Shown in pieces: positions 1 through 64,000 of a stretch of 64,000 nt of DNA. A model generated the notes under the pieces. It saw only the letters and a program-made list of their open reading frames with translations. It did not search any database and was not told where the DNA came from. Source of the DNA: Synergistetes bacterium HGW-Synergistetes-1 (GTDB lineage Bacteria > Synergistota > Synergistia > Synergistales > Synergistaceae); the NCBI GenBank assembly GCA_002839185.1, contig PGXO01000002.1, positions 1 to 64,000 of the forward strand, written 5' to 3'. Every line of letters starts with the position of its first letter. Within the stretch, counting starts at the first letter, position 1. Made by a program: the position numbers and the translations under genes.

Positions 1-139
1 GCTGCTTGCATTGTATTTCACCCGTCTTTACAGAACAACTGAAATACTTACATCAATATACGAGGCGTATATCAATACGTTGAGGTGAAGGAGCATCGCG
101 TGTTGCTAAGCTAGCGCCGCGAGATGCCCCAATTGCCTG

Positions 140-847
140 TTATTTGGGAGCCTTTTTGACAAGAGCATTAAGACTGTTTACAAGTTCTTTTATCCTTTTG
201 TCATTGGCGGGTTTTTTAAGTGCCGCTTCAGCAGACATGTCCCTGCCCCAGTAAGCCCTGTTGGCATCCCTGTTCTGGTTCAGCACAGAGCCTTCAAACG
301 TCATTCCTGCGAACAGACCCTTTGACATCGAGTAGCTGTAGATCGAGGCTTTGGCTCTGCTGTCAGTGGCAGCTGAGGTATCCCTGCCTACGGGACCGGC
401 AGCTATCGCAACATCAGCGCCAAGCTTGAAGCTGTTTCCACCTGTAAACGCCCTGAGGCCATCTTCATTCGTAATTACCAATACAAGGCCAACAGACTGT
501 GCTCCTATCTGGATCCCTATCGATGCGCCTGAAAGGCCCATAAAAGAGGGACCGTTCCATGTCCCGTTGGGATTCCTCAGGAGGACCAGGCCCTCTCCTA
601 CCTGTCCTCCAATCATTAGTCCGGCCTTTGTCACAGCAGGGAAGATCGCAACTCCCTTTCCCGACTTGATGACGTCGGCCATGCTTGCTGCATCATCCTG
701 GGCTGCCATATCCCGTACAAGCTCGGCAGAAAGCCTTATTCTTCTTTCGTGTGCTTTTTCCTCTGCAAATGCTGTGAAGCCTGTCGAGAAGATAACGACT
801 GCTGCCAAAATAAGGATCAACGCCCGGGACTTTGAAGTTTTGTTCAT
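140..847 (-). CDS. SYLF (Ysc84-type) lipid-binding domain protein, secreted
   Basis: The 235-residue product has a Sec signal peptide (about residues 1-28, cleavage after Thr-Ala-Phe-Ala). A Gly-rich beta domain follows from about residue 40 to the end. The stretches GKGVAIFPAVTKAGLMIGG and TNEDGLRAFTGGNSFKLGADV are typical of the SYLF/Ysc84 family, whose members bind phosphoinositides or other lipids in eukaryotes. Bacterial members are exported and of unclear role. The gene is alone and divergent from the HIT gene. No T-run hairpin is evident in the 139 bases downstream of it. Family assignment is good; cellular function is unknown. Confidence 0.85.
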   Translation of the reverse strand: MNKTSKSRALILILAAVVIFSTGFTAFAEEKAHERRIRLSAELVRDMAAQDDAASMADVIKSGKGVAIFPAVTKAGLMIGGQVGEGLVLLRNPNGTWNGPSFMGLSGASIGIQIGAQSVGLVLVITNEDGLRAFTGGNSFKLGADVAIAAGPVGRDTSAATDSRAKASIYSYSMSKGLFAGMTFEGSVLNQNRDANRAYWGRDMSAEAALKKPANDKRIKELVNSLNALVKKAPK

Positions 848-906
848 GTATATTCCCCCTGTTCGCTTGGTTTTTCAAACACGCACTTAATTCTATACCA
901 CAAGTA

Positions 907-937
907 TTGGCATTTGGTATGTAAAAAGCACTATAAT
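907..937 (+). promoter_or_regulatory. Probable sigma70-type promoter for the HIT-YigZ operon
   Basis: TTGGCA (907-912) and a perfect TATAAT (932-937) are separated by 19 bases, in the spacer between the divergent SYLF and HIT genes. The spacing is long, so the -35 element is uncertain, but the -10 box is convincing. Confidence 0.5.
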
Positions 938-975
938 AATTATCAGATCGGCAGAGACAAGGCGGTGGCTCATGT

Positions 976-1476
976 ATGGAGAACAAGATATTCGCTCCCT
1001 GGAGGATGGCCTACATCCTATCAAATTCAGACGACAACGAACAAAAGGAACCCGGATGCATATTTTGTGAATTTCCAAAAATGAACGATGACGAAAAGAA
1101 CCTCATACTCCACCGGGGCAAAGAATGCTTCGTCATACTTAACGCGTTCCCCTACAATCCGGGACACCTGATGGTAGTCCCATACCGTCATACAGCGGAT
1201 TTACCGGGTCTGACCCCCTCAGAACTTTCAGAGATGATGTCACTGTGCCAGACATCCCACAGGGTCATCACCGAAGTAATGAAACCCCACGGGTTCAACA
1301 TGGGAATGAATCTGGGAAAAGTTGCAGGTGCAGGGATAGACCAGCATCTCCACATGCACGTGGTACCGCGCTGGAACGGTGACACAAACTTCATGCCCGT
1401 CCTGGGGGAGGTCCGCGTAGTATCAGAGGCCCTTAATTCAACCTGGAAAAGGCTCAGGGAAAAGTGGCCGGAGTAG
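976..1476 (+). CDS. HIT family hydrolase/nucleotidyltransferase
   Basis: The 166-residue protein carries the histidine triad HLHMHVVPRW, with His124, His126 and His128 forming the nucleophilic site. Upstream are a zinc-binding Cys28-x-x-Cys31 pair and the AFPYNPGHLMVVPYRH block. HIT enzymes cleave nucleotide phosphoramidates or dinucleoside polyphosphates such as Ap4A. The length and the GFNMGMNLGKVAGAGI segment fit the Ap4A phosphorylase-like branch. ATG 976 follows a purine-rich AAGGCGGTGG. The last 13 bases overlap the next gene, so the two are probably translationally coupled. The exact substrate cannot be told from sequence. Confidence 0.9.
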   Translation: MENKIFAPWRMAYILSNSDDNEQKEPGCIFCEFPKMNDDEKNLILHRGKECFVILNAFPYNPGHLMVVPYRHTADLPGLTPSELSEMMSLCQTSHRVITEVMKPHGFNMGMNLGKVAGAGIDQHLHMHVVPRWNGDTNFMPVLGEVRVVSEALNSTWKRLREKWPE

Positions 1477-2123
1477 AAAACAGCTATTCTTTTATAGCTC
1501 CGGCAAAGGAGATCAACGTTGAGCTGACTGTCAAAAGGTCACGTTTTATTGGATCTGTGCGTATAGCTTTAGACCCGGATGAGGCCTCAGAAAAGTTAAA
1601 AGGTTTTGCCGAAATATTTCCCAAGGCGAATCATCATTGCTGGGCTTACAGGATCGGGACAGAAAACATACTGGAACACTGTTCTGATGCCGGAGAGCCT
1701 GCCGGTACAGCGGGGCGGCCGATTTTAGGGATGCTCAAGAGGCATTCCCTTCAAAACACCCTTCTCGTGGTCACTCGTTATTTCGGCGGGATCAAACTCG
1801 GGGTAAGGGGACTCATAGAGGCTTACGGCGAGGTAGCCGAACTTGCCGTCACAGAGGCAGGTACTGTCGAAATGGAGCTTAACCTTCAGCTTGATCTCTC
1901 CTGCAGCTACGAATACTCAAAAACCCTCTCCTCTTCGCTGAAAAAATGGGGTTTCGGGGAAGACAGGGTCTCCGCCCTGTACGGGGAAAACGTTGAGATG
2001 AAACTATATGTTCCATGTTCTTCAAAAGCAGAGATAGCCCCCTCGCTTGAAGAGATGTTTTTAAGGGGCATGCTTCAAAAACTCGAATGGGGAAAGAGTG
2101 CTGTACCAATAGTCAGGCACTGA
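1464..2123 (+). CDS. YigZ/IMPACT family protein
   Basis: The 219-residue protein has an N-terminal UPF0029 (IMPACT) domain with the conserved blocks KRSRFIGSV, HHCWAYRIG, CSDAGEPAGTAGRPIL and VTRYFGGIKLGVRGL, then a DUF1949-like C-terminal domain. Eukaryotic IMPACT proteins modulate Gcn2. Bacterial YigZ has no settled biochemical role, although ribosome or tRNA association and proline-peptide binding have been suggested. The start is GTG at 1464, inside the end of the HIT gene, behind an AGGGA. A HIT-YigZ operon suggests a housekeeping nucleotide or translation role, which is inference. Confidence 0.88.
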   Translation: MAGVENSYSFIAPAKEINVELTVKRSRFIGSVRIALDPDEASEKLKGFAEIFPKANHHCWAYRIGTENILEHCSDAGEPAGTAGRPILGMLKRHSLQNTLLVVTRYFGGIKLGVRGLIEAYGEVAELAVTEAGTVEMELNLQLDLSCSYEYSKTLSSSLKKWGFGEDRVSALYGENVEMKLYVPCSSKAEIAPSLEEMFLRGMLQKLEWGKSAVPIVRH

Positions 2124-2149
2124 ACGAAAAATCCTTTGCCCCGCTGCTT

Positions 2150-4435
2150 TTATTCAACTTCTTCAAGGATCGGTAATTCTTCCTCCTGCTCTTTTACCTT
2201 CCCTGATATCACCGTTATCCATACATGGGCAGAATTACCAAATGCGTCAGCAGCAGAGATCTTATGCTTGCCTTCACTCATTTGCCACCAGACCTCCCCT
2301 GAACCTTCTGCGGGAGGACAGAGCCCTCCGTCAACAAACCAATAGATTTCTCCCTCGCCGCCTTTTGAGTTCAGAAGTATTTTTCCTCCTCCGCTTCCCA
2401 TTATGTAGGACGCATTATTCCTGGGCGATGTTATCTCTATCATGGAAACTGTCCGCTCAATTTCCCTGTCCGAGAGGAAAAGCTCGATTTCAGGAGGCCA
2501 CCTCACCTCCGGCCCGTTATCACCCATTACGTGAAGCCTGCAGGGTTCTCTTGAAGAGAGACCCTCAATAAAGATATCTATTACTCCCCTCGGACAGAGC
2601 GAATTGCGCGGAGAACCGGAGAGGGGACATACCTCTCCCTTTTTTACTTCAGAAGGATATTCAAACCAGTTTGTGCCGGGAGGCGTTATCTTTCTCATAA
2701 TGCGTACGGTCGGCGGCGCAGCTGTCTTTATTCCGACCAGCGCCTGGTGGGGTTTCCCGGTCGGATCTCCAAACCAGACAACAAGCGTATACGGTTTTGT
2801 AACGGCGGCTGTCCATGCATCGCGTAAACCATACGAGGTTCCGGTCTTAAAGGCAATAACCGTACCATCTTCGCCGAAAAGTTCCCTGTAAAGAGGCATA
2901 AGCCTCCTTTCGTCCTTTAATATGTCTATCGTTAAAGCAGCGGCTCCGCTTGATATGATTTTTCTTTTTTCGACCGAGGGGGCTTCTTCTATCCAGCTGA
3001 TAAGACCCGCGTTCCCTCCGGTTGCCAAAGTCCGGTATGCTCCTGCCGTCTCTAAAAGGGTCACCTCACACCCGCCAAGTACCAGGCTGTCTCCATACCA
3101 CCCGGCATCCTTTGTGATGCCGCTGAAACCGAGCCTCCTATAAAGGTCCAGGAGCCTGTTTGGTCCAATATTCCTGAGGACTCTGACTGCAGGAACGTTT
3201 AGGGAATCGGCAAGGGCTGTTCTTGCCGAAACCGGTCCCCTGTAAATCCTGTCAAAGTTGCGGGGCGCTGTTTGTCCCATCGACATGGGTGTATCAGCAA
3301 GCAGGGATGAGGGGGTAAGTTTTCCTGACTCAAAAGCAAGCGCATATGCGAATGGCTTGAGCAGGGAACCGGGAGAACGGGGCGAGCTGCCGCAATCGAC
3401 CCAGGATGCCGGTCCGTCTCCTTCTTCCCTCATATTACCCACATAGGCTCGGACCAGGCCGGTCTCGTTCTCAACTATAACAGCTGCAGCCGTGATCTCA
3501 CTGGGAAGTCCCGAAAGTGCGAGTCTGAGTTCCTGTTCGGCAATATCCTGCATCCTTCTGTCTATGGAAGATCTTATGCGTCCGTATCTGTCACGAAGTC
3601 CGGGGGAAGCCCCCTGAGCTGCGGCATGCGCCGAAGCTTCCCTGCATGAAGAAGGTATAGCAAAGCGCTTTGCCGGGACAGATTCGAGCTTCGCCCTTCG
3701 GATCTCATCAGGGAAAGCGATACCGAGCTCCTCAAGTCTGTCTAGAAGACGGTCCCTTAATGCCAGGACCCTTTCAGGATGTCTGTCAGGGCGGTATAAT
3801 GCCGGACCTCGCAGTAATCCGGCAAGAATTGCCGCTTCCGAAAGGGATAGTTCTTTGGCGGGTTTGCTGAACCAGGCCCTGGCGGCTGCTTCGATGCCCC
3901 TAATGTTGGATCCGAACGGAGCCTTGTTGAGGTAGAGCTCAAGTATCTCTCTTTTCGTCATCAGTCTTTCCAGCTGTATAGCCTGCCAGAACTCTGCCGC
4001 CTTGTTTCTGAGTGTCCTTTTCCTTGGTAAAGAAAGTCTTATCAGCTGTGTAGTTATCGTTGAGCCCCCGGATATTACCTTCCCTGCCCTCATATTCTGG
4101 ATCATCGCCCTCAAGAGGGATATTCCGTCAACTCCCGGATGAGAAAAAAACCTCCTGTCTTCAAGGGCAACTGCCACTTTTGGCATCCACGCTCCCATTT
4201 CCTCCAATGGAACAGGCAGGGACCACTCTTCGTTTTTTGAAAGATATCCCTGAAGAGGCGCACCCCGCTTATCTGTAACTACTGTTGACCAGTGCCACTT
4301 TGTTATTTTTTCACCAGGAACAGAAAGGGCCGCTGTTAGAAAGACAAAAACAAGGATAAGCAGCAAGGGCCACGTTTTACGGACCTTACGGAAGTCTTTT
4401 TTCGAAGTATCAGATAAGTATTGTCTGAGCTTCAT
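2150..4435 (-). CDS. pbpC: Penicillin-binding protein 1C (bifunctional class A PBP)
   Basis: The 761-residue protein has one N-terminal membrane segment (about 21-39). The GT51 glycosyltransferase domain carries the catalytic EDRRFFSHPG (Glu about 92) and GGSTITTQL. The transpeptidase domain carries SLLK (Ser about 357), SLN (about 411) and KTGTS (about 530). A C-terminal beta domain of the BiPBP_C type follows. It polymerises and crosslinks peptidoglycan in the periplasm. ATG 4435 was chosen because it lies 26 bases after the alpha-2-macroglobulin stop and leaves a normal short cytoplasmic tail. The longer in-frame start at 4522 would overlap that gene. PBP1C next to alpha-2-macroglobulin is the standard YfhM-PbpC pairing. 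Confidence 0.93.
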   Translation of the reverse strand: MKLRQYLSDTSKKDFRKVRKTWPLLLILVFVFLTAALSVPGEKITKWHWSTVVTDKRGAPLQGYLSKNEEWSLPVPLEEMGAWMPKVAVALEDRRFFSHPGVDGISLLRAMIQNMRAGKVISGGSTITTQLIRLSLPRKRTLRNKAAEFWQAIQLERLMTKREILELYLNKAPFGSNIRGIEAAARAWFSKPAKELSLSEAAILAGLLRGPALYRPDRHPERVLALRDRLLDRLEELGIAFPDEIRRAKLESVPAKRFAIPSSCREASAHAAAQGASPGLRDRYGRIRSSIDRRMQDIAEQELRLALSGLPSEITAAAVIVENETGLVRAYVGNMREEGDGPASWVDCGSSPRSPGSLLKPFAYALAFESGKLTPSSLLADTPMSMGQTAPRNFDRIYRGPVSARTALADSLNVPAVRVLRNIGPNRLLDLYRRLGFSGITKDAGWYGDSLVLGGCEVTLLETAGAYRTLATGGNAGLISWIEEAPSVEKRKIISSGAAALTIDILKDERRLMPLYRELFGEDGTVIAFKTGTSYGLRDAWTAAVTKPYTLVVWFGDPTGKPHQALVGIKTAAPPTVRIMRKITPPGTNWFEYPSEVKKGEVCPLSGSPRNSLCPRGVIDIFIEGLSSREPCRLHVMGDNGPEVRWPPEIELFLSDREIERTVSMIEITSPRNNASYIMGSGGGKILLNSKGGEGEIYWFVDGGLCPPAEGSGEVWWQMSEGKHKISAADAFGNSAHVWITVISGKVKEQEEELPILEEVE

Positions 4436-4461
4436 ATCAAAGGATCGGATGAGCTGATATC

Positions 4462-7400
4462 CTACCTGATCTCTATCCTGCCGCCGCCGCTTACGCTGGA
4501 AACAGCTGGGTCGTACATACACTCTGCAGATATCTGCGGCACATCAAAAGCCCCTGATGTCACTGCCCTGAGTATGAATTTCCAGTCCAGCCTCTTTTCA
4601 AGTTTTTCTATGTAGAGGAGGAGTCTGTCATCCCTTGCTTCCACCCTCACATAGGGAGGAATGGGCTCAGCGTCCGCGCTGTACCTCGGATTTTCGATTT
4701 CAAGGCCTGCCGGAAGCGGGATAATGACCACGACGTTCCTGAGGTCCTTTGCCCCAGGCAAAACAGAGACATTCGATATTAGGGCTGTACCCCGCTCGAT
4801 CTTCTGTCCCACAGGCTTCCCTTTACGGTCTGACATAGAGAGTCTCACTTCCATGCCGTTATCTCTGTTTTTAACTTTTCCAAGGGGGATGCCCTCAGCG
4901 CTCCAGGACACAAAGAGCCTCGAAGATCCTTTGTTGACGGCCCTGAAAGAAGTCCTTCCATCAAGGGGAGCTGATATCGTCCTTTTCTCTGAGTTGGCTG
5001 TTCCTAAAGTTTTCTGGCCTGAGAAAAGCTCTCCTGAAGGTTTCCCGGAAGCCGGCTGCGCTCTGAAGAATTTTGATAGGGCAAGCATTGCAAATGCCCC
5101 TTCTTGAGTATTCAGGTACCTCGCTTTCCTGACCGATCCCAGCAGACCGGATGCCGAGGATGCCGACCCCGAGCTTCGGGGGTCTATGTGTACCCTGACC
5201 AGAAGATCGAGGGCTTCATTCCTTAGATTGGAATCATAATTTTCATTTCCGCCAGGGATTTCCTTTTTTGCTCCGGTCTTCCTGCCAAGCATTTTTTCAG
5301 CCTCGCCCTTCTGCCCTGAAACAGCATAGGACGCTGCCAAAAATAACCTGCCTGATGAGTCCAGTGAGTCATTTTTGTCCCTCAGGCTCTCCATCCAGCC
5401 TAGAGGAGGCTCTCCTGCAAGGGCAAGTACATAACAGGCGTATGCCCTTCTCGAGAGCGCCTGACGCCAGACGTTTTCATCATTTACGTCGTATGGCTCC
5501 ACGGAAAGCTGCCTTTTCAAATATTTAAGCGCCTCATTCAGTCTTTCCTCAGGGATCTTTATACCGTTTTTCCCAGCTTCTACAAGAAAATGGGTACCGT
5601 AGAGGCTGTCCCAGGGCTGGGACCAGGATTCGCCCTGCCATCTGGTAAAACCTCCGTCATAATTCTGGAGTCCCAATATCTTCTGTACCCTTAGTTCAAG
5701 AGAATTTTTCATGGGATCGGGATCTCCGATGGAGCTGTCGATCGAGGAGGCAAGGTCGCGCTGCAAAAGAAGCGGCCACGCCGAAGAGACTGTTTGTTCC
5801 ATGCACCCGTGCGGATATGTTATCAAAAAGCGTGCAATATCCTGAAGGTTCGCTGAGGGCATTGCCGACATCACGAGAGTACCGCTCAACGTACCTTCCA
5901 TCCAGCCGCCGGGTATTTTAATATCTTTTGTCTTCCCGGGCTCTATGATCTCTGAGAGACTTTCTGTGATTTTAGGCGACGCCGGCCTTACAGGGATCTC
6001 CAGTTTGGTCTTAAGGACCTCGCTGCCCCACCTCGCTGTAAAGGAAGCGCTCGCGGTTCCTGTTCCGGTACCTTCAAAACTTATCCTAAAGGTGTGATCT
6101 GAATCCGGTTTCAACGTAGTGCTGAAGCTTTTTGCTCCCTTTATCTGAAGAGGTCCGCTTGTTTCGGCATTGAGGCTGACTTTTATGTTTTTTGAGCTCC
6201 TGTTGAAAACCTGACATGGAACGGTGATCCTGTCTCCCGGCGCCAGGAATCTCGGAAGCGAAGGCTCGACTACGACCTCCCTGTTTATGTCCACTTCCAC
6301 AGAAGCTCCCCCTGACTCGGCAGGAGTTACTGCGACCGCCATCAGCCTGGCCTTTCCTGCAAATTCCGGTACAGTGAATGAAAAAACGCATTCCCCTTTT
6401 GAATTTGAACGCACCTTTTTTACAAGCGAGAGCATTTTGAACCTTTTGGCCTGGACCGGACTCAGGTTCGAATTTTTCAGAGCCATCTCTGAGGGACCTC
6501 CTCCTCCCGCCTTCAACATTGGCGAGGATGGATCCTCCGGTTTGATTATTGAATCGTAAATGTCATAGGTCTCTACTCCGAGCATCCTCTTCGAAGTAAA
6601 GTGCTTCCAGGGGTCGGGTGTCTTGTAATCGGTAAGCGCGAGTATAGCCTCGTCGACCAGCATTACAGTAATATCGGCTTCCTTTGCCCTGCCGCTGCTG
6701 TCTGTTACTTTCAGCCTGAAATCATTTGCCCCCGGCTTGATCCTTCCCGGGTCTTCGATTGTCACCTCTAATTTCTTATCCCTGTTATCAAGATAAAGCG
6801 GTGCGACTCCGTATGCCCTTGAACGTTCCCCGCCCTTTTCTTTTTCTATTACCTGAGCTGTTATCCAAGCATTGGGTGCCATTTCGCCTGTTACTTTGAA
6901 TGATATTTCCGTATCTCCCTCTTTGATGTCATATACAGAACTATGGACTACACGGAAGGTCTCTACCCCTATCAGAAGTTTTCCGCTGTGGGGAGACCTA
7001 ATCTTTACAACAGCCTTTTCTCCGGGCCTGTACCTCTCCCTGTCAGTCATGATCTCGACCATGTCCGGGCCGACGTCAGAATCGGCGGTTTCGTCTCCGT
7101 ATACATAGATATACTGCGAGGCACGCGATCCACCGGAGGTATCTTCTGCCCTGAGCAAATACCTGCCTGCTTCTGAAGGCATAAAGCTTCCTGAAGCCTT
7201 GCCCGAAGAAAGCTTAAGATTTCCTTCTCCCCTGGGCAGCAGTTCCTGCTGCAGACGGGTGTCCGTCCTTCCGTCTTTTTGATAGGTCACCCTCTGTTCC
7301 ACAACTCTGAAAAGGGAGTACTTTATTGCCTCAGAAGATGCGGGGGTCCCGTCTGGTTTTACCGCTCCTACAGTAAAATTTATCGGTTTTCCGGGAGAAA

Positions 7401-9786
7401 AAACTCCCTCAGGCAGGCTTATGCCGAGCAATACTTCAGACGGATACCACCTCAGAACCGCAGTCTTGGTGACCCTGCGGCCTCCCTCCTCAAAGACGGA
7501 GGCTCCCACGAGGATATCAAGTACAGAGGGAGCCGTGCGGTCCCTGCCGGGCAGATTAAGTTTAGCCCTGCCCTCCTGATCCAGTTTTCCCGAACCTATG
7601 TATTCAGATTCAGGCTGAAATTTTTTCTCAGAATCCCTGAAGGTAAACCCCTTCCAATTGACGTGGCTGAATTCTCTTTCTTCTGTCCTCATCTCAGACT
7701 CCCACGGCAGGCCGGAAGCAGGGCTCCCAAAAACATATCTTGATGAGATCGAGATCTCGGCTCCGGCCTTCCCGATCAGGATCTCCGGAGAGGCGCCAGC
7801 TTCTACAAAAAGCCTTGGGGCAGCGAATTCCTCAACATAGAATTCTTTCCGACCGATCGGCTCATCTTCTCCCGGGATATGGATGCTCACGGACCACGTT
7901 CCTGTTGGGGCATCCGCTGGGACGTGAAATTCTTTGGAAATCGTCCCCTCTTTTGTCAGCGTCTCTGTATGTGAAAATGAGAGGGTACCTTTTGAATTGA
8001 ATATCTTTATGTTTACCGGGAAGGGTTTGGAAAATACATTCCCTGCGTCCCTTACAACCGCTGCCAGGGGAATGTTTTCACCCGGCCTGAAAATATCCCG
8101 CGGGGTATAACAGTATGCGCTGTAACCTTTGTAGATCCAGGGATCTCCGTTCGTATCGAATACTTCTTTCCCTCCGTAGAGTCCGTTGTCAAATCTTATA
8201 AAGGCAGTATCAGAGCCTTTGCTTATAGTTGCCATGACAGGATAGAGATCTCTGTCAGGGTTGTATCTCACCTGTAAAAGACCCTTTCTGTCTGTCCGGC
8301 CTTTTGCGACAGGCTGGTTCGACCATGACCAGAGTGTAACTTCCGCTCCGTGCAGAGGATCACCTGTACTCACTGAATTTATCCAGAAGAGCGCAGAATC
8401 CGGACCGGCCTTGACTGTGGCTCCGATATCAGTAACATTAACAACCTGCCTGCTTTCGGTCCACTCTCCGCTGTTGTTCTGGGCAAGCAGCAGGAATACT
8501 CCTTTTTCGTTTCCTATCAGCGGTTTGAGATCCAGGGCACTGCGTACTTTTTTGTTAAGGCCTCCCTGGACCTTATATTCTTTGTTTGCCAGCATCGAAG
8601 AAAGATCAATTGGATATTCCGACCATGGGCTCCTCATGCCAATCGGAATGTTATTTTCGAAGAGCTTCCAGACAAGTATCTGGACAGTATCTATGTTCAC
8701 TGTCTCTATGGGGATCCTCATGCTTCCTGCGGGAGAAAGGATCCTTCCCGGTGCTGTAAAGCGTATCTCCGGCTCCTTCTCCGGAAATATAAAAGTCCTG
8801 TGCCACTCAACACCAAGAGGCTTGCCTCCCAGCGCAGGAAAACCTTTTCTGACGGTCAGTTTTACTCTGTCCTGGGGTTCGAACGCACCGACGATAGCGA
8901 ATCCCCTGTCCCTTGGTTCGATGGTGTAACTGCTTTTCGGGCTTAGTTCAATGAATGCGCCGGCTTTGGAAAAATCAACTGGAGCAGTCGTCTCAACATA
9001 TATTTCCCCGTTGTTTATGCTTGAAAAGGCATTTGAATCCCTGATCTCCATGTTCCGAGCAATATCAAGGCTGACAGAAATTCCCTTTGCCAGACCTAGA
9101 TTACCCGCGGATGCAGGCATTCCTGCAGATATGGAGAGTCTCATGTTTTTGGGACTTCCTGGAGTGAACACTTTCATCCTTATTTTTCTTGACACAGGTC
9201 CCTGTTCTATCTGGAACTCTACCGGCTTTCCCGACGTCTCTTTCACCTCGGTGTACCCTCGAAGCCTTGCCGGTGATACCGGAAGTGAAAATTCCAGTTC
9301 ATAGCTAACTGTTTCTCGTTCAATATCAAAATCTGTTTGTTTTGCGCCAATAAACATGGGAGCAGTTGTGTTGAAAAGGAAGGATTGCTTTCCGGAGAGC
9401 TGAAGGCCCTCTTTGTCCCTCAGTCCGGCTTTGGCAGTTACTGTGTATGAGGTAGCTTTATCCAGCAGGCCGGCTTTGGGGTAGTAGACAAAGGTCGTGT
9501 CATCCACCCATTTTCCGGTACCCTGAATTGCCGGTGTAAATTTAAATGGCAGCTCGTCAGGAGAAAGAGGTGCCCCTATCCTGCCTTCAGGGGCAGCATG
9601 ACGGTTAAAAACTGCTTTGATCTCAATTCTTCCCTTGACCTCTCCCTGAGGAGTAAAATTTTTTATAAGGAATTCTTTTTCACCGACTCCGGGAGCAGGG
9701 AGCGCTCCGAAAGATAATAATATCAAAGCAATGACCGAGAGTATCCCAAGGAGGTTCTTCTCTGACGTTTTCCAAAGCATGCCCAT
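4462..9786 (-). CDS. Bacterial alpha-2-macroglobulin (YfhM type)
   Basis: This very large (about 1774 residues) secreted protein has an N-terminal signal segment, MG beta-sandwich domains, a bait region and the thioester motif PHGCMEQ (about residues 1325-1330). An alpha-alpha barrel with YDGGFTRWQG follows. The family traps attacking proteases in the periplasm: cleavage of the bait exposes the Cys-Gln thioester. Unlike E. coli YfhM no lipobox cysteine is visible after the hydrophobic stretch (ALILLSFGALPAPG), so it may be free or N-terminally anchored. ATG 9786 follows AGGACGGGG at good spacing. It heads an operon with pbpC, consistent with wall repair and protection working together. Confidence 0.94.
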   Translation of the reverse strand: MGMLWKTSEKNLLGILSVIALILLSFGALPAPGVGEKEFLIKNFTPQGEVKGRIEIKAVFNRHAAPEGRIGAPLSPDELPFKFTPAIQGTGKWVDDTTFVYYPKAGLLDKATSYTVTAKAGLRDKEGLQLSGKQSFLFNTTAPMFIGAKQTDFDIERETVSYELEFSLPVSPARLRGYTEVKETSGKPVEFQIEQGPVSRKIRMKVFTPGSPKNMRLSISAGMPASAGNLGLAKGISVSLDIARNMEIRDSNAFSSINNGEIYVETTAPVDFSKAGAFIELSPKSSYTIEPRDRGFAIVGAFEPQDRVKLTVRKGFPALGGKPLGVEWHRTFIFPEKEPEIRFTAPGRILSPAGSMRIPIETVNIDTVQILVWKLFENNIPIGMRSPWSEYPIDLSSMLANKEYKVQGGLNKKVRSALDLKPLIGNEKGVFLLLAQNNSGEWTESRQVVNVTDIGATVKAGPDSALFWINSVSTGDPLHGAEVTLWSWSNQPVAKGRTDRKGLLQVRYNPDRDLYPVMATISKGSDTAFIRFDNGLYGGKEVFDTNGDPWIYKGYSAYCYTPRDIFRPGENIPLAAVVRDAGNVFSKPFPVNIKIFNSKGTLSFSHTETLTKEGTISKEFHVPADAPTGTWSVSIHIPGEDEPIGRKEFYVEEFAAPRLFVEAGASPEILIGKAGAEISISSRYVFGSPASGLPWESEMRTEEREFSHVNWKGFTFRDSEKKFQPESEYIGSGKLDQEGRAKLNLPGRDRTAPSVLDILVGASVFEEGGRRVTKTAVLRWYPSEVLLGISLPEGVFSPGKPINFTVGAVKPDGTPASSEAIKYSLFRVVEQRVTYQKDGRTDTRLQQELLPRGEGNLKLSSGKASGSFMPSEAGRYLLRAEDTSGGSRASQYIYVYGDETADSDVGPDMVEIMTDRERYRPGEKAVVKIRSPHSGKLLIGVETFRVVHSSVYDIKEGDTEISFKVTGEMAPNAWITAQVIEKEKGGERSRAYGVAPLYLDNRDKKLEVTIEDPGRIKPGANDFRLKVTDSSGRAKEADITVMLVDEAILALTDYKTPDPWKHFTSKRMLGVETYDIYDSIIKPEDPSSPMLKAGGGGPSEMALKNSNLSPVQAKRFKMLSLVKKVRSNSKGECVFSFTVPEFAGKARLMAVAVTPAESGGASVEVDINREVVVEPSLPRFLAPGDRITVPCQVFNRSSKNIKVSLNAETSGPLQIKGAKSFSTTLKPDSDHTFRISFEGTGTGTASASFTARWGSEVLKTKLEIPVRPASPKITESLSEIIEPGKTKDIKIPGGWMEGTLSGTLVMSAMPSANLQDIARFLITYPHGCMEQTVSSAWPLLLQRDLASSIDSSIGDPDPMKNSLELRVQKILGLQNYDGGFTRWQGESWSQPWDSLYGTHFLVEAGKNGIKIPEERLNEALKYLKRQLSVEPYDVNDENVWRQALSRRAYACYVLALAGEPPLGWMESLRDKNDSLDSSGRLFLAASYAVSGQKGEAEKMLGRKTGAKKEIPGGNENYDSNLRNEALDLLVRVHIDPRSSGSASSASGLLGSVRKARYLNTQEGAFAMLALSKFFRAQPASGKPSGELFSGQKTLGTANSEKRTISAPLDGRTSFRAVNKGSSRLFVSWSAEGIPLGKVKNRDNGMEVRLSMSDRKGKPVGQKIERGTALISNVSVLPGAKDLRNVVVIIPLPAGLEIENPRYSADAEPIPPYVRVEARDDRLLLYIEKLEKRLDWKFILRAVTSGAFDVPQISAECMYDPAVSSVSGGGRIEIR

Positions 9787-9926
9787 CACCCCGTCCTAAA
9801 TTGAAGAGATAATATGATCCACATCTTTACCGATAATACCCGAGAAAATAATAACTCAGACAGGCTATTTTACCTATTGAACATAATGATATTACATTAC
9901 AGAATAATAATAAAAGGAGTGATCTA

Positions 9927-10334
9927 ATGAAGAAGATACCAGCCCTTGCGGCGATCATATTTCTCTTTCTTGCCCTGCCTGCTTTTGCAGAGGTCTGCAG
10001 CACCACGACTCCGGCAGAAGAAAAGCAGGAAGAAAAGGGCATCCCCCTTGAGTTTATAAACAGCTCGGGTTCAGAAATAAATGGGATCTTCCTATCTGAA
10101 ACAGGGAGGAATATCTGGTCCGAAAATCTCCTAAAGGATACTTCTCTTAAAAACGGAGAGAATGCGGGCCTTGACATCAAAAGGGAGAGCATCCTCGGAC
10201 TCACGGACATTAAGATAATATACTCCTCCGGCAAAGAGCGGATCTGGAAAAAACTACCGATACTCGAGATATTTGAGATCACAAACAAAAAAAACGGAGA
10301 ACCAGGTTACGAACGCATCAAACCTGGAGCCTGA
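9927..10334 (+). CDS. Small secreted protein of unknown function
   Basis: The 135-residue protein has a clear signal peptide (residues 1-21, cleavage after Pro-Ala-Phe-Ala), a short charged linker (EEKQEEK) and a compact domain starting at IPLEFINSSGSEINGIFLSE. That segment resembles small beta-sandwich proteins that begin with a conserved N-S-S-G/T turn, but I do not recognise the family. The ribosome site AAAAGGAG at 9913-9920 is strong. The gene is monocistronic, followed by a perfect terminator. It is divergent from the alpha-2-macroglobulin operon, with about 140 AT-rich bases between them. Confidence 0.75.
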   Translation: MKKIPALAAIIFLFLALPAFAEVCSTTTPAEEKQEEKGIPLEFINSSGSEINGIFLSETGRNIWSENLLKDTSLKNGENAGLDIKRESILGLTDIKIIYSSGKERIWKKLPILEIFEITNKKNGEPGYERIKPGA

Positions 10335-10341
10335 TAACAAC

Positions 10342-10364
10342 AAAGCCCCGCGGCGCGGGGCTTT
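10342..10364. terminator. Bidirectional intrinsic terminator
   Basis: A perfect inverted repeat AAAGCCCCGC / GCGGGGCTTT with a 3-base loop lies between convergent genes 9927-10334 and 10410-10910. Confidence 0.85.
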
Positions 10365-10409
10365 AACTTTTATCTCCCGAAGATATCCGCTGAATAAATG
10401 ACTCTGTAC

Positions 10410-10910
10410 CTACTCAGCAGAATGAATATCCTCGTAGTACTGTCCCATAAGTTTTTTCCAGTCGACATTGTCATCAAGAAGGTTAGGACATGTGCTGTCG
10501 GGGTAGAACCATTTCCTTCCCAGGCCCATGAGTATCTGCCACCAGTCGTGTACATCGGGTATCAGTATCTCGCCTTCCGGGCCTATCCTTCTCAATTCAC
10601 GGTAGACCAGCGCTACCATCTGGCTTTCGTCCATTGCCGCCGTTGTCTTCGCATAGAATTCGACCGTATAAAAATACGAACAGGCTCCCAGCTGATAAAG
10701 TATCTCTGTCCATTTGGGAGAGATCCTGTTGGTCCTGGCAAGCACCATCTGTTTTTTGCTTCCGGAGCTTTTGTGGTTGACAAGAAAAAGTATCTTCTCC
10801 GGATCTATGTGTCGCAGCTCTTCATATTTCGCTATGAGGGCCTCCGCAATAGGTCTGATCCTGTTGTTGCATATCTCATAATCAAACTCTGAACTGGCTT
10901 TTACTGCCAT
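10410..10910 (-). CDS. Phage-metallopeptidase-like protein with degenerate active site
   Basis: The 166-residue cytosolic protein resembles the putative phage metallopeptidase family (PF18894 type). Its members usually show a YHELRHI zinc helix followed by HDVEDW. Here the matching segments read YRELRRI (residues 103-109) and PDVHDWW (118-124). Glu105 remains but all three expected histidine ligands are replaced (Arg104, Arg108, Pro118). The segment HIDPEKILFLVNH fits the family N-terminal half. No phage genes surround it. It may be a pseudo-enzyme with a binding role. Family membership is from memory and needs a profile search. Confidence 0.65.
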   Translation of the reverse strand: MAVKASSEFDYEICNNRIRPIAEALIAKYEELRHIDPEKILFLVNHKSSGSKKQMVLARTNRISPKWTEILYQLGACSYFYTVEFYAKTTAAMDESQMVALVYRELRRIGPEGEILIPDVHDWWQILMGLGRKWFYPDSTCPNLLDDNVDWKKLMGQYYEDIHSAE

Positions 10911-11219
10911 CTCTATTCCTCCTGTTATTCGGCTGCCTTATGACCGCTCAATTAAACTCGTCAAATTATATCACTGGAAGTCATCGTTTTCGGGAAAATG
11001 ACCCTTATCTGGACTATATTAAGAGTAAAAATGAGCGTTAAAGCGTTGACTAAACTTGACCTTATTTCCTTCTTTAGCTTTTTTACGTCACGAAGATCCC
11101 GTTATACACTCTTTGCTTTTTCCCTCACGATAATCCCCGTTCAACATAACAGGCAGGACGCCCCCTAAAAAATACGGGAGGCGTCCTGCTTTACGTTATA
11201 TATAATTTAAATCTGAGGT
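10911..11219. other. 309-base intergenic region between ftsZ and the metallopeptidase-like gene
   Basis: No supported ORF. It contains the promoter region of the 10410-10910 gene and a hairpin near 11154-11188 behind ftsZ. Confidence 0.6.
11154..11188 (-). terminator. Hairpin downstream of ftsZ
   Basis: CAGGACGCC (11154-11162) pairs with GGCGTCCTG (11180-11188), with a further CCC/GGG inside. The stem is strong but no long T-run follows on the minus strand, so terminator function is probable rather than certain. Confidence 0.55.
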
Positions 11220-12539
11220 TCAGACTATCTGAGGTTTGCCGGAGGTCTTGTTTTTTCTGAGGAACGTAGGTTCGTCCAATTCCTCGGATAATTCCCTGGG
11301 AATCGCTTCTTCAAGCTGTGGTCCCTTTTTTTCTTCAAGCCATGACGGCCCTCTTCTGACTTCGGCCACAGGGGCAGTATCCTTTTCTATCTTTTCTTCT
11401 GCTGCAGTCGAAAGGGGTTCATGCCAGACCGGCCTTTGGATCTCCTGTTTGAAAACAGACCTTTGCGGGCTGACAGGTGATTCCTGATGGAATCCATCGC
11501 GTTCTGAATGGTCGTCTTCAAATCCAGTAGCAACGATCACTATTTCAACGCTTTCTTCCATATCGCTGTCTTCAGCACATCCCCAGACAAAGGTCGCATC
11601 TTCTGAGATGATTTCTTCAATATATGCGGCAGCCTGCTGCACTTCGAAGATTCCAAGACCCTCTCCGCATGTTATGTTCATGAGGACTCCTTTTGCTCCA
11701 TGCATTGAACACTCCATCAGCGGGCTTTCCAATGCCTCCCTGAGTGCATTATCGATCCTGTTTTCACCCTTCGCACAGCCTACGCCCATTACAGCAATGC
11801 CCGCATGCTTCATGACAGCTTTAAGGTCAGCAAAATCAACATTGACCATTCCCGGACGCATAACAAGGTCCGTAACGCCCTGTACCGCCTGCCTCAGGAC
11901 TTCGTCGACCATCGAGAAGGATTCGCTTAAAGGAGTCTCTTTGCGGCATATCTGAAGAAGCCTGTCATTAGGCACCACTATCAGAGCATCTACACACTGT
12001 CGAAGTTTGGCGATGCCTTCTTCCGCGTAGCGCATCCTTCTTGCTCCCTCAAACATAAATGGTTTGGTAACTACCGCAACTGTAAGTATGCCCATTTCCT
12101 TTGCGGTTTGGGCTATTATCGGAAGAGCACCTGTACCTGTACCACCGCCCATACCGGCAGTCAGGTAAACCATGTCTGACCCTCGGAGATACTCGCGTAT
12201 TTCGGAGAGTGATTCTCTTGCCGCCTGTTCTCCTATGTGAGGCAGAGCTCCTGCTCCCAGCCCCTTCGTGACTTTCTCGCCAAGAACGATCTTATTGTGG
12301 CTGAGAGACATGTCCAAGCTTCTTATATCTGTATTTACTGCGAGGATATCAACACCCTCTATTCCTTTTGTGATTATGTGGTTGAGTGCGTTCCCGCCGC
12401 CGCCTCCTACAGCAATGACCTTTATGGATTCTCTGCGTGCAGGTTCAGATCTATTTTGTGTGGAAGGAGTTTTCGCCTTTGATGTCCCTTCGGATTCCTC
12501 GGGATACGGATAGCAAAGCTCTGTTGCCGATATACTCAA
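11220..12539 (-). CDS. ftsZ: Cell division protein FtsZ
   Basis: The 439-residue tubulin-like GTPase forms the division ring. The sequence shows the N-terminal GGGGGNALN nucleotide loop (45-53), the tubulin signature GGGTGTG (131-137) and the T7 catalytic loop NVDFADLK (233-240). A long charged linker leads to the conserved C-terminal peptide LDEPTFLRK that binds FtsA/ZipA-type partners. A 38-residue N-terminal extension precedes the GTPase core. The start is TTG 12539 behind GGGAGTGG, with no ATG before residue 77. No ftsA or ftsQ lies beside it, so the gene is detached from a usual dcw cluster. Confidence 0.97.
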   Translation of the reverse strand: MSISATELCYPYPEESEGTSKAKTPSTQNRSEPARRESIKVIAVGGGGGNALNHIITKGIEGVDILAVNTDIRSLDMSLSHNKIVLGEKVTKGLGAGALPHIGEQAARESLSEIREYLRGSDMVYLTAGMGGGTGTGALPIIAQTAKEMGILTVAVVTKPFMFEGARRMRYAEEGIAKLRQCVDALIVVPNDRLLQICRKETPLSESFSMVDEVLRQAVQGVTDLVMRPGMVNVDFADLKAVMKHAGIAVMGVGCAKGENRIDNALREALESPLMECSMHGAKGVLMNITCGEGLGIFEVQQAAAYIEEIISEDATFVWGCAEDSDMEESVEIVIVATGFEDDHSERDGFHQESPVSPQRSVFKQEIQRPVWHEPLSTAAEEKIEKDTAPVAEVRRGPSWLEEKKGPQLEEAIPRELSEELDEPTFLRKNKTSGKPQIV

Positions 12540-12619
12540 TTGTCCACCACTCCCGTTTGTTGTTGATGTATAATCAGAACATTTCCAACACCATTATACA
12601 ACAGAGGAGAGAGGCACGG

Positions 12620-13753
12620 TTGGATTTAAACGAAGAAAAATGTAAAAGGAAGGATAACATTCCGGGCGACCGCACAGCCTTTATTTTTTTTATGGCAGTT
12701 TTTGCCTTCCTGGCATGGCAGGTCACCCATCCATTAATGATGGCCCTGATATGGGCAGGTATGCTTTCTTTTATCGTTCAGCCTGTCTACCGTTATTTAA
12801 CAAATCTCACAGAAGGGCGTTTCAGGAATATCTCTGCCGCTGCTGCGCTCTGCCTTATTGCTATCCTGTTCATAATACCTCTCATATACATCATAGCTTC
12901 CCTTGGAAACGAGATCTCAAAAATTATCGGAGCTATTACAGATTTTATTTCGATAAACGAGATAAACCAGACAAGAGATTTTGTTTATCTCATTCCCGAA
13001 TGGTTACCGGGCTGGCTTAAAGACTACCTCAAAGATTTTCTTCTGGACTCCGGATCTGTTAGGGGTTTCGTTCAGAAGACAGCACAGTGGGCAGGGGGAA
13101 ATCTTACCAATATTTCAAAATCGCTGATCCAAGGCGCTTCTTCGATCCTGGTAGAGATGATAGTTGTAATGATGGTATCCTTCTTCTTCATCAGGGACGG
13201 GGCAAATATTGTCGAATATGTAAAAAGCGTTACACCGCTTTCAGAGGAAGAGAAGACTATGTTCTTCTCGCGCACAAAAAAACTCCTCAATTCTGTGATC
13301 TTCGGGATACTTCTGACAGTGGCCATTCAGGCAATACTTGGGGGAATCGGATGGTGGTTCGTCGGATTGAGCACCCCTGCGTTCTTCGGAATGCTGATGT
13401 TCTTTTTTGGGATGTTCCCGGCCGGTACCGCCGTTGTGTGGATACCGGGAGGGTTATACCTGATCCTATCCGGAGACCTTAAAGGGGGCATATTGCTTCT
13501 CGCATGGGGTTCTATCGTAGTGGGAACTATCGACAATCTTCTGCGCCCCTTCCTGATAAGCGGAGGCAAGAGCAAAGGAACGGGAGAAGAGATCCCTACA
13601 TTGCTTGTGATACTGGGACTCTTCGGCGGGGTAATAAAGTGGGGTTTTCTGGGTGTTTTTCTTGGACCGCTTATTTTGGTACTTTTCCTCCTGATATTTG
13701 ATCTCTACCGCTCTCACTGCTATGTGAAAAAAAATGAGGATCCTGTTCAATGA
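12620..13753 (+). CDS. AI-2E/PerM family permease
   Basis: The 377-residue polytopic membrane protein has about seven to eight membrane segments and matches the AI-2E transporter (PF01594) family. Members have been linked to autoinducer-2 export, Na+/H+ antiport or unknown transport. TTG 12620 is preferred because AGAGGAGAGAGG (12604-12615) sits just upstream. The in-frame ATG at 12566 lacks a ribosome site, and an earlier one would overlap ftsZ. The last four bases (ATGA) overlap mntP. Substrate unknown. Confidence 0.85.
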   Translation: MDLNEEKCKRKDNIPGDRTAFIFFMAVFAFLAWQVTHPLMMALIWAGMLSFIVQPVYRYLTNLTEGRFRNISAAAALCLIAILFIIPLIYIIASLGNEISKIIGAITDFISINEINQTRDFVYLIPEWLPGWLKDYLKDFLLDSGSVRGFVQKTAQWAGGNLTNISKSLIQGASSILVEMIVVMMVSFFFIRDGANIVEYVKSVTPLSEEEKTMFFSRTKKLLNSVIFGILLTVAIQAILGGIGWWFVGLSTPAFFGMLMFFFGMFPAGTAVVWIPGGLYLILSGDLKGGILLLAWGSIVVGTIDNLLRPFLISGGKSKGTGEEIPTLLVILGLFGGVIKWGFLGVFLGPLILVLFLLIFDLYRSHCYVKKNEDPVQ

Positions 13754-14304
13754 GCTTCGATCTCAGCACTTTGGCAACAGCGGCTTCTATCGCTATGGAC
13801 GCTTTCTCTGTCTCTGTATGCATGGGCATATGCCATGGAGACCTTGACCGGCGCGACGCTCTTACTCTGGGAGGGGCTTTTGGGATCTCGCAGTTTGGGA
13901 TGCCCCTCCTTGGGGCCCTCATAGCTGCCAACATGACAGGCCTTCTGAACAGCTGGGCTCCTTGGATAGGTGCAGCCCTCATAATCTGGGTGGCATTGAG
14001 CATGATAAGGGAGGCCTATCTCGGAAAGGACAAGACCAACTCCTGCATGAACATAACGTTGATGAACGTCCTGATCTTGGCATTTGCCACTTCCCTTGAC
14101 GCGCTGATAGTCGGATTCTCAATAAAAAGCTCCGGGGGATCAGCTCTGCTTCTTGCCTTCTCCGCCGGAGTGATAACTTTTTTACTTTCTTTCTCAGGAG
14201 CGCTGGGAGGGAAAAAACTCGGGGAAAAGATCGGTATCTACGCCGAATATTCGGGCGGAGTCGTGCTAATCCTTGTAGCTCTGAATATACTTATCAAAGC
14301 CTGA
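13750..14304 (+). CDS. mntP: Putative Mn2+ efflux pump MntP (DUF204)
   Basis: The 184-residue protein has six predicted membrane helices in two related halves. Each half has the family's acidic helix: SIAMDAFSVSVCMG near the N-terminus and ATSLDALIVGFS in the middle. In E. coli MntP these aspartates are needed for manganese export. The ATG overlaps the stop of the preceding permease by four bases, so the two are co-translated. No yybP-type riboswitch is seen before the operon. Confidence 0.88.
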   Translation: MSFDLSTLATAASIAMDAFSVSVCMGICHGDLDRRDALTLGGAFGISQFGMPLLGALIAANMTGLLNSWAPWIGAALIIWVALSMIREAYLGKDKTNSCMNITLMNVLILAFATSLDALIVGFSIKSSGGSALLLAFSAGVITFLLSFSGALGGKKLGEKIGIYAEYSGGVVLILVALNILIKA

Positions 14305-14317
14305 AACAAATCTTCCC

Positions 14318-15433
14318 TTAAACCTCTATGAGATCGTGATCTCTGACCCCTATCCCCAGTTTCTCACAGTACTCGAGCGTCGTCTGCCAGTGAGTGTCCG
14401 GATGTATCGTATGAAAATGGTCCTCTTTTTTACACCCTCTCATCTTTTCGTCCAACAGACTTCCCGATATGACCGGTGCTTTAATTACAGCCTCAGCGCA
14501 TGCCTGATCCAGGGCTATCGGATCCTTTGATGCAAAGATACCGACATCGGGGATAACAGGAAGGTCGTTTTCCACGTGACAGTCACAGAACGGAGATACA
14601 TCAACAACAAAGCTTATATGGAAATGGGGCCTTCCGTTCAGCACGGCTTTAGTATATTCTGCCATTTTTCTGCACATAATATCGTTTGATTCGTAATCAG
14701 CCGGACTGATAGCGTCAAAGGGACAGAGTGAAAGGCATCGTCCGCAACCTACGCACTTAATTTTGTCGATGACCGCCTTGCCCTCGACGTTAAAAGTGAT
14801 AGCTTCATGCGCACATCCGCTTATGCACTTCCTGCAGGATCTGCATCTGGACTGTTTTACCTTTAGCTTGCCTGTGCTGTGCATCTCCATCTTGCCGGCT
14901 CGTGATCCTGAGCCCATGCCGATGTTTTTGACCGTTCCTCCGAAACCGCTCTGTTCGTGCCCCTTGAAATGTGTCATTGAGATAAGGATATCCGCGTCCA
15001 TAATTGCTCTTCCTATCTTAGCCTCTTTTACAAATTCTCCGCCCTGCACAGGCACAAGAGATTCGTCAGACCCCTTGAGACCGTCGGCAATAATTACCTG
15101 GCACCCCGTACAAAATGGGTTGTAGCCGTTTTCATATGCGGCATCAAGGTGTTCAAGAGCGTCCTTTCTCCTTCCTACGTACAGAGTGTTGCAGTCTGTC
15201 AGAAAGGGCTTTCCTCCCAGTCCTTTTACGATGTCGGCTATTACCTTGGAATAATTTGGCCTAAGATATGCAAGGTTTCCCGGTTCTCCGAGATGGAGTT
15301 TGATGGCAGCATACTGCTTCTTGAAGTCTATCTCTTCGATCCCGGCTTTCCTTACTAGCCTGTCCAGTTTCTGAAGGATATTCCTCTCCGGTGTAGTCCT
15401 GAGGTTTGTAAAGTAAACCTTTGATCTTTCCAT
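14318..15433 (-). CDS. DUF362 domain protein with two [4Fe-4S] motifs
   Basis: The 371-residue protein has an N-terminal DUF362 region (about 1-190, with AAIKLHLGEPGN and SMTHFKGHEQSGFGG). A bacterial ferredoxin insert follows (CRSCRKCISGC and CVGCGRCLSLCPFDA), then a C-terminal region with DPIALDQACAEAV. DUF362 proteins are common in anaerobes and their reactions are unknown. The ferredoxin part implies electron transfer. ATG 15433 lies 6 bases past the M20 hydrolase stop, so it is the last gene of the 19474-14318 operon. Its link with N-acyl amino acid hydrolysis is unexplained. Confidence 0.87.
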   Translation of the reverse strand: MERSKVYFTNLRTTPERNILQKLDRLVRKAGIEEIDFKKQYAAIKLHLGEPGNLAYLRPNYSKVIADIVKGLGGKPFLTDCNTLYVGRRKDALEHLDAAYENGYNPFCTGCQVIIADGLKGSDESLVPVQGGEFVKEAKIGRAIMDADILISMTHFKGHEQSGFGGTVKNIGMGSGSRAGKMEMHSTGKLKVKQSRCRSCRKCISGCAHEAITFNVEGKAVIDKIKCVGCGRCLSLCPFDAISPADYESNDIMCRKMAEYTKAVLNGRPHFHISFVVDVSPFCDCHVENDLPVIPDVGIFASKDPIALDQACAEAVIKAPVISGSLLDEKMRGCKKEDHFHTIHPDTHWQTTLEYCEKLGIGVRDHDLIEV

Positions 15434-15438
15434 GCCTG

Positions 15439-16632
15439 TCAGTGTTCCTTTCCTTTTTCCATTTCTTTCCTGTAGTCTTCCCACATTCTTTCACGAAGCT
15501 TCTCGTCAAGTAAAACTTCAAGCGCCGATCTTGCTATTATTTTTGCCCCTGTTTTCAGGGCCTCGTGCGCTCTCTCCGTCGTGGTGGCTTCTGCAAATGC
15601 CCTCGTATGGGCTTCGATGTTTTTACCACAAATGTCCATTTCAGGCTGCACGGCAGGACATTTATAAGTTACATCCCCAACATCTGACGATCCCATGAAT
15701 CCCTCTATCCGGGTAACCGGGATGTCAAATTCTGCAAAAAGACCTTCCAAAAGTTCTTCCGCAGTCTCATTTGGAAGCATATCCTTGAAGCTGGCTTCAA
15801 AGTTGCCCCATGTCACCTCGGTCCCTGTTGCGAGTGCTGCTCCCCGGGCACAGTCGTAGACCTTTTCCATTATCTCATCAAGATAGGCTTTTTTGGGCGC
15901 CCTGAAATAAAAACGCCCCTTCGCCCTTTCCGGGACTATATTAGGAGCAGTGCCGCCCTCGTGGTAGATGCCATGCATCCTCACTTCCTGCTTAACGTGC
16001 TGACGAAGCATGTCTATGGCATGAAAGAAGAGCTGCAGTCCATTCAGGGCGTTCACTCCCTCCCAGGGAGCTGCCGCTGCATGCGAAGTTCTTCCTTTAA
16101 ATGTGAATTCCACCGCATCCATTGCCAGCGAGCGATACTTAACTATCGTTTTACCGCAATGGGAGTGTATCATGATAGCGAAATCACAGCCGTCGAAGAC
16201 ACCTTTCTCGGCCATTTCCACTTTAGCTCCGTTTGTTTCCTCTGCAGGGGTCCCAATTACAAGCAATTCTCCGGGGATCTCTTTCATCAGGGGCAGGAGT
16301 CCCAATCCGGCAAGAACAGACATCGCTCCGTGGAGATTGTGACCACAGGCATGTCCTATCTCAGGTAAGGCATCATATTCTACAAGAAGGGCAACCTTTC
16401 CGCCGCTTCCGGGTTTTCCTTTTTTTGCGAAGAATGCTGTCGGAAGACCAATAAATGGATATTCGACATCGAATCCTGCTTTTTTCAAAACATCAACTAT
16501 CTTTTTGCTCGTCTTGAACTCCGCTCCTGAAATTTCGGGCGCAGCAGCAAAGGCATCGCTCATTTCTGCCATTTCCAGCCATTGTTTATTTATCTCCGAG
16601 TAAAGGCGTTGTATAAATTTATTATTATCCAA
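15439..16632 (-). CDS. M20 family metal-dependent amidohydrolase
   Basis: This 397-residue enzyme of the AbgB/amidohydrolase type shows GHACGHNLHG, the PAEETNG acidic site, the dimerisation-lid segment GRTSHAAAAPWEGVNAL and the late GSSDVGDVTY metal ligand block. Such enzymes cleave N-acyl amino acids, aminobenzoyl-glutamate or small peptides in the cytosol. The start is TTG 16632 behind AAAAGGAGGG, well spaced. It lies between a D-aminoacylase and a DUF362 gene, under a YfcC-type transporter. This supports a catabolic deacylation role. The exact substrate is not readable. Confidence 0.9.
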   Translation of the reverse strand: MDNNKFIQRLYSEINKQWLEMAEMSDAFAAAPEISGAEFKTSKKIVDVLKKAGFDVEYPFIGLPTAFFAKKGKPGSGGKVALLVEYDALPEIGHACGHNLHGAMSVLAGLGLLPLMKEIPGELLVIGTPAEETNGAKVEMAEKGVFDGCDFAIMIHSHCGKTIVKYRSLAMDAVEFTFKGRTSHAAAAPWEGVNALNGLQLFFHAIDMLRQHVKQEVRMHGIYHEGGTAPNIVPERAKGRFYFRAPKKAYLDEIMEKVYDCARGAALATGTEVTWGNFEASFKDMLPNETAEELLEGLFAEFDIPVTRIEGFMGSSDVGDVTYKCPAVQPEMDICGKNIEAHTRAFAEATTTERAHEALKTGAKIIARSALEVLLDEKLRERMWEDYRKEMEKGKEH

Positions 16633-16701
16633 TATTATGCCCTCCTTTTAGCAGCAGAAAGCGTACTTGGGCCTCTGCTACAGGTTTTTGCTGGACATTT
16701 T

Positions 16702-18063
16702 TCAGTTTTTTTCTTTTTGAAATAAACTTCTTCTCATTAGCTTTCCTTTTGGTCCACCCAGCACCTCGCTGTCTTTAACAGCTTTCTGCCCTCCGATGAT
16801 CACCCATTTTATTCCTTCCGGAGGAAGCAGTTCGTCAGTAAAGGTAGCTTTGTCGCAAAGCCTTTCTCCGTCAAAGATTACTAGATCCGCATCCAAACCC
16901 TCTTTAATGACCCCTTTATCAAGCCAGTTCATCTCCGCAGGAAGCGATGTACATTTTCGCACTGCCTCCGGCCAGGAGTAACCCATTTTTCTCAGCATCC
17001 TGAGGGCTTTCGGAAAAGTTCCGGCAGCTCTTGGATGGCCACGCCCGCCTTTTAACAAACCATCTGAAGCTATTGCACAGTCGGGATGAGAAAGACAGAG
17101 CTCCACCTCTTCCTGTTTTATTACATGCGCTATGATCAAGCACTCAGGTTCTTCTTGCCTCAAACGTTCAAAAAGGCCCTCCTCGTCAAGCCACCTGCCA
17201 CGGTTTAGACCGCTTGCAACTTCAAGGGATTCTTTTCCTTTGCCCCATCTTTTTTCAAACCCGGGGTCAAAAACAGCTGAACCGAGATCTGTACAGAAAG
17301 CATCATAGGGATAACAGTCGAAAGTGACATCCGCTCCTGACGCTCTCGCTTTATCGATAAGCGTTAGGACCTCTTTAAGCTGTCCGAACCCCGTCATGCT
17401 GCCTGTATGTGATATTTGGAAACGAAGCGGCCATTTTGCGGCAAGGTCCAGTATTTCCTGAGTCGCCCTTATCGAAGCGGGACCATCTTCCCTTATATGT
17501 ACAGGTACCCATATTCTTTTGAAATCGACAGCGACCTCAAAGAGGGCCTCAAGTTCACTGATCGGGGTATTAGGCAGATATTCAAGACCTATTGATAGCC
17601 CGAAAGAGCCATTTTCAAGCTCCTTCCTGAGAAGGTCTTTCATCATTTCGACCTGATGCTGTCCCGCAGGCAAATATCTGTCTGTCGCTCCAGCGGCTTC
17701 ACGCAGTTTTTTGTGTCCTGTAAGGAAACCAAGGTTGACCCAGGGCTCCTTTCGGAAAGGCAGTATTTCAGCACCTAACGGACCTGATCCGCAGTTTCCT
17801 GCTATTGCAGTCGTAACACCCTGTCTCAGGAGCGCTTTTTCTATAATGCCCCCGTCTTCTTTCTCTTCATCATGCATATGAGAGTCGATAAATCCGGGGG
17901 AGACGTATGACCCGGAAGCATCGATCTTATCTTTTGCCTCCATCTCATCAGAGGAAAGACGGGCTATGACTCCCTGTGAGATGCCAATATTAAGTTTTTC
18001 TTCTTTATTGCGTTCAGGGAGGAGTACTACTCCTCCCTGAATCACCAGATCATATACAGGCAT
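16702..18063 (-). CDS. N-acyl-D-amino-acid deacylase family amidohydrolase
   Basis: The 453-residue TIM-barrel amidohydrolase shows family motifs in order: GFIDSHMHDE (metal site), TTAIAGNCG, PVHIRED, QISHTG, IASDG and HPRAAGTFPKAL. D-aminoacylases remove acyl groups from N-acyl-D-amino acids. Close relatives act on dipeptides or D-glutamate derivatives. It starts 10 bases after the transporter gene. The ribosome site is weak, so coupling is likely. The neighbours suggest uptake and deacylation of acylated or D-configured amino acids, for example from cell-wall turnover. Confidence 0.9.
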   Translation of the reverse strand: MPVYDLVIQGGVVLLPERNKEEKLNIGISQGVIARLSSDEMEAKDKIDASGSYVSPGFIDSHMHDEEKEDGGIIEKALLRQGVTTAIAGNCGSGPLGAEILPFRKEPWVNLGFLTGHKKLREAAGATDRYLPAGQHQVEMMKDLLRKELENGSFGLSIGLEYLPNTPISELEALFEVAVDFKRIWVPVHIREDGPASIRATQEILDLAAKWPLRFQISHTGSMTGFGQLKEVLTLIDKARASGADVTFDCYPYDAFCTDLGSAVFDPGFEKRWGKGKESLEVASGLNRGRWLDEEGLFERLRQEEPECLIIAHVIKQEEVELCLSHPDCAIASDGLLKGGRGHPRAAGTFPKALRMLRKMGYSWPEAVRKCTSLPAEMNWLDKGVIKEGLDADLVIFDGERLCDKATFTDELLPPEGIKWVIIGGQKAVKDSEVLGGPKGKLMRRSLFQKEKN

Positions 18064-18073
18064 GTCTGTCTTT

Positions 18074-19474
18074 TTAGCTGTAGTTGATCATCACTGCTAC
18101 AAATATAAATACCATCTGTACAGCAAAGAGCAGGAAGAAGAAGGGAACGAAGTACTTCCACCAGCGTTCGATCGGAACCTTGGCTATACCGCACATGACC
18201 GGCAACAGTGTGGTCGGCCAGAGTATATTGGAGAATCCGTCGCCGAACTGATATGCAAGTACTGCTATCTGACGCGGGATACCGAGAATGTCAGAAAGAG
18301 GAGCCATGATGGGGATCGTTGTTGCAGCCTGCCCTGATCCGGAGGGGATCAGGAAGTTGATCAGCGTCTGCACGAAAAGCATTCCTTCCGCTGCTACCCA
18401 TTTCGGCATAGAAGAAAGGGGCTGTGCCAGACCATGAATGACGGAGTCGATGATCTGCCCCTGTCTCATTACGATCAGAACACCTCGCGAAATACCTACG
18501 ACACATGCCCCAAAGACTATGTCCTTCCATGCATCAATAAATATCACAGCGATCCTGCTGGGGCCATAACCATTCACTACTCCGGCGGCTATACCAGTTA
18601 TTAGCAGTATTCCGCAAAGTTCATCAAAGTACCATCCCTTTTTCAGAACGCCCCAGATAAGGATGCTCATTCCAATAAACAGAACAAGAAGTACTGCTCT
18701 GTTGCGGCCGGTGAACTTTGTATTTACAAGTTCGTCATGGTCAAGCGCCATCGCGCCCATGTCTATCCCCGCCATGAGGCTTTTACTGGGATCATGCCTG
18801 ATCTTTGCGGCATAGCGCATCATCCACATTACACCCATCGTAACAAATACGAACCATGCAACGACGCGGAATCCAAGGCCCGAAAAGAGCGGCAGCTCTG
18901 AAAGTTTTTGTGCCAGGCCTACGGTAAAGGGATTCATAAAGGCGGCGGCAAACCCCAGCCCGCATCCTAAAGCTACCACCGACATTCCTACTATGGCATC
19001 ATAGCCCATCGCTATAGCCAGACCGACAAAGATCGGGATAAAACCGAAAGCCTCCTCGTACATGCCGAAAAATGTCGAGGCTGTTGCAAAAAGATAAGTG
19101 AAGAGCGGAAGAACAAAGATGTCTTTGCCTTTTGTGTTTCTAAGCAGAGATCCAATAGCTGCGTGCAACGCTCCGCTTTCAAGTATCAGGTAGAAGGTGC
19201 CGTAAGAGATCATTATAAAGAAGATTATGTCCCCGGCATCTATCAGTCCCTTGTAAAGGTTTATAAACATCTGGAAGAATCCGACTGGAGTCGCTTCAAC
19301 GAGATGGTATGAAAGGGGATCGACTACCGAACGGTTCGTTATAGGATCTGTTACACGGTCATATACACCTGCCGGGATAATATACGTTCCGATAGTTGCT
19401 ACTACGATAAGAAAAAAGAGAATAACAAAGGTGTGAGGAACTTTAAAAATTTTCTTTGCTGCCTGTTCTGCCAT
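18074..19474 (-). CDS. YfcC family (DcuC-superfamily) anaerobic carboxylate/amino acid transporter
   Basis: The 466-residue inner-membrane protein has about 12 membrane segments and YfcC hallmarks: FVILFFLIVVATIGTYIIPAGVYDR at the N-terminus, FGMYEEAFGFIPIFV, and IPSGSGQAATTIPIMAPL late. The family includes C4-dicarboxylate carriers and putative basic amino acid or peptide antiporters. GGAGG precedes ATG 19474. It is the first gene of the operon with deacylase, M20 hydrolase and DUF362 genes, so it probably imports their substrate. Direction and substrate are inferred from context only. Confidence 0.87.
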   Translation of the reverse strand: MAEQAAKKIFKVPHTFVILFFLIVVATIGTYIIPAGVYDRVTDPITNRSVVDPLSYHLVEATPVGFFQMFINLYKGLIDAGDIIFFIMISYGTFYLILESGALHAAIGSLLRNTKGKDIFVLPLFTYLFATASTFFGMYEEAFGFIPIFVGLAIAMGYDAIVGMSVVALGCGLGFAAAFMNPFTVGLAQKLSELPLFSGLGFRVVAWFVFVTMGVMWMMRYAAKIRHDPSKSLMAGIDMGAMALDHDELVNTKFTGRNRAVLLVLFIGMSILIWGVLKKGWYFDELCGILLITGIAAGVVNGYGPSRIAVIFIDAWKDIVFGACVVGISRGVLIVMRQGQIIDSVIHGLAQPLSSMPKWVAAEGMLFVQTLINFLIPSGSGQAATTIPIMAPLSDILGIPRQIAVLAYQFGDGFSNILWPTTLLPVMCGIAKVPIERWWKYFVPFFFLLFAVQMVFIFVAVMINYS

Positions 19475-19891
19475 TTTACAATACCTCCATTTATATTATT
19501 TTGATTTCCAAAAAATAATTACTTTTTAAATCTTCGTTCTGGTCTGTGATTAGCCCTCCTTTAAAAATATAATAATTCGGCATTTCTTTAGCATGGTGCA
19601 TCAATTACTTACAGTTATAATCCCTTTTTTTTAAAAACGCAATTATCAAATGGGGTTAAAAGAGAAGACACTCTTGGTTATATCTTCAATTAGTCAATAT
19701 TAGTCTATAGGCACTTACACATTTGTTAATGATTTTATACTGTTCTACGAAATATTTTTTATCGTGCAATTGATGATCAGATTTGAAAACACGCCATTAC
19801 CAAGAAAACTGCAATCTTTAATGACTGCATCCAGGAAGAAAGTATGATGTAAAATTAGTCAGATACTCAAACAACAAGGAGGCAAAAGTCC
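19475..19891. other. 417-base divergent promoter region
   Basis: AT-rich spacer between the YfcC operon and the cupin gene. No supported ORF, no recognised riboswitch and no clear consensus promoter on either strand. Both flanking genes have strong ribosome sites. Confidence 0.5.
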
Positions 19892-20245
19892 ATGGTATTA
19901 AAAAATTCTTCTGCAGCAGAAAGAAGGGAAAAACTGGGCGGATGCGGCATCGGTGCGGCAGATACTTTTCCTGTGACGATACCCGATGAAAACGGAGCTT
20001 TTATTATGTCAACAAGACTGGAACTGGATCCCGGAGCTTCTGTGGGCTATCACAAGCACACAGGTACGGAAGAGGTATATTTCATTATGACAGGAAAAGG
20101 CCTTTATACTGAAGAAGGGGAGGAATGCTCGGCACTTCCAGGAGATGTTTTCCTTTGCAGGGAGGGCCGTTCTCACGGCATACTGAATACAGGTGAAGTA
20201 AAACTTGTCCTTGGTGCGGCTATCACAAAGAGTGCCGTTAGATAA
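19892..20245 (+). CDS. Cupin domain protein
   Basis: The 117-residue single-domain cupin has motif 1 (YHKHTGTEEVYFIMTGKG, with the His-x-His and Glu metal ligands) and motif 2 (PGDVFLCREGRSHGILN). It probably binds one divalent metal. Small stand-alone cupins act as isomerases, sensors or sugar/amino acid-binding proteins, and the role cannot be assigned here. AAGGAGG lies just before ATG 19892, and a perfect terminator follows. Confidence 0.87.
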   Translation: MVLKNSSAAERREKLGGCGIGAADTFPVTIPDENGAFIMSTRLELDPGASVGYHKHTGTEEVYFIMTGKGLYTEEGEECSALPGDVFLCREGRSHGILNTGEVKLVLGAAITKSAVR

Positions 20246-20251
20246 CGAAAA

Positions 20252-20294
20252 AAGCCGGGACTTTTCAAAGAGGAAAATACCTGCGTCCCGGCTT
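20252..20294. terminator. Bidirectional terminator between cupin and binding-protein genes
   Basis: AAGCCGGGAC (20252-20261) and GTCCCGGCTT (20285-20294) form a perfect 10-bp stem. The right arm abuts the stop of the convergent gene at 20296. Confidence 0.8.
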
Positions 20295-20295
20295 A

Positions 20296-21258
20296 TTATT
20301 TAGTCTCGTAACCTATCAGCTGCCAGCATTTTATAAGAGAAGAATCGAGCCTTACAAGTGACGGCAGCATCAAATCTGATTCATCCATCTCCCAGACCCT
20401 GCCGTATTTCACCGCCGGTGTCTCTTTGAACCTTATATCTTTTATTATCGATTCCCTTGAGACTGGAGGAACTCCCCTCCCAATATTTTTGAGCGTTATT
20501 ATGACGTCGACGTTCTTTGTGTTATTAGCCAATTTCTGCGGGCCATAAAAAATGTACCAGGAAAAATCCTGGACCTTTGTTCCCTTAACATCGGTAAGTA
20601 TCTGTGCCCCTGTCGCATTGATAAGCCTCGCACCCCATGAATCTGGAGCACAAGTTGAATAATCTGCACCAGCTACTACAAAGACCTTCAATTTTCGCAT
20701 CTTTGCAGACCTGATCTCGCTCTTTGAGAGTGATTTTTCAGAGAGAAGCAGTGTCTGCGCAGCCTCTTTTGACCTGCCTGAAAGTGTCCCCAATTTTTCA
20801 AGATATCGTTCAAGGACAGCCCATTTAGGCCTGTTCAGGGCTGCATACTTGATCTTGGCTTTGTCAAGGTCTTTCAGGAGGTCCTTGTTAATTTTAGCCC
20901 AATCAGCATCCATAATCACGATGTCTGGCTTCAGCCCTGCTATCTGTTCTACCGAGGGCAGTCTGGAGAGCCTTGGAATGTTTTTTAGGACCCATTTAGT
21001 GTCTGCAGAAAAATTAACTCCGACAAGCTGTCTTACTGCTCTTATCGCGACAAGATTTTCGGTATGTGAGTTGCTCAGGGATACTATCCTGACTGCAGGG
21101 CGCGGCAATTCTACATTTCTCTGCAGATCATCTATTATCGCAAGAGGTTTGGATGCCAGAGCAGTTCCTTGGATCATTAATATAAAGATAAAGGTCATGA
21201 GAGACATAATTATGCCTGTTTTATACTTGGTGGTCTGGTAAAAATGATTTTGTGTCAT
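20296..21258 (-). CDS. Orphan periplasmic binding protein, BtuF/FepB-like (PF01497)
   Basis: The 320-residue exported protein has a hydrophobic signal (about 15-36), then the metal-chelate binding fold: RIVSLSNSHTENLVAI, a long central helix and a C-terminal lobe with DVIITLKN. This family delivers haem, B12 or siderophores to ABC importers. No permease or ATPase gene lies nearby, so the partner is elsewhere or the protein has another role. GGAGGTGAAAAT before ATG 21258 fixes the start. Its upstream region holds a palindromic pair of DnaA-box-like sites (21283-21303). Confidence 0.82.
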   Translation of the reverse strand: MTQNHFYQTTKYKTGIIMSLMTFIFILMIQGTALASKPLAIIDDLQRNVELPRPAVRIVSLSNSHTENLVAIRAVRQLVGVNFSADTKWVLKNIPRLSRLPSVEQIAGLKPDIVIMDADWAKINKDLLKDLDKAKIKYAALNRPKWAVLERYLEKLGTLSGRSKEAAQTLLLSEKSLSKSEIRSAKMRKLKVFVVAGADYSTCAPDSWGARLINATGAQILTDVKGTKVQDFSWYIFYGPQKLANNTKNVDVIITLKNIGRGVPPVSRESIIKDIRFKETPAVKYGRVWEMDESDLMLPSLVRLDSSLIKCWQLIGYETK

Positions 21259-21282
21259 ATTTTCACCTCCTTATTTACAACG

Positions 21283-21303
21283 TTATCCACTTTTTGTGGA
21301 TAT
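21283..21303. promoter_or_regulatory. Inverted pair of DnaA-box-like 9-mers
   Basis: TTATCCACT (21283-21291) faces TGTGGATAT (21295-21303). Together they make a palindrome TATCCAC-TTTTT-GTGGATA, 25 bases upstream of a start codon. Each 9-mer differs from TTATCCACA or its complement at one base. It could be a DnaA titration or control site, or an unrelated operator. Confidence 0.5.
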
Positions 21304-21482
21304 TTTTGTGACCAACTCTGTTTTCTTCGGCAGAGATTCCTCTGTTTTTGTCTATTGCTCGATTAAACAAGTGGAAAACAGGGGTAAGCGTGCTAACATT
21401 TATAATAAATTTATCTAAATGTTCGTATTGTATAGTATGTGCGACCTTAACCGCGTATATTCTATTCCAAATATATAAAATT

Positions 21483-21505
21483 GGGGAAGGTTTAAGACCC
21501 TCCCC
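21483..21505 (-). terminator. Terminator of the superoxide reductase gene
   Basis: GGGGAAGGT (21483-21491) pairs with ACCCTCCCC (21497-21505) with one mismatch. On the minus strand an AATTTTATAT tract follows. Confidence 0.65.
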
Positions 21506-21545
21506 CTTTGATGTTATTTTGGTCCGTTGTCAAATCAAAAAAATA

Positions 21546-21938
21546 CTACTCGACTACTATCTCCTGTGCAGATTCCCAGAGGCCGTGGATATTGCAGTAG
21601 CTCTGTACGATAAGTGTGCCTGATTTTGCAAGTTTTACGAGGGCGGAACTGCTTGGCTCGGTCATTGCAGGACCGGGCGCAGCGGCATCCATTGATGCCG
21701 CGTGCGCTGTATAATCAAATTTTGCCAGCTCGATCACAAATTTACCATCGGTCGGCTTGTAAAAAAGCTGCATCCAGCAAATGTGGTGCTCCGGTTTATT
21801 GGGATGAGGGATCTCTTTACCTACGGAAATAAAAACTTTAAATGCTTCTCCTGCCTTTACCTTTGCAGGTGCCTCAATTACAGGCACATGCTTCTCTCCT
21901 TTAAAATCTCCGCTCTGTATTAAATTTCCTAGTTTCAT
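21546..21938 (-). CDS. Superoxide reductase (neelaredoxin type, 1Fe)
   Basis: The 130-residue protein has the complete non-haem iron site: His17 in GEKHVPVIE, His45 and His51 in HPNKPEHH, and Cys115/His118 in CNIHG. Glu15 is also retained, as in class II enzymes where it binds the oxidised iron. The N-terminal desulforedoxin domain is absent. The enzyme reduces superoxide to peroxide with rubredoxin-type donors and is typical of strict anaerobes. It is monocistronic with its own terminator. Confidence 0.93.
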   Translation of the reverse strand: MKLGNLIQSGDFKGEKHVPVIEAPAKVKAGEAFKVFISVGKEIPHPNKPEHHICWMQLFYKPTDGKFVIELAKFDYTAHAASMDAAAPGPAMTEPSSSALVKLAKSGTLIVQSYCNIHGLWESAQEIVVE

Positions 21939-22084
21939 TAAAACGCCCCCCGATTCATATTTATATTTATCATGATGATGTCCTTATATTTTTAACTTAG
22001 TTCATTATTGGCCACAATCCGCATTTTTACTGCATTGCATTAAGCAATTCAAATCATTAAGCAAAATATGATAAAAGAATATCA

Positions 22085-22567
22085 TTATTTTCTTCTGTTT
22101 CGTTTTTCTATGATAGTTTTTAATTTTGCCAGGCTCTCTGCAAGTTCTTCGTCGCTGACATCACGGCATATATCTTTCATGTTTTTTTGGAGGCTGCTCT
22201 CTGAAATTACGACCGGGGGACGCCTAAGATGATCCGGAAGAGGATCTTTGACAGAAGATGGTTTCTTCACCTTTCCAACCTTTATCTCCAGTTTGACATT
22301 TTTTATTCCAAGATACCCGCTGATCGAACGTGAAATAAGCGGTTTTCTTGATTTCAGCGCCGGAAGGACACTCGGAGAATCTACATGGATAGATATGAGC
22401 AGTCCTTCTTCAGAAAACTCACAGGAAACAGGAGAGCTCCTCTCTGCCGCTGCAGCTCCGACTACTTCATGCCATTGCTTTTCCAGTTCTGCAAGCTTGA
22501 GACAGAGTTTCAGGCTGTAAGGAACGCTGCCCTTAAGCGCATCAGCTGTTTTTATTATGTCAGACAT
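22085..22567 (-). CDS. DUF721 / DciA-like protein
   Basis: The 160-residue protein has an N-terminal DUF721 domain (LKLAELEKQWHEVVG, then SCEFSEEGLLISIHVDSPS) and a charged C-terminal tail. DciA of this family loads the replicative helicase in bacteria lacking DnaC/DnaI. ATG 22567 overlaps the mnmG stop by eight bases, so it is the last gene of the dnaA-dnaN-recF-mnmG operon. That position supports a replication role. A longer in-frame start at 22666 would lie inside mnmG and is rejected. Confidence 0.8.
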   Translation of the reverse strand: MSDIIKTADALKGSVPYSLKLCLKLAELEKQWHEVVGAAAAERSSPVSCEFSEEGLLISIHVDSPSVLPALKSRKPLISRSISGYLGIKNVKLEIKVGKVKKPSSVKDPLPDHLRRPPVVISESSLQKNMKDICRDVSDEELAESLAKLKTIIEKRNRRK

Positions 22568-24446
22568 CTGTAGTTGCGTCCTTTGATCGCCTTTTGTTTT
22601 CCACTGCAACCCATAAAAGCTGAATGTCAGTTGGAGGGACCCCTGATATCCTTGAGGCCTGTCCAAGTGTTAGAGGCATAAATTTTAAAAGTTTCTGTTT
22701 TCCTTCCGCGGAAAGCCCGGTGACCTCAGAAAAATCAAAGTCCTCCGGAAATTTGAGTATCTCCATCCTGCGGAATTTTTCTACGTGGCGCATCTGCCTG
22801 TCGATGTATCCTTTGTACTTTGCGGAAACAGATATCCTCTCCCCAAGCTCCTTTTCTATAGTGCTTGAAGTGATTTCCGAGAAGACTCCCCAGCTTATCT
22901 CCGGCCTTTTTAGAAGCTCTGCTGCTGGTATACCCTCATCAAGAGGTGAAGATACAGCACCTCGCAGTATTTGGTTTATCTTTTCGGATGGAGGAATCTT
23001 AATGTTTTTTATCCTTTGAGTCTCTTCTTCCATCTCCCGCCACCTCTTTTGGAGAATATTCCATTCATTGTCCTGTAAGAGGCCTATCTCTTTTCCTGTC
23101 GGTGATAGTCTGGCGTCTGCATTGTCATGACGCAGCAACAGCCTGTATTCACACCTGCTGGTCAGCATCCTGTAGGGTTCGCTGGTTCCTTTTGTAACAA
23201 GATCATCGATAAGGACGCCGATATACGCCTGGTCTCGTCTCAATACCAGCGGATCAAGGCCCTTGACTCTCAGCGCAGCGTTTATCCCTGCCATGAGTCC
23301 CTGAGAACCGGCTTCCTCATATCCTGAGGTTCCGTTTATCTGTCCCGCAAGGAAAAGGTTGGCTATCGTTTTTGTCTCGAGCCAGGGATGAAGCTGTGTC
23401 GGGTCAACAAAATCATACTCAATTGCATAGCCCGGCCTCAGTATATGGGCAGATTCGCATCCCCTGAGCGTCCTGACGGACTCAAACTGCGCTTCAAGGC
23501 ACATCGAAGTTGAAAAATTCTGAAGATAGACCTCCCTGCCCTCAGGATTAATGGGTTCAAGAAATATGGGATGGGTATCCTTTTCCGGGAACTTGATGAT
23601 CTTGTCGTCTATGGAGGGGCAATATCTGGGACCTTCTGAGTCAAGGGTGCCCTGTATGAGCGGAGAGCGGTCAAAATACTTTTTCACGACCGCATGTGTC
23701 TCTTTATTAGTCCTGGTGAGGCCGCAAATGATTCCTTCATGCACCTTCTTTTCTCCAAAATAAGAAAAAGACTCCGGCTCCTTTATGCTCTCCTGACGGT
23801 CAAGTATTTGCCAGTTTATAGAATCCGCAAGCACTCTGGGGGTCGTGTCGGTCCTTAGCCTGCCAACCGTCAGACCTGTTTTACGTATGCTCATCGCGAG
23901 CCCGGACGAAGATACCATCCCAAGAGGTCCTGATTTATGGGAGGTGAGGCCAATGTGTATCTTCGCGGCAAGATAGGTGCCTGTAGCTATTATCACTGTC
24001 TTAGAAAGGAAGGTCTGGCCAGTGCGTATCTTTACACCCACAACGCTGCCTTTCTCTGTCAGCAGATCTGTTACCATTGCTTGATGGACTTCCAAGCCTG
24101 GACATGTCAGTATGGCACTTCTGTAATGATTTCCATATTTTACAGGGTCACACTGAGCTCGGAGGGTCCTTACCGCCGGTCCTTTTGATGTGTTAAGCCA
24201 TCTGAGATGATGGGTTGCTTTATCCGCCGCCTTCGCCATCTCTCCTCCCAGAGCATCTATCTCTCTGACCAGGTGTCCTTTTGCAGGACCTCCGATCGAA
24301 GGGTTACAGGGCATCATTGCCGTGTTGTCCAAATAGAGGTTTAGCATAAGCACCTTTGACCCCATTCGTGCGGCTGAAAGCGCCGCCTCGCAGCCTGCAT
24401 GACCTCCGCCTACAACTATGACATCGTATTTTTCTTCAATTTTCAT
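22560..24446 (-). CDS. mnmG: tRNA uridine-5-carboxymethylaminomethyl modification enzyme MnmG (GidA)
   Basis: The 628-residue FAD protein starts with the dinucleotide-binding VIVVGGGHAGCEAAL. It has the GidA signatures GPKYCPSI-like GPRYCPSIDDK and LAGQINGTSGYEEAGSQG, and a C-terminal helical domain for MnmE contact. With MnmE it modifies wobble U34 of several tRNAs using methylene-tetrahydrofolate, FAD and NADH. The ATG overlaps the end of recF by 11 bases. mnmG near oriC is a widespread arrangement. Confidence 0.97.
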   Translation of the reverse strand: MKIEEKYDVIVVGGGHAGCEAALSAARMGSKVLMLNLYLDNTAMMPCNPSIGGPAKGHLVREIDALGGEMAKAADKATHHLRWLNTSKGPAVRTLRAQCDPVKYGNHYRSAILTCPGLEVHQAMVTDLLTEKGSVVGVKIRTGQTFLSKTVIIATGTYLAAKIHIGLTSHKSGPLGMVSSSGLAMSIRKTGLTVGRLRTDTTPRVLADSINWQILDRQESIKEPESFSYFGEKKVHEGIICGLTRTNKETHAVVKKYFDRSPLIQGTLDSEGPRYCPSIDDKIIKFPEKDTHPIFLEPINPEGREVYLQNFSTSMCLEAQFESVRTLRGCESAHILRPGYAIEYDFVDPTQLHPWLETKTIANLFLAGQINGTSGYEEAGSQGLMAGINAALRVKGLDPLVLRRDQAYIGVLIDDLVTKGTSEPYRMLTSRCEYRLLLRHDNADARLSPTGKEIGLLQDNEWNILQKRWREMEEETQRIKNIKIPPSEKINQILRGAVSSPLDEGIPAAELLKRPEISWGVFSEITSSTIEKELGERISVSAKYKGYIDRQMRHVEKFRRMEILKFPEDFDFSEVTGLSAEGKQKLLKFMPLTLGQASRISGVPPTDIQLLWVAVENKRRSKDATTDV

Positions 24447-25506
24447 TAATTATATCCACTCTCCCTGAATCAACACCATATAACCTGCCGGGAAAACTTT
24501 CGGTAAAGGGCTCGGCTGTAGAGGCAAAAACCTGTGTTTTTCTCTCCAAGAGAGCGCAGAAAAGTATGTTTCTTCCCTCTGAGTCCAGTTCCGCGGTGAT
24601 CTCGTCAAGAAGAAGGACAGGGTTTTTACCAAGTTTCCTTTTTACACCTTCGGCGGCAGCAAGTATCAATGCAACAGCAACACGGCGCCGGAATCCCCTG
24701 CTGAGCGAAAGTGCTGCGGGGGTTCCGTTTGTAGTAATAAGCATGTCATCTCTGTGTGGTCCTACCACCGGGACCTTCAGGACCTCTTCCCTGGTTTTAT
24801 TTATTTTAAGCGAATATCTGAAATCTTCTTCCGGAAGCGGCAGAGAACCTGACCCTCCTCTTAAAAGGCTTATCTCGGTCGGATGGGCAATTAGACCGCT
24901 CATATCCTTCATCGATTCCGATATCATTACAAGGACCTCTTCTCTCATCTTCCAGATCCACGACGCAAGCGGAAGAAGGGCTCTGTCTATAAGATCTGTC
25001 CTGCCTCCGTTTCTGAGGATAGCAGTTTTCTGCTTTATGCCACGCCTGTAATCGTGGAGCCTTGAGGCATATACCGGCACTATCAGCGTAAGGACCATGT
25101 CCATCAGTCTCCTTCTGAAGACAGAAGATCCCTCTATTATCGACATATCGTTGGGAAGAAATGAGAGGACAGGTATTTTCCACCTTAAGTCTGTTGCTGT
25201 TATTGTTTCTTCCTCTATTTTGATAGTATATCTTGATGAAATTTTAACTTTTATTATCTCACCGTTTTCATCATTGAGCTGACCTGTAAGCTGGATCTCA
25301 GAAGTTCCGCTGTTCCAGGTCGGTAGCGATGAAGATCTGGTCCCCCGCTCTAGGGGGCCCCATCCGGAGACTATATTTATTCCCTCAAGGATGTTTGTCT
25401 TGCCCGAACCGTTTGGACCGGTAAGTAAATTCAACCCCGGGGACCATTTTATCTCCCGGGGTTCAATATTTCTGAAATTGTTGAACCGTACCCTGTTATA
25501 TCCCAT
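24436..25506 (-). CDS. recF: DNA replication and repair protein RecF
   Basis: This 356-residue SMC-like ATPase has Walker A GPNGSGKTNILEG near residue 30, the ABC-type signature LSRGFRRRVAVALILA and Walker B PVLLLDEITAELD. It helps RecOR load RecA at gaps. ATG 25506 (MGYNRVRFNNFRN) gives the normal N-terminus. A GTG at 25528-25530 would add eight residues inside dnaN. Both starts overlap or touch the dnaN end, so translation is coupled and the exact start is uncertain. Confidence 0.95.
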   Translation of the reverse strand: MGYNRVRFNNFRNIEPREIKWSPGLNLLTGPNGSGKTNILEGINIVSGWGPLERGTRSSSLPTWNSGTSEIQLTGQLNDENGEIIKVKISSRYTIKIEEETITATDLRWKIPVLSFLPNDMSIIEGSSVFRRRLMDMVLTLIVPVYASRLHDYRRGIKQKTAILRNGGRTDLIDRALLPLASWIWKMREEVLVMISESMKDMSGLIAHPTEISLLRGGSGSLPLPEEDFRYSLKINKTREEVLKVPVVGPHRDDMLITTNGTPAALSLSRGFRRRVAVALILAAAEGVKRKLGKNPVLLLDEITAELDSEGRNILFCALLERKTQVFASTAEPFTESFPGRLYGVDSGRVDIINEN

Positions 25507-26662
25507 CTCCAGAATCCGGTTCTGTTTCACCTAAGTTGAGTTCTTCTTCTGTAAGGTTAATAGGTGCTATAAGACAGATGAATTTTTCTCCGTCTGACCT
25601 TCTGACTACCATGTGTCCTGACGATCCGTTGAAAGAAAGTCTTACATGCGGTTCTCTCAACACTTTGAGTGATTCCATGAAAAACTTTGAATTTACGGCT
25701 ATCTTGAGGTCATCACCAGATATTTCTGCAAATATCTCTTCTTTTGCATTTCCGAAATCCGGTGCCCTTCCCCTCATTACAAACCTATTTTCTTTGGCTA
25801 TATCAAGGATGACCATTCTGTTGTAATCCTTTACGATTACATCTACCCTTTCGAGAGCAGAGATCAGAGCTCCTCTGTCAAGTACTACTGTTGTTGAATG
25901 TGTTTTGGGAAGGATCTTTTCATAGGCTGGAAAATGAGATTCAACTCTTCTTACTGTAAATTCAACATTATCTGCCTTAAAATAAAATTGTGCATCGTCA
26001 TAAAGTATCTCTACGAGATACTCAGGATTCAGAGAAGCCAGTATTCTCTGTATCTCTTTGATTCCCTTCATTGGCAGAAGGGCGCTTTCTGAATCAACAC
26101 CTTCATTTACTGCTGCTCCTGAGAGAGCAAGCCTCCTTGTGTCCGTTGAAACGATGTTTAATACATTATTTGATATCTGAAAATTAGCTGAAGAGAGATA
26201 AAGAGGAAATTCCTCACCTGAGGATGCGGCAAGCGTTCCCTCTTCAATTACCTCTGCAAGTTCTCCTACAGAGAGTCTGCAGAAGAGTTTTGCATCTGCC
26301 GATGTAGGAAGTGAAGGAAATTCTCTCACAGGGTAAGTGCTGAAATTATATTTGCTCTTTCCTGCTTTCAAAACAACCTTCCCGTCAGAAACAGTAAGAT
26401 TGAATTCCTCGCCGGGAGCCTTTTTAAAAAGTTCACTGACAATTTTTACTGGAAAAACGGCCTCTCCCGGTTCAAGGACGTTTATGCCGGATGCTGTACA
26501 GATTATTGATGTTCTTATATCTGTTGCCTGCAAAGTTACCTGGTCCTGTGACGCTTTAACAAGGACAGAGGAAAGAATGCTCATTGAGCTGGAACTTGAA
26601 GTGCTTCTTTCAGCAAGCCCCCAGCTCTGGAGGAATAATTTCTTGTTTATCGAAAGTTTCAT
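25496..26662 (-). CDS. dnaN: DNA polymerase III beta sliding clamp
   Basis: The 388-residue protein has three related clamp domains. Typical blocks are LSINKKLFLQSWGLAERS at the start, FPVKIVSELFKK, SHFPAYEKILP in the second domain and MVVRRSDGEKFICLIAPI at the end. It encircles DNA and tethers polymerase III. AGGAGG precedes ATG 26662 at eight bases. A 227-base AT-rich spacer separates it from dnaA. It overlaps recF. Confidence 0.97.
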   Translation of the reverse strand: MKLSINKKLFLQSWGLAERSTSSSSSMSILSSVLVKASQDQVTLQATDIRTSIICTASGINVLEPGEAVFPVKIVSELFKKAPGEEFNLTVSDGKVVLKAGKSKYNFSTYPVREFPSLPTSADAKLFCRLSVGELAEVIEEGTLAASSGEEFPLYLSSANFQISNNVLNIVSTDTRRLALSGAAVNEGVDSESALLPMKGIKEIQRILASLNPEYLVEILYDDAQFYFKADNVEFTVRRVESHFPAYEKILPKTHSTTVVLDRGALISALERVDVIVKDYNRMVILDIAKENRFVMRGRAPDFGNAKEEIFAEISGDDLKIAVNSKFFMESLKVLREPHVRLSFNGSSGHMVVRRSDGEKFICLIAPINLTEEELNLGETEPDSGDGI

Positions 26663-26889
26663 AAGGATGACCTCCTGCTCTTATCTGTATATAATCAAAA
26701 ATAAGTAATAGGCGTAGTAGGGGCTGTGGATTTGTTTAAAACACATAAAAACACTTACAGGTATTGATTTTATTATGTGAATAAAAACAGAAACAGAAAA
26801 ATTATTAATCCACATAAATCACAAAATACAAGAAAAAAATTGAAAAACATTTTTACACACAAAAATATACACGAAAAAAACCAGAGAAT
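26663..26889. promoter_or_regulatory. dnaA-dnaN spacer: AT-rich candidate DNA-unwinding region with DnaA-box-like sites
   Basis: The spacer is very AT-rich, with long A-runs around 26777-26880. It carries TGTGGATTT (26725-26733) and TAATCCACA (26806-26814). A perfect TTATCCACA (26909-26917) lies just inside the 3' end of dnaA. Such a layout occurs in bipartite origins where melting takes place between dnaA and dnaN. It also holds the dnaN promoter region. Confidence 0.5.
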
Positions 26890-28230
26890 CTACAGCTTAC
26901 TTACAACATTATCCACAAAAGAGCGGACCCGTAGGTCATTTTTTAGAAGTTCTTCAACTTTTTTACATGCATGAATAACTGTAGTATGGTCTTTTTTGTT
27001 GAACGCATATCCTATCTGCTGCAGGCTTTCACCGGTCCTGTTTCTTGCAAGGTACATTGCAACCTGTCTTGCAAGAGCGAGATCTGCCGTTCTTTTTGGA
27101 GAAATCAGATCCTCTGTTGAGATGCCGAATGTCTCCGCAACCAACTGTTGGATAAGTCCAATATTTACAGGACCTGAACGCGTATCGTGAAGCAGGTCTT
27201 TGAGCCATATAGAAACATTTTCCATTGTCATTGGATCTGAGTTGAATTCAGAACATGCTACGATCCTGTTAAGGGCCCCTTCAAGTTCTCTGATGTTGCT
27301 GGGAATATTTTGGGCTATAAAAAGAATTATGTCGTCAGGAATTTCATAACTCTTTATCTCGGCCTTTTTTTGCAGGATTGCAACGCGTGTCTCGAGATCA
27401 GGCGGCTGGATGTCAGTCACGAGTCCCCATTCAAAACGGGAAACGAGTCTGTCCTCAACCCCCTGAATATCTCTGGGAGGCCTGTCTGAACTGATAATTA
27501 CCTGCTTCTTTGAATTGTGAAGCGCGTTAAAAGTGTGGAATACCTCTTCCTGGGTCTGTTCTTTCCCTGCAATGAACTGAATATCGTCTATCATGAGAAC
27601 GTCCAGCTCTCTGTAACGGGACCTGAATTCATTATTTGTATTATTTCTTATAGAGGTTATCAGATCGTTCGTAAATTTTTCTGCGCTTACATAAAGGACC
27701 TTGGTATTTGGCTGCGTCTTTTCAATGTGGTGTCCTATAGCGTGCATCAAATGTGTCTTTCCGAGCCCTACTTTTCCCCAAATAAAAAGAGGATTATATG
27801 CAACTCCCGGAGATTCTGCTACGGCCAGACATGCTGCGTGAGGAAGCCTGTTTGACTTTCCAACTACGAAAGAAGAAAAAACATAATTGGGATTGAGTCC
27901 ATTCCTGCTGAGAGAAAGTTTTGCCGGGGAAGCAGCAGCGACAGCCCTTCCTGCAGCCCCAACATCCTCTTTTATCTCCTGGCTGACCTCTATCTCGATG
28001 CTTGTGCCGAACCCTGTCTCGACCAGAAGGTCATTCATTTTATTAAGAAAGCGGGATTTTATCTGCTCCTTGGCAAAAGGGGTAGGCACATCAAGAACAA
28101 AAACACCATCTTTCATTGAAACAGGAAGACAAGTGTCCAAATAAGTCCTAATAGCGCTGTCAGAGTTGGAAATTACTTCAACACAGTGAGTCTTGAATTC
28201 ACTCCATAATATATCTAAATCTTTGGCCAT
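26890..28230 (-). CDS. dnaA: Chromosomal replication initiator DnaA
   Basis: The 446-residue protein has domain I (about 1-85), a short linker, AAA+ domain III with Walker A GKVGLGKTH and Walker B LMIDDIQF, and domain IV with the DNA-binding signature ARQVAMYLARNRTG followed by KKDHTTVIHA. It binds DnaA boxes and opens oriC. ATG 28230 follows GGGGTGAAAATTG; a TTG directly upstream is also in frame. It is the first gene of the origin operon, next to a DnaA-box cluster. Confidence 0.98.
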   Translation of the reverse strand: MAKDLDILWSEFKTHCVEVISNSDSAIRTYLDTCLPVSMKDGVFVLDVPTPFAKEQIKSRFLNKMNDLLVETGFGTSIEIEVSQEIKEDVGAAGRAVAAASPAKLSLSRNGLNPNYVFSSFVVGKSNRLPHAACLAVAESPGVAYNPLFIWGKVGLGKTHLMHAIGHHIEKTQPNTKVLYVSAEKFTNDLITSIRNNTNNEFRSRYRELDVLMIDDIQFIAGKEQTQEEVFHTFNALHNSKKQVIISSDRPPRDIQGVEDRLVSRFEWGLVTDIQPPDLETRVAILQKKAEIKSYEIPDDIILFIAQNIPSNIRELEGALNRIVACSEFNSDPMTMENVSIWLKDLLHDTRSGPVNIGLIQQLVAETFGISTEDLISPKRTADLALARQVAMYLARNRTGESLQQIGYAFNKKDHTTVIHACKKVEELLKNDLRVRSFVDNVVSKL

Positions 28231-28233
28231 CAA

Positions 28234-28979
28234 TTTTCACCCCAGGGGACAGATAGTAACGAAGAAAGTCTGTCCGAACAATTGTATCATGAAGAACTCT
28301 TTGTGAGAAAAAACAAAAAATACAAATTAAATCCACAGGATATATCCACATGTCCACAAACATGTTCCGTGTTTATGTGGATGACGGGAAAGTACGGAAC
28401 AAAAGCTCAAGCGTAAAATATAACAAAGTCAAGTAAATTAGACCATAGATGACCATGCTGTTTTTACAGCAGTGGATAACCTTTACCCAGTATTCGTTTT
28501 TTGTGGATATGATGATACTAATGAGTAAACAAACGCGCTTTTTGGGAACAAGATTTTGGTGATGCCTGGCTTGTGATTTTTTTGAATAACCGCAGAGAGA
28601 GTGAAAAAGCGAAGGAATTTCTATGTTTATCCACAGTATGTGGATAGAAAATGTGTGTATGTAGCCTAAAATTCAGAAAATAATAACTTGCATCAAGAAA
28701 AAGAGAATTCATTATATAAAAAGGGGAACAAGTTATGTTTTTAGTCTTTTAGCATGATCATTAAACTACAATCGCGGATCATGTGTCTAATGGGTGTTAA
28801 GAATGGGTCCGATGTATTATTTATAAGGGCTAGGATGCCGATTCTACATGATTAAATACTGTTTATTGTGTGTGTAACATTAGACTTTCTCTGACTATCA
28901 AAATAAAAAATACATGCCCTGCCTCATTACCGGCAGAGCATTGTTATGAATATCATATATTGAGGGCACTTTGATTAAA
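28234..28979. other. Probable replication origin (oriC) with DnaA-box cluster
   Basis: This 746-base region upstream of dnaA has no supported gene. DnaA-box-like 9-mers are at 28342-28350, 28376-28384, 28471-28479, 28502-28510, 28627-28635 (perfect TTATCCACA) and 28639-28647, with weaker ones at 28329 and 28350. The last two strong boxes form an inverted pair with a 3-base spacer. Long A/T-rich tracts flank them. The dnaA promoter must also lie here. Confidence 0.85.
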
Positions 28980-29705
28980 TTACGGAAGGTTTTTCCACTT
29001 CCAAGTATCTCCGCCTTTAAATTCTTTCGGTTCCCCTGTCATGATGGCCGCTTTTTCTGTCATAGTGATCTTTTCAAATGTAACAGGAAATGGTATATCT
29101 TTAAATTCAAGCAAAGGATTTAATTTTGACAGTATCATATTGGTAAGTACCTCAGGCTGACTCATCCCTTCAACTTTTATGACTGTATTTTCCAGATATA
29201 CCCCGTCGTTGCGGAGACCCAAGACCCCTTTTGCTGATATCGGAAGTTCAATGTCTATAATGATCCGTGTCCTGAATTTTCCTGATGCGGTAAAGCCCTC
29301 CCTTTTAAAGTCGAACCGCAGGTCAGAGAAGCCTTCAGGATTTTCGTTTTTGTTGAAATAATCATTGACATCCTTTTCAGCAAGAACAACCTCGCCTTTT
29401 GAGCTTTTGATCATTTGAGCTAGGTACGATGTGCTGTCCGTTGATCCATCCGGAGTGGAAACCTCCTGCAGGATCGCAAGCAGCTTCATTTTTTCTATCC
29501 TTATACCGTCTATTATTCCTCCGTTGATCTCTATCCACGCGGTCTGACCTTTAACTGTTACTGCTGCTGATTCAGGCCTGAATACAGCTGCGATGTTTTT
29601 CCCTATGGTCTCCGGAAGGGCATTCTGCAGAGCTGCATGAGCAGGCAGGTTCATGGTACAGGATGTGAATAACAAAGAAAGGATCAAAAACATATATTTT
29701 TTCAT
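28980..29705 (-). CDS. DUF2993 / LmeA-like exported phospholipid-binding protein
   Basis: The 241-residue exported protein has a signal sequence (about 1-24). The cysteine in LLFTSC could be a lipobox, but Phe at -3 is atypical. The mature part has the repeated pattern of DUF2993: GIIDGIRIEKMKL, then a central beta region and LSKLNPLLEFKDIPFPV near the end. Mycobacterial LmeA binds phospholipids; other members are uncharacterised. ATG 29705 follows GGAGG. It reads towards oriC and is divergent from the chromate transporter pair. Confidence 0.72.
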   Translation of the reverse strand: MKKYMFLILSLLFTSCTMNLPAHAALQNALPETIGKNIAAVFRPESAAVTVKGQTAWIEINGGIIDGIRIEKMKLLAILQEVSTPDGSTDSTSYLAQMIKSSKGEVVLAEKDVNDYFNKNENPEGFSDLRFDFKREGFTASGKFRTRIIIDIELPISAKGVLGLRNDGVYLENTVIKVEGMSQPEVLTNMILSKLNPLLEFKDIPFPVTFEKITMTEKAAIMTGEPKEFKGGDTWKWKNLP

Positions 29706-29870
29706 CAAAGATCCTCCAATAAATCATTTTTTTTAATTTTAGCTCTCTTTTCAAAATTTTCTACGCAATATCAATGATGTTTTCATTTTCATTTCTTTCA
29801 ACTATCATTAAGGAAGCGATAATTAATGCAAAATGAACCGACAAGCCAATTGTCGATTGCGAGGACTTCA

Positions 29871-30404
29871 ATGACGATAGTTCAGCTCTTCTTTTTCTTT
29901 TTTAGGATAAGCGCTGTCACATTCGGCGGTGGAATAGTGATCCTGGGAATGGTAAAGCTTGGCATAGCAGAAAGACAGGATATTTCTGAAGGAGAATTTT
30001 CTGATATGGTAAGCCTTGCAGCATCAGTGCCAGGCCCGCTTGCCGTCTCTATAGCATGGCTCCTTGGCAGGTATTACAGAGGGCTTAAAGGGAGCATGGC
30101 TGCAGTTGCGGGAGCTGTCCTTCCTCCTTTTGTAATAATCCTTATCCTCTCCCCGATAATTCTTAAATATTCAGGAACTCCGGAGGTACAGGGGTTTTTT
30201 AAAGGTGTCCTGGCCGGTACGGGAGCTATCATTACAATGGTCGTATTTGACAATGTCAGATCGACGCTCTCATGCGGATGGTGGAATATTGTTCCGTTTG
30301 TCGTGGTCATCGCCTTGATAGGAATTTTTGGAATCAACCCACTGCTTTCAATGCTCGCGGCATTTTTAGTCCAGCTGACGAGGGAAAAGCTGGTATTGCG
30401 ATGA
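29871..30404 (+). CDS. Chromate transporter family protein, first half (ChrA-N type)
   Basis: The 177-residue membrane protein has the short-chain CHR signature: FRISAVTFGGGIVILGMV at the N-terminus, then SLAASVPGPLAVSIAWLLG. Short-chain CHR proteins work as heterodimers of two separately encoded halves. ATG 29871 has GAGGA upstream. An earlier ATG at 29826 would add 15 polar residues and is possible. The stop overlaps the ATG of the second half by four bases. True substrate may be chromate, sulfate or another anion. Confidence 0.85.
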   Translation: MTIVQLFFFFFRISAVTFGGGIVILGMVKLGIAERQDISEGEFSDMVSLAASVPGPLAVSIAWLLGRYYRGLKGSMAAVAGAVLPPFVIILILSPIILKYSGTPEVQGFFKGVLAGTGAIITMVVFDNVRSTLSCGWWNIVPFVVVIALIGIFGINPLLSMLAAFLVQLTREKLVLR

Positions 30405-30934
30405 AAGTTCTTCTGGAACTTGTTTTTTCTTTTTCACAGATAGCTGCGGGTGCTTTCGGAGGGGGACTCTCGACGCTTCCTCTTATTGAATATCAGCTTG
30501 TTAGGGCGACTGGCTGGCTTACACCTTCCCAGTTCAGCCAGGTACTTGCTCTTTCGCAGGTAACTCCGGGACCTATTGCGATCAATGCGGCAACTTTCGT
30601 TGGATTTCAGCAGGCTGGGATCCCCGGGTCCATTGTCTCTACTTTATCAATCGTTATCGTACCGGTTTTGATTTTATGCGGCGCATTGTGCCTTTTAAAA
30701 AAATTAGAGGCAGAAAAAAGCAGAAAATTCAAAGATATGCTGCGTCCGATAGTGGGAGGCCTACTTACACTCTCCCTTATTTCTCCGCTTACAGTAACGG
30801 CCAAAAACGGCGTTACGGCTATGGCGATGCTGATTTTAGGCATCCTACTTCTCCGAACATGCAAATTTTTTAAAAATTACCCTCCCGTACTCCTTGTTAT
30901 TTACGGTATAATTGGTGCGGTCATATTTTCCTGA
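30401..30934 (+). CDS. Chromate transporter family protein, second half
   Basis: The 177-residue partner has the same fold: FSQIAAGAFGGGLSTLPLIEYQ and ALSQVTPGPIAINAATFVGFQ, with about five to six membrane segments. The ATG at 30401 overlaps the preceding stop (ATGA), so the two halves are made together, presumably in equal amounts. The longer in-frame extension back to 30272 lies inside the first gene and is rejected. Confidence 0.87.
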   Translation: MKVLLELVFSFSQIAAGAFGGGLSTLPLIEYQLVRATGWLTPSQFSQVLALSQVTPGPIAINAATFVGFQQAGIPGSIVSTLSIVIVPVLILCGALCLLKKLEAEKSRKFKDMLRPIVGGLLTLSLISPLTVTAKNGVTAMAMLILGILLLRTCKFFKNYPPVLLVIYGIIGAVIFS

Positions 30935-31369
30935 AATATTATTACGGTACGAGATGATTCCCAAAAGGGAGAACATGGTTAATAATTTTCAAAAACAAAA
31001 ATAAATTATTTGAGAGGGACTTTTTTCATTAAAAACATACGAGTATAATATGGCCGCAGAAATATCAGATATATTAATAGCATGGACGCAAGATTGACGA
31101 AAAGGTCTCTTTGATGTAATTTGTTCCCGTGGTTCTCCCGTTTTTCAGTTAATTGTTCAAATGTTACTGAAGGGTGAATTTGAAATATTAGGTTTTGCAA
31201 TTTTGGGAATTATACAAAAAAATACAGTTTCACTCTGTCATGCGGGAAAGGAGGGCTGTAAGGAAGAGCGATTTGTACAGCTTTTTTATTTAGCTCATGC
31301 ATCTGCAGATAGTATTTAAAGTCATTATCCAAGAACAAGAAATAGAGACTTGAAGGGAGAGTTTTTTTG
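30935..31369 (+). other. 435-base leader region before the TRAP operon
   Basis: AT-rich; no supported protein gene. A possible promoter is TTGACG near 31095 with TAATTT 17 bases on, but this is weak. It ends with a T-tailed hairpin (31255-31281) and the ribosome site GAAGGGAGAG of the first TRAP gene. Confidence 0.45.
31255..31281 (+). terminator. T-tailed hairpin in the TRAP operon leader
   Basis: GCTGTA (31255-31260) pairs with TACAGC (31276-31281), followed by TTTTTT, about 85 bases before the dctP start. It could end a small upstream RNA or act as an attenuator. The stem is only 6 bp with a 15-base loop. Confidence 0.4.
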
Positions 31370-32368
31370 ATGAAGAAATTTGCAATTATCCTTGCAGTAA
31401 TGTTTCTGTTCGTAGCAGCAGTAAGCCCGGCAACAGCAGCTCCTATCGTTTTCCGTTTCGCAGGTCAGTCACCGCCCGACCACATGGCGACCAAGACAAT
31501 GAACGACATGGCCAAGGAAATAGCACAGAAGACCAGCGGTCGCGTTGAGATCAAAGTCTATCCCGCAAACCAGCTCGGAAATTACTCACTTGTTATGGAA
31601 GAGATGATCCGCGGAACAGTCGACATGTCCCTTATGTCGATCGCAAGCGAATTTGACCCCCGCCTCGAGCTCGTTTACGTGAACGGATTTATAAGCGGCT
31701 ATGATGATGCGAAAAAGGTCTTTGTTCCCGGTGCATGGCTGCCCAACAAGCTGAATGAACTTAGCTCCGCCCTCGGAGTAAGGCTGATCGGATCCTACAT
31801 CGAAGGAATGATCGGTATCGGATCAACGAAGCCCCTCAAAGAACCCCTCAACCCGAAGGTAGACAAGGGCGTTCTTGCCAGAGTACCGAACATGGATGTC
31901 TACACTCTCGGAGCAAAAGCAATGGGTTTCCGCCCAATCACCATCCCTTACTCAGATGTTTACCAGTCAATGCAGACCGGCGTATGCGACGCAGTTGACG
32001 GCTACCCTGTAGCAGCGGCATACACGATCCTCGGAGACGTACTTAAGTACTGGTACCACACCAACTACTCAATGGAATACCTTGCAATCATGGTCAGCGA
32101 CAAATCATGGAAGAAACTTACCCCTGCAGACCAGAAGGTCTTCCAGGAAGTAGCAAAGAAATACACCCTTCTCTCTATAGACAATGCGAAAGCTGAAGAC
32201 AACAAATATATGGCTCTTATGGAGAAAAAGGGAATCAAAGTCTTCAAGTATAGCGAAGCTGAACTCAAGCCGATCAAAGAAGCATGCATCACAACATGGA
32301 CAGAGCTTGGCAAGCGCGGCATGACTGAAGAACTTATGAAGGAATTTGTAAAGCACCTCGGTAAATAA
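31370..32368 (+). CDS. dctP: TRAP transporter substrate-binding protein DctP, copy 1
   Basis: The 332-residue periplasmic protein has a signal peptide cleaved after Ala-Thr-Ala-Ala. DctP motifs include GRVEIKVYPANQLG, the conserved Arg in LARVPNMDVY that contacts substrate carboxylates, and MQTGVCDAVDGYP. It captures organic acids for the DctQM permease encoded just downstream. ATG 31370 follows GGGAG at good spacing. A second, similar protein is encoded at 35292. Substrate not predictable; carboxylates or amino acid derivatives are usual. Confidence 0.93.
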   Translation: MKKFAIILAVMFLFVAAVSPATAAPIVFRFAGQSPPDHMATKTMNDMAKEIAQKTSGRVEIKVYPANQLGNYSLVMEEMIRGTVDMSLMSIASEFDPRLELVYVNGFISGYDDAKKVFVPGAWLPNKLNELSSALGVRLIGSYIEGMIGIGSTKPLKEPLNPKVDKGVLARVPNMDVYTLGAKAMGFRPITIPYSDVYQSMQTGVCDAVDGYPVAAAYTILGDVLKYWYHTNYSMEYLAIMVSDKSWKKLTPADQKVFQEVAKKYTLLSIDNAKAEDNKYMALMEKKGIKVFKYSEAELKPIKEACITTWTELGKRGMTEELMKEFVKHLGK

Positions 32369-32390
32369 AATTACCGATCATTAAAGCAGC

Positions 32391-32429
32391 ATCCGGGAAG
32401 TCCACGGGGAGGATATCCTCCCCGGATTT
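32391..32429 (+). terminator. Strong palindromic hairpin between dctP and dctQ
   Basis: CGGGGAGGATATCCTCCCCG (32405-32424) is a perfect palindrome, with outer ATCCGG/CCGGAT arms and a T-rich tail (TTTTCCTTTTTT). Within an operon this probably acts as a partial terminator or mRNA stabiliser. Confidence 0.7.
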
Positions 32430-32454
32430 TCCTTTTTTGAAAGGAGCCCCATTT

Positions 32455-33042
32455 ATGACACAGGCGCAGTGTAAGTTTATCGAAGAAACAGAATACGAAG
32501 CACCAATTTCAACAGTAAGAGTTGCAACAAACCCCTTTGACAAGATCGTAACCAGAACTTTCGCCATAGTATGTTTTGTAATGGCCATGGTGCTTGCCGT
32601 AATTATCAGCGCGGCAACAGTTATGCGCTATGTACTCGAAATGGACCTTTACGGCTACGAGGAATGGATAAAGATATTCGCTTTCTGGCTCTATTTCATG
32701 GGAGCGGGTTACGGAGCTTTTGCCGGATCGCATGTCTCCGCCGACCTTGTTCAGTCTTATGTTAAAGAAGGATTTATCAAGCGGCTGCTGATCTTCACAA
32801 AAACAGTAGTGACTTTGGGTGTCACCCTTCTTTTCACATGGTATGGATGGGACTTCTTCTATTTTGGTTTCGCTGGTCCTCTCGGTACCGGAGTTGCTAT
32901 CCCAAAGACAGTTGCATGGAGGATACCTCTGTGGACAGGCTACCTCCCAATTTTGATAGGTCTTTTTTTCATGTCCTACTATTTTTTATGGGATATGATA
33001 AGAGCCGCAAAAGCGCTTTTTACGGGAGGTAAGACGGAATGA
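32455..33042 (+). CDS. dctQ: TRAP transporter small permease DctQ
   Basis: The 195-residue protein has four membrane segments and the DctQ block YGYEEWIKIFAFWLYFMGAGYGA followed by SHVSADLV. It pairs with DctM to import substrate using an ion gradient. ATG 32455 was chosen because AAGGAG is just upstream; the in-frame TTG at 32437 precedes that ribosome site. Its stop overlaps the dctM start (ATGA). Confidence 0.92.
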   Translation: MTQAQCKFIEETEYEAPISTVRVATNPFDKIVTRTFAIVCFVMAMVLAVIISAATVMRYVLEMDLYGYEEWIKIFAFWLYFMGAGYGAFAGSHVSADLVQSYVKEGFIKRLLIFTKTVVTLGVTLLFTWYGWDFFYFGFAGPLGTGVAIPKTVAWRIPLWTGYLPILIGLFFMSYYFLWDMIRAAKALFTGGKTE

Positions 33043-34355
33043 TCTATATCGCACTTGTAATACTGATGGTATGTCTGGTGATCGGTGTACCGGTCCCTGT
33101 CAGCTTTATGGCTTCATGCGCCTGGCTTATCTTCTTCGGAGGAGTTGATCAGGTAGGTTACCAGGCCACACAGCTTCTGCCCTATGGTTTCACACAGATG
33201 AACTCCGTCTCCCTCATCGCCATAGCAATGTTCATTCTTGCAGGCGGTATTATGGAGAGAGGCCGAATAGCTGAAAAGATGATAGATATGGTCGATGTAT
33301 TCGTCGGGCATATCAGAGGTGGTCTTGGTGTAGTCGGGATCATTTCCTGTGCGATATTCGGATCCATCTGCGGAGCTGCATGCGCTACCCTTTCCTGCAT
33401 AGGCGCGATCATGTTTCCACGTTTCAAAGCCGGTGGTTACCCGATGGGACATGCCTGCGCCCTTATGGCGAACGCATCCCTTCTGGGTCTTCTGATACCC
33501 CCGAACGCGACTTTGATAATTTTCGCATGGATAAGCGGTATTTCTGTTCTTGCATGCTTCCTTTCGACCATAGGCCCCGGGATTGTGACGATAATCCTTC
33601 TGAGTGTGGTAAACCTCTGGATGCTTCGCAATAACAAAGATGTTCTTGTTAAACAGAAGCGTTCTCCTAAGGAACGCTATGAAATGTTCATGAAACGCGG
33701 ACGTCTTGCGATCCCTGCTCTTTTTATGCCGTTCATGGTACTGGGAGGCATTTACGGAGGAGTAATGACGACTACAGAAGCATCCGCCCTTGCTGTCGTA
33801 TACTGTATCCCCATAGGACTTTACGTTTATAAGGGGCTGAACTGGAAGACTCTTTTCAACATAGTGGTCGAAGGTTCGATAACGACTGGAGTTATCATGG
33901 TAATGCTCTATTCCGTTTCCATGCTCTCAAGGCTCTATATCCTCGAGGACCTTCCCGGCAAGGTGCTCGATCTCTTCTATTCGATTTCGACTAACCCCTA
34001 CATAATCATGTTCATGATAAACGTGTTCCTGGTCCTCATGGGGATGCTCATGGATGACATAAGCGTAGTTGTTCTGACAACGCCGATCCTGCTCCCGATA
34101 ATAGTGAAACTCGGAGTAGATCCTGTACACTATGCTGCAATAGTAGGAGTAAATACTGCTCTTGGATGCATCACACCTCCGTGTGCACCGGTGCTTTACC
34201 TGAGTGGAAGAGTAGGAGGCGCCTCGATCAACGAGATCATGAAACCGGCACTTACGTTCATGGCTCTCTGCTGGATCCCGGTGCTTGCGGTCACTGCTTA
34301 CATACCGAAGGTCTCTCTTTTCCTTCCCCATGTAATACTTGGCCTTCCCTGGTAA
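33039..34355 (+). CDS. dctM: TRAP transporter large permease DctM
   Basis: The 438-residue protein has about 12 membrane segments and the usual DctM features: GIVMMIGVP-like CLVIGVPVPVSF at the start, GSICGAACATLSCIGAIMFP, and DDISVVVLTTPILLPI with GCITPPCAPVLYL near the end. It forms the transport path of the TRAP system. The gene ends the operon, followed by a terminator at 34401-34433. Confidence 0.94.
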   Translation: MIYIALVILMVCLVIGVPVPVSFMASCAWLIFFGGVDQVGYQATQLLPYGFTQMNSVSLIAIAMFILAGGIMERGRIAEKMIDMVDVFVGHIRGGLGVVGIISCAIFGSICGAACATLSCIGAIMFPRFKAGGYPMGHACALMANASLLGLLIPPNATLIIFAWISGISVLACFLSTIGPGIVTIILLSVVNLWMLRNNKDVLVKQKRSPKERYEMFMKRGRLAIPALFMPFMVLGGIYGGVMTTTEASALAVVYCIPIGLYVYKGLNWKTLFNIVVEGSITTGVIMVMLYSVSMLSRLYILEDLPGKVLDLFYSISTNPYIIMFMINVFLVLMGMLMDDISVVVLTTPILLPIIVKLGVDPVHYAAIVGVNTALGCITPPCAPVLYLSGRVGGASINEIMKPALTFMALCWIPVLAVTAYIPKVSLFLPHVILGLPW

Positions 34356-34400
34356 CAGACTTTAATAAGTCAGAGCAAGGAAGAATCAGCAAACATTTAA

Positions 34401-34433
34401 TTGAAGCTCCCCGGCATTGGCTGGGAGCTTCAA
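34401..34433 (+). terminator. Terminator of the dctPQM operon
   Basis: TTGAAGCTCCC (34401-34411) pairs perfectly with GGGAGCTTCAA (34423-34433), followed by TTTTTT. Confidence 0.9.
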
Positions 34434-34565
34434 TTTTTTATACTGAAGTATCCACTGCATATTAGGCATATGTGCGCAAATTGATCTTTCTTGGGGAAAG
34501 ATTAAACAGAATCTGATATAATACTTAGTTGGGCATCTGAAGTATTTTAGATTGGAAGCGATAAT

Positions 34566-34838
34566 GTGTATTTTTACAAGGACCTATTTGCATCTCTATG
34601 TTTCATATTTTTTGGCGTAGCACTTGCCTTCAATGACGCCTACTTCTATTTTGGAGCTATGATGTGTGCTTGCCTTTCTACAACAGCTCACAGAAAAAAA
34701 TGGCCCGATCCACTATGGGCGACTTTGATGATTGAAGATCTAAACACCAGATTTGAGTCATTAAAAAAACGTTACTTTCCTAAAAAGGAATTTTCTAAAG
34801 AGGATGAAATAGGTCCCCTCCCTCCACTCGGAGACTAA
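34566..34838 (+). CDS. Small putative membrane protein, unknown
   Basis: This 90-residue ORF has one long or two short hydrophobic segments (about 7-40), then a charged tail ending in EDEIGPLPPLGD. The start would be GTG 34566 behind GGAAGCG. Support is that it sits between two strong terminators, the second directly behind it, so it appears to be its own transcription unit. No family recognised. It could be a small membrane protein or a false ORF. Confidence 0.45.
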   Translation: MYFYKDLFASLCFIFFGVALAFNDAYFYFGAMMCACLSTTAHRKKWPDPLWATLMIEDLNTRFESLKKRYFPKKEFSKEDEIGPLPPLGD

Positions 34839-34873
34839 AATTAGGATCAACAAAAACAAATATCGAGATTGAT

Positions 34874-34905
34874 ATATCACGCCCTTCGTGTTGAGGGCGT
34901 GATAT
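34874..34905 (+). terminator. Intrinsic terminator after the small ORF
   Basis: ATATCACGCCC (34874-34884) pairs perfectly with GGGCGTGATAT (34895-34905) and runs into TTTTTT. Confidence 0.88.
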
Positions 34906-35081
34906 TTTTTGCAATAATTGCTTATTTTCCTCCCTACGTAATCTGTAATCATAGGCAGCAAGCCCCTCTCAGACTGCAATAGAGTAATATAATCTCTCTC
35001 CAGAACTAACGCTGAACTATACATTTAAAATTTTTAACATAATAAACCGTTATGCATAAATTAAAGTGAAATAGTCTTTCC

Positions 35082-35110
35082 TTGACAACATGCTCCAACT
35101 GATATATCTT
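35082..35110 (+). promoter_or_regulatory. Promoter of the orphan DctP gene
   Basis: A perfect TTGACA (35082-35087) and TATCTT (35105-35110) are separated by 17 bases. The expected start, near 35117, falls inside the first GTGANTCAC site. Confidence 0.7.
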
Positions 35111-35155
35111 GTGAATCACATGAAACGATAAACAAAAGGAAATATTGTGATTCAC
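35111..35155. promoter_or_regulatory. Paired GTGANTCAC operator-like sites
   Basis: GTGAATCACA (35111-35120) and TGTGATTCAC (35146-35155) are perfect inverted copies of each other. Each is itself near-palindromic (GTGA-N-TCAC). Centres are 36 bases apart and the first overlaps the predicted transcription start, an arrangement that suits a dimeric repressor binding two sites. Confidence 0.6.
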
Positions 35156-35291
35156 GGAAAAAGATATAGCGTGTTGTGCAATTATGCCTATTATTCAAAT
35201 AATGTGAATTAATATACAAGTAATCATAAATATCAGTCATTTCCTGTGGCTGTAAATAATAGAACCAAAACTTGAGAGGAGAATATAAACC

Positions 35292-36305
35292 ATGAAAAAC
35301 ACCAAAAAGCTAGCACTTGTTCTTGCTGCGATCATGATCCTTATCGCAATGGTCTCTGCCGCATCAGCAGCTGAGACGACCCTTCGTTTTGCAGGACAGT
35401 TTCCGCCTGACCATACTGCAACAGGATTCATGAAAGAAGTTGCCAAAGAAGTAAGCGCAAAGAGCAACGGACGCATCGACATCAAAATCTTCCCCGCCAA
35501 CCAGCTGGGAGACTACACCCTCGTCTACGAAGAGCTTATCCGCGGAACTATTGACATGGCTCTTATTTCCGTCCCCAGCCAGTTCGACCCGAGAATGGAA
35601 CTTGTTTACATCAATGGCTTTGTTACAGGCTACGATGGGATAAAGAAAGCCTTCCAGCCTAAGGGATGGATGGCCACGAAGATGGACGATTTCCACACCA
35701 GGCTCGGAGTTAAATTCCTTGGTTTCAACGTTGAAGGAATGATTGGGCTTGGAAGCACAAAACCTGTAAGGGATCCCCTTAATCCCAAAGTCAACAAGGG
35801 CGTGCTGACAAGAGTTCCCTTTATGGACGTTTACAAGACAGGCGTAGAGGCAATGGGCTACAAGACTATCTCCCTCCCCTATGCAGACATCTTCCAGGCG
35901 ATGCAGACAGGCGTTTGCGATGCAGTATCTTCCATCCCTCCGGCACTGGCCTACACAGTTCTTAAAGATGCGATGAAGTACTGGTACCAGACAAACTACT
36001 CACTTGAAAACGAATCATATCTTATGAGCCAGAAGACATGGGGCAAACTTAAGCCGGCAGACCAGAAGATCATCTTTGACGCAGTGACCAAGGTTGCCGC
36101 GAAGTCCATTGATCAGGCTAAGAAAGATGACGCACTCTACATGGATCTTATGAGGAAAAAAGGGATCAAGGTCTACACATACACAGACAAAGAGCTTGCG
36201 CCTATTCAGGAAGCGATCTCAAAGAGCTGGGTCAAGCTTGAAGCCAACATGGGCAAGGATCTTATGAACGAGTTCCGTAAGCAGTTCGCTCCCAAGAGCA
36301 AATAG
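35292..36305 (+). CDS. TRAP transporter substrate-binding protein DctP, copy 2 (orphan)
   Basis: The 337-residue protein is a clear paralogue of the 31370 product. Shared blocks include FAGQ-PPDH, PANQLG, GSTKP, LNPK and MQTGVCDAV, and the substrate-contacting Arg is in LTRVPFMDVY. Residues around the pocket differ (MDGYP-like DGYPVAAA becomes SSIPPALA), so the ligand may differ. It has a signal peptide ending Ala-Ser-Ala-Ala and a good AGAGGAG ribosome site. No permease genes follow; it may share the DctQM encoded 1 kb upstream. Confidence 0.92.
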   Translation: MKNTKKLALVLAAIMILIAMVSAASAAETTLRFAGQFPPDHTATGFMKEVAKEVSAKSNGRIDIKIFPANQLGDYTLVYEELIRGTIDMALISVPSQFDPRMELVYINGFVTGYDGIKKAFQPKGWMATKMDDFHTRLGVKFLGFNVEGMIGLGSTKPVRDPLNPKVNKGVLTRVPFMDVYKTGVEAMGYKTISLPYADIFQAMQTGVCDAVSSIPPALAYTVLKDAMKYWYQTNYSLENESYLMSQKTWGKLKPADQKIIFDAVTKVAAKSIDQAKKDDALYMDLMRKKGIKVYTYTDKELAPIQEAISKSWVKLEANMGKDLMNEFRKQFAPKSK

Positions 36306-36332
36306 TTAAAAGGTCGCTACAGTTCAACATAA

Positions 36333-36367
36333 AAAGAGGCGGGGCATATTTATTGTCCCGCCTCTTT
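36333..36367. terminator. Bidirectional terminator
   Basis: AAAGAGGCGGG (36333-36343) pairs perfectly with CCCGCCTCTTT (36357-36367), between the convergent DctP and glycosyltransferase genes. Confidence 0.87.
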
Positions 36368-36382
36368 GTATAATTTCTGCTG

Positions 36383-37486
36383 TTATTTGTGCTTTGTTAT
36401 TATTTCAAGGATATCTTCTGCTGCACTTGGCCTCGAAAATCGTTCAATTCCTTCGATCATACTCTCCAGAACCAGATGGTTTCCCAGTATTTCCAGGGTT
36501 TCTTCTGATGCCCTGATGCTGTTTTTTAAGCGCCTCGCTGCATTACTGCCGCATAGGATATCCATATTGAGCTGTTCCTGACCCGGAATGGGTTCCATAA
36601 GAAGAAGTGGAAGTTTTGCGGAAAGAGCCTCAGAGAGAGATAGCCCTCCGGGTTTCATCACAGCAAGATCGGAAGCACAGTAATATTCAGGCATGTTGTC
36701 CACGAATGACATGATCCTGATATTTTCATTGCCGCTGTATTTTAAGGAGAGTTTTTTGTATAGCTGTGAATTGTTTCCGCAGATGACCAGGGTCTGAATA
36801 CCCTTTTCTTCAGCAAGAGAGTTTGTTACATCGATAACAGGTCCGGCGCCGATTCCTCCTCCTGTAACGAGTACGGTCTTTTTGTTCTGATCGAGCCCAA
36901 GCTGCTCCCTCGCAGTTTTTTTTGAAATCGGAGAGCTGTATTTTTTTGAAACGGGTATTCCCGTATTGAAAACGTTGCCGATACCATCGATCCTGTATTG
37001 TTCAAGTGCGGCCTCGCTTGCTGTGAATGATGCAGAAAAAACGGGGCTTCTCTGAAACCGGTGAGTGACAAAATCTGTGTTTACGTAGAATACAGGGATC
37101 TTCAGGCGGTTTCTCGAAGCAAAGAGCGATGCTCCGAAGTAATGGGTGAAGACAACAGCCTCTGCTCCGGAAGAGGAAACGATATCTTCGATCTCTGGAA
37201 GGTAGATGCTGCACAGAAGTGAATGTATATGATCGAAGATGGAAGCCTGAATGGAGAGTTTGTCTGATCCCCAGTAAAATCTGCCCCATATCCATGGAAC
37301 GTGGCGCGCGATAAGCAGATAGCCCTTTGAAACAGTCCCGCGCAGCCATAAAGGCAGGACTTCGAGCACATCAAGGCACATCGCAGTATTTTCGGAGCCG
37401 CTCTCTAAAAACCATTCTTTCAGATTCTCGGCAGCGGCTTTATGCCCCGTTCCTTCGGAGGCGTAAAGAAAGGCGATCGATCTCAA
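36383..37486 (-). CDS. GT28 family glycosyltransferase (MGDG synthase/diacylglycerol glucosyltransferase-like)
   Basis: The 367-residue protein has two Rossmann lobes. The N-terminal part begins IAFLYASEGTGHKAAAENL, the MGDG-synthase-type motif. The C-terminal lobe has VTGGGIGAG and the sugar-nucleotide binding MKPGGLSLSEALSAKLPLLL with EPIPGQEQLN. Relatives add hexoses to diacylglycerol or act like MurG. The start appears to be TTG 37486, overlapping the stop of the DHH gene. The acceptor lipid is not known. Confidence 0.85.
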   Translation of the reverse strand: MRSIAFLYASEGTGHKAAAENLKEWFLESGSENTAMCLDVLEVLPLWLRGTVSKGYLLIARHVPWIWGRFYWGSDKLSIQASIFDHIHSLLCSIYLPEIEDIVSSSGAEAVVFTHYFGASLFASRNRLKIPVFYVNTDFVTHRFQRSPVFSASFTASEAALEQYRIDGIGNVFNTGIPVSKKYSSPISKKTAREQLGLDQNKKTVLVTGGGIGAGPVIDVTNSLAEEKGIQTLVICGNNSQLYKKLSLKYSGNENIRIMSFVDNMPEYYCASDLAVMKPGGLSLSEALSAKLPLLLMEPIPGQEQLNMDILCGSNAARRLKNSIRASEETLEILGNHLVLESMIEGIERFSRPSAAEDILEIITKHK

Positions 37487-38493
37487 ATTTTATCAAGCCC
37501 TTTGAATATATCCCCAAGTGTTACATTGGGGGCCTGGGTTCTTTCTTTCTCCTGTTTTATAGCAGCCAGTACAGTATCACGTATCTGAACTTCATTATAG
37601 CTGTAAGGAAAATAGAGCGCGGCAGCATCACCGTGGCCGCCGCCTCTGACCTTTTTGCCATCTTTTAGCAGAGTTATTATTTTTCCGGCAAGTCCGTCGC
37701 GGCTGCGAAGCGAAAGAGCCCAGTCGCCCCCCATCCTCTTTGCAGAAACTGCGGCCAGCATGGGAGGATTAGGATCCCTGTCAAGTATCAGTCCGCAGAA
37801 GTCCGAAACGTCCCCAAATTCGAGCAACCCGTCGCCAACAAAGGAGAGATCATCTCCGGTCCTCAATATCCGGGCCTTTGCATGCTCGAACCTCTCTTCC
37901 TGGAGATCCACAAAATTCTGTGCTGAATCTCTCTCTCCCTTGGTCAGCTCGGCAGAAGAATCTGAGACCAGCCTCATCAGAACTCCCCATGGTCCGCATA
38001 TTGTCACGAGACCTTGCCAGAGACGGCTTTCAGGGATCTCTCCAAGCCATAGATCTCTGTCGTTCGTTATTTTAATGAGAGGCTCAATTTCTTCAACGAT
38101 CTTTCTCGTATTGTCATCCAGCTTTTGTTCCCTGAGCCATCTCCAATATACCATTGCCGCGCAGTACCCGGTATCGACCACAGCCCATTTCCTGTTGCCG
38201 TACCTGTCGTAGGTGCTTTTGTGATGGTCAAATACAAAAGGTGGACTGCTTTCAGTGAAAGTACGGTCAATTTGGTCAACGGTCTGTTCCCGTTGGCAGA
38301 AAAGATCGAGAACGGTGAGCTTTTGCCCTGAATCAAGCGATTCCAGTATTGCGTTGTCGATTTCACCGTAACCCATGAGCGAGACTTTTATCGGCAGCCG
38401 GAACGACCTGTTTGCATGCCAGGCAAGAGCTGCGGAGACGACCCCGTCGAGGTCGGTGTGGCTAATTATATGAAGCACGTTTTCGGTCTGCAA
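37483..38493 (-). CDS. DHH family phosphoesterase
   Basis: The 336-residue protein has an N-terminal DHH domain with HTDLDGVVSAALA, FDHHKST and a DTGYCAA block, and a C-terminal DHHA1-like domain with VRGGGHGDAAAL. The family includes oligoribonuclease NrnA and cyclic-di-AMP phosphodiesterases; substrate here is uncertain. The start is TTG 38493 behind GGGAGGAACC. It overlaps the glycosyltransferase start, so they form a two-gene operon. Confidence 0.87.
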   Translation of the reverse strand: MQTENVLHIISHTDLDGVVSAALAWHANRSFRLPIKVSLMGYGEIDNAILESLDSGQKLTVLDLFCQREQTVDQIDRTFTESSPPFVFDHHKSTYDRYGNRKWAVVDTGYCAAMVYWRWLREQKLDDNTRKIVEEIEPLIKITNDRDLWLGEIPESRLWQGLVTICGPWGVLMRLVSDSSAELTKGERDSAQNFVDLQEERFEHAKARILRTGDDLSFVGDGLLEFGDVSDFCGLILDRDPNPPMLAAVSAKRMGGDWALSLRSRDGLAGKIITLLKDGKKVRGGGHGDAAALYFPYSYNEVQIRDTVLAAIKQEKERTQAPNVTLGDIFKGLDKI

Positions 38494-38572
38494 TTTTGGT
38501 TCCTCCCTGCAAAAGGGGATTTGTACCTAATTTTACAGCATCATTGGCTAAAATGACATTAGAACAGCTTTA

Positions 38573-38601
38573 TTGCAGCACATTCGGGCTCAGGTTATAA
38601 T
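38573..38601 (+). promoter_or_regulatory. Sigma70-type promoter of the ppx operon
   Basis: TTGCAG (38573-38578), 17-base spacer, perfect TATAAT (38596-38601), 47 bases before the ATG. No pho-box-like direct repeats were noticed. Confidence 0.75.
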
Positions 38602-38647
38602 CAATTTAAAGCGTTGTTAGGATGAAATTTCAGGGGGAGCAATAAAA

Positions 38648-39577
38648 ATGATATTAGCAGCAGTTGATATCGGAACAAACTCTGTTAAGTACCTGCTTGC
38701 GCAGGCTGACGGTGAAAAAGGTGCAACAGTCTTGAAAGATGCCGTGAAGATAACAAAGCTGGGGGTAGGCCTGAGAAAATCAGGGCTGATCAGCCTTCCG
38801 GCACTTCAAAGAACAACAGATGCGGTCAAAGAATTTGTTGCTGATGCTGAAAAGAACGGCGCAGGCGTTATCCGAATAGTTGGGACAATGGCTCTCCGTT
38901 CAGCATCCAACGCAGGGGAACTTTCAGATAAGCTAAGGGAACTCACGGGAATTGAGACAGAGGTCCTTTCCGGAGAGGAAGAGGCGCTGCTTTCTTTTTC
39001 AGGGGCTGTATCAGGTTTTGACCTGAGTAATGTGAACAGGTACTGCACGATCGATACGGGCGGAGGAAGCACAGAACTGGTATTTGCCGAAAAGGGAGAG
39101 ATTGTCTGCAAGGCCAGCCTAAAAACCGGTGCGCTGCTCCTCACGGAAAAATTCTTTTCAAATGATACGATTTTGAGAAAAGATATTGAAAATGCGGATT
39201 ATGAATTAAAACAGGTCTTTGGCAGCGTAAAGCCCCCTTTTAAGGTCGATATGGCTGTTGGCATCGGAGGAAATGTCACAAGCATGGCCTCTGTTTACAA
39301 AAGGATGGAGGAATATGATCCGGAAGAAGCACACGGAACGGTCCTCCCGGAAGAAGAAGTCGAGAGACAGATAAGGGAATATTCAGTTAAGAGCCCGGAG
39401 GAAAGGCGCAAAATTCCGGGTCTTGATCCTGAAAGGGCGGATATTATCCTTGCAGGCGCATGCATTATCAGATACGCAATGCGATTTGCCGGGTGCAGCG
39501 AAATAGTTGTCAGCGACAAGGGCCTCAGGCACGGTATTTTGTCCAGCATGATCCGAGGGCAGCATCAGTTTAATTAG
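38648..39577 (+). CDS. Ppx/GppA family exopolyphosphatase/pppGpp phosphatase
   Basis: This 309-residue actin-fold phosphatase has ADIGTNS-type AAVDIGTNSVKYLLA at the start, the catalytic-acid region GEEEALLSFSGA and phosphate loop TIDTGGGSTELVF. It is the short form without a C-terminal HD-like domain. Members split inorganic polyphosphate or pppGpp. GGGGGAGC precedes the ATG. The next two genes encode an Na/Pi-like carrier and a PhoU-like protein, which favours a polyphosphate/phosphate role. Confidence 0.9.
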   Translation: MILAAVDIGTNSVKYLLAQADGEKGATVLKDAVKITKLGVGLRKSGLISLPALQRTTDAVKEFVADAEKNGAGVIRIVGTMALRSASNAGELSDKLRELTGIETEVLSGEEEALLSFSGAVSGFDLSNVNRYCTIDTGGGSTELVFAEKGEIVCKASLKTGALLLTEKFFSNDTILRKDIENADYELKQVFGSVKPPFKVDMAVGIGGNVTSMASVYKRMEEYDPEEAHGTVLPEEEVERQIREYSVKSPEERRKIPGLDPERADIILAGACIIRYAMRFAGCSEIVVSDKGLRHGILSSMIRGQHQFN

Positions 39578-39597
39578 GGCGGTCTATATAAAGGGAG

Positions 39598-41208
39598 GTG
39601 CGTGAGACGGAGGCGATAAACAGTTTTGTCAGCATAGCAGGAGGTCTCGCGCTGTTCCTTTACGGCGCCCAGGAAAGCGCCAGTTTTTTCAGGCAGAATA
39701 TCAGCGGAGGCTTAAAAGAGGGAATAGGAAGGCTCACAGGTAACAAGAGCAGATCTTTCCTCCTTGGAACTCTGTTTGCCGCTGTTGCGCAAAGCAGCGC
39801 GATCGCCATCTCATTCGGGATAGGTTTCGTCGATGCGGGGATACTCTCGCTTGCAGATTCCCTGCTGATGGTCATGGGGGCAAGCCTGGGAGGTACTCTT
39901 GTCTCTGTCCTTCTGAGTTTTAATATTTTTGATTATGCGCCTCTCCTTTTTGCAGGGGCTTTTTTCCTTAGCAAGCTGAACAACAGGAAGATACGCATGG
40001 TTGCCGGAGTTTTGAGATGCATCACCATCATTTTCCTGGGGATGATGTTTTTACGGATCGGGGCAGGATCGCTCTTTGAAGATGGCAAAGCAAGAGAGAT
40101 AGCGCTATCCTGGTCATCGTCCCCTCTTCTGATGGGCGTGTCAGCATTTGTTTTTGCCGCTATCTTTCAAAGCAGGTCTGCGATAATAGGGCTTGGAATA
40201 GCGCTTGCTCTTTCTGATGCTCTTCCGGCTGTTTCTGCCCTGCCTATCGCTCTTGGAGCCCATCTGGGGTCGTCCCTTATCGCGGTCACGGCGAGCTTTG
40301 GAGGAAGGCTCAGTGCCAGAAGGCTGGGGTTTTGCTCCTCCGTTTATTACCTTATCGGCTCTCTTGCTTTTGCCTTTATGATACCTCCTGTCCACAGGCT
40401 TTTGAATGGCGCAGGTCTTGATGTCGTCCAGGAGCTTGTCTATGGACAGATAATTATCGCCCTGATCAACATAATGATCTTTCTGCCATTTTCTTCTTTG
40501 CTCAGCGGCCTTTCTGTGCGTCTGGTGACTGCCTCCGGAGAATTGGATCAGCCGATGTATATAGAAGAGGAACTCCTTTCAGTGCCTTCCGTGGCCGTAC
40601 TGCTCCTCTCAAGGGAGATGACCAGGCTTTCGAACTATATCGAAGCCTATCTGCAGATGCTCATGATACCTTCTGAGAGAGAAGTTCCTGTTTTTGAAAA
40701 ATTACCCGAAGCTATAGAAGAGCTGAGCAAGTCATGCCAGGATTATTCCTACAGGATACGTGTGACCGCAGAAGATCCGAAGCTGCAGGAGAAATTCGCG
40801 TCAGTGAGCAGGACGATGTCTATCCTCCGCTCAATGTCAAAAACTCTTTGCGGAGAGATCAGCGAGATACTTTCAGATGAAGCTGCGTATGCCGCGATCA
40901 GGGAAAGAGCAGGCAAAAAGCTTTGGAGCGAGTGGTCTGAGCATTCAGGAAAAATAATGCGTACAAGCCTGAGGGCATTTGTTATCGGCGAAAAGGGACT
41001 GATAAAGAAAACCAGGGAACTGGAAATGGAATATGGTGAGATCTGCAAAAAAATAAGGGATGAGATCACCGGCAGTTATTCTTACGGAAGGGATATTTCC
41101 AAGGCAATAAGAGTGATATCGCTGATGCAGGGTTTCTTTGGCATGTCGAAAATACTGGCTGAGGATGAAGAACTTTATATAATGCCTGAACGCGAAAACC
41201 CCTGTTAA
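39598..41208 (+). CDS. Na+/phosphate cotransporter family protein with PhoU-like C-terminus
   Basis: The 536-residue protein has about eight to nine membrane segments in two NptA-type repeats (about 1-310), then a helical PhoU-like domain (about 340-530). The first repeat keeps AVAQSSAIAIS. The second has IFQSRSAIIG instead of the usual QSS motif. The Gly-Ala-Asn loops read GASLGGT and GAHLGSS. This suggests altered substrate or a regulatory role. The only possible start is GTG 39598, which overlaps the GGGAGG ribosome site; a stop lies just upstream in frame. Confidence 0.83.
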   Translation: MRETEAINSFVSIAGGLALFLYGAQESASFFRQNISGGLKEGIGRLTGNKSRSFLLGTLFAAVAQSSAIAISFGIGFVDAGILSLADSLLMVMGASLGGTLVSVLLSFNIFDYAPLLFAGAFFLSKLNNRKIRMVAGVLRCITIIFLGMMFLRIGAGSLFEDGKAREIALSWSSSPLLMGVSAFVFAAIFQSRSAIIGLGIALALSDALPAVSALPIALGAHLGSSLIAVTASFGGRLSARRLGFCSSVYYLIGSLAFAFMIPPVHRLLNGAGLDVVQELVYGQIIIALINIMIFLPFSSLLSGLSVRLVTASGELDQPMYIEEELLSVPSVAVLLLSREMTRLSNYIEAYLQMLMIPSEREVPVFEKLPEAIEELSKSCQDYSYRIRVTAEDPKLQEKFASVSRTMSILRSMSKTLCGEISEILSDEAAYAAIRERAGKKLWSEWSEHSGKIMRTSLRAFVIGEKGLIKKTRELEMEYGEICKKIRDEITGSYSYGRDISKAIRVISLMQGFFGMSKILAEDEELYIMPERENPC

Positions 41209-41236
41209 GAATACCTTTTTGAAAGGGAAGATCAGG

Positions 41237-41989
41237 ATGAATAAAAAGAGAATAGAAGACAAGAATCAAAGCAGTGTCCAAAGTTATCTTTACGTATCTG
41301 ATAAAGAGAGACTGAGGCTTCTTGTGCATGAGATGTCGGAAAATGCGGCAGCTTCTATTGAAAATGCAGTTCTTGCACTCAAAACGGGAGATCCTAAACT
41401 GGCAAAAAAAGTGATAGAAGAAGACGACCTGATAGATGAAAAAGAAGAGCAGATAGATCAGGAATGTCTCTATTCGATCGCGATGAGGCAGCCTGTAAGG
41501 GAGGATCTTCGCTTTGTCTATTCAGTGATGAAGATCATCGTTGATCTTGAGAGGATAGGAGACCAGTCGGTGAATATAGCAATGAATGTGCTTGATCTTC
41601 CCAATGGCCTTCACTTTCCGGAAGAGATCGTTCCATATGTTGAGAGAATGGCCGAAGAAAACATCAGGATGATCAGGGAAGTGACGGAGGCCTTTGCCGG
41701 GGATGATGAAACTGTCATCTGTTCTGCAAGGGACCGCAGAAAGACGATTAAGTTTACAAGAAAAAATGCAATATCAAATCTTGATGTGCTATTAGGATCC
41801 GAAACAGCGTGTGAAAGTGATAAACTGAAGCTTTTTTGCATAGTGACCCTTACTCTGAGACATCTCTCGCGTATTTCTGATCATGTGCTTAACCTTGCAG
41901 AAAGAGTCTCTTTCATCGCTACCGGAATATCGCCGCTTACTCTGAAAAGGGCGCAGGAAAAAACAAATTCAGTCGCTAAAGACAGCTGA
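41237..41989 (+). CDS. PhoU family protein
   Basis: The 250-residue protein has two three-helix PhoU repeats with metal-binding E/D-x-x-x-D motifs, DLERIGDQSVNIA and LSRISDHVLNLAE. PhoU proteins bind metal and restrain phosphate import and PhoR signalling. ATG 41237 has GGGAAG upstream; an in-frame TTG at 41219 is less likely. It follows the transporter gene by 28 bases, and its end overlaps the convergent MATE gene by 21 bases. Confidence 0.88.
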   Translation: MNKKRIEDKNQSSVQSYLYVSDKERLRLLVHEMSENAAASIENAVLALKTGDPKLAKKVIEEDDLIDEKEEQIDQECLYSIAMRQPVREDLRFVYSVMKIIVDLERIGDQSVNIAMNVLDLPNGLHFPEEIVPYVERMAEENIRMIREVTEAFAGDDETVICSARDRRKTIKFTRKNAISNLDVLLGSETACESDKLKLFCIVTLTLRHLSRISDHVLNLAERVSFIATGISPLTLKRAQEKTNSVAKDS

Positions 41990-43315
41990 ATCGCCCTTAA
42001 GCCAATTGAAGAGCCTCTTTAAAAATAAAGCTGCGATGAGGCAGCCGGAAATATCGCCCACCGGGAAAGACATCCAGATGCCCCACAGGCCATAAAATCG
42101 CGGCAGGGTGACAAGCGGTAGAAAAAGGAAAACTGCGTGACGGAATACGGAGAGCGTTATTGCTTCCCTTGCCCTTCCAAGTCCAAGCAGGGCGGAGTTT
42201 GTTATTATAGTCACTCCCATGAAGATTATCCCAATGTAGGCTATCCTCATGCCCGGAACGCCTATTGCCAGAAGCTCAGGATCATCATTGAAGAGCAGTA
42301 TCATCTTTTCGGCGAAGATCTCCGCGACCACGAAGCTCAAAACGTAAAAACAGGTGACCATCTTGATAGCGTATTTTATCGCCATTATTACCCTGTCCGG
42401 TTTTCCGGCGCCGTAATTGTAACCTATCACCGGCTGTACAGCTTCGCCTATCGCCAGTGCGGGAAGGAAGAGGATAGAATCGAGGCTCAGGAAAACTCCC
42501 ATTGCTGAGAGGCCGATATCCCCTCCATATTTTCTTACCATGTTGTTCATCAATGTCATATAGAAGACGAAGGATAGCTCTGTTATAAAAGGAGAGCTCC
42601 CTACAGCGAATATTTTTTTGATCACTTTCATCTTAAGCCTGACGAGGAAATGAAGCCTTATCCGCAAAGGGCTTGATCCCGAATAGAAGAACATGAGCCC
42701 GCAGACCGTGGCTGCTCCTTGTGCCATAATAGTCCCCAGGGCTGCCCCTTCTACCCCCATACCCATTTTTACAATAAAGAGGGCGTCAAGCAGGATGTTC
42801 GAAAAAGCTCCGAGAATCTGTGTTCCCATTGCGTAACGAGGACTTCCGCATGCCCTTATCAGGGAATTGATCCCATGCCCCATAAGTGCCAGGGGGCCCC
42901 CGATCAAGATTATCCTCAGGTAATTTCTTGCCAGGGGCAAAATTTCCTCGCTTGCGCCGGATAGCCTCAGAAGCATATCAACGCCGTATACGCTGAGCCC
43001 CATACCTGCAAAGCCGACAGCGGCAAGAAGCATCAGCGTGTGTCCCAAGGCCTGTTCGGCAGGGCGCTGTTTTTTTGCACCTCTCAATATTGCGACCCTT
43101 GAGGATCCGCCAACTCCGATGAGGAGAGAGAAGGAAAACATCAGCAGCATTACCGGAAAAGAGAGTGTGATAGCCGCCAGTCCGCTTGTTCCGACGTATC
43201 TTCCAACGAAAATACGGTCAACGATGTTGTAGATAGCTCCGGCTACCATCCCGACCATTGCAGGCATTGCAAAATGGATCAGGAGCTTTGGTATCTTCTC
43301 CTCATCTATCAGCAT
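41969..43315 (-). CDS. MATE family multidrug/Na+ efflux protein
   Basis: The 448-residue protein has 12 membrane segments in two bundles. The N-terminus reads MVGMVAGAIYNIVDRIFVGRYVG, typical of the MepA/DinF-type MATE branch, and the second half has IGYNYGAGKPDRV. It exports cationic compounds with Na+ or H+. No ribosome site precedes ATG 43315, and upstream codons in the same frame look protein-like, so the true start may differ. A short ORF (43345-43413) precedes it. Confidence 0.88.
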   Translation of the reverse strand: MLIDEEKIPKLLIHFAMPAMVGMVAGAIYNIVDRIFVGRYVGTSGLAAITLSFPVMLLMFSFSLLIGVGGSSRVAILRGAKKQRPAEQALGHTLMLLAAVGFAGMGLSVYGVDMLLRLSGASEEILPLARNYLRIILIGGPLALMGHGINSLIRACGSPRYAMGTQILGAFSNILLDALFIVKMGMGVEGAALGTIMAQGAATVCGLMFFYSGSSPLRIRLHFLVRLKMKVIKKIFAVGSSPFITELSFVFYMTLMNNMVRKYGGDIGLSAMGVFLSLDSILFLPALAIGEAVQPVIGYNYGAGKPDRVIMAIKYAIKMVTCFYVLSFVVAEIFAEKMILLFNDDPELLAIGVPGMRIAYIGIIFMGVTIITNSALLGLGRAREAITLSVFRHAVFLFLPLVTLPRFYGLWGIWMSFPVGDISGCLIAALFLKRLFNWLKGDSAVFSD

Positions 43316-43344
43316 TTGCTTGTTTTCGATCTTTTCAAGCTGAG

Positions 43345-43413
43345 TTATTTCAGGTCCATCCTCTCACGGATCAAAGCCGGGTCATTATACATCAATGGAT
43401 TCGGAGGGTACAT
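43345..43413 (-). other. 22-codon ORF before the MATE gene
   Basis: An ATG at 43413 opens a short ORF ending in TAA at 43345, between the unknown secreted protein and MATE. Its last codons (Met-Asp-Leu-Lys-stop), read with one added base, would run into the MATE frame. It could be a coupling ORF or the remnant of a frameshifted MATE N-terminus. No strong ribosome site. Confidence 0.3.
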
Positions 43414-43424
43414 TAGTCTTTGGT

Positions 43425-44906
43425 CTATCTGATCCGTAGATAAAAGGCTTCCGAGGCCCCTTCGATCTCAATGCCCTTATTATCGTAAGCATCAACGTAT
43501 ACGGTCATTATCCTACCGTTGAGGATCTCGGGCAGATCGAAAAAATGGCGGAATTCATATATCGAATCAAGAGACCATTCTCCATCAGAGTTCCTGTAAT
43601 TCCTTTCAAGGAATACCTCTTTCGATTCCTCGTGGAGAACGCCATCCATCATATCTACGAACCTGTACCGTATGTGGCGTATCTGGTTTTCCACCTCAAA
43701 AGTTCCGTCATCGTTCGGGATGACCTCGGAGAGCATCGGCTGGATGGGAGTTACCGCTCCGCAGATCGCAAGCGGCGTATCCGGGTCTACGGATACGGAA
43801 TCATGAACGTCCCAGTCAACTGTTCCGATAGTATCTTCCGGGTAATACCGATCCTTTATATCCCCTGTTTCGGCACGTAAAAGCTCAAGCCTGTCGCCGT
43901 TTTTGAACGCGATGATTTTCCCTTTCTTTATGTCTGATCCGTACCATGTTCCAAACCGCAGGGAGGGTTCTCCTATGTCGTAGTGATAGTAGATGACATC
44001 TTCGGAATCAAGCCACCCCTCGAAGGCCATGCGCCCGATCTCGACCTCCTGGGTCGCACACCTTTTTTCTCTTATGTTATAAATTACTGCATGTACTCTT
44101 CCCCCAACATACTCGAGGGCATCATTTGCCCTCCATCTGCGTGGAATCTCATATACTGACCCGTCTGCACAAGGCCAGTATCCGGGGAAAAGGTCCCTGT
44201 ATATGCGAAAACCGTTTTCTTCCGCAAAAGAGACGACAGACCTCATGTGTTCATCGGGTGAAAACCTTGCGAGGACCTTCTCCTGGACTGTTCCGAACAT
44301 AACATCTTCCTCTGTGCGGGCAAGTACTTTATCTCCTGTAACTGCGGTCACTATTATCCTGTAGAGTTTCCATCCGAGGTCATCCGGGTAGTTGTAAGCA
44401 GTGTCAAAATCTTTGGTTACGCCGCCCTGTATTAGGACTGCAAAGCGGTCTTTAGTCACCACGGCTTTCAGTGAGGGGTCATAGAAACTTTCCGGATCCC
44501 CGTGTCGGTATACGAGGTCCGGGGGAGGATATTGGTAGAGTTCCTCACGGCTTATATCCACCCATGGAGCTTTTCCTTCATATCTGAAGTAAATATCTCT
44601 TTCCGGTGTCAGCCCTGTAAAAGGGTCAACGTGGCTGCTGAAGGTCCTGAGGGGGATCATCTTTCCGTCCCGGACGAGACCGGTCTCTGCAACATCTACC
44701 CTGATATCAAAAGGTATGTCCTCAGGACGTACACCATCACGTTCTATTCTGCCGATAACGTAAAAGTCCCTTCCTGATTCAAGAACCTGCTCATCTGCAG
44801 AAGGAGCAAGGATCGAGATGACCACAGCCTCTGCGTTCATAGCAGAGGAGTATACAAGGAGGCATGCAGATCCAGCGATAGCGATGATCTTTAAATATTT
44901 TTTCAT
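43425..44906 (-). CDS. Exported protein of unknown function (about 493 residues)
   Basis: The protein has a signal peptide (MKKYLKIIAIAGSACLLVYSSAMNAEA), then a beta-rich region starting with ISILAPSADEQVLESG, which reads like an immunoglobulin-type strand pair. Later blocks include PRRWRANDALEYVGGRVHAV and LDSEDVIYYHYDIG. I recognise no catalytic motif or named family. ATG 44906 follows AGGAGAGGGG; the earlier start at 44933 would put charged residues before the signal. It lies 109 bases upstream of MATE in the same direction. Confidence 0.8.
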   Translation of the reverse strand: MKKYLKIIAIAGSACLLVYSSAMNAEAVVISILAPSADEQVLESGRDFYVIGRIERDGVRPEDIPFDIRVDVAETGLVRDGKMIPLRTFSSHVDPFTGLTPERDIYFRYEGKAPWVDISREELYQYPPPDLVYRHGDPESFYDPSLKAVVTKDRFAVLIQGGVTKDFDTAYNYPDDLGWKLYRIIVTAVTGDKVLARTEEDVMFGTVQEKVLARFSPDEHMRSVVSFAEENGFRIYRDLFPGYWPCADGSVYEIPRRWRANDALEYVGGRVHAVIYNIREKRCATQEVEIGRMAFEGWLDSEDVIYYHYDIGEPSLRFGTWYGSDIKKGKIIAFKNGDRLELLRAETGDIKDRYYPEDTIGTVDWDVHDSVSVDPDTPLAICGAVTPIQPMLSEVIPNDDGTFEVENQIRHIRYRFVDMMDGVLHEESKEVFLERNYRNSDGEWSLDSIYEFRHFFDLPEILNGRIMTVYVDAYDNKGIEIEGASEAFYLRIR

Positions 44907-45048
44907 TCCGCTGCCCCTCTCCTCTGTGATCATATTTCCTGTCAGCGCTCTCTCTAAAGCAAAAATAGTACGCTTCTGCTAATCATACATCAAGGAGAAA
45001 ACCCTGTTCAATATAAAAAATATGCCGTGTGGGTGGCAGATAATAAAA

Positions 45049-45083
45049 ACAGGCGGCCTTCCAACAAGGAGAAGACAGCCTGT
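45049..45083 (-). terminator. Terminator of the FAD oxidoreductase gene
   Basis: ACAGGC (45049-45054) and GCCTGT (45078-45083) enclose further CTTC/GAAG pairing. On the minus strand TTTTTATT follows. Confidence 0.65.
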
Positions 45084-45122
45084 AAAAAACTAGGGACTCA
45101 AAAATTACTGATATATCCTCAG

Positions 45123-47120
45123 TTATTTTTTATTTTTAATTTCAGGCGCAACCTTCAAAAGGGCCAGAACAGTGCTTGCTAGCTTTCCTTTAGTAAGGGG
45201 CTTGTCGCCTGTCAGGCCATCTATTACCCCCTGGTATCTTTTTATGTCTTTTTTGAAAAGTATTTCAAGCCATGAGGAAAACTCACTGACCGTGACAAGT
45301 GCCTGAAGGTTCTTATCCGGGAATTTTTGTATCCCCATAGCCCTTCTAAGGGCATCCCTTACTTCTACCCAGTGCATTTCGTCGTATACACCGAAAAATT
45401 TCTCCGTCAAAGGGTCCATGTAGCCGTAAAGCATTGCTGCTTCGACCCCTTCCCATGATGCGGAGTAATTGGGAGCATCCTCAAAATCAAATAGGGAAAG
45501 CCTGCTCCTCGATCTCCAAAGCTCTGTCTGGACATCAAGGGGGCGCAGCTTTCGAGGTTGTACTTTCTGGATGACGGATACTGCTGCGATCGCTCCAGCA
45601 GCCTGCCCTGTCAGCATCGTAACGGGCTGGAGCCTTGTTGAGCCATTTACCACCCTTGAAACGGAGATATTTTTCTCCGCTGCCAGAAGTCCCTCTAGCT
45701 TCTCCGGGACAAAGACCTCAAAGGGTATTTGGAATAGCCCGCCATCCCCGTTCCAGTCATTCGGGATCTTTTCCTTCGTCTCTCCCAGGTCCGCTTCAAG
45801 GTATATGCTGTCGTTTTTGCCGTGTATGTCTATGGGATATTCGCCCAAGGCCAGACTGTGCGGTTTTGAAGTGAGCGTCCTGCCCAGTTTTTCATCCCTT
45901 AGGATGTCATCGACCGTCATGGTCTGTATGCCAACCAGCCTCCTGCTTTCCCTAACATAAGGAAAAGGGGGGAAGAGAGAGAGGATCGGACGGTATTTTT
46001 CGGGAAATTCCGCCCAGTCAGCCCAATCAGTGCTGAACCAGCCTCCATAACCCTGTCTGTTGTCAACAGACCAGTCTGACATGCCGAGTTCGGTCTGCAT
46101 ATAGTAAAGGAATGCGAGGGTCTTCAACATTGCCTCCCTAGTTGCGAGGGCCCTGAAGTTTGGGCTTTCAAGAAAATCAACAGACAGATTGGGAGAACTG
46201 CCATTTTGGCCGGGATAATCATTTGCCCAGTTTATAACAGTCTTTGTGATACTTGTCCATGTTTCCGGCTTGCCTCCGTCGATAATGGCGTTATTCGAGG
46301 GATCCGGGATAGCACGGTAGGCATTATGCACGACAGGGCTGAACGGGTAATCCCCCGGCCATGTGCTTCCATTTTTTCTTATCGTCATCCTGAATTTGAA
46401 AAGATGATCGGTGTATCCCGGAGGCGCCCCCTGGACTTTTAGTTCTGGCGGCAGTCCCCCTTTGTACTGTTTTATGACGACAGGGTATGTTATGTCCTGA
46501 ATTATCGCATTTTTGTCGATCACAGGAGAGATCGCGTTTCCGGAACGGTAACGGGCACCGGACAAAGCAATAAAATCTCCGTACTCAGTTGCATCGATGA
46601 ATACTTTTGCTGAAAGTAGAACTTCCTTTCCATCCACCTTTACAACAGCCGAACGGACCCTGTTTTCAGTTACTTTTACCGATATCGGTCTGGCTTTAAG
46701 AATTATGTCAACGAGGCCTGCCTCACTGAGCATTTCCTTAAGGATCATCTGCCCGACCCAAGGTTCGAATGCGATGGTGTCGCTTCCCCAGTAGCAAATG
46801 TTAACGCTTGTATTCCTGGCCGAATAGTATTCCCTGACCTTAGTTATGAACTCAAGATATATACCTGTGCGGGTCTTTGTTTTGTCATCCATCGTCGAGA
46901 CGGCAGCCCCTGTCATCTGCCCGCCTATCCAGTCGGATTCCTCAATAAGGGCAACGGACATTCCCATCCTAGCCGCCTGTATGGCTGCTGAGCATCCGCC
47001 CGAACCGGCTCCTATTACCGCCACATCATATGGCCTCTGTTCGAGAGCATGCGCCGTTTCCGGCACAGCAAAAAAGATAAATGAACTAAAAATCACCGCT
47101 AAAATAATTGTCCTTCTCAA
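45123..47120 (-). CDS. Exported FAD-dependent oxidoreductase (FAD_oxidored type)
   Basis: The 665-residue protein has a signal peptide (1-26, cleavage near Ala-His-Ala), then the FAD Rossmann motif VIGAGSGGCSAAIQAARMG and EESDWIGGQMTG. A later FIDATEYGDFIALSGARYR block matches the PF12831 family. The C-terminal 130 residues resemble S-layer or EF-like helical repeats but are unassigned. The signal lacks a proper Tat motif, so it seems Sec-exported with flavin loaded outside. The start is TTG 47120 behind GGAGG. Substrate unknown. Confidence 0.83.
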   Translation of the reverse strand: MRRTIILAVIFSSFIFFAVPETAHALEQRPYDVAVIGAGSGGCSAAIQAARMGMSVALIEESDWIGGQMTGAAVSTMDDKTKTRTGIYLEFITKVREYYSARNTSVNICYWGSDTIAFEPWVGQMILKEMLSEAGLVDIILKARPISVKVTENRVRSAVVKVDGKEVLLSAKVFIDATEYGDFIALSGARYRSGNAISPVIDKNAIIQDITYPVVIKQYKGGLPPELKVQGAPPGYTDHLFKFRMTIRKNGSTWPGDYPFSPVVHNAYRAIPDPSNNAIIDGGKPETWTSITKTVINWANDYPGQNGSSPNLSVDFLESPNFRALATREAMLKTLAFLYYMQTELGMSDWSVDNRQGYGGWFSTDWADWAEFPEKYRPILSLFPPFPYVRESRRLVGIQTMTVDDILRDEKLGRTLTSKPHSLALGEYPIDIHGKNDSIYLEADLGETKEKIPNDWNGDGGLFQIPFEVFVPEKLEGLLAAEKNISVSRVVNGSTRLQPVTMLTGQAAGAIAAVSVIQKVQPRKLRPLDVQTELWRSRSRLSLFDFEDAPNYSASWEGVEAAMLYGYMDPLTEKFFGVYDEMHWVEVRDALRRAMGIQKFPDKNLQALVTVSEFSSWLEILFKKDIKRYQGVIDGLTGDKPLTKGKLASTVLALLKVAPEIKNKK

Positions 47121-47268
47121 GGATCAGACCTCCATATTTTTGCCTCTTGTTATGATGTTTGACACTGCCGCCCTTTTTAATATCATTATATATATACAGA
47201 CCGAAGGGCAGGACGTTTTGTGGCAAGTATTATATGAAAATTATTATATATTTCATACATATAAAAAT

Positions 47269-47302
47269 GCGGGCAAACTGATTTTTACAGTTTTTTGCCC
47301 GC
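47269..47302 (-). terminator. Terminator of the deacetylase-bactofilin operon
   Basis: GCGGGCAAACTG (47269-47280) pairs with CAGTTTTTTGCCCGC (47288-47302, small bulge). On the minus strand ATTTTTATAT follows. Confidence 0.8.
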
Positions 47303-47328
47303 TTTAAGTATAAAAACAGTAAAAATGG

Positions 47329-48015
47329 CTATGATTCTTGTTTTACAGAGCTGAAATATTTTGAAAAAAGTTCATCAGGATTTTCACTGCATTTTATATG
47401 GATCTCACCGCAGACCACGGCCCCCTTTTCTATGGAGATGCTGTCAGACGATACATTGCCCAGTATAAAAGAATTTTTTTTGCAGACAACATCAGCTGTT
47501 GATATTACATTCCCTTTGATCTTTCCGTCAATAGAGGTATCTCCCGATTCGATGTCACCGATCACCTCAGAGCCCGAATCGATCATCAGCGATGCTTCCG
47601 CGCGGAGGTTTCCCAATACTGAACATTCACTGAGTTCCACCTTGTTTGCAGAGATGTTTCCGCGAACTTTTCCCTTTATTCGCACATCTCCCTTTGCTAT
47701 GATATCGCCCTCGACATCGCCGCCTATCAGCAGGTTGCCGTTGGACATTATCTTCCCGATGATCCTGGTGTCTGCAGAAATGACAGAATCCCTTGCTGTG
47801 CTGCAGGCCGAAGTTTTGTCATTATGCCGATAGCCGGGACTGCTGATAAAATGCTGTGAACGCGGAGTTTCATCGATAACCGGTCCTTCTTCAATATTCT
47901 CCGTTTCTTCAACCGCGACTGTAGCATCATCGCGTATTTCTTCGTCTTCAAGGTCTGTGGGCGAAAGCCGGAAGACCTCATTCAATGAAGTTTTGAAATT
48001 ATCCATGTATCCCAC
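47329..48015 (-). CDS. Bactofilin (polymer-forming cytoskeletal protein)
   Basis: The 228-residue protein has an acidic disordered N-terminus (1-70) and a beta-helix core built from short repeats such as IGGDVEGDIIAKGDVRIKGK, GNISANKVELSE and VIGDIESGDTSIDGKIKGN. Bactofilins polymerise without nucleotides and place cell-wall enzymes. GTG 48015 (SD GGGAGGGG) or ATG 48006 may start it. It begins two bases after the deacetylase stop, in one operon. Confidence 0.93.
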   Translation of the reverse strand: MGYMDNFKTSLNEVFRLSPTDLEDEEIRDDATVAVEETENIEEGPVIDETPRSQHFISSPGYRHNDKTSACSTARDSVISADTRIIGKIMSNGNLLIGGDVEGDIIAKGDVRIKGKVRGNISANKVELSECSVLGNLRAEASLMIDSGSEVIGDIESGDTSIDGKIKGNVISTADVVCKKNSFILGNVSSDSISIEKGAVVCGEIHIKCSENPDELFSKYFSSVKQES

Positions 48016-48017
48016 TA

Positions 48018-48953
48018 TTAAACCCCTCCCTTTTCTAGGTAATTGTAATAAAAAGTTACAGGTTCAACTTCGTTTGTGAGTCTGTCAAATGCAAATCCCT
48101 TGTTTTTAAGATAAATGATAGTCTTTTCAAGCGCTTTAAGGGTCTTTTCAGAGGTATCATGCATCAGTACTATATTTCTTCTGTTCTCATGGACGCCATA
48201 AATTATGCTTTTCATTACAGAATCTGCAGTTGCGCTTTTAGTCGCATCAGCAGCTGAGACATCCCAATCATAAAAAGTATAGCCACGACGAAGCATTTCA
48301 GCTGATAATTCCCTGAAGATCCTCCTGTTATATACATTAACGGTCCCTCCGGGGAACCTGAGGATATTTGGTCTCACTCCGGTTGTTTCATAGATCAGAT
48401 CGTTTATTTTTTTAAAGTCATCAAGGAATGAATCCACAGAGGTATATATTTTATTGTAAGCATGTGTGTAAGAATGAGGTGCAAGAGTATGACCTTCTTC
48501 TACTATTCGCCTCATAAATTTTTTGCTTTTTGGATCATTTTTTCCAACGGCAAAAAAGGTAGCTTTAATATTATATTTTCCGAGGATCCTTAAAATTTTA
48601 TCTGTGTGTCTTGATGGACCGTCGTCAAACGTCAGATAGACGGTTTTTTCCTTTTTTACAAAAGGAGTTCGGGGGGTGCAGTAAAGGTCGGGATATTTTT
48701 TCTGATACTCCGGGCTCGAAACGATATTGCTGTTTTCAGAAGCAGGGGTCTTGTCGGGTGAAACGCCTTTATCAAATGATCTTGATCTCAGGGAGGTTAT
48801 TTCAGATCGAAGGAGTTTATTCTGATAAAAAAGTACCATCATGGATAAATAGGGTGTGATAACGATCAGAAAAAAACACAGGTAAATAACATGTCTGAAG
48901 AACCGGACACTTCCAAAATAAGCATCGTTTTTAATTCCGGTTTTCTCCTTCAT
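48018..48953 (-). CDS. Membrane-anchored polysaccharide/peptidoglycan deacetylase (NodB domain)
   Basis: The 311-residue protein has one N-terminal membrane anchor (about 13-38), then a NodB/CE4 domain with all five motifs: TFDDGPS, HSYTHAY, RFPGG, DWDVSAAD and LMHD. The conserved aspartates and zinc histidines are present. CE4 enzymes deacetylate peptidoglycan N-acetyl sugars or similar polymers. Its tight pairing with a bactofilin suggests spatially directed cell-wall modification. Confidence 0.93.
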   Translation of the reverse strand: MKEKTGIKNDAYFGSVRFFRHVIYLCFFLIVITPYLSMMVLFYQNKLLRSEITSLRSRSFDKGVSPDKTPASENSNIVSSPEYQKKYPDLYCTPRTPFVKKEKTVYLTFDDGPSRHTDKILRILGKYNIKATFFAVGKNDPKSKKFMRRIVEEGHTLAPHSYTHAYNKIYTSVDSFLDDFKKINDLIYETTGVRPNILRFPGGTVNVYNRRIFRELSAEMLRRGYTFYDWDVSAADATKSATADSVMKSIIYGVHENRRNIVLMHDTSEKTLKALEKTIIYLKNKGFAFDRLTNEVEPVTFYYNYLEKGGV

Positions 48954-49160
48954 TGGCTCACCCTAGTACGGATCTGAATTTTTAGAAACAGGTCGATCAA
49001 ATCAATAAGGCAGATCACACAAAAACCGAAGGAGTGTATTTATTTAAAATCCATACAGTAAAATATAATTTAAATAATTGATTTAACGAGGCAAATGTTC
49101 GGTTGAACTCAACATAAAATAAAGTATATCATGAAATTGCTTTACAGTAAAAAAGAATTA

Positions 49161-49199
49161 AATAAGAGGAAGAGCGTGTTAAATGCCCCTCCTCTTATT
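49161..49199 (-). terminator. Terminator of the BMP binding-protein gene
   Basis: AATAAGAGGA (49161-49170) pairs perfectly with TCCTCTTATT (49190-49199). On the minus strand a T-rich tail (TTTAATTCTTTTTT) follows. Confidence 0.8.
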
Positions 49200-49216
49200 C
49201 ATCAGGATGCAACTTT

Positions 49217-50299
49217 TTATTTGGGGATCGTTCCCTCTACGCCCTCGACGAACCAGCTCATGCTGAGCATTTCTCCGTCGTTGAGGTTCTTGCCCTGCTG
49301 GACAACGACTTTACCGTCCTGTCCCTTGATGGGTCCGTAAAAGACGTCCCATTTTCCATCGAGAATCTTTTTCTTTTCCGCAGCTACAAGTTTCTTTGTA
49401 TCTTCAGAAACGGCCTTTCCGTAAGCAGAGAGATCAACCATTCCATCCTTCATGCTCCACCAGATCTGCTCGGACTTCCAGGTGCCCTTCTCGATGTTCT
49501 TTACTGCGTAGTCATAGTACTTGCCCCAGTTCCATATAGGAGTTACGAGGTGGCGTGTAGGAGCATACTTGTCCATCGGGTTGTTGTATCCGATGACCCA
49601 CATGCCGAGCTCTTCTGCGGCTTGGGGAGCCCCGCCTGTATCAGCGTGCATCGCTATTGTATCGCATTTCGCATCGTAAAGAGCTTTTGTCGCCTCTTTT
49701 TCCTTTGCCGGGTCATGCCATGAGAACAACCAGACGACCTTTACCTTTGCTTTTGGATTGGCCTTGCGGACTCCGAGGGTGAAAGCGTTGATCCCGCGGA
49801 TGACTTCGGGGATCGGATAGGCTGCTACATAACCGATAAGGTTGGATTTCGTTGCTTTGCCCGCGACCAGTCCTGAGAGGTAACGGGGCTGGTACATGCG
49901 GCCGAAGTAGGTGCTTACGTTCGGGGCAACTTTGTAGCCTGAACAGTGCATGAAATATACGTCGGGATATTTCTTGGCTACGTTGATGACGTGATCCATG
50001 TAACCGAATGAGTTTGCGAAAATGACCTTAGATCCGTTGCGTACAGCCGTCTCCATGACTCTTTCTGCATCGGGGCCTTCAGGGACAGATTCAACTATCG
50101 AGCCCTTTATGCCCGGGTTGAGCTTCTCCATCATTTTGCGGCCCTGGTCGTGCATGAAGTTGTAGCCGCCGTCACCTACCGGACCGACATATACGAATGT
50201 CGGTTTCTGGTCGCTCATTTTGATCGGGCCCAAAGCTGCGAACGCTGCTGCAGCGAAGCAAAGAACAAGTAAAAATGCAATAATTCCGCGTTTTTTCAT
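49217..50299 (-). CDS. BMP family ABC transporter substrate-binding protein
   Basis: The 360-residue exported protein has a signal peptide cleaved after Ala-Ala-Phe-Ala and the BMP/PnrA fold. It begins VYVGPVGDGGYNFMHDQGR, then FANSFGYMDHVINVAKKYPDV, TYFGRMYQPRYLSGLVAG and MHADTGGAPQAAEELG. Relatives bind purine nucleosides. GGGGAGG precedes the ATG. The gene stands alone with its own terminator. A fitting ATPase is encoded at 57135, but no permease genes are in the window. Confidence 0.92.
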   Translation of the reverse strand: MKKRGIIAFLLVLCFAAAAFAALGPIKMSDQKPTFVYVGPVGDGGYNFMHDQGRKMMEKLNPGIKGSIVESVPEGPDAERVMETAVRNGSKVIFANSFGYMDHVINVAKKYPDVYFMHCSGYKVAPNVSTYFGRMYQPRYLSGLVAGKATKSNLIGYVAAYPIPEVIRGINAFTLGVRKANPKAKVKVVWLFSWHDPAKEKEATKALYDAKCDTIAMHADTGGAPQAAEELGMWVIGYNNPMDKYAPTRHLVTPIWNWGKYYDYAVKNIEKGTWKSEQIWWSMKDGMVDLSAYGKAVSEDTKKLVAAEKKKILDGKWDVFYGPIKGQDGKVVVQQGKNLNDGEMLSMSWFVEGVEGTIPK

Positions 50300-50643
50300 T
50301 TTAAAAGATCCTCCCCTTGATTTGATCTCCGACTGCGGAGACCTGATTGATGATCGCTTGTTTGCTGACCTCTTAACTGCAGTGTAAGAATATCATAACA
50401 ATAAATTTTTTGCCATGTAATTCCTTTACATAAATCATCTATTTTACAGATATGTTTGAATTGATATATTTCACAAATAGGGCGGAGATTTTTGTCGGAT
50501 GTAAGTGATATTTTGTTTTTGCAGTCGTATGGAATATAATTTTATCGGACCGTCAATAAAAATTGTTTCAGGGAAGATTTATGGGAAGTACAAAAATTAA
50601 TATAGCAATAACATTTGTCTGCTGAGAGGAAAGTGATATCCAA
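50300..50643. other. 344-base divergent region before the aminotransferase
   Basis: No supported gene. On the plus strand TTGTTT (50513-50518) and TATAAT (50535-50540), 16 bases apart, form a likely promoter. A 14-codon ORF with SD-like GGGAAG starts at ATG 50581. No purine riboswitch core was found before the minus-strand BMP gene. Confidence 0.5.
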
Positions 50644-51831
50644 ATGATTTCTGGAAAAATGCTTGAACTGGGAAAAAAACGATCGGAGATCCGCGAAATA
50701 TTCGAATATGGCAAAAAAAGGGGAAGCGAGATAGGCGCTGATAAAGTTTTCGACTTCAGCATCGGGAACCCGAATGTCCCTGCCCCTGAATTCATAAGGG
50801 ATAACATTATCGACCTTCTCATGAATGAAGACCCTACTAAGATCCATGGCTACACGTCGGCACAGGGTGATATTAGTGTCAGGAAAGCGCTGGCCGATCA
50901 CATAAACAGCAAATACGGTACCGACATCACGGCAGATAATTTTTATCTTACCGCCGGAGCGGCAGCTTCCCTTTCTATGTGCTGCAGGGCATTGGCTCTT
51001 CCCGGAGATGAATTTCTGGCTTTCGCGCCATATTTCCCCGAGTACAAAGTCTATGTCGAGTCGGCAGGGGCTGTATTGTCAGTCATACCGGCCAATACAG
51101 ATAATTTTCAGGCGGATCTTGAAAAATTCGAAAAAGCTGTAAACAAAAATACCAAAGCTGTAATAATTAATTCGCCCAACAACCCGTCAGGCGTCGTTTA
51201 TTCGCTTGAGACTATCAAAGAGATATGTTCGGTAATGGAGAGAAAATCAAAGGAATTCGGTCATGTGATCTACCTTATTTCAGATGAACCATACCGGGAA
51301 CTGGTCTACGGAGATGTCGAGGTCTCCTTCCTCCTCAACCATTACGACAACACCTTCGTCTGCTATTCCTACAGCAAATCACTCTCACTCCCTGGAGAGA
51401 GAATCGGCTACGTTTTGGTTTCAAATAAGATGAAGGACGGAGAGGATGTTTATGCAGCGGTCTGCGGGGCGGGCAGAGCTCTTGGTTATGTCTGTGCCCC
51501 GAGCCTTTTCCAGCATCTGATAGCAAGATGTCTTGGCCGGACAGCAGATATATCGATATATAAAAGAAACAGGGACATCCTTTACAGCGGTCTCGCAAGT
51601 ATGGGTTATGAATGTGCCAAGCCTGACGGAGCCTTCTATCTCTTTGTCAAGGCGCTCGAACCGGATGCCGTGGCATTCTGCGAGAAGGCAAAGAAATATG
51701 AGCTTCTGCTCGTCCCCGGCGATGGTTTTGGATGTCCTGGATATGCTCGCATCTCATATTGTGTGAGGACCGACCAGATAGAAGACTCTCTGCCGGCATT
51801 CGAAAAGCTTGCGGCTGAGTACAAAAAGTAG
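50644..51831 (+). CDS. PLP-dependent class I/II aminotransferase
   Basis: This 395-residue fold-type I enzyme has FDFSIGNPNVPAP near the N-terminus, the INSPNNPSG cofactor block, ISDEPYRELVY (Asp/Tyr PLP contacts) and YSYSKSLSLPGERIGY with the Schiff-base lysine; Arg in RISYC binds the carboxylate. It resembles aspartate/aromatic aminotransferases of amino-acid-fermenting bacteria. The substrate cannot be stated. It is a single-gene unit ending at a strong terminator. Confidence 0.9.
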   Translation: MISGKMLELGKKRSEIREIFEYGKKRGSEIGADKVFDFSIGNPNVPAPEFIRDNIIDLLMNEDPTKIHGYTSAQGDISVRKALADHINSKYGTDITADNFYLTAGAAASLSMCCRALALPGDEFLAFAPYFPEYKVYVESAGAVLSVIPANTDNFQADLEKFEKAVNKNTKAVIINSPNNPSGVVYSLETIKEICSVMERKSKEFGHVIYLISDEPYRELVYGDVEVSFLLNHYDNTFVCYSYSKSLSLPGERIGYVLVSNKMKDGEDVYAAVCGAGRALGYVCAPSLFQHLIARCLGRTADISIYKRNRDILYSGLASMGYECAKPDGAFYLFVKALEPDAVAFCEKAKKYELLLVPGDGFGCPGYARISYCVRTDQIEDSLPAFEKLAAEYKK

Positions 51832-51854
51832 CAAAGCCTTGCAATAAAAGAAAA

Positions 51855-51888
51855 AGAGGGGGTCCCGGCCAAGGCCGGGACCCCCTCT
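51855..51888. terminator. Bidirectional terminator between aminotransferase and rnf operon
   Basis: A perfect 16-bp inverted repeat: AGAGGGGGTCCCGGCC (51855-51870) and its complement (73-88 of the same row), with T-runs on both strands. Confidence 0.93.
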
Positions 51889-51901
51889 GGTCATTTTTTA
51901 G

Positions 51902-52744
51902 CTAGACTGAGGCTGTTTCCTTAGCAGTCGAAGCGGTTTTTTCCTCATCGGACCTTCTGTCGGTAATACTTTTTGTTGGGCACTTTGTTGCGCAGATGCC
52001 GCAGTTGATGCATTTTGCAGGATCGATCACAGCGAGGGCGCCCTTCATCTCTATTGCCTGTACCGGGCAGCTTTTCACACAAAGGGTGCATCCAATGCAT
52101 CCGACTGAGCAGACCCTTTTAACATCAGGCCCTTTAAGGGGCGAGTTGCAGGATACATTGACCTTTGATTTCCTTGGCACCAGCACCAATACGTCTCTCG
52201 GACAGTTTTCGACACAGGCTCCGCATCCAACGCATTTTTCAGCATCCACCACAGCAAGGCCGTTCTTAATGGTCATGGCGTGGAAGGCGCAGACACTTAC
52301 ACATGTACCGAGGCCCATGCATCCGTATGCGCATGAAGTGGGGCCCTTTCCAGGGACCACAGCCGCGGCTCTGCAGTCATATTCGCCGAAGTAAACGCAG
52401 TTCTTCACCGTTTTGTCGTTTGATCCCTTGCATTTGAGAAAGGCTATCTTCGGCTCATCTTTTTCGGCCTGGACTCCAAGTATTGCAGCAATACTATCTG
52501 CCAGGGCGGACCCTCCCGCAGCGCAGCCGGTGATCTTTCCTGTACCGTTTGCAAGAGCTTCAGCAAAACCATCGCACCCGGGATAGCCGCAGCCTCCGCA
52601 GTTTGCTCCCGGAAGGATAGCGCGGATATTTGCCTGCCGGGGGTCCGTTTCAACATGGAATTTTTTTGAGGCAAACGCCAGAAGGGCGCCGAAAATCAGC
52701 CCCAGGCCTCCCATAATTATTGCAGGATACATCATTCCAGTCAT
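51902..52744 (-). CDS. rnfB: Rnf complex subunit RnfB (ferredoxin-like)
   Basis: The 280-residue subunit has an N-terminal membrane anchor, the four-Cys cluster domain GANCGGCGYPGCDGF, and a C-terminal half with several CxxCxxCxxxCP motifs (CVGCGACVENCP, CIGCTLCVKSCP, CINCGICATKCP). RnfB is the entry point for electrons from reduced ferredoxin. It is the last gene of rnfCDGEAB, 12 bases past rnfA. Confidence 0.96.
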   Translation of the reverse strand: MTGMMYPAIIMGGLGLIFGALLAFASKKFHVETDPRQANIRAILPGANCGGCGYPGCDGFAEALANGTGKITGCAAGGSALADSIAAILGVQAEKDEPKIAFLKCKGSNDKTVKNCVYFGEYDCRAAAVVPGKGPTSCAYGCMGLGTCVSVCAFHAMTIKNGLAVVDAEKCVGCGACVENCPRDVLVLVPRKSKVNVSCNSPLKGPDVKRVCSVGCIGCTLCVKSCPVQAIEMKGALAVIDPAKCINCGICATKCPTKSITDRRSDEEKTASTAKETASV

Positions 52745-52756
52745 ATCATTTTCCCC

Positions 52757-53335
52757 CTATTTGATAAGCCCGCTGAAGCCCATGAAAGCGATGGACATGA
52801 GTCCCGCGGTAACAAGCGCAATAGGCAGCCCTCTTAGACACTTCGGCATATTCTGGCTTATCTCAATTCTTTCCCTTATGCCCGCCATGAGTAATATCGC
52901 CAGAAGGAATCCGACAGATGCTCCTGCGGCGTGAACGATCGATTCTATGAAGCTATATTTCTCGTTCATATTAATGACCGCTACACCGAGAACGGCGCAG
53001 TTGGTTGTGATCAGCGGGAGAAATATGCCAAGCGATTTGTAGAGCCCCGGCTGGACTTTTTTGAGCACTATCTCAACAAACTGTACAAGGGCAGCTATTA
53101 TTAGGATGAACGATAGAGTGTAAAGGTATTCTAGGCCCAATGGTACAAGGATAAAAGTGTATGCCGACCAGGTCATAGTCGATGCGAGCACAATAACGAA
53201 TATTACGGCAAGGCCCATTCCCCTTGCTGTTTCCAATTTGTTTGATACACCTAAAAATGGGCAACAGCCGAGGAAGCGTGCCAGAAGAATGTTGTTTACA
53301 AAAATGGCTCCGAAGAAGAGCGCAAGCAGAGACAT
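52757..53335 (-). CDS. rnfA: Rnf complex subunit RnfA
   Basis: The 192-residue protein has six membrane segments and the family starts NNILLARFLGCCPFLGVS and TTNCAVLGVAV. Conserved cysteines in these helices hold a membrane-embedded iron-sulfur site with RnfE. The ATG shares one base with the rnfE stop (TAATG). Confidence 0.97.
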   Translation of the reverse strand: MSLLALFFGAIFVNNILLARFLGCCPFLGVSNKLETARGMGLAVIFVIVLASTMTWSAYTFILVPLGLEYLYTLSFILIIAALVQFVEIVLKKVQPGLYKSLGIFLPLITTNCAVLGVAVINMNEKYSFIESIVHAAGASVGFLLAILLMAGIRERIEISQNMPKCLRGLPIALVTAGLMSIAFMGFSGLIK

Positions 53336-54069
53336 TATGCGTCACCCTCCTTTTCTTCTTTCGTACAGGGCAGGCTTAATCCGCCGCCCCCGCAGTATTT
53401 CTTTAGTCCGCAGCCCTCACAGGAATCAAGTTTTTTCCAGCCGTCAAAGTCAGGTTTGAAGCCTGTGGACTCTTCCTCTTTCCTGAGCTGGATCTTCCTG
53501 AAAAGGGCTATAAGAATTCCCAGTGTGATGAATCCGCCGGGAGCCAGTATGACAAGTAGGGCAGGTTGGTAAAATGAGGGTATCACCGAGAAATTGAAAA
53601 TAGAGCCGTTTCCCAGAAGTTCCCTTATCCCTCCGATGAATGTGAGGGCGAATGTAAATCCAAGCCCCATGCCGATCCCGTCGAAAAGAGAGTCGATCAC
53701 CCCGTTTTTGAAAGCAAATGCCTCAGCCCTGGCAAGTATTATGCAGTTTACGACGATCAGAGGGATAAATATGCCCAGTGATTTATCGAGAGCAGGAGCG
53801 TATGCTGATATCAGGAGCTGGATTATGGTCACGAATCCCGCAATGACTACGATGAAAGCCGGGATGCGAATTTCGTCGGGTATGAATTTCCTTATCATGG
53901 ATATCATGACATTGGAGCCCATAAGCACTGCCATAGCAGCAAGCCCCATCCCGAAACCGTTTGAAGCGCTCGTGGTGACCGCCAGGGTCGGGCATAGACC
54001 GAGCACAAGTACAAAGGTCGGGTTCTCTGTAAGTATTCCGTTTTTAAGCAGTCTGAGAGGACTCATCAT
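53335..54069 (-). CDS. rnfE: Rnf complex subunit RnfE with cysteine-rich tail
   Basis: The 244-residue protein has six membrane segments like RnfA (VLVLGLCPTLAVTTSASNG, IVVNCIILARAEAFA) and an added cytosolic or periplasmic tail of about 45 residues. The tail carries Cys217-x-x-Cys220-x5-Cys226-x8-Cys235. Usual RnfE proteins are about 200 residues and end soon after the last helix. The tail could hold an extra metal centre. Start ATG 54069; GTG 54072 also overlaps the rnfG stop. Confidence 0.95.
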   Translation of the reverse strand: MMSPLRLLKNGILTENPTFVLVLGLCPTLAVTTSASNGFGMGLAAMAVLMGSNVMISMIRKFIPDEIRIPAFIVVIAGFVTIIQLLISAYAPALDKSLGIFIPLIVVNCIILARAEAFAFKNGVIDSLFDGIGMGLGFTFALTFIGGIRELLGNGSIFNFSVIPSFYQPALLVILAPGGFITLGILIALFRKIQLRKEEESTGFKPDFDGWKKLDSCEGCGLKKYCGGGGLSLPCTKEEKEGDA

Positions 54070-54638
54070 CACTTATTCCCCTCCCCTTTCAGGTTTTTTG
54101 CCCAGTATTCAAGCGCTGTATTGACACCATTAGCCACTGCGCTTGAAGTTATGGTGGCTCCTGATATGGCCTGGATCTCGTTTTCCTCAGCCGGTGTTGT
54201 CTTTGTTATTACTACCCTGTCTACGTTCTTTTGTTCGAACTGATCAGAGAAAGCAGGATCGGCAGCCTTTGCGCCAAGTCCCGGGGTCTCTGTATGGCTT
54301 AGTATCTTGATGTCGATCAGTTTGCCCTCGTCGTCGATCCCGACCACCATCTCTATGAGGCCGCCGTATCCTTTCGGAGTCACCGTTATGTTGTATCCCA
54401 CAGTCTCTCCGTTCGCTGATCCTTTGTTTACTTCCTTAATGATACTGTGATCCAGCGGGCTGTCCATTCCCTCAAAATCAGAGGCTTCCGGAAGAGTTTC
54501 TGCCAATGCCGCCATTTTTTCTTTTTCTTTTGCTGAGCGGATCGGTTCGAGTGTCATAGTATAGACTCCGCCAAGTATAAGTCCTGTCACAGCTGTGATG
54601 ATAAAGAGCACAGCGCCGAGTCTCAATATCTTAGCCAT
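54069..54638 (-). CDS. rnfG: Rnf complex subunit RnfG (FMN-bearing)
   Basis: The 189-residue protein has one N-terminal membrane helix and an FMN-binding domain. The covalent FMN site is SGATITS (Thr as acceptor), placed by ApbE. HTETPGLGAKA is the other typical block. It overlaps rnfD by eight bases and rnfE by one to four bases. Confidence 0.96.
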   Translation of the reverse strand: MAKILRLGAVLFIITAVTGLILGGVYTMTLEPIRSAKEKEKMAALAETLPEASDFEGMDSPLDHSIIKEVNKGSANGETVGYNITVTPKGYGGLIEMVVGIDDEGKLIDIKILSHTETPGLGAKAADPAFSDQFEQKNVDRVVITKTTPAEENEIQAISGATITSSAVANGVNTALEYWAKNLKGEGNK

Positions 54639-55560
54639 GCTTCTTCACCTCCCCAAATATACGGGGTCGTGCAAATTTGTCTATCAGCGGAACAGTCAGG
54701 TTCATTATCAGTATTGAGTAAGAAACACCCTCAGGGTATCCTCCGAAGACCCTGATGAGTGAGGTAAGAAGTCCGCACCCCAGAGCGAAAATCACCTGTC
54801 CTTTTTTCGTCATAGGGGAAGTTGTGTAGTCCGTAGCCATGAAGATGGCTCCCAGGAAAAGACCCCCTGCTATTACTTCATACATCGGTCCTGCCGGTCT
54901 TCCGAGCACCGCAGTCAAAGCAGCTACCGTCCCGATATAGACCACCGGTATGTGCCAGCTGATGATGCCTTTATAAAGCAGTATGGCGAAACCTATCAGA
55001 AGGGCTGCGGCAGAAGTTTCTCCGATGCAGCCTCCTATGTTGCCGATAAATACATCGTATATCCCCGGCAGGTTCTCTATCGAGCCCTCTTTTATCATGG
55101 CAAGAGGTGTTGCGCCGGAAACACCATCAAGGGTCCACGATGTCATTGAAACGGGCCAGCTTGATACCATGAAGGCCCTTCCCGCGAGGGCAGGGTTGAC
55201 GATATTGCAGCCGATGCCTCCGAAGAATTGTTTTACGATGATTATTGCGAAGACGCTTCCCACTGCCGCCATCCAGAAAGGGATAGAGGGCGGGAGGTTA
55301 TAGGCCAGGAGAAGGCCTGTGACAGCGGCAGAAAGATCTCCTACCGTGACGTTCTGTTTTGCCAGCTTCTGCCAGACATACTCGGATATTTTGCAGCTTG
55401 CTACACAGACGGCCATTACTGCGGCGGCCCTGAGCCCAAAGAAATATATGCCTGCCAGACCCGCAGGAGCGAGGGCGGCAAGGACCCACGCCATTATCAC
55501 CCTGGTGTCTTGGGGCGCATGAATATGAGGTGAACTTGATACTGCAAGCAGTCTTTCCAT
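54631..55560 (-). CDS. rnfD: Rnf complex subunit RnfD
   Basis: The 309-residue membrane protein has about eight to ten helices, with the FMN-carrying SGATPLA motif and the GGIGCNIVNPALAGRAFM block. It forms part of the membrane core through which Na+ or H+ is moved. The ATG shares one base with the rnfC stop (TAATG). Confidence 0.96.
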   Translation of the reverse strand: MERLLAVSSSPHIHAPQDTRVIMAWVLAALAPAGLAGIYFFGLRAAAVMAVCVASCKISEYVWQKLAKQNVTVGDLSAAVTGLLLAYNLPPSIPFWMAAVGSVFAIIIVKQFFGGIGCNIVNPALAGRAFMVSSWPVSMTSWTLDGVSGATPLAMIKEGSIENLPGIYDVFIGNIGGCIGETSAAALLIGFAILLYKGIISWHIPVVYIGTVAALTAVLGRPAGPMYEVIAGGLFLGAIFMATDYTTSPMTKKGQVIFALGCGLLTSLIRVFGGYPEGVSYSILIMNLTVPLIDKFARPRIFGEVKKHG

Positions 55561-56897
55561 TACTTGACCGCCGCCTTTCTGCGCATTGCCATGATAGTTG
55601 ATTTGCCGTCCCTGAACGACTGGGTGAGATGTCTGTTTGCCGGGCAGCTATAGGAACATGCCCCGCATTCGATGCAGTTCATCCCGCCGGTCTCCTCGAA
55701 AGCCTTATAGTCTCTCATCAGGACAAGCGGGTTCAGGACGCTGGGCATAAGGCCCATGGGGCATCCCTCAAAGCAGCGTCCGCATCTTATGCAGGCTGAT
55801 TCAGGGGCAAGATGAGAGTTTGAAGCTGTCAGGGCAAGGATCCCCGAAGTGCTTTTAACTACCGGGATATCTATTGAACGGAGGGAGACTCCCATCATGG
55901 GACCGCCTGAGATAACCTTGACCGGCTGTTCCCTGAAACCTCCACAGAAGTCGATCAATTCCCGCATCGAAGTCCCGAGCGGCACATGGATGTTTTTAGG
56001 TTCTGCCACAGCTTCGCCTGTCACTGTGATTATTCTTGTCAACGCAGGATCTCCGGCAACAATTGCCTCCCTTATCTGATGCACTGTGCGTACGTTAAGG
56101 ATTATGCATCCTACGTCGGCAGGAAGAGCGGTCATGATGTACTCCTGTTTTGTCACGGCTTCGATGAGCATTTTTTCTGCTCCCTGGGGATACTTTACTG
56201 CCAAAGCTGCAACGGAGATATTTCCTGGTCCCTGTTTAGCGATTTCGGACTCCATTGTCTTTATCGCCTCAGGCTTGTTGTTCTCTATGCCTATGATTCC
56301 CTCTGCCTCGGGGAAGAGCCTCAATAGAAGCTTAAGGCCTTCAACGATCTTTTCCGGTTCTTCCAGCATGAGTCGGTTATCACAGTTTATGTATGGTTCA
56401 CATTCGACGCCGTTTATTATCAGCCATTTGATCTTCTTGTCCGGCGGCGGGGAAAGTTTTACCGCTGTAGGGAAGGTCGCGCCCCCAAAACCGACTATGC
56501 CTGCTTCTCTTATCCTTTTAAGATACTCCCTGGGGTCTGCGGTGGCGTAATTTTCGAGAGGCGCCCAGAATGGGTCTTTTTCATAGCAGTTGTCGTTTTC
56601 GATTATGACACAGTTTTCATAGATCCCTGCTGATGTAAGTCTCAGCGCGATATCCTTCACCGTTCCCGAAACGCTTGAGAGGACGGGTGCTGAAACGAAC
56701 GCTTCGCTGTCACCCAGTTTCTGTCCCACAAGTACCCTGTCTCCCTTTTTCACCACTGGCTGACATGGTGCTCCGAGGCTCTGTGCCATTGGAAAGACAA
56801 GATCTCCTTTGGGCAGGTACTTCTCAATTTTTTTGTTGACAGTCTGATCTTTCTTCTGGGGCGGGTGTATTCCTCCCCAGAATGACGGAAGTTTCAT
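55560..56897 (-). CDS. rnfC: Rnf complex subunit RnfC (NADH-binding)
   Basis: The 445-residue soluble subunit has GIVGFGGATFPTAVK and the Gly-rich NADH/FMN site, an SLBB-like region and two [4Fe-4S] motifs (CIRCGRCFEGCP, CIECGACSYSCP). It passes electrons to NAD+. It is the first gene of the operon; GAGGAGGAAA precedes the ATG. The N-terminal residues IHPPQKKDQT are also typical. Confidence 0.97.
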   Translation of the reverse strand: MKLPSFWGGIHPPQKKDQTVNKKIEKYLPKGDLVFPMAQSLGAPCQPVVKKGDRVLVGQKLGDSEAFVSAPVLSSVSGTVKDIALRLTSAGIYENCVIIENDNCYEKDPFWAPLENYATADPREYLKRIREAGIVGFGGATFPTAVKLSPPPDKKIKWLIINGVECEPYINCDNRLMLEEPEKIVEGLKLLLRLFPEAEGIIGIENNKPEAIKTMESEIAKQGPGNISVAALAVKYPQGAEKMLIEAVTKQEYIMTALPADVGCIILNVRTVHQIREAIVAGDPALTRIITVTGEAVAEPKNIHVPLGTSMRELIDFCGGFREQPVKVISGGPMMGVSLRSIDIPVVKSTSGILALTASNSHLAPESACIRCGRCFEGCPMGLMPSVLNPLVLMRDYKAFEETGGMNCIECGACSYSCPANRHLTQSFRDGKSTIMAMRRKAAVK

Positions 56898-57009
56898 ATA
56901 GATTTCCTCCTCTTGTCCTATAAAGCGAAAACTTCTATATCAAAGCATAAAAAGCACCGATAAGTGGCGCAGGTTAGATTCTATCATTTAAATGAAAAAA
57001 TAAAAGGTG

Positions 57010-57055
57010 CAGCTGTAAAAATGTCCGGTTCATAAAAATACCGGTATCACAGCTG
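57010..57055 (-). terminator. Terminator behind the ABC ATPase gene
   Basis: CAGCTGT (57010-57016) pairs with ACAGCTG (57049-57055), with CCGGT/ACCGG inside. On the minus strand CCTTTTATTTTTT follows. It separates the ATPase from the rnf operon. Confidence 0.7.
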
Positions 57056-57134
57056 AATATTCTGTTTATTGCAGCACACCAGAGAAAAGATTTTTCGGAG
57101 TATCTTTCATTGAAAAGCCGGCACTTGTCATTTT

Positions 57135-58667
57135 TTAGGTCTGCGGCCTTACTCCTGCCATCATAAGCCCGAGAGTCTCTGCATCGGTGCTTCGCGGATC
57201 CTCTATCACGCCTACTATTGAACCGCTGTAGATAACAGCCAGCCTGTCTGAGATAGACATCAGTTCCTGCAGATCTTTGGATATAAGCAGTATGGCCACT
57301 CCGTTGTCCCTTGCCTCCATGAGGCGCTGATGCACAAATTCAGCTGCTCCGACGTCAAGCCCCCATGTTGGCTGCATGGCTATGATGACCTTTGTTCCAT
57401 CGGAAATTTCTCTGGACAGCATCAGTTTCTGCAGATTGCCTCCTGACAGGATCCTTACAGGCGCACGCATTGAAGGGGCAAGTACATCATACTTTTTTAC
57501 TCTCTCTACAGCAAATTTTGCAATGTATTCCCAGTCCATAAAGTATTTCTTTGTCTCTACCGGAGGCTCCCAGTAATTTTTAAGGGGCATGTTCTCCTCA
57601 ACGTTCATGTTGGGAATAAGGCCTACGCCCTTCCTGTCTGCGGGGATGTAGCTCACGCCCGAATTGATAAAGTCTCTTGTGCAGGATCCTGTAATGTCTT
57701 TTCCTCCTATCACGATCACTCCGTTCTCAGGGGCACGGAGTCCGGCAAGCACCTCGCAGAGTTCTTCCTGACCGTTGCCGTCAACGCCGGCTATCCCCAG
57801 TATTTCTCCGGACCGCAGTGAAAGCGTGAGATCTGTCAGGGCCTGGATATTGCGGTCATTTTTAACGCAGACGCCCCTGCATTCAAGAAAGGTCTCTCCC
57901 GGTTTGGGCCTGTCCTCCGAAATGACTATTCCTTCAAGCTGATGCCCGACCATCATTTCAGCGATCTCCTCCTTGGAGATCCCTTTTGCAGGCACGGTTC
58001 CGACCTTTACCCCCTTCCTGAGGATCGTGAGCCTGTCGGATATTTCCATGATCTCTTCTATCTTATGTGAGATAAGGACTATGCCATGTCCGTTGCTGAT
58101 CATGTTTTTAACTGTTCGGAAAAGCTCCCTCGTCTCCTGAGGGGTGAGGACGGAGGTAGGTTCGTCAAGAATAAGAACTTTTGTCCCCCTGTAGAGCATT
58201 TTTAGTATTTCCACTCTTTGCTGCTCTCCTATAGAAAGCTGCCATATCTTTGCTTCCGGGTCGACCTTGAGGCCGTATTTTTCTGAGAGGCCGCGGATTT
58301 TTTCGATTATCTTGTTTTTATTCAGGTTGAGAGGCTCATCTTTGAGACCAAGAACCATGTTTTCCCAGACAGTAAATACGGGAACGAGCATAAAGTGCTG
58401 GTGGACCATGCCTATTCCATTCTCTATCGCCAGGCGCGGGTTGGAAAGTATTACCGATTTTCCTTCAATTTCTATAGTTCCTGCATCAGGCAGATATATT
58501 CCTGCGAGGCAGTTCATGAGAGTAGTTTTGCCTGCTCCGTTTTCGCCCAGAATACTGTGGACCTCACCCCTGAAAAGCTCAAAATCAACATTTCTGTTTG
58601 CGTATGAGCCATAGAAGATTTTATCGATGTTCTTCATTCTTACCAGTGGGTAATTTTTATCGTCCAT
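57135..58667 (-). CDS. BMP/simple-sugar-type ABC transporter ATPase with two nucleotide domains
   Basis: The 510-residue protein joins two ABC domains. Domain 1 has Walker A GENGAGKTT, signature LSIGEQQRVEIL and Walker B VLILDEPTS. Domain 2 has a degenerate Walker A (GVDGNGQEEL) and LSGGNLQKLMLSRE, the usual state in this family. It should energise nucleoside or sugar import. Its two permease genes are normally adjacent but are absent here. The BMP binding protein at 49217 is a likely partner. Confidence 0.92.
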   Translation of the reverse strand: MDDKNYPLVRMKNIDKIFYGSYANRNVDFELFRGEVHSILGENGAGKTTLMNCLAGIYLPDAGTIEIEGKSVILSNPRLAIENGIGMVHQHFMLVPVFTVWENMVLGLKDEPLNLNKNKIIEKIRGLSEKYGLKVDPEAKIWQLSIGEQQRVEILKMLYRGTKVLILDEPTSVLTPQETRELFRTVKNMISNGHGIVLISHKIEEIMEISDRLTILRKGVKVGTVPAKGISKEEIAEMMVGHQLEGIVISEDRPKPGETFLECRGVCVKNDRNIQALTDLTLSLRSGEILGIAGVDGNGQEELCEVLAGLRAPENGVIVIGGKDITGSCTRDFINSGVSYIPADRKGVGLIPNMNVEENMPLKNYWEPPVETKKYFMDWEYIAKFAVERVKKYDVLAPSMRAPVRILSGGNLQKLMLSREISDGTKVIIAMQPTWGLDVGAAEFVHQRLMEARDNGVAILLISKDLQELMSISDRLAVIYSGSIVGVIEDPRSTDAETLGLMMAGVRPQT

Positions 58668-58843
58668 CTCTTTGCCCCCGATTTATATGTATCACATGCC
58701 CTGTTGATTCTAACAATTTGACCCCAAAAATGCAAAATATCAAGACACCGGATAAAAAACAGTATACAATATCACCTGTCAGTCTGGCCGCCTTGAAAAA
58801 CAGCGCGGGACAGGAATATTAAGGGAAAAGAGACTACCTGCCA

Positions 58844-59764
58844 ATGCGCAAAAACATAATACTCAGTTATTCTCTGGCATTGCTTGCTATCTTTATATGG
58901 AGCGTAACCTTTGTCTCAACAAAAATTCTTCTTGATCATCTGTCACCTACGGAGATCCTTTTTTACCGATATGTGATAGCCTATCTTCTTTTCTTTGCTG
59001 CAAGCCCTAAGATCATTTGGCCGCTTAACTCACGTGACGAGGCAAAATTTGCCCTCGCAGGTTTTCTGGGCGTTACCCTCTATTTTCTCTGTGAAAATTT
59101 TGCCCTCTCGTTCAGCACAGCATCAAATGTCTCTCTGCTTGTCGCGACTGCTCCGATGCTGACCGGCCTGGTCTCACATTTTATGACTAAAAATGAAAGA
59201 ATTTCGGTCAACTTTATATACGGGTGTGTCTTCGGACTGGCAGGAGTCTTCCTTATAGTATTCAACGGTCATTTTGTCCTTAAACTTAACCCTGTAGGTG
59301 ACATACTGGCGATAATTGCTGCGCTCTCTTTTGCCTTCTACTCGATAATTATCAGGGACCTGAACAGGGCTGTCTATTCAGCAGTCGTGATAACAAGGAA
59401 AACCTTTTTTTATTCGCTTTTGTCTCTTATCCCGCTTCTTTTTACCCCGCTCTTTGAATGGGATCCAGGAGTACTTATGGAGAAGGAAGTTTTTGGGAAC
59501 CTTATCTTTCTCGGGGTATTTGCTTCTGCACTATGCTTTCTTCTCTGGAACAAAGTCATATGGGAACTTGGTGCAGTAAGGGCAAACAACCTGATATACC
59601 TTACTCCTCCGATAGCTATGCTCTCCGCTGCTGTTGTCCTTCACGAGAGGATCACCATCTTTGCCGCAGCTGGCGGACTGCTCATACTGCTTGGGGTCTA
59701 TCTTTCCCAAAGAAGAGTCCCGGGACCTGAGAAAGGATCCGGGACTGCGGAAGAAACTGAATAA
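58844..59764 (+). CDS. DMT superfamily (EamA) transporter
   Basis: The 306-residue protein has ten membrane segments in two EamA halves. FIWSVTFVSTKILLDHLSPTEILFYRY at the start and YLTPPIAMLSAAVVLHERIT late are typical. Members export amino acids or metabolites. The ribosome site is weak and distant (AAGGGAAAAG). It is divergent from the ABC ATPase and shares no operon. Confidence 0.87.
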   Translation: MRKNIILSYSLALLAIFIWSVTFVSTKILLDHLSPTEILFYRYVIAYLLFFAASPKIIWPLNSRDEAKFALAGFLGVTLYFLCENFALSFSTASNVSLLVATAPMLTGLVSHFMTKNERISVNFIYGCVFGLAGVFLIVFNGHFVLKLNPVGDILAIIAALSFAFYSIIIRDLNRAVYSAVVITRKTFFYSLLSLIPLLFTPLFEWDPGVLMEKEVFGNLIFLGVFASALCFLLWNKVIWELGAVRANNLIYLTPPIAMLSAAVVLHERITIFAAAGGLLILLGVYLSQRRVPGPEKGSGTAEETE

Positions 59765-59791
59765 CAGACCAGTTTAAGTTGGCTCGAGAAA

Positions 59792-60511
59792 TCATTCTTT
59801 TCTTTTATGAAGAACCTCGACCTCTACATGAGAAGGGATCACAGGCTCATCTTTTTCTCCCTTAAGGTGCTTTATCTCTTTTTTAAGCATGGCCATCTCT
59901 TCCTCCATCCTTAAGAGCTTTGCCCAGAGTTCTTCCGGGTTCATGCATGCCGCGCACTCGCTTACTCTTTTGCCGTCGATCTTTATTATTCTTGCCCTCA
60001 TTCCGGTAACTGTGGCGTTTTTAGGGACATCTTTAAGCACGGCGCTGTTGGCTCCTATCCTGGAATTTGCCCCGACCGTTATCGGTCCCAGTATTTTTGC
60101 TCCGCTGCCGACGAAAACGTTTGATTCGATGGTCGGATGCCTCTTCGCACCTTTCTCGTTGCCTGTCCCGCCCAGTGTAACTCCCTGATAGAGGGTAACG
60201 TTGTTGCCGACCTCTGCTGTCTCTCCGATAACCACTCCTGCTCCATGGTCAATAAAGAAACCCTTGCCGATCTTTGCTCCCGGGTGGATCTCGATCCCTG
60301 TCCACCATCTTACTATCAGCGAGAGGAAACGGGGCAGTACCGGGATGTGCATAGTTGAATGCATGAAGTGGAAGGCACGGTGGAATGTGATCGCAAGGAA
60401 CCCAGGGGTACAGAGGACGACCTCAAGTACTCCCCTTATACCTTTGGGTATCGCAGGATCGTTACGCATCGCAGCCTCAAAATCACTTTTGATATATTCC
60501 CAAGCTGACAT
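59792..60511 (-). CDS. cysE: Serine O-acetyltransferase
   Basis: The 239-residue protein has the helical N-terminus and a left-handed beta-helix of hexapeptide repeats (IHPGAKIGKGFFIDHGAGVVIGE, GVTLGGTG) with the catalytic His/Asp region. It makes O-acetylserine from serine and acetyl-CoA, the committed step of cysteine synthesis. A charged, Glu/Lys-rich tail follows; the C-terminal Ile that docks CysK is absent. It is preceded by a cysteine-codon attenuator (60561-60759), so its expression should rise when charged tRNA-Cys is scarce. Confidence 0.95.
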   Translation of the reverse strand: MSAWEYIKSDFEAAMRNDPAIPKGIRGVLEVVLCTPGFLAITFHRAFHFMHSTMHIPVLPRFLSLIVRWWTGIEIHPGAKIGKGFFIDHGAGVVIGETAEVGNNVTLYQGVTLGGTGNEKGAKRHPTIESNVFVGSGAKILGPITVGANSRIGANSAVLKDVPKNATVTGMRARIIKIDGKRVSECAACMNPEELWAKLLRMEEEMAMLKKEIKHLKGEKDEPVIPSHVEVEVLHKRKE

Positions 60512-60560
60512 TCATATCACCCTTTTCAAATCGATTTGTCCTATGTTTTTTCTAATAAAA

Positions 60561-60685
60561 AAGACCTGCCGGAGCAGGTCTTATGTTTCCTAATCAAATT
60601 TTTAAATACCTGCTGTTAAGTCTATGACCGCAACAGCCAACCGGGCAGCGCGGATCAACCTCCGAAGCCCTCCATACAACAGCAG
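60561..60685 (-). promoter_or_regulatory. Predicted cysteine-responsive transcription attenuator of cysE
   Basis: Arm 1 CTGCTGTT (60685-60678) pairs with arm 2 AACAGCAG (60617-60610), extended by ATAC/GTAT with one bulge. Arm 2 AGCAGGT (60614-60608) can instead pair with arm 3 ACCTGCT (60579-60573). Arm 3 otherwise pairs with arm 4 in the terminator AAGACCTGC-TCCG-GCAGGTCTT (60582-60561), followed by TTTTTT. Arm 1 coincides with three Cys codons of the leader ORF. A ribosome stalled there would mask arm 1, allow 2:3 and prevent termination. Confidence 0.85.
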
Positions 60686-60723
60686 TATACAGAAACAAAG
60701 TGAGAAGCCGCAATTTTTATCAT
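60655..60723 (-). CDS. cysE leader peptide with three consecutive cysteines
   Basis: A 22-codon ORF opens with ATG 60723 and stops with TGA 60657-60655. Codons 13-17 read Tyr-Cys-Cys-Cys-Met (TGC TGT TGT at 60684-60676). It has no ribosome site; the ATG lies where the promoter predicts the transcript to begin, so it would be read as leaderless mRNA. The Cys codons fall inside arm 1 of the attenuator, while the stop codon is about 20 bases past it, so a ribosome reaching the stop leaves arm 1 free to pair. Confidence 0.8.
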   Translation of the reverse strand: MIKIAASHFVSVYCCCMEGFGG

Positions 60724-60730
60724 GTGAGAT

Positions 60731-60759
60731 ATTTTAACAGGCATACCCAATTAATGCAA
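60731..60759 (-). promoter_or_regulatory. Promoter of the cysE leader
   Basis: On the minus strand TTGCAT (60759-60754) and TAAAAT (60736-60731) are 17 bases apart, with an extended -10 TG at the right place. The predicted start is 60724 or 60723, the A of the leader ATG. Confidence 0.75.
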
Positions 60760-60874
60760 TATTTCTGATATATTTTGTGATATATTTTTGATATATTTCG
60801 ATCTTTCTCTATTATTAGTTGAGTGTATACTTAATACATTATTATGTAATAAACATTTACAGGGAGGGAATAGA

Positions 60875-61678
60875 ATGTCTCTGATCAATATTGGCACTTT
60901 CAACGTAAATTCTGTCAAAAGCAGGATCTCGGTACTTGAACACTTTCTCACTTCAGGAGGAGCCCCTGATATCTTATGCCTTCAGGAGACCAAATGCCGC
61001 GATGAGGAATTCCCCCGGGATTTTTTTAAGGGACTGGGCTACCATTGCCTCTATAAAGGAATGAAATCTTATAACGGTGTCGCTGTCATCTCGAAGATCG
61101 AACCTGACGAGGCTTCATTCGGACTTAACGACGGGGCTGTTGACCCGGAGAGGGAGGAATCGGAGAATGCCCGCGTGATACTGGCAAGATTCGGGAACCT
61201 GAACATCCTGAACACCTACATTCCTCAGGGCAAAGAGATAGACAATCCCGATTACCTGTATAAACTGAAGTTCTTTCATAGGGTGCGGGATCTGTTCGAA
61301 AGAAACTTCACTCCCAAAGATAAACTTTTATGGCTTGGCGACCTTAACGTTGCACCTACAGAACTCGATGTCGCCAATCCGAAAAATAAGACGAACCATG
61401 TATGCTTCCACAGTGATGTAAAAGATGCATTTGCCGGGGTCATGTCCTGGGGGTTAGTTGATATTTTTAGAAAACACCTGCCGGGAGATGGAGAGTATTC
61501 CTTCTGGGATTACAGGATAAAGGATGCGCTTTCAAGAAATATCGGCTGGAGGATAGACCATATAGTCGGTACTGAAGTTATGGCAGAAGCAAGCAGGAAG
61601 GTATGGGTCGAAAGATCTCTCAGGGCAATGGAACGCCCGTCAGACCACACTGCGGTCGTCGGTTCTTTTGAAGTTTAG
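60875..61678 (+). CDS. xthA: Exodeoxyribonuclease III
   Basis: This 267-residue exonuclease/endonuclease/phosphatase-fold enzyme has FNVNSVKSR, LQETKC (metal Glu), the WLGDLNVAPTELDV block, RIDHIVGT and ERPSDHTAVVG with the catalytic His. It repairs abasic sites and removes 3' blocks. ATG 60875 follows AGGGAGGG. The longer in-frame ORF from 60788 lies in the promoter region and is rejected. Confidence 0.95.
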   Translation: MSLINIGTFNVNSVKSRISVLEHFLTSGGAPDILCLQETKCRDEEFPRDFFKGLGYHCLYKGMKSYNGVAVISKIEPDEASFGLNDGAVDPEREESENARVILARFGNLNILNTYIPQGKEIDNPDYLYKLKFFHRVRDLFERNFTPKDKLLWLGDLNVAPTELDVANPKNKTNHVCFHSDVKDAFAGVMSWGLVDIFRKHLPGDGEYSFWDYRIKDALSRNIGWRIDHIVGTEVMAEASRKVWVERSLRAMERPSDHTAVVGSFEV

Positions 61679-61721
61679 GCAGAGAAAAGCCCGTATCCAT
61701 TTGGATAGGGCTTTTCTCTGC
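61679..61721. terminator. Bidirectional terminator
   Basis: GCAGAGAAAAGCCC (61679-61692) pairs perfectly with GGGCTTTTCTCTGC (61708-61721), between convergent xthA and the transglycosylase gene. Confidence 0.9.
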
Positions 61722-61745
61722 GCTTAAAGTAGTTATTGTTATAGA

Positions 61746-62612
61746 TCAGAACCCCGTTTTCTCCGAATGGCGTTTCAGCTGAGCCATGTTGTTGTTGACC
61801 TTTTTGAGGTACGAAACGGAAATACCCCCGTAATATCTGTTGAGAGCTTTCTGGACTGTCCCGTATGCGCTTATGTAGCGGGAAAGCAAAAGTACTCCTG
61901 CCTCTACACCGCGCTCAGGATCAAACATATGATCTTTTGTCGTAGCTACGCCTCTTGCACTAAGCATTCCGTGGTGGACCTTCCACATTACCTGCATTAC
62001 CCCCAGAGCACCCTTGTTGCTCATCGCGCTAGGGTTGAAGAGGCTCTCTGTCTTTGCTATGCTTACAGACAGGTCTGTCGGAACGTTGTATTTAGCGCTG
62101 TAGAAAACAAGAGCAGAAGCCTCTCTCCATGCTATCTGAGGAGATATTTTTGTGTTGATGGATCTGATGAAGGTCGCAATATTTGCTACCTTACGTTGTT
62201 TGTTGGCAGGCATTTTGTTTAGCTCTTTCAAGGTTGAATCTGGATGGTTGCCTATCCATTTGTCAATATGCTCGGGAGCAAGACCCATCTTACCCAACGC
62301 GTTCACAACTGAAACGTCAAGTCCTTTAAGAAATCTGCTGGTATTGGTATCTTCGCCTGAGGCGGCGCGTGGAAGTGCGATCTCTCTCTTTTTTACTGAA
62401 GATGTAGTTTTTACTACAAGCTTGCCCTCATCGTTTTTTGTTTCATATGTGGTCGTGATGATGGCTCCTTCAGCAGAGGTGTTGCTTAATGTTTTATTGG
62501 CTGGCACGCTGCATAGTCCCGTATTGGGAGAAAGGACCACTGTTGTTAATACAAACAGCAACGCGACTGCCTGCGGAATAAAGATCTTCCGCATTTTCCA
62601 TATCTTTCGCAT
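61746..62612 (-). CDS. Lytic transglycosylase (SLT domain)
   Basis: The 288-residue exported protein has a signal segment (about 8-35), a linker, and a C-terminal SLT domain (about 160-275) with catalytic Glu189 in AKTESLFNPSA, then GALGVMQVM and YYGGISVSYL. It cuts peptidoglycan glycan strands. AAGGAGG precedes ATG 62612. Short Cys in TGLCSVP is not in a clear lipobox, so it is probably soluble periplasmic. Confidence 0.9.
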   Translation of the reverse strand: MRKIWKMRKIFIPQAVALLFVLTTVVLSPNTGLCSVPANKTLSNTSAEGAIITTTYETKNDEGKLVVKTTSSVKKREIALPRAASGEDTNTSRFLKGLDVSVVNALGKMGLAPEHIDKWIGNHPDSTLKELNKMPANKQRKVANIATFIRSINTKISPQIAWREASALVFYSAKYNVPTDLSVSIAKTESLFNPSAMSNKGALGVMQVMWKVHHGMLSARGVATTKDHMFDPERGVEAGVLLLSRYISAYGTVQKALNRYYGGISVSYLKKVNNNMAQLKRHSEKTGF

Positions 62613-62832
62613 GATTACCTCCTTGCGTGTCGGGGACTGTAAGAGTGAAAAGGTTCTGAATATTCACCCAAACAGGTACTCTTTGCGCACGGATTATAAT
62701 AACCGAGAGGCAATATAAGTCAAGCGATTTTCATACATATCAGAAATATTTAAACTAAAAGAAGATAATGCTTACAATATATATTATAATAAAATATAAT
62801 TTGGGTAAAAAACATTAAAAAAGAAGATTAAT

Positions 62833-63714
62833 TTATTTACTATTATCGCATGCGAGAGTAATTATTCCGCTGAAAAGGATCAATACCCCCAGCGATCCAA
62901 TCAGAGAGAGTCGTTCACCAAGCAGCAAGGCAGAGAGCAGCCAGGCGGTCATAGGTTCCGAGAGGGAGAGGGTGTATGCCTTCCCGAGGGTTATCTTCTC
63001 TATACCCTTTGTAAAAAGAGAAAATGGAAGTATCGTTGTAAAGACCGAGAGGATGATAACGCAGATCATGCCTCTGAGTTCAAAGATCCATGAAATATCG
63101 CCGGTTATCAGCCAAGGCAGCGCCATGACAGCGCTTAGCATGGAGATCAGGGAGACCGTTTCAACAGGATCCCTCTTTCCAATTATCCTCAGTCCTGCTC
63201 CTTCCATCGCATAAGAGAGCGCGGCTCCGAAGGCAAGAATTGCCCCGGGGATGCTGACAGAGCTGAAATTGCTGTTGCCGGCTGCCACTAGCAGAAAACA
63301 TCCTGTTATGGCAAGCAGGGTCGAGATGAACCATCTGGGTGAAAGGCATTCTTTGAAAAAAAACCTGCCCAGTATCCCGGCGAGGACAGGAGCTGATCCT
63401 ATCGCCACCATGGTGCCGATCGCGACTCCGGTGAGCCTCACTGCAGAGAAGAAGGCAAACTGGTATGCAGTCAGACCTAAAGCGGCAATAAGAATGCCTG
63501 TCCAGTTCCATTTTTCCCCGCTAATGATCTTTTTGCGACAAAAAAAAGTCCATATCAATAAGAGAAGCCCCGCCCCGAAGACCCTAGCTGAACCTATCGT
63601 CAGGGGTGTGGCATTTTCAGGCGCAAGTGCCTGTACAGTTCCTGTCATGCCCCAGCACATTCCTGCCGCTACGACATAAAGCCCGCCCTTAAATTCTTCA
63701 CTTTTGGATTTCAT
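62833..63714 (-). CDS. DMT superfamily (EamA) transporter
   Basis: The 293-residue protein has ten membrane segments in two EamA halves (GMCWGMTGTVQALAPENATPLTIG at the start, LSLSEPMTAWLLSALLLGERLS near the end). The pattern fits amino acid or metabolite exporters such as RhtA/YdcZ-type relatives. ATG 63714 is chosen; the ORF extends 49 codons upstream to 63861 with a Cys/aromatic-rich stretch unlike a real N-terminus. AGGA lies just before it. Confidence 0.85.
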   Translation of the reverse strand: MKSKSEEFKGGLYVVAAGMCWGMTGTVQALAPENATPLTIGSARVFGAGLLLLIWTFFCRKKIISGEKWNWTGILIAALGLTAYQFAFFSAVRLTGVAIGTMVAIGSAPVLAGILGRFFFKECLSPRWFISTLLAITGCFLLVAAGNSNFSSVSIPGAILAFGAALSYAMEGAGLRIIGKRDPVETVSLISMLSAVMALPWLITGDISWIFELRGMICVIILSVFTTILPFSLFTKGIEKITLGKAYTLSLSEPMTAWLLSALLLGERLSLIGSLGVLILFSGIITLACDNSK

Positions 63715-63892
63715 TTTCCTGATGTCTCCCCTGCTTTTCTCACAGCAGAAGTATTCTAGCAGAAAGAAAAGAGTGTGTATCTTTTTTATCTGCGGAGCGG
63801 TATTTGAAGGCAGAAAATAGATCCATATCATATAATATGTTTGATATTTAATGAGTTTCAAAGAAAGCTGAAATATGACTGGAGGTCAAATG

Positions 63893-64000
63893 ATGATTCC
63901 CACAAAAAAACTTGTTATGATACCGGGCCCCGTACCTGTCTCGCCAAGCGTGCTCCAGAAACTTGGAAGCGAAGTCAAGGCACACACAGATCCGGATTTC
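63893..64000 (+). CDS. Class V aminotransferase, N-terminal fragment
   Basis: The gene runs off the window end after 36 codons. LVMIPGPVPVSPSVLQKLG followed by HTDPDF is the standard start of the alanine-glyoxylate/serine-pyruvate aminotransferase branch. GGAGG at 63881-63885 suits ATG 63893; an adjacent ATG at 63890 is also possible. The catalytic lysine lies outside the window. Confidence 0.8.
   Translation, partial: MIPTKKLVMIPGPVPVSPSVLQKLGSEVKAHTDPDF

Follow-up and report, generated by a model that had tools for sequence, protein, structure and literature searches.

The region upstream of cysE in the window (the whole stretch of DNA analysed, 64,000 nucleotides) very probably holds a transcription attenuator of cysE that is mediated by the ribosome and responds to cysteine, as judged from sequence comparison. 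An earlier note, made from the window alone, had proposed such an element as its core claim, and comparison across genomes strongly supported it. The promoter, the 22-codon ORF, the Cys residues at codons 14-16, the terminator and the arm coordinates given there were all confirmed by direct reading, whereas the proposed arrangement of the RNA arms had to be revised.

Architecture of the cysE leader

The features of the locus, all on the minus strand, are as follows.

60754..60759 (-): -35 element TTGCAT, read directly
60731..60736 (-): -10 element TAAAAT, ending 7 nt upstream of the leader ATG
60655..60723 (-): leader peptide ORF of 22 codons, MIKIAASHFVSVYCCCMEGFGG and stop, read directly; predicted leaderless
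60676..60684 (-): Cys codons 14-16 (TGC TGT TGT), putative stall site; can also pair with arm D in the window's genus
60661..60670 (-): putative arm A (GGGCTTCGGA), partner B; placed by homology and the minimum free energy (MFE) fold
60643..60654 (-): arm B (TCCGCGCTGCCC), partners A or C; from the fold, masked folding, the swap test and covariation
60626..60638 (-): arm C (GGCTGTTGCGGTC), partners B or D; from genus comparison and the swap test
60608..60622 (-): arm D (GACTTAACAGCAGGT), 5' arm of the antiterminator, partners C, E or the Cys codons; from the swap test
60574..60582 (-): arm E (AAGACCTGC), 5' arm of the terminator; from the terminator search, genus comparison and the swap test
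60561..60569 (-): arm F (GCAGGTCTT), 3' arm of the terminator, followed by a T-run to about 60555; from the terminator search
59792..60511 (-): cysE, serine O-acetyltransferase, the regulated gene; from profile search

Direct reading of the minus strand gave a spacer of 17 nt between the -35 and -10 elements. The intrinsic terminator (60582-60561, minus strand) consists of a 9-bp stem, a UCCG loop and a T tail; shuffled versions of the region held a mean of 0.3 terminator-like sites. Three complementary pairs are visible in the window: CTGCTGTTG (60685-60677) with TAACAGCAG (60618-60610), AGCAGGT with ACCTGCT, and arms E and F of the terminator. Folding of the transcript, a check suggested in the earlier note, gave an MFE structure of -48.7 kcal/mol (z -1.58) that contains the Cys-codon arm and the terminator. 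Across the 64 kb, Cys-Cys-Cys is present in just two short ATG ORFs. Taken alone, however, the window sequence is only suggestive, and its significance rests on relatives.

The downstream gene product scored above the cut-off of the EpsC family NF041874, and slightly below that of TIGR01172 (208.6 bits against 210.65). Since cysK is encoded in the same genome as well, above its family cut-off, the two-step cysteine route is present. Convergent with cysE lies a DMT/EamA-type transporter gene (58844-59764, plus strand), whose NCBIfam matches include the O-acetylserine/cysteine exporter PRK11453 at 41.8 bits, far under the cut-off. A similar reading frame adjoins cysE in several congeners, and the transporter may export the product of the CysE step. 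On the other side, an exodeoxyribonuclease III gene (xth; 60875-61678, plus strand) is divergent from the cysE leader.

Conservation of the Cys run and terminator across Synergistota

We searched 188 Synergistota genomes for cysE and obtained 59 loci at E <= 1e-50. Conservation of the leader ORF and its Cys codons, on which the earlier note had staked its proposal, was found at 56 of these loci, with the rest of the peptide variable; 54 were recognized by pattern, and two more with a degenerate run (VCICRWILS) were included, the count covering paired Cys codons as well as runs. A T-tailed terminator lies between leader ORF and cysE in all 56. As a control, 75 cysE loci outside the phylum were examined: an ORF with Cys-Cys occurred in the same interval at two of them, both chance-like and unrelated, and none of the 75 had a similar leader before cysE. 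The leader was absent at three Synergistota loci (L023, L128 and L132). At L023, a promoter-like TTGACT..GATAAT near cysE stands in its place.

The leader peptides range from 10 (MNICCCGRTI) to 41 residues, and the Cys run is the one general feature of their coding sequence and the best conserved; exchanges between TGC and TGT, also within the window's genus, leave Cys in place. Outside Synergistaceae it is mostly TGT TGT TGT. Cys codons in leaders phylum-wide are TGT in 146 cases and TGC in 34, whereas TGC prevails in the large ORFs of the window (TGT 86, TGC 140); the preference for TGT in leaders possibly reflects slower decoding of this codon or a constraint on the RNA.

These data bear on two other explanations of the locus. 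The peptide itself might act, either through arrest of a poly-Cys nascent chain by another cue (redox, metal or tRNA modification) or as a free Cys-rich microprotein. Poly-Cys is chemically reactive, and arrest by another cue would presumably use the same RNA relay; yet sequence and length outside the Cys run are unconserved, unlike in known arrest peptides, and the target gene serves cysteine synthesis, so that we regard this explanation as very improbable. Still less probable, to the point of being hardly credible, is that a metabolite-binding riboswitch or a T-box sensing tRNA directly drives the terminator, with the short ORF being incidental. A structured leader with a terminator upstream of an amino acid biosynthesis gene would suit such a regulator, but no Rfam family reached its gathering score in the window, and at relaxed thresholds the leader and five relatives gave just low-scoring sRNA or leader matches. 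Conservation of the Cys run through synonymous changes also argues against an incidental ORF, as does the retention of its start signals (promoter spacing or Shine-Dalgarno sequence). The cysteine-responsive attenuator is the reading pursued below.

A covariance model built for arms A to D and run against the 188 phylum genomes gave strong matches exclusively before cysE or a cysE duplicate. The duplicate, in one genome of another family, is a truncated cysE, and the further attenuator copy that precedes it is near-perfect (L171; G061 C4:169634-169715). Four weak matches (L172-L175) were not attenuator-like on inspection and were set aside; L173 falls where an oxidoreductase-like ORF begins. 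In the window's own genome, cysK and cysS are without such a leader, and inspection of the 400 nt upstream of the cysS match revealed no Cys-run ORF.

Co-variation of alternative arm pairs

We aligned 25 leaders outside Synergistaceae. Directly downstream of the Cys codons they share an arm plan in the order A (CGGTGGA), B (TCCACCGCGG), C (GGCYGCGG), a CATAG-like loop, D (GCCCGTTGCGGTCC) and E:F, with the stop codon within the A:B loop. Column covariation in these 25 leaders was compared with 500 shuffles and with slid controls. For A:B together with C:D, 84.5% of cells were paired, with a score of 0.286 compared to 0.215 in shuffles (0/500) and at most 0.095 in slid versions. For B:C, 94.8% were paired, with a score of 0.268 compared to 0.174 in shuffles (0/500). 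The two sets both need B and C and are therefore mutually exclusive.

A test of D:E in single leaders was not informative: the helix was not stronger than with shuffled linkers (p <= 0.05 in 6/56), because GC-rich linkers form good duplexes by chance. We therefore used an arm-swap test across genera, in which the arm of each of 26 representative leaders was paired with its own partner and with the partners of other leaders; for D, the windows were positioned manually using the conserved loop motif. Neighbouring arms co-varied throughout, which bears out the check on related cysE leaders that the earlier note had proposed: A:B (z -9.3, p 1e-5), C:D (z -6.2, p 1e-5), D:E (z -5.2, p 1e-5) and B:C (z -2.3, p 0.015), the last being the weakest of the four and weak in the window. 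None of the 11 other arm pairs, Cys:D included, was significant in these 26 leaders. The alternative pairings share arms, B taking part in A:B and B:C and D in C:D and D:E. Judged by this co-variation, the element is a six-arm relay with E:F as its terminator, forming a parity chain as in a his-type attenuator.

In some Synergistaceae genera (L013, L014, L019 and L020), the leader ORF spans arms A-C and ends at the CATAG block, which elsewhere is the C:D loop only; the position of the stop codon has moved and the RNA arms have stayed. We also considered the CATAG block as the stop codon of a shifted frame and rejected this by eye, as shifted frames disagree among congeners.

The earlier note had described four arms of trp type: the Cys codons serve as arm 1, and their partner, arm 2 (D here), has arm 3 (E here) as its alternative partner. 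This scheme has a basis in the window's genus: Cys:D forms 9 bp in the window, is part of the MFE fold and is largely kept in seven congeneric leaders, about as well as C:D, and its predicted energy in the window is similar (-13.5 kcal/mol, compared to -13.0 for C:D). However, Cys:D does not co-vary, neither over the 26 leaders (z 0.4, p 0.66) nor within Synergistaceae alone (z 0.0). It loses one pair in L004 through synonymous changes in the Cys codons, and one each in L008 and L009 through changes in D, and it is unneeded in leaders outside the window's group. C:D (GCTGTT/AACAGC plus GGTC/GACT in the window) is conserved among congeners; in L009, where D:E is weak, a C-G pair of C:D has become U-A by compensatory change. 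Because Cys:D is without co-variation in family or phylum, we judge C:D to be the ancestral and general element, and Cys:D is, by the same comparison, at most an addition in the window's genus. The four-arm scheme is thus unlikely; the arm that pairs with B lies just downstream of the Cys codons, and six arms were found, as in his attenuators.

Initiation of leader translation

One feature passed over in the earlier note is the probable leaderless start of the leader ORF, whose ATG stands 7 nt after the -10 element and is not preceded by a Shine-Dalgarno sequence. A -10-like hexamer was found 4-9 nt upstream of the leader ATG in all 26 Synergistaceae leaders, that of the window among them, at 6-7 nt in nearly all; the exceptions are L027 (9 nt) and L010, which was scored at 4 nt although a TAGAAT also ends 7 nt from its ATG. 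Most of these leaders have a TTGCCA-like -35 element at a spacing of about 17 nt, and complementarity to the anti-Shine-Dalgarno was near zero, with one exception (L026). None of the 41 large ORFs of the window has the leaderless promoter spacing of 6-7 nt. In contrast, most other families have a clear Shine-Dalgarno before the ATG (about -6.5 to -11 kcal/mol) and are without such a promoter, and two loci of another family, L117 and L123, appear leaderless. Because the -10 element adjoins the ATG and essentially no Shine-Dalgarno is present, we predict from promoter spacing that the leader mRNA of Synergistaceae starts at its AUG.

We lean towards a single homologous attenuator throughout the phylum whose mode of leader translation has switched, being SD-led in most families and leaderless in Synergistaceae and part of one other. 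The ribosome would then load on the nascent 5' end with RNA polymerase about 150 nt short of the terminator, and a leaderless ribosome would directly control an intrinsic terminator via the six-arm relay. If the prediction holds, one attenuator exists naturally in the phylum in an SD-led and a leaderless version, and comparing the two could tell whether leaderless initiation is quick and tight enough for coupling to RNA polymerase.

A model for attenuation and its agreement with predicted folding

The model builds on what sequence comparison shows, namely conservation of the Cys codons, presence of the terminator and co-variation of A:B, B:C, C:D and D:E. We infer that, in the window's family, RNA polymerase initiates at or beside the leader AUG, and that a ribosome trails it, making the leader peptide. 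When charged tRNA-Cys is scarce, this ribosome would stall on the Cys run and mask arm A; B:C could then form, leaving D free for E, so that the E:F terminator would not form and cysE would be transcribed. With ample cysteine, the ribosome would reach the stop codon, covering or having passed A and B. C:D would then form (in the window's genus Cys:D might do so too), followed by E:F, and transcription in the cell would terminate before cysE.

For comparison with the model, folding was predicted before F is made, with the RNA masked as far as the stall site, and the pairing of E with upstream RNA was read out. Averaged over 26 leaders, this pairing was 0.60 in the stalled state, 0.42 with the ribosome at the stop codon and 0.46 after release, and the rise in the stalled state was significant compared to both others. 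The window leader gave 0.83, 0.71 and 0.21, respectively, so that its stalled and stop states differ little. Over 56 leaders, pairing was higher in the stalled than in the stop state in 42 and higher than in the released state in 39, with some leaders opposite to expectation. Masked folding by hand gave the expected outcome in most leaders tried.

Relation to known attenuators

Rfam 15 contains no family matching the cysE leader at gathering or relaxed thresholds. The earlier note held that an attenuator of this form is undescribed in this lineage, and this agrees with the mainly open-access literature searched, in which we found no description of such an attenuator in Synergistota or for cysE. 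The main-text passages available from an RNA screen of Thermovirga lienii mention no such motif (PMC6429828). Ribosome-mediated attenuation and Cys-codon leaders are already known; what is new, and well supported by the genome comparison, is the phylum-wide cysE version with a terminator and a six-arm relay. It adds a probable cysteine attenuator with an intrinsic terminator, placed at the step that commits the cell to making cysteine, in little-studied anaerobes that ferment amino acids.

A related arrangement precedes cysS in Rhodobacterales, where uORFC-8-2 is a short ORF with tandem Cys codons at positions 14-15 and a U-tailed terminator stem, for which ribosome-mediated attenuation was proposed (PMC8632094). 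The likeness to the cysE leader lies in the short Cys-codon ORF and the U-tailed terminator; the target is, however, a cysteinyl-tRNA synthetase gene in Alphaproteobacteria, there are two prominent stems, the first of which holds the Cys codons, and a six-arm relay is not described there. In Actinobacteria, runs of Cys codons occur in short ORFs upstream of cysteine genes, and conserved terminator hairpins were not found (PMC1262725). Leaderless poly-Cys ORFs are described for mycobacteria, and cysteine-dependent attenuation is reported to have been shown in M. smegmatis (Canestrari 2020, as related in PMC9031893 and also cited in PMC13236596). These leaders resemble those of Synergistota in their Cys runs and in being short ORFs before cysteine genes, and their leaderless start is of the kind predicted for Synergistaceae. 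They control other genes (cys operons, cbs), whereas the cysE leader also carries an intrinsic terminator, and its relay arms co-vary.

As in the four-arm trpL attenuator, the position of the ribosome would select antiterminator or terminator; unlike trpL, the cysE leader has six arms, and pairing by its Cys codons is not conserved. In enterobacterial hisL, six segments A-F form either A:B, C:D and E:F or B:C and D:E, with a terminator and a stop codon near A:B. The cysE leader shares with the his operon attenuator a run of codons for the regulated amino acid, alternative pairings of six arms and an intrinsic terminator. It differs in the amino acid, cysteine rather than histidine, in the gene, cysE, in its occurrence in Synergistota and in the predicted leaderless start in Synergistaceae. 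The likeness is one of architecture, and it extends the his-type relay to cysteine.
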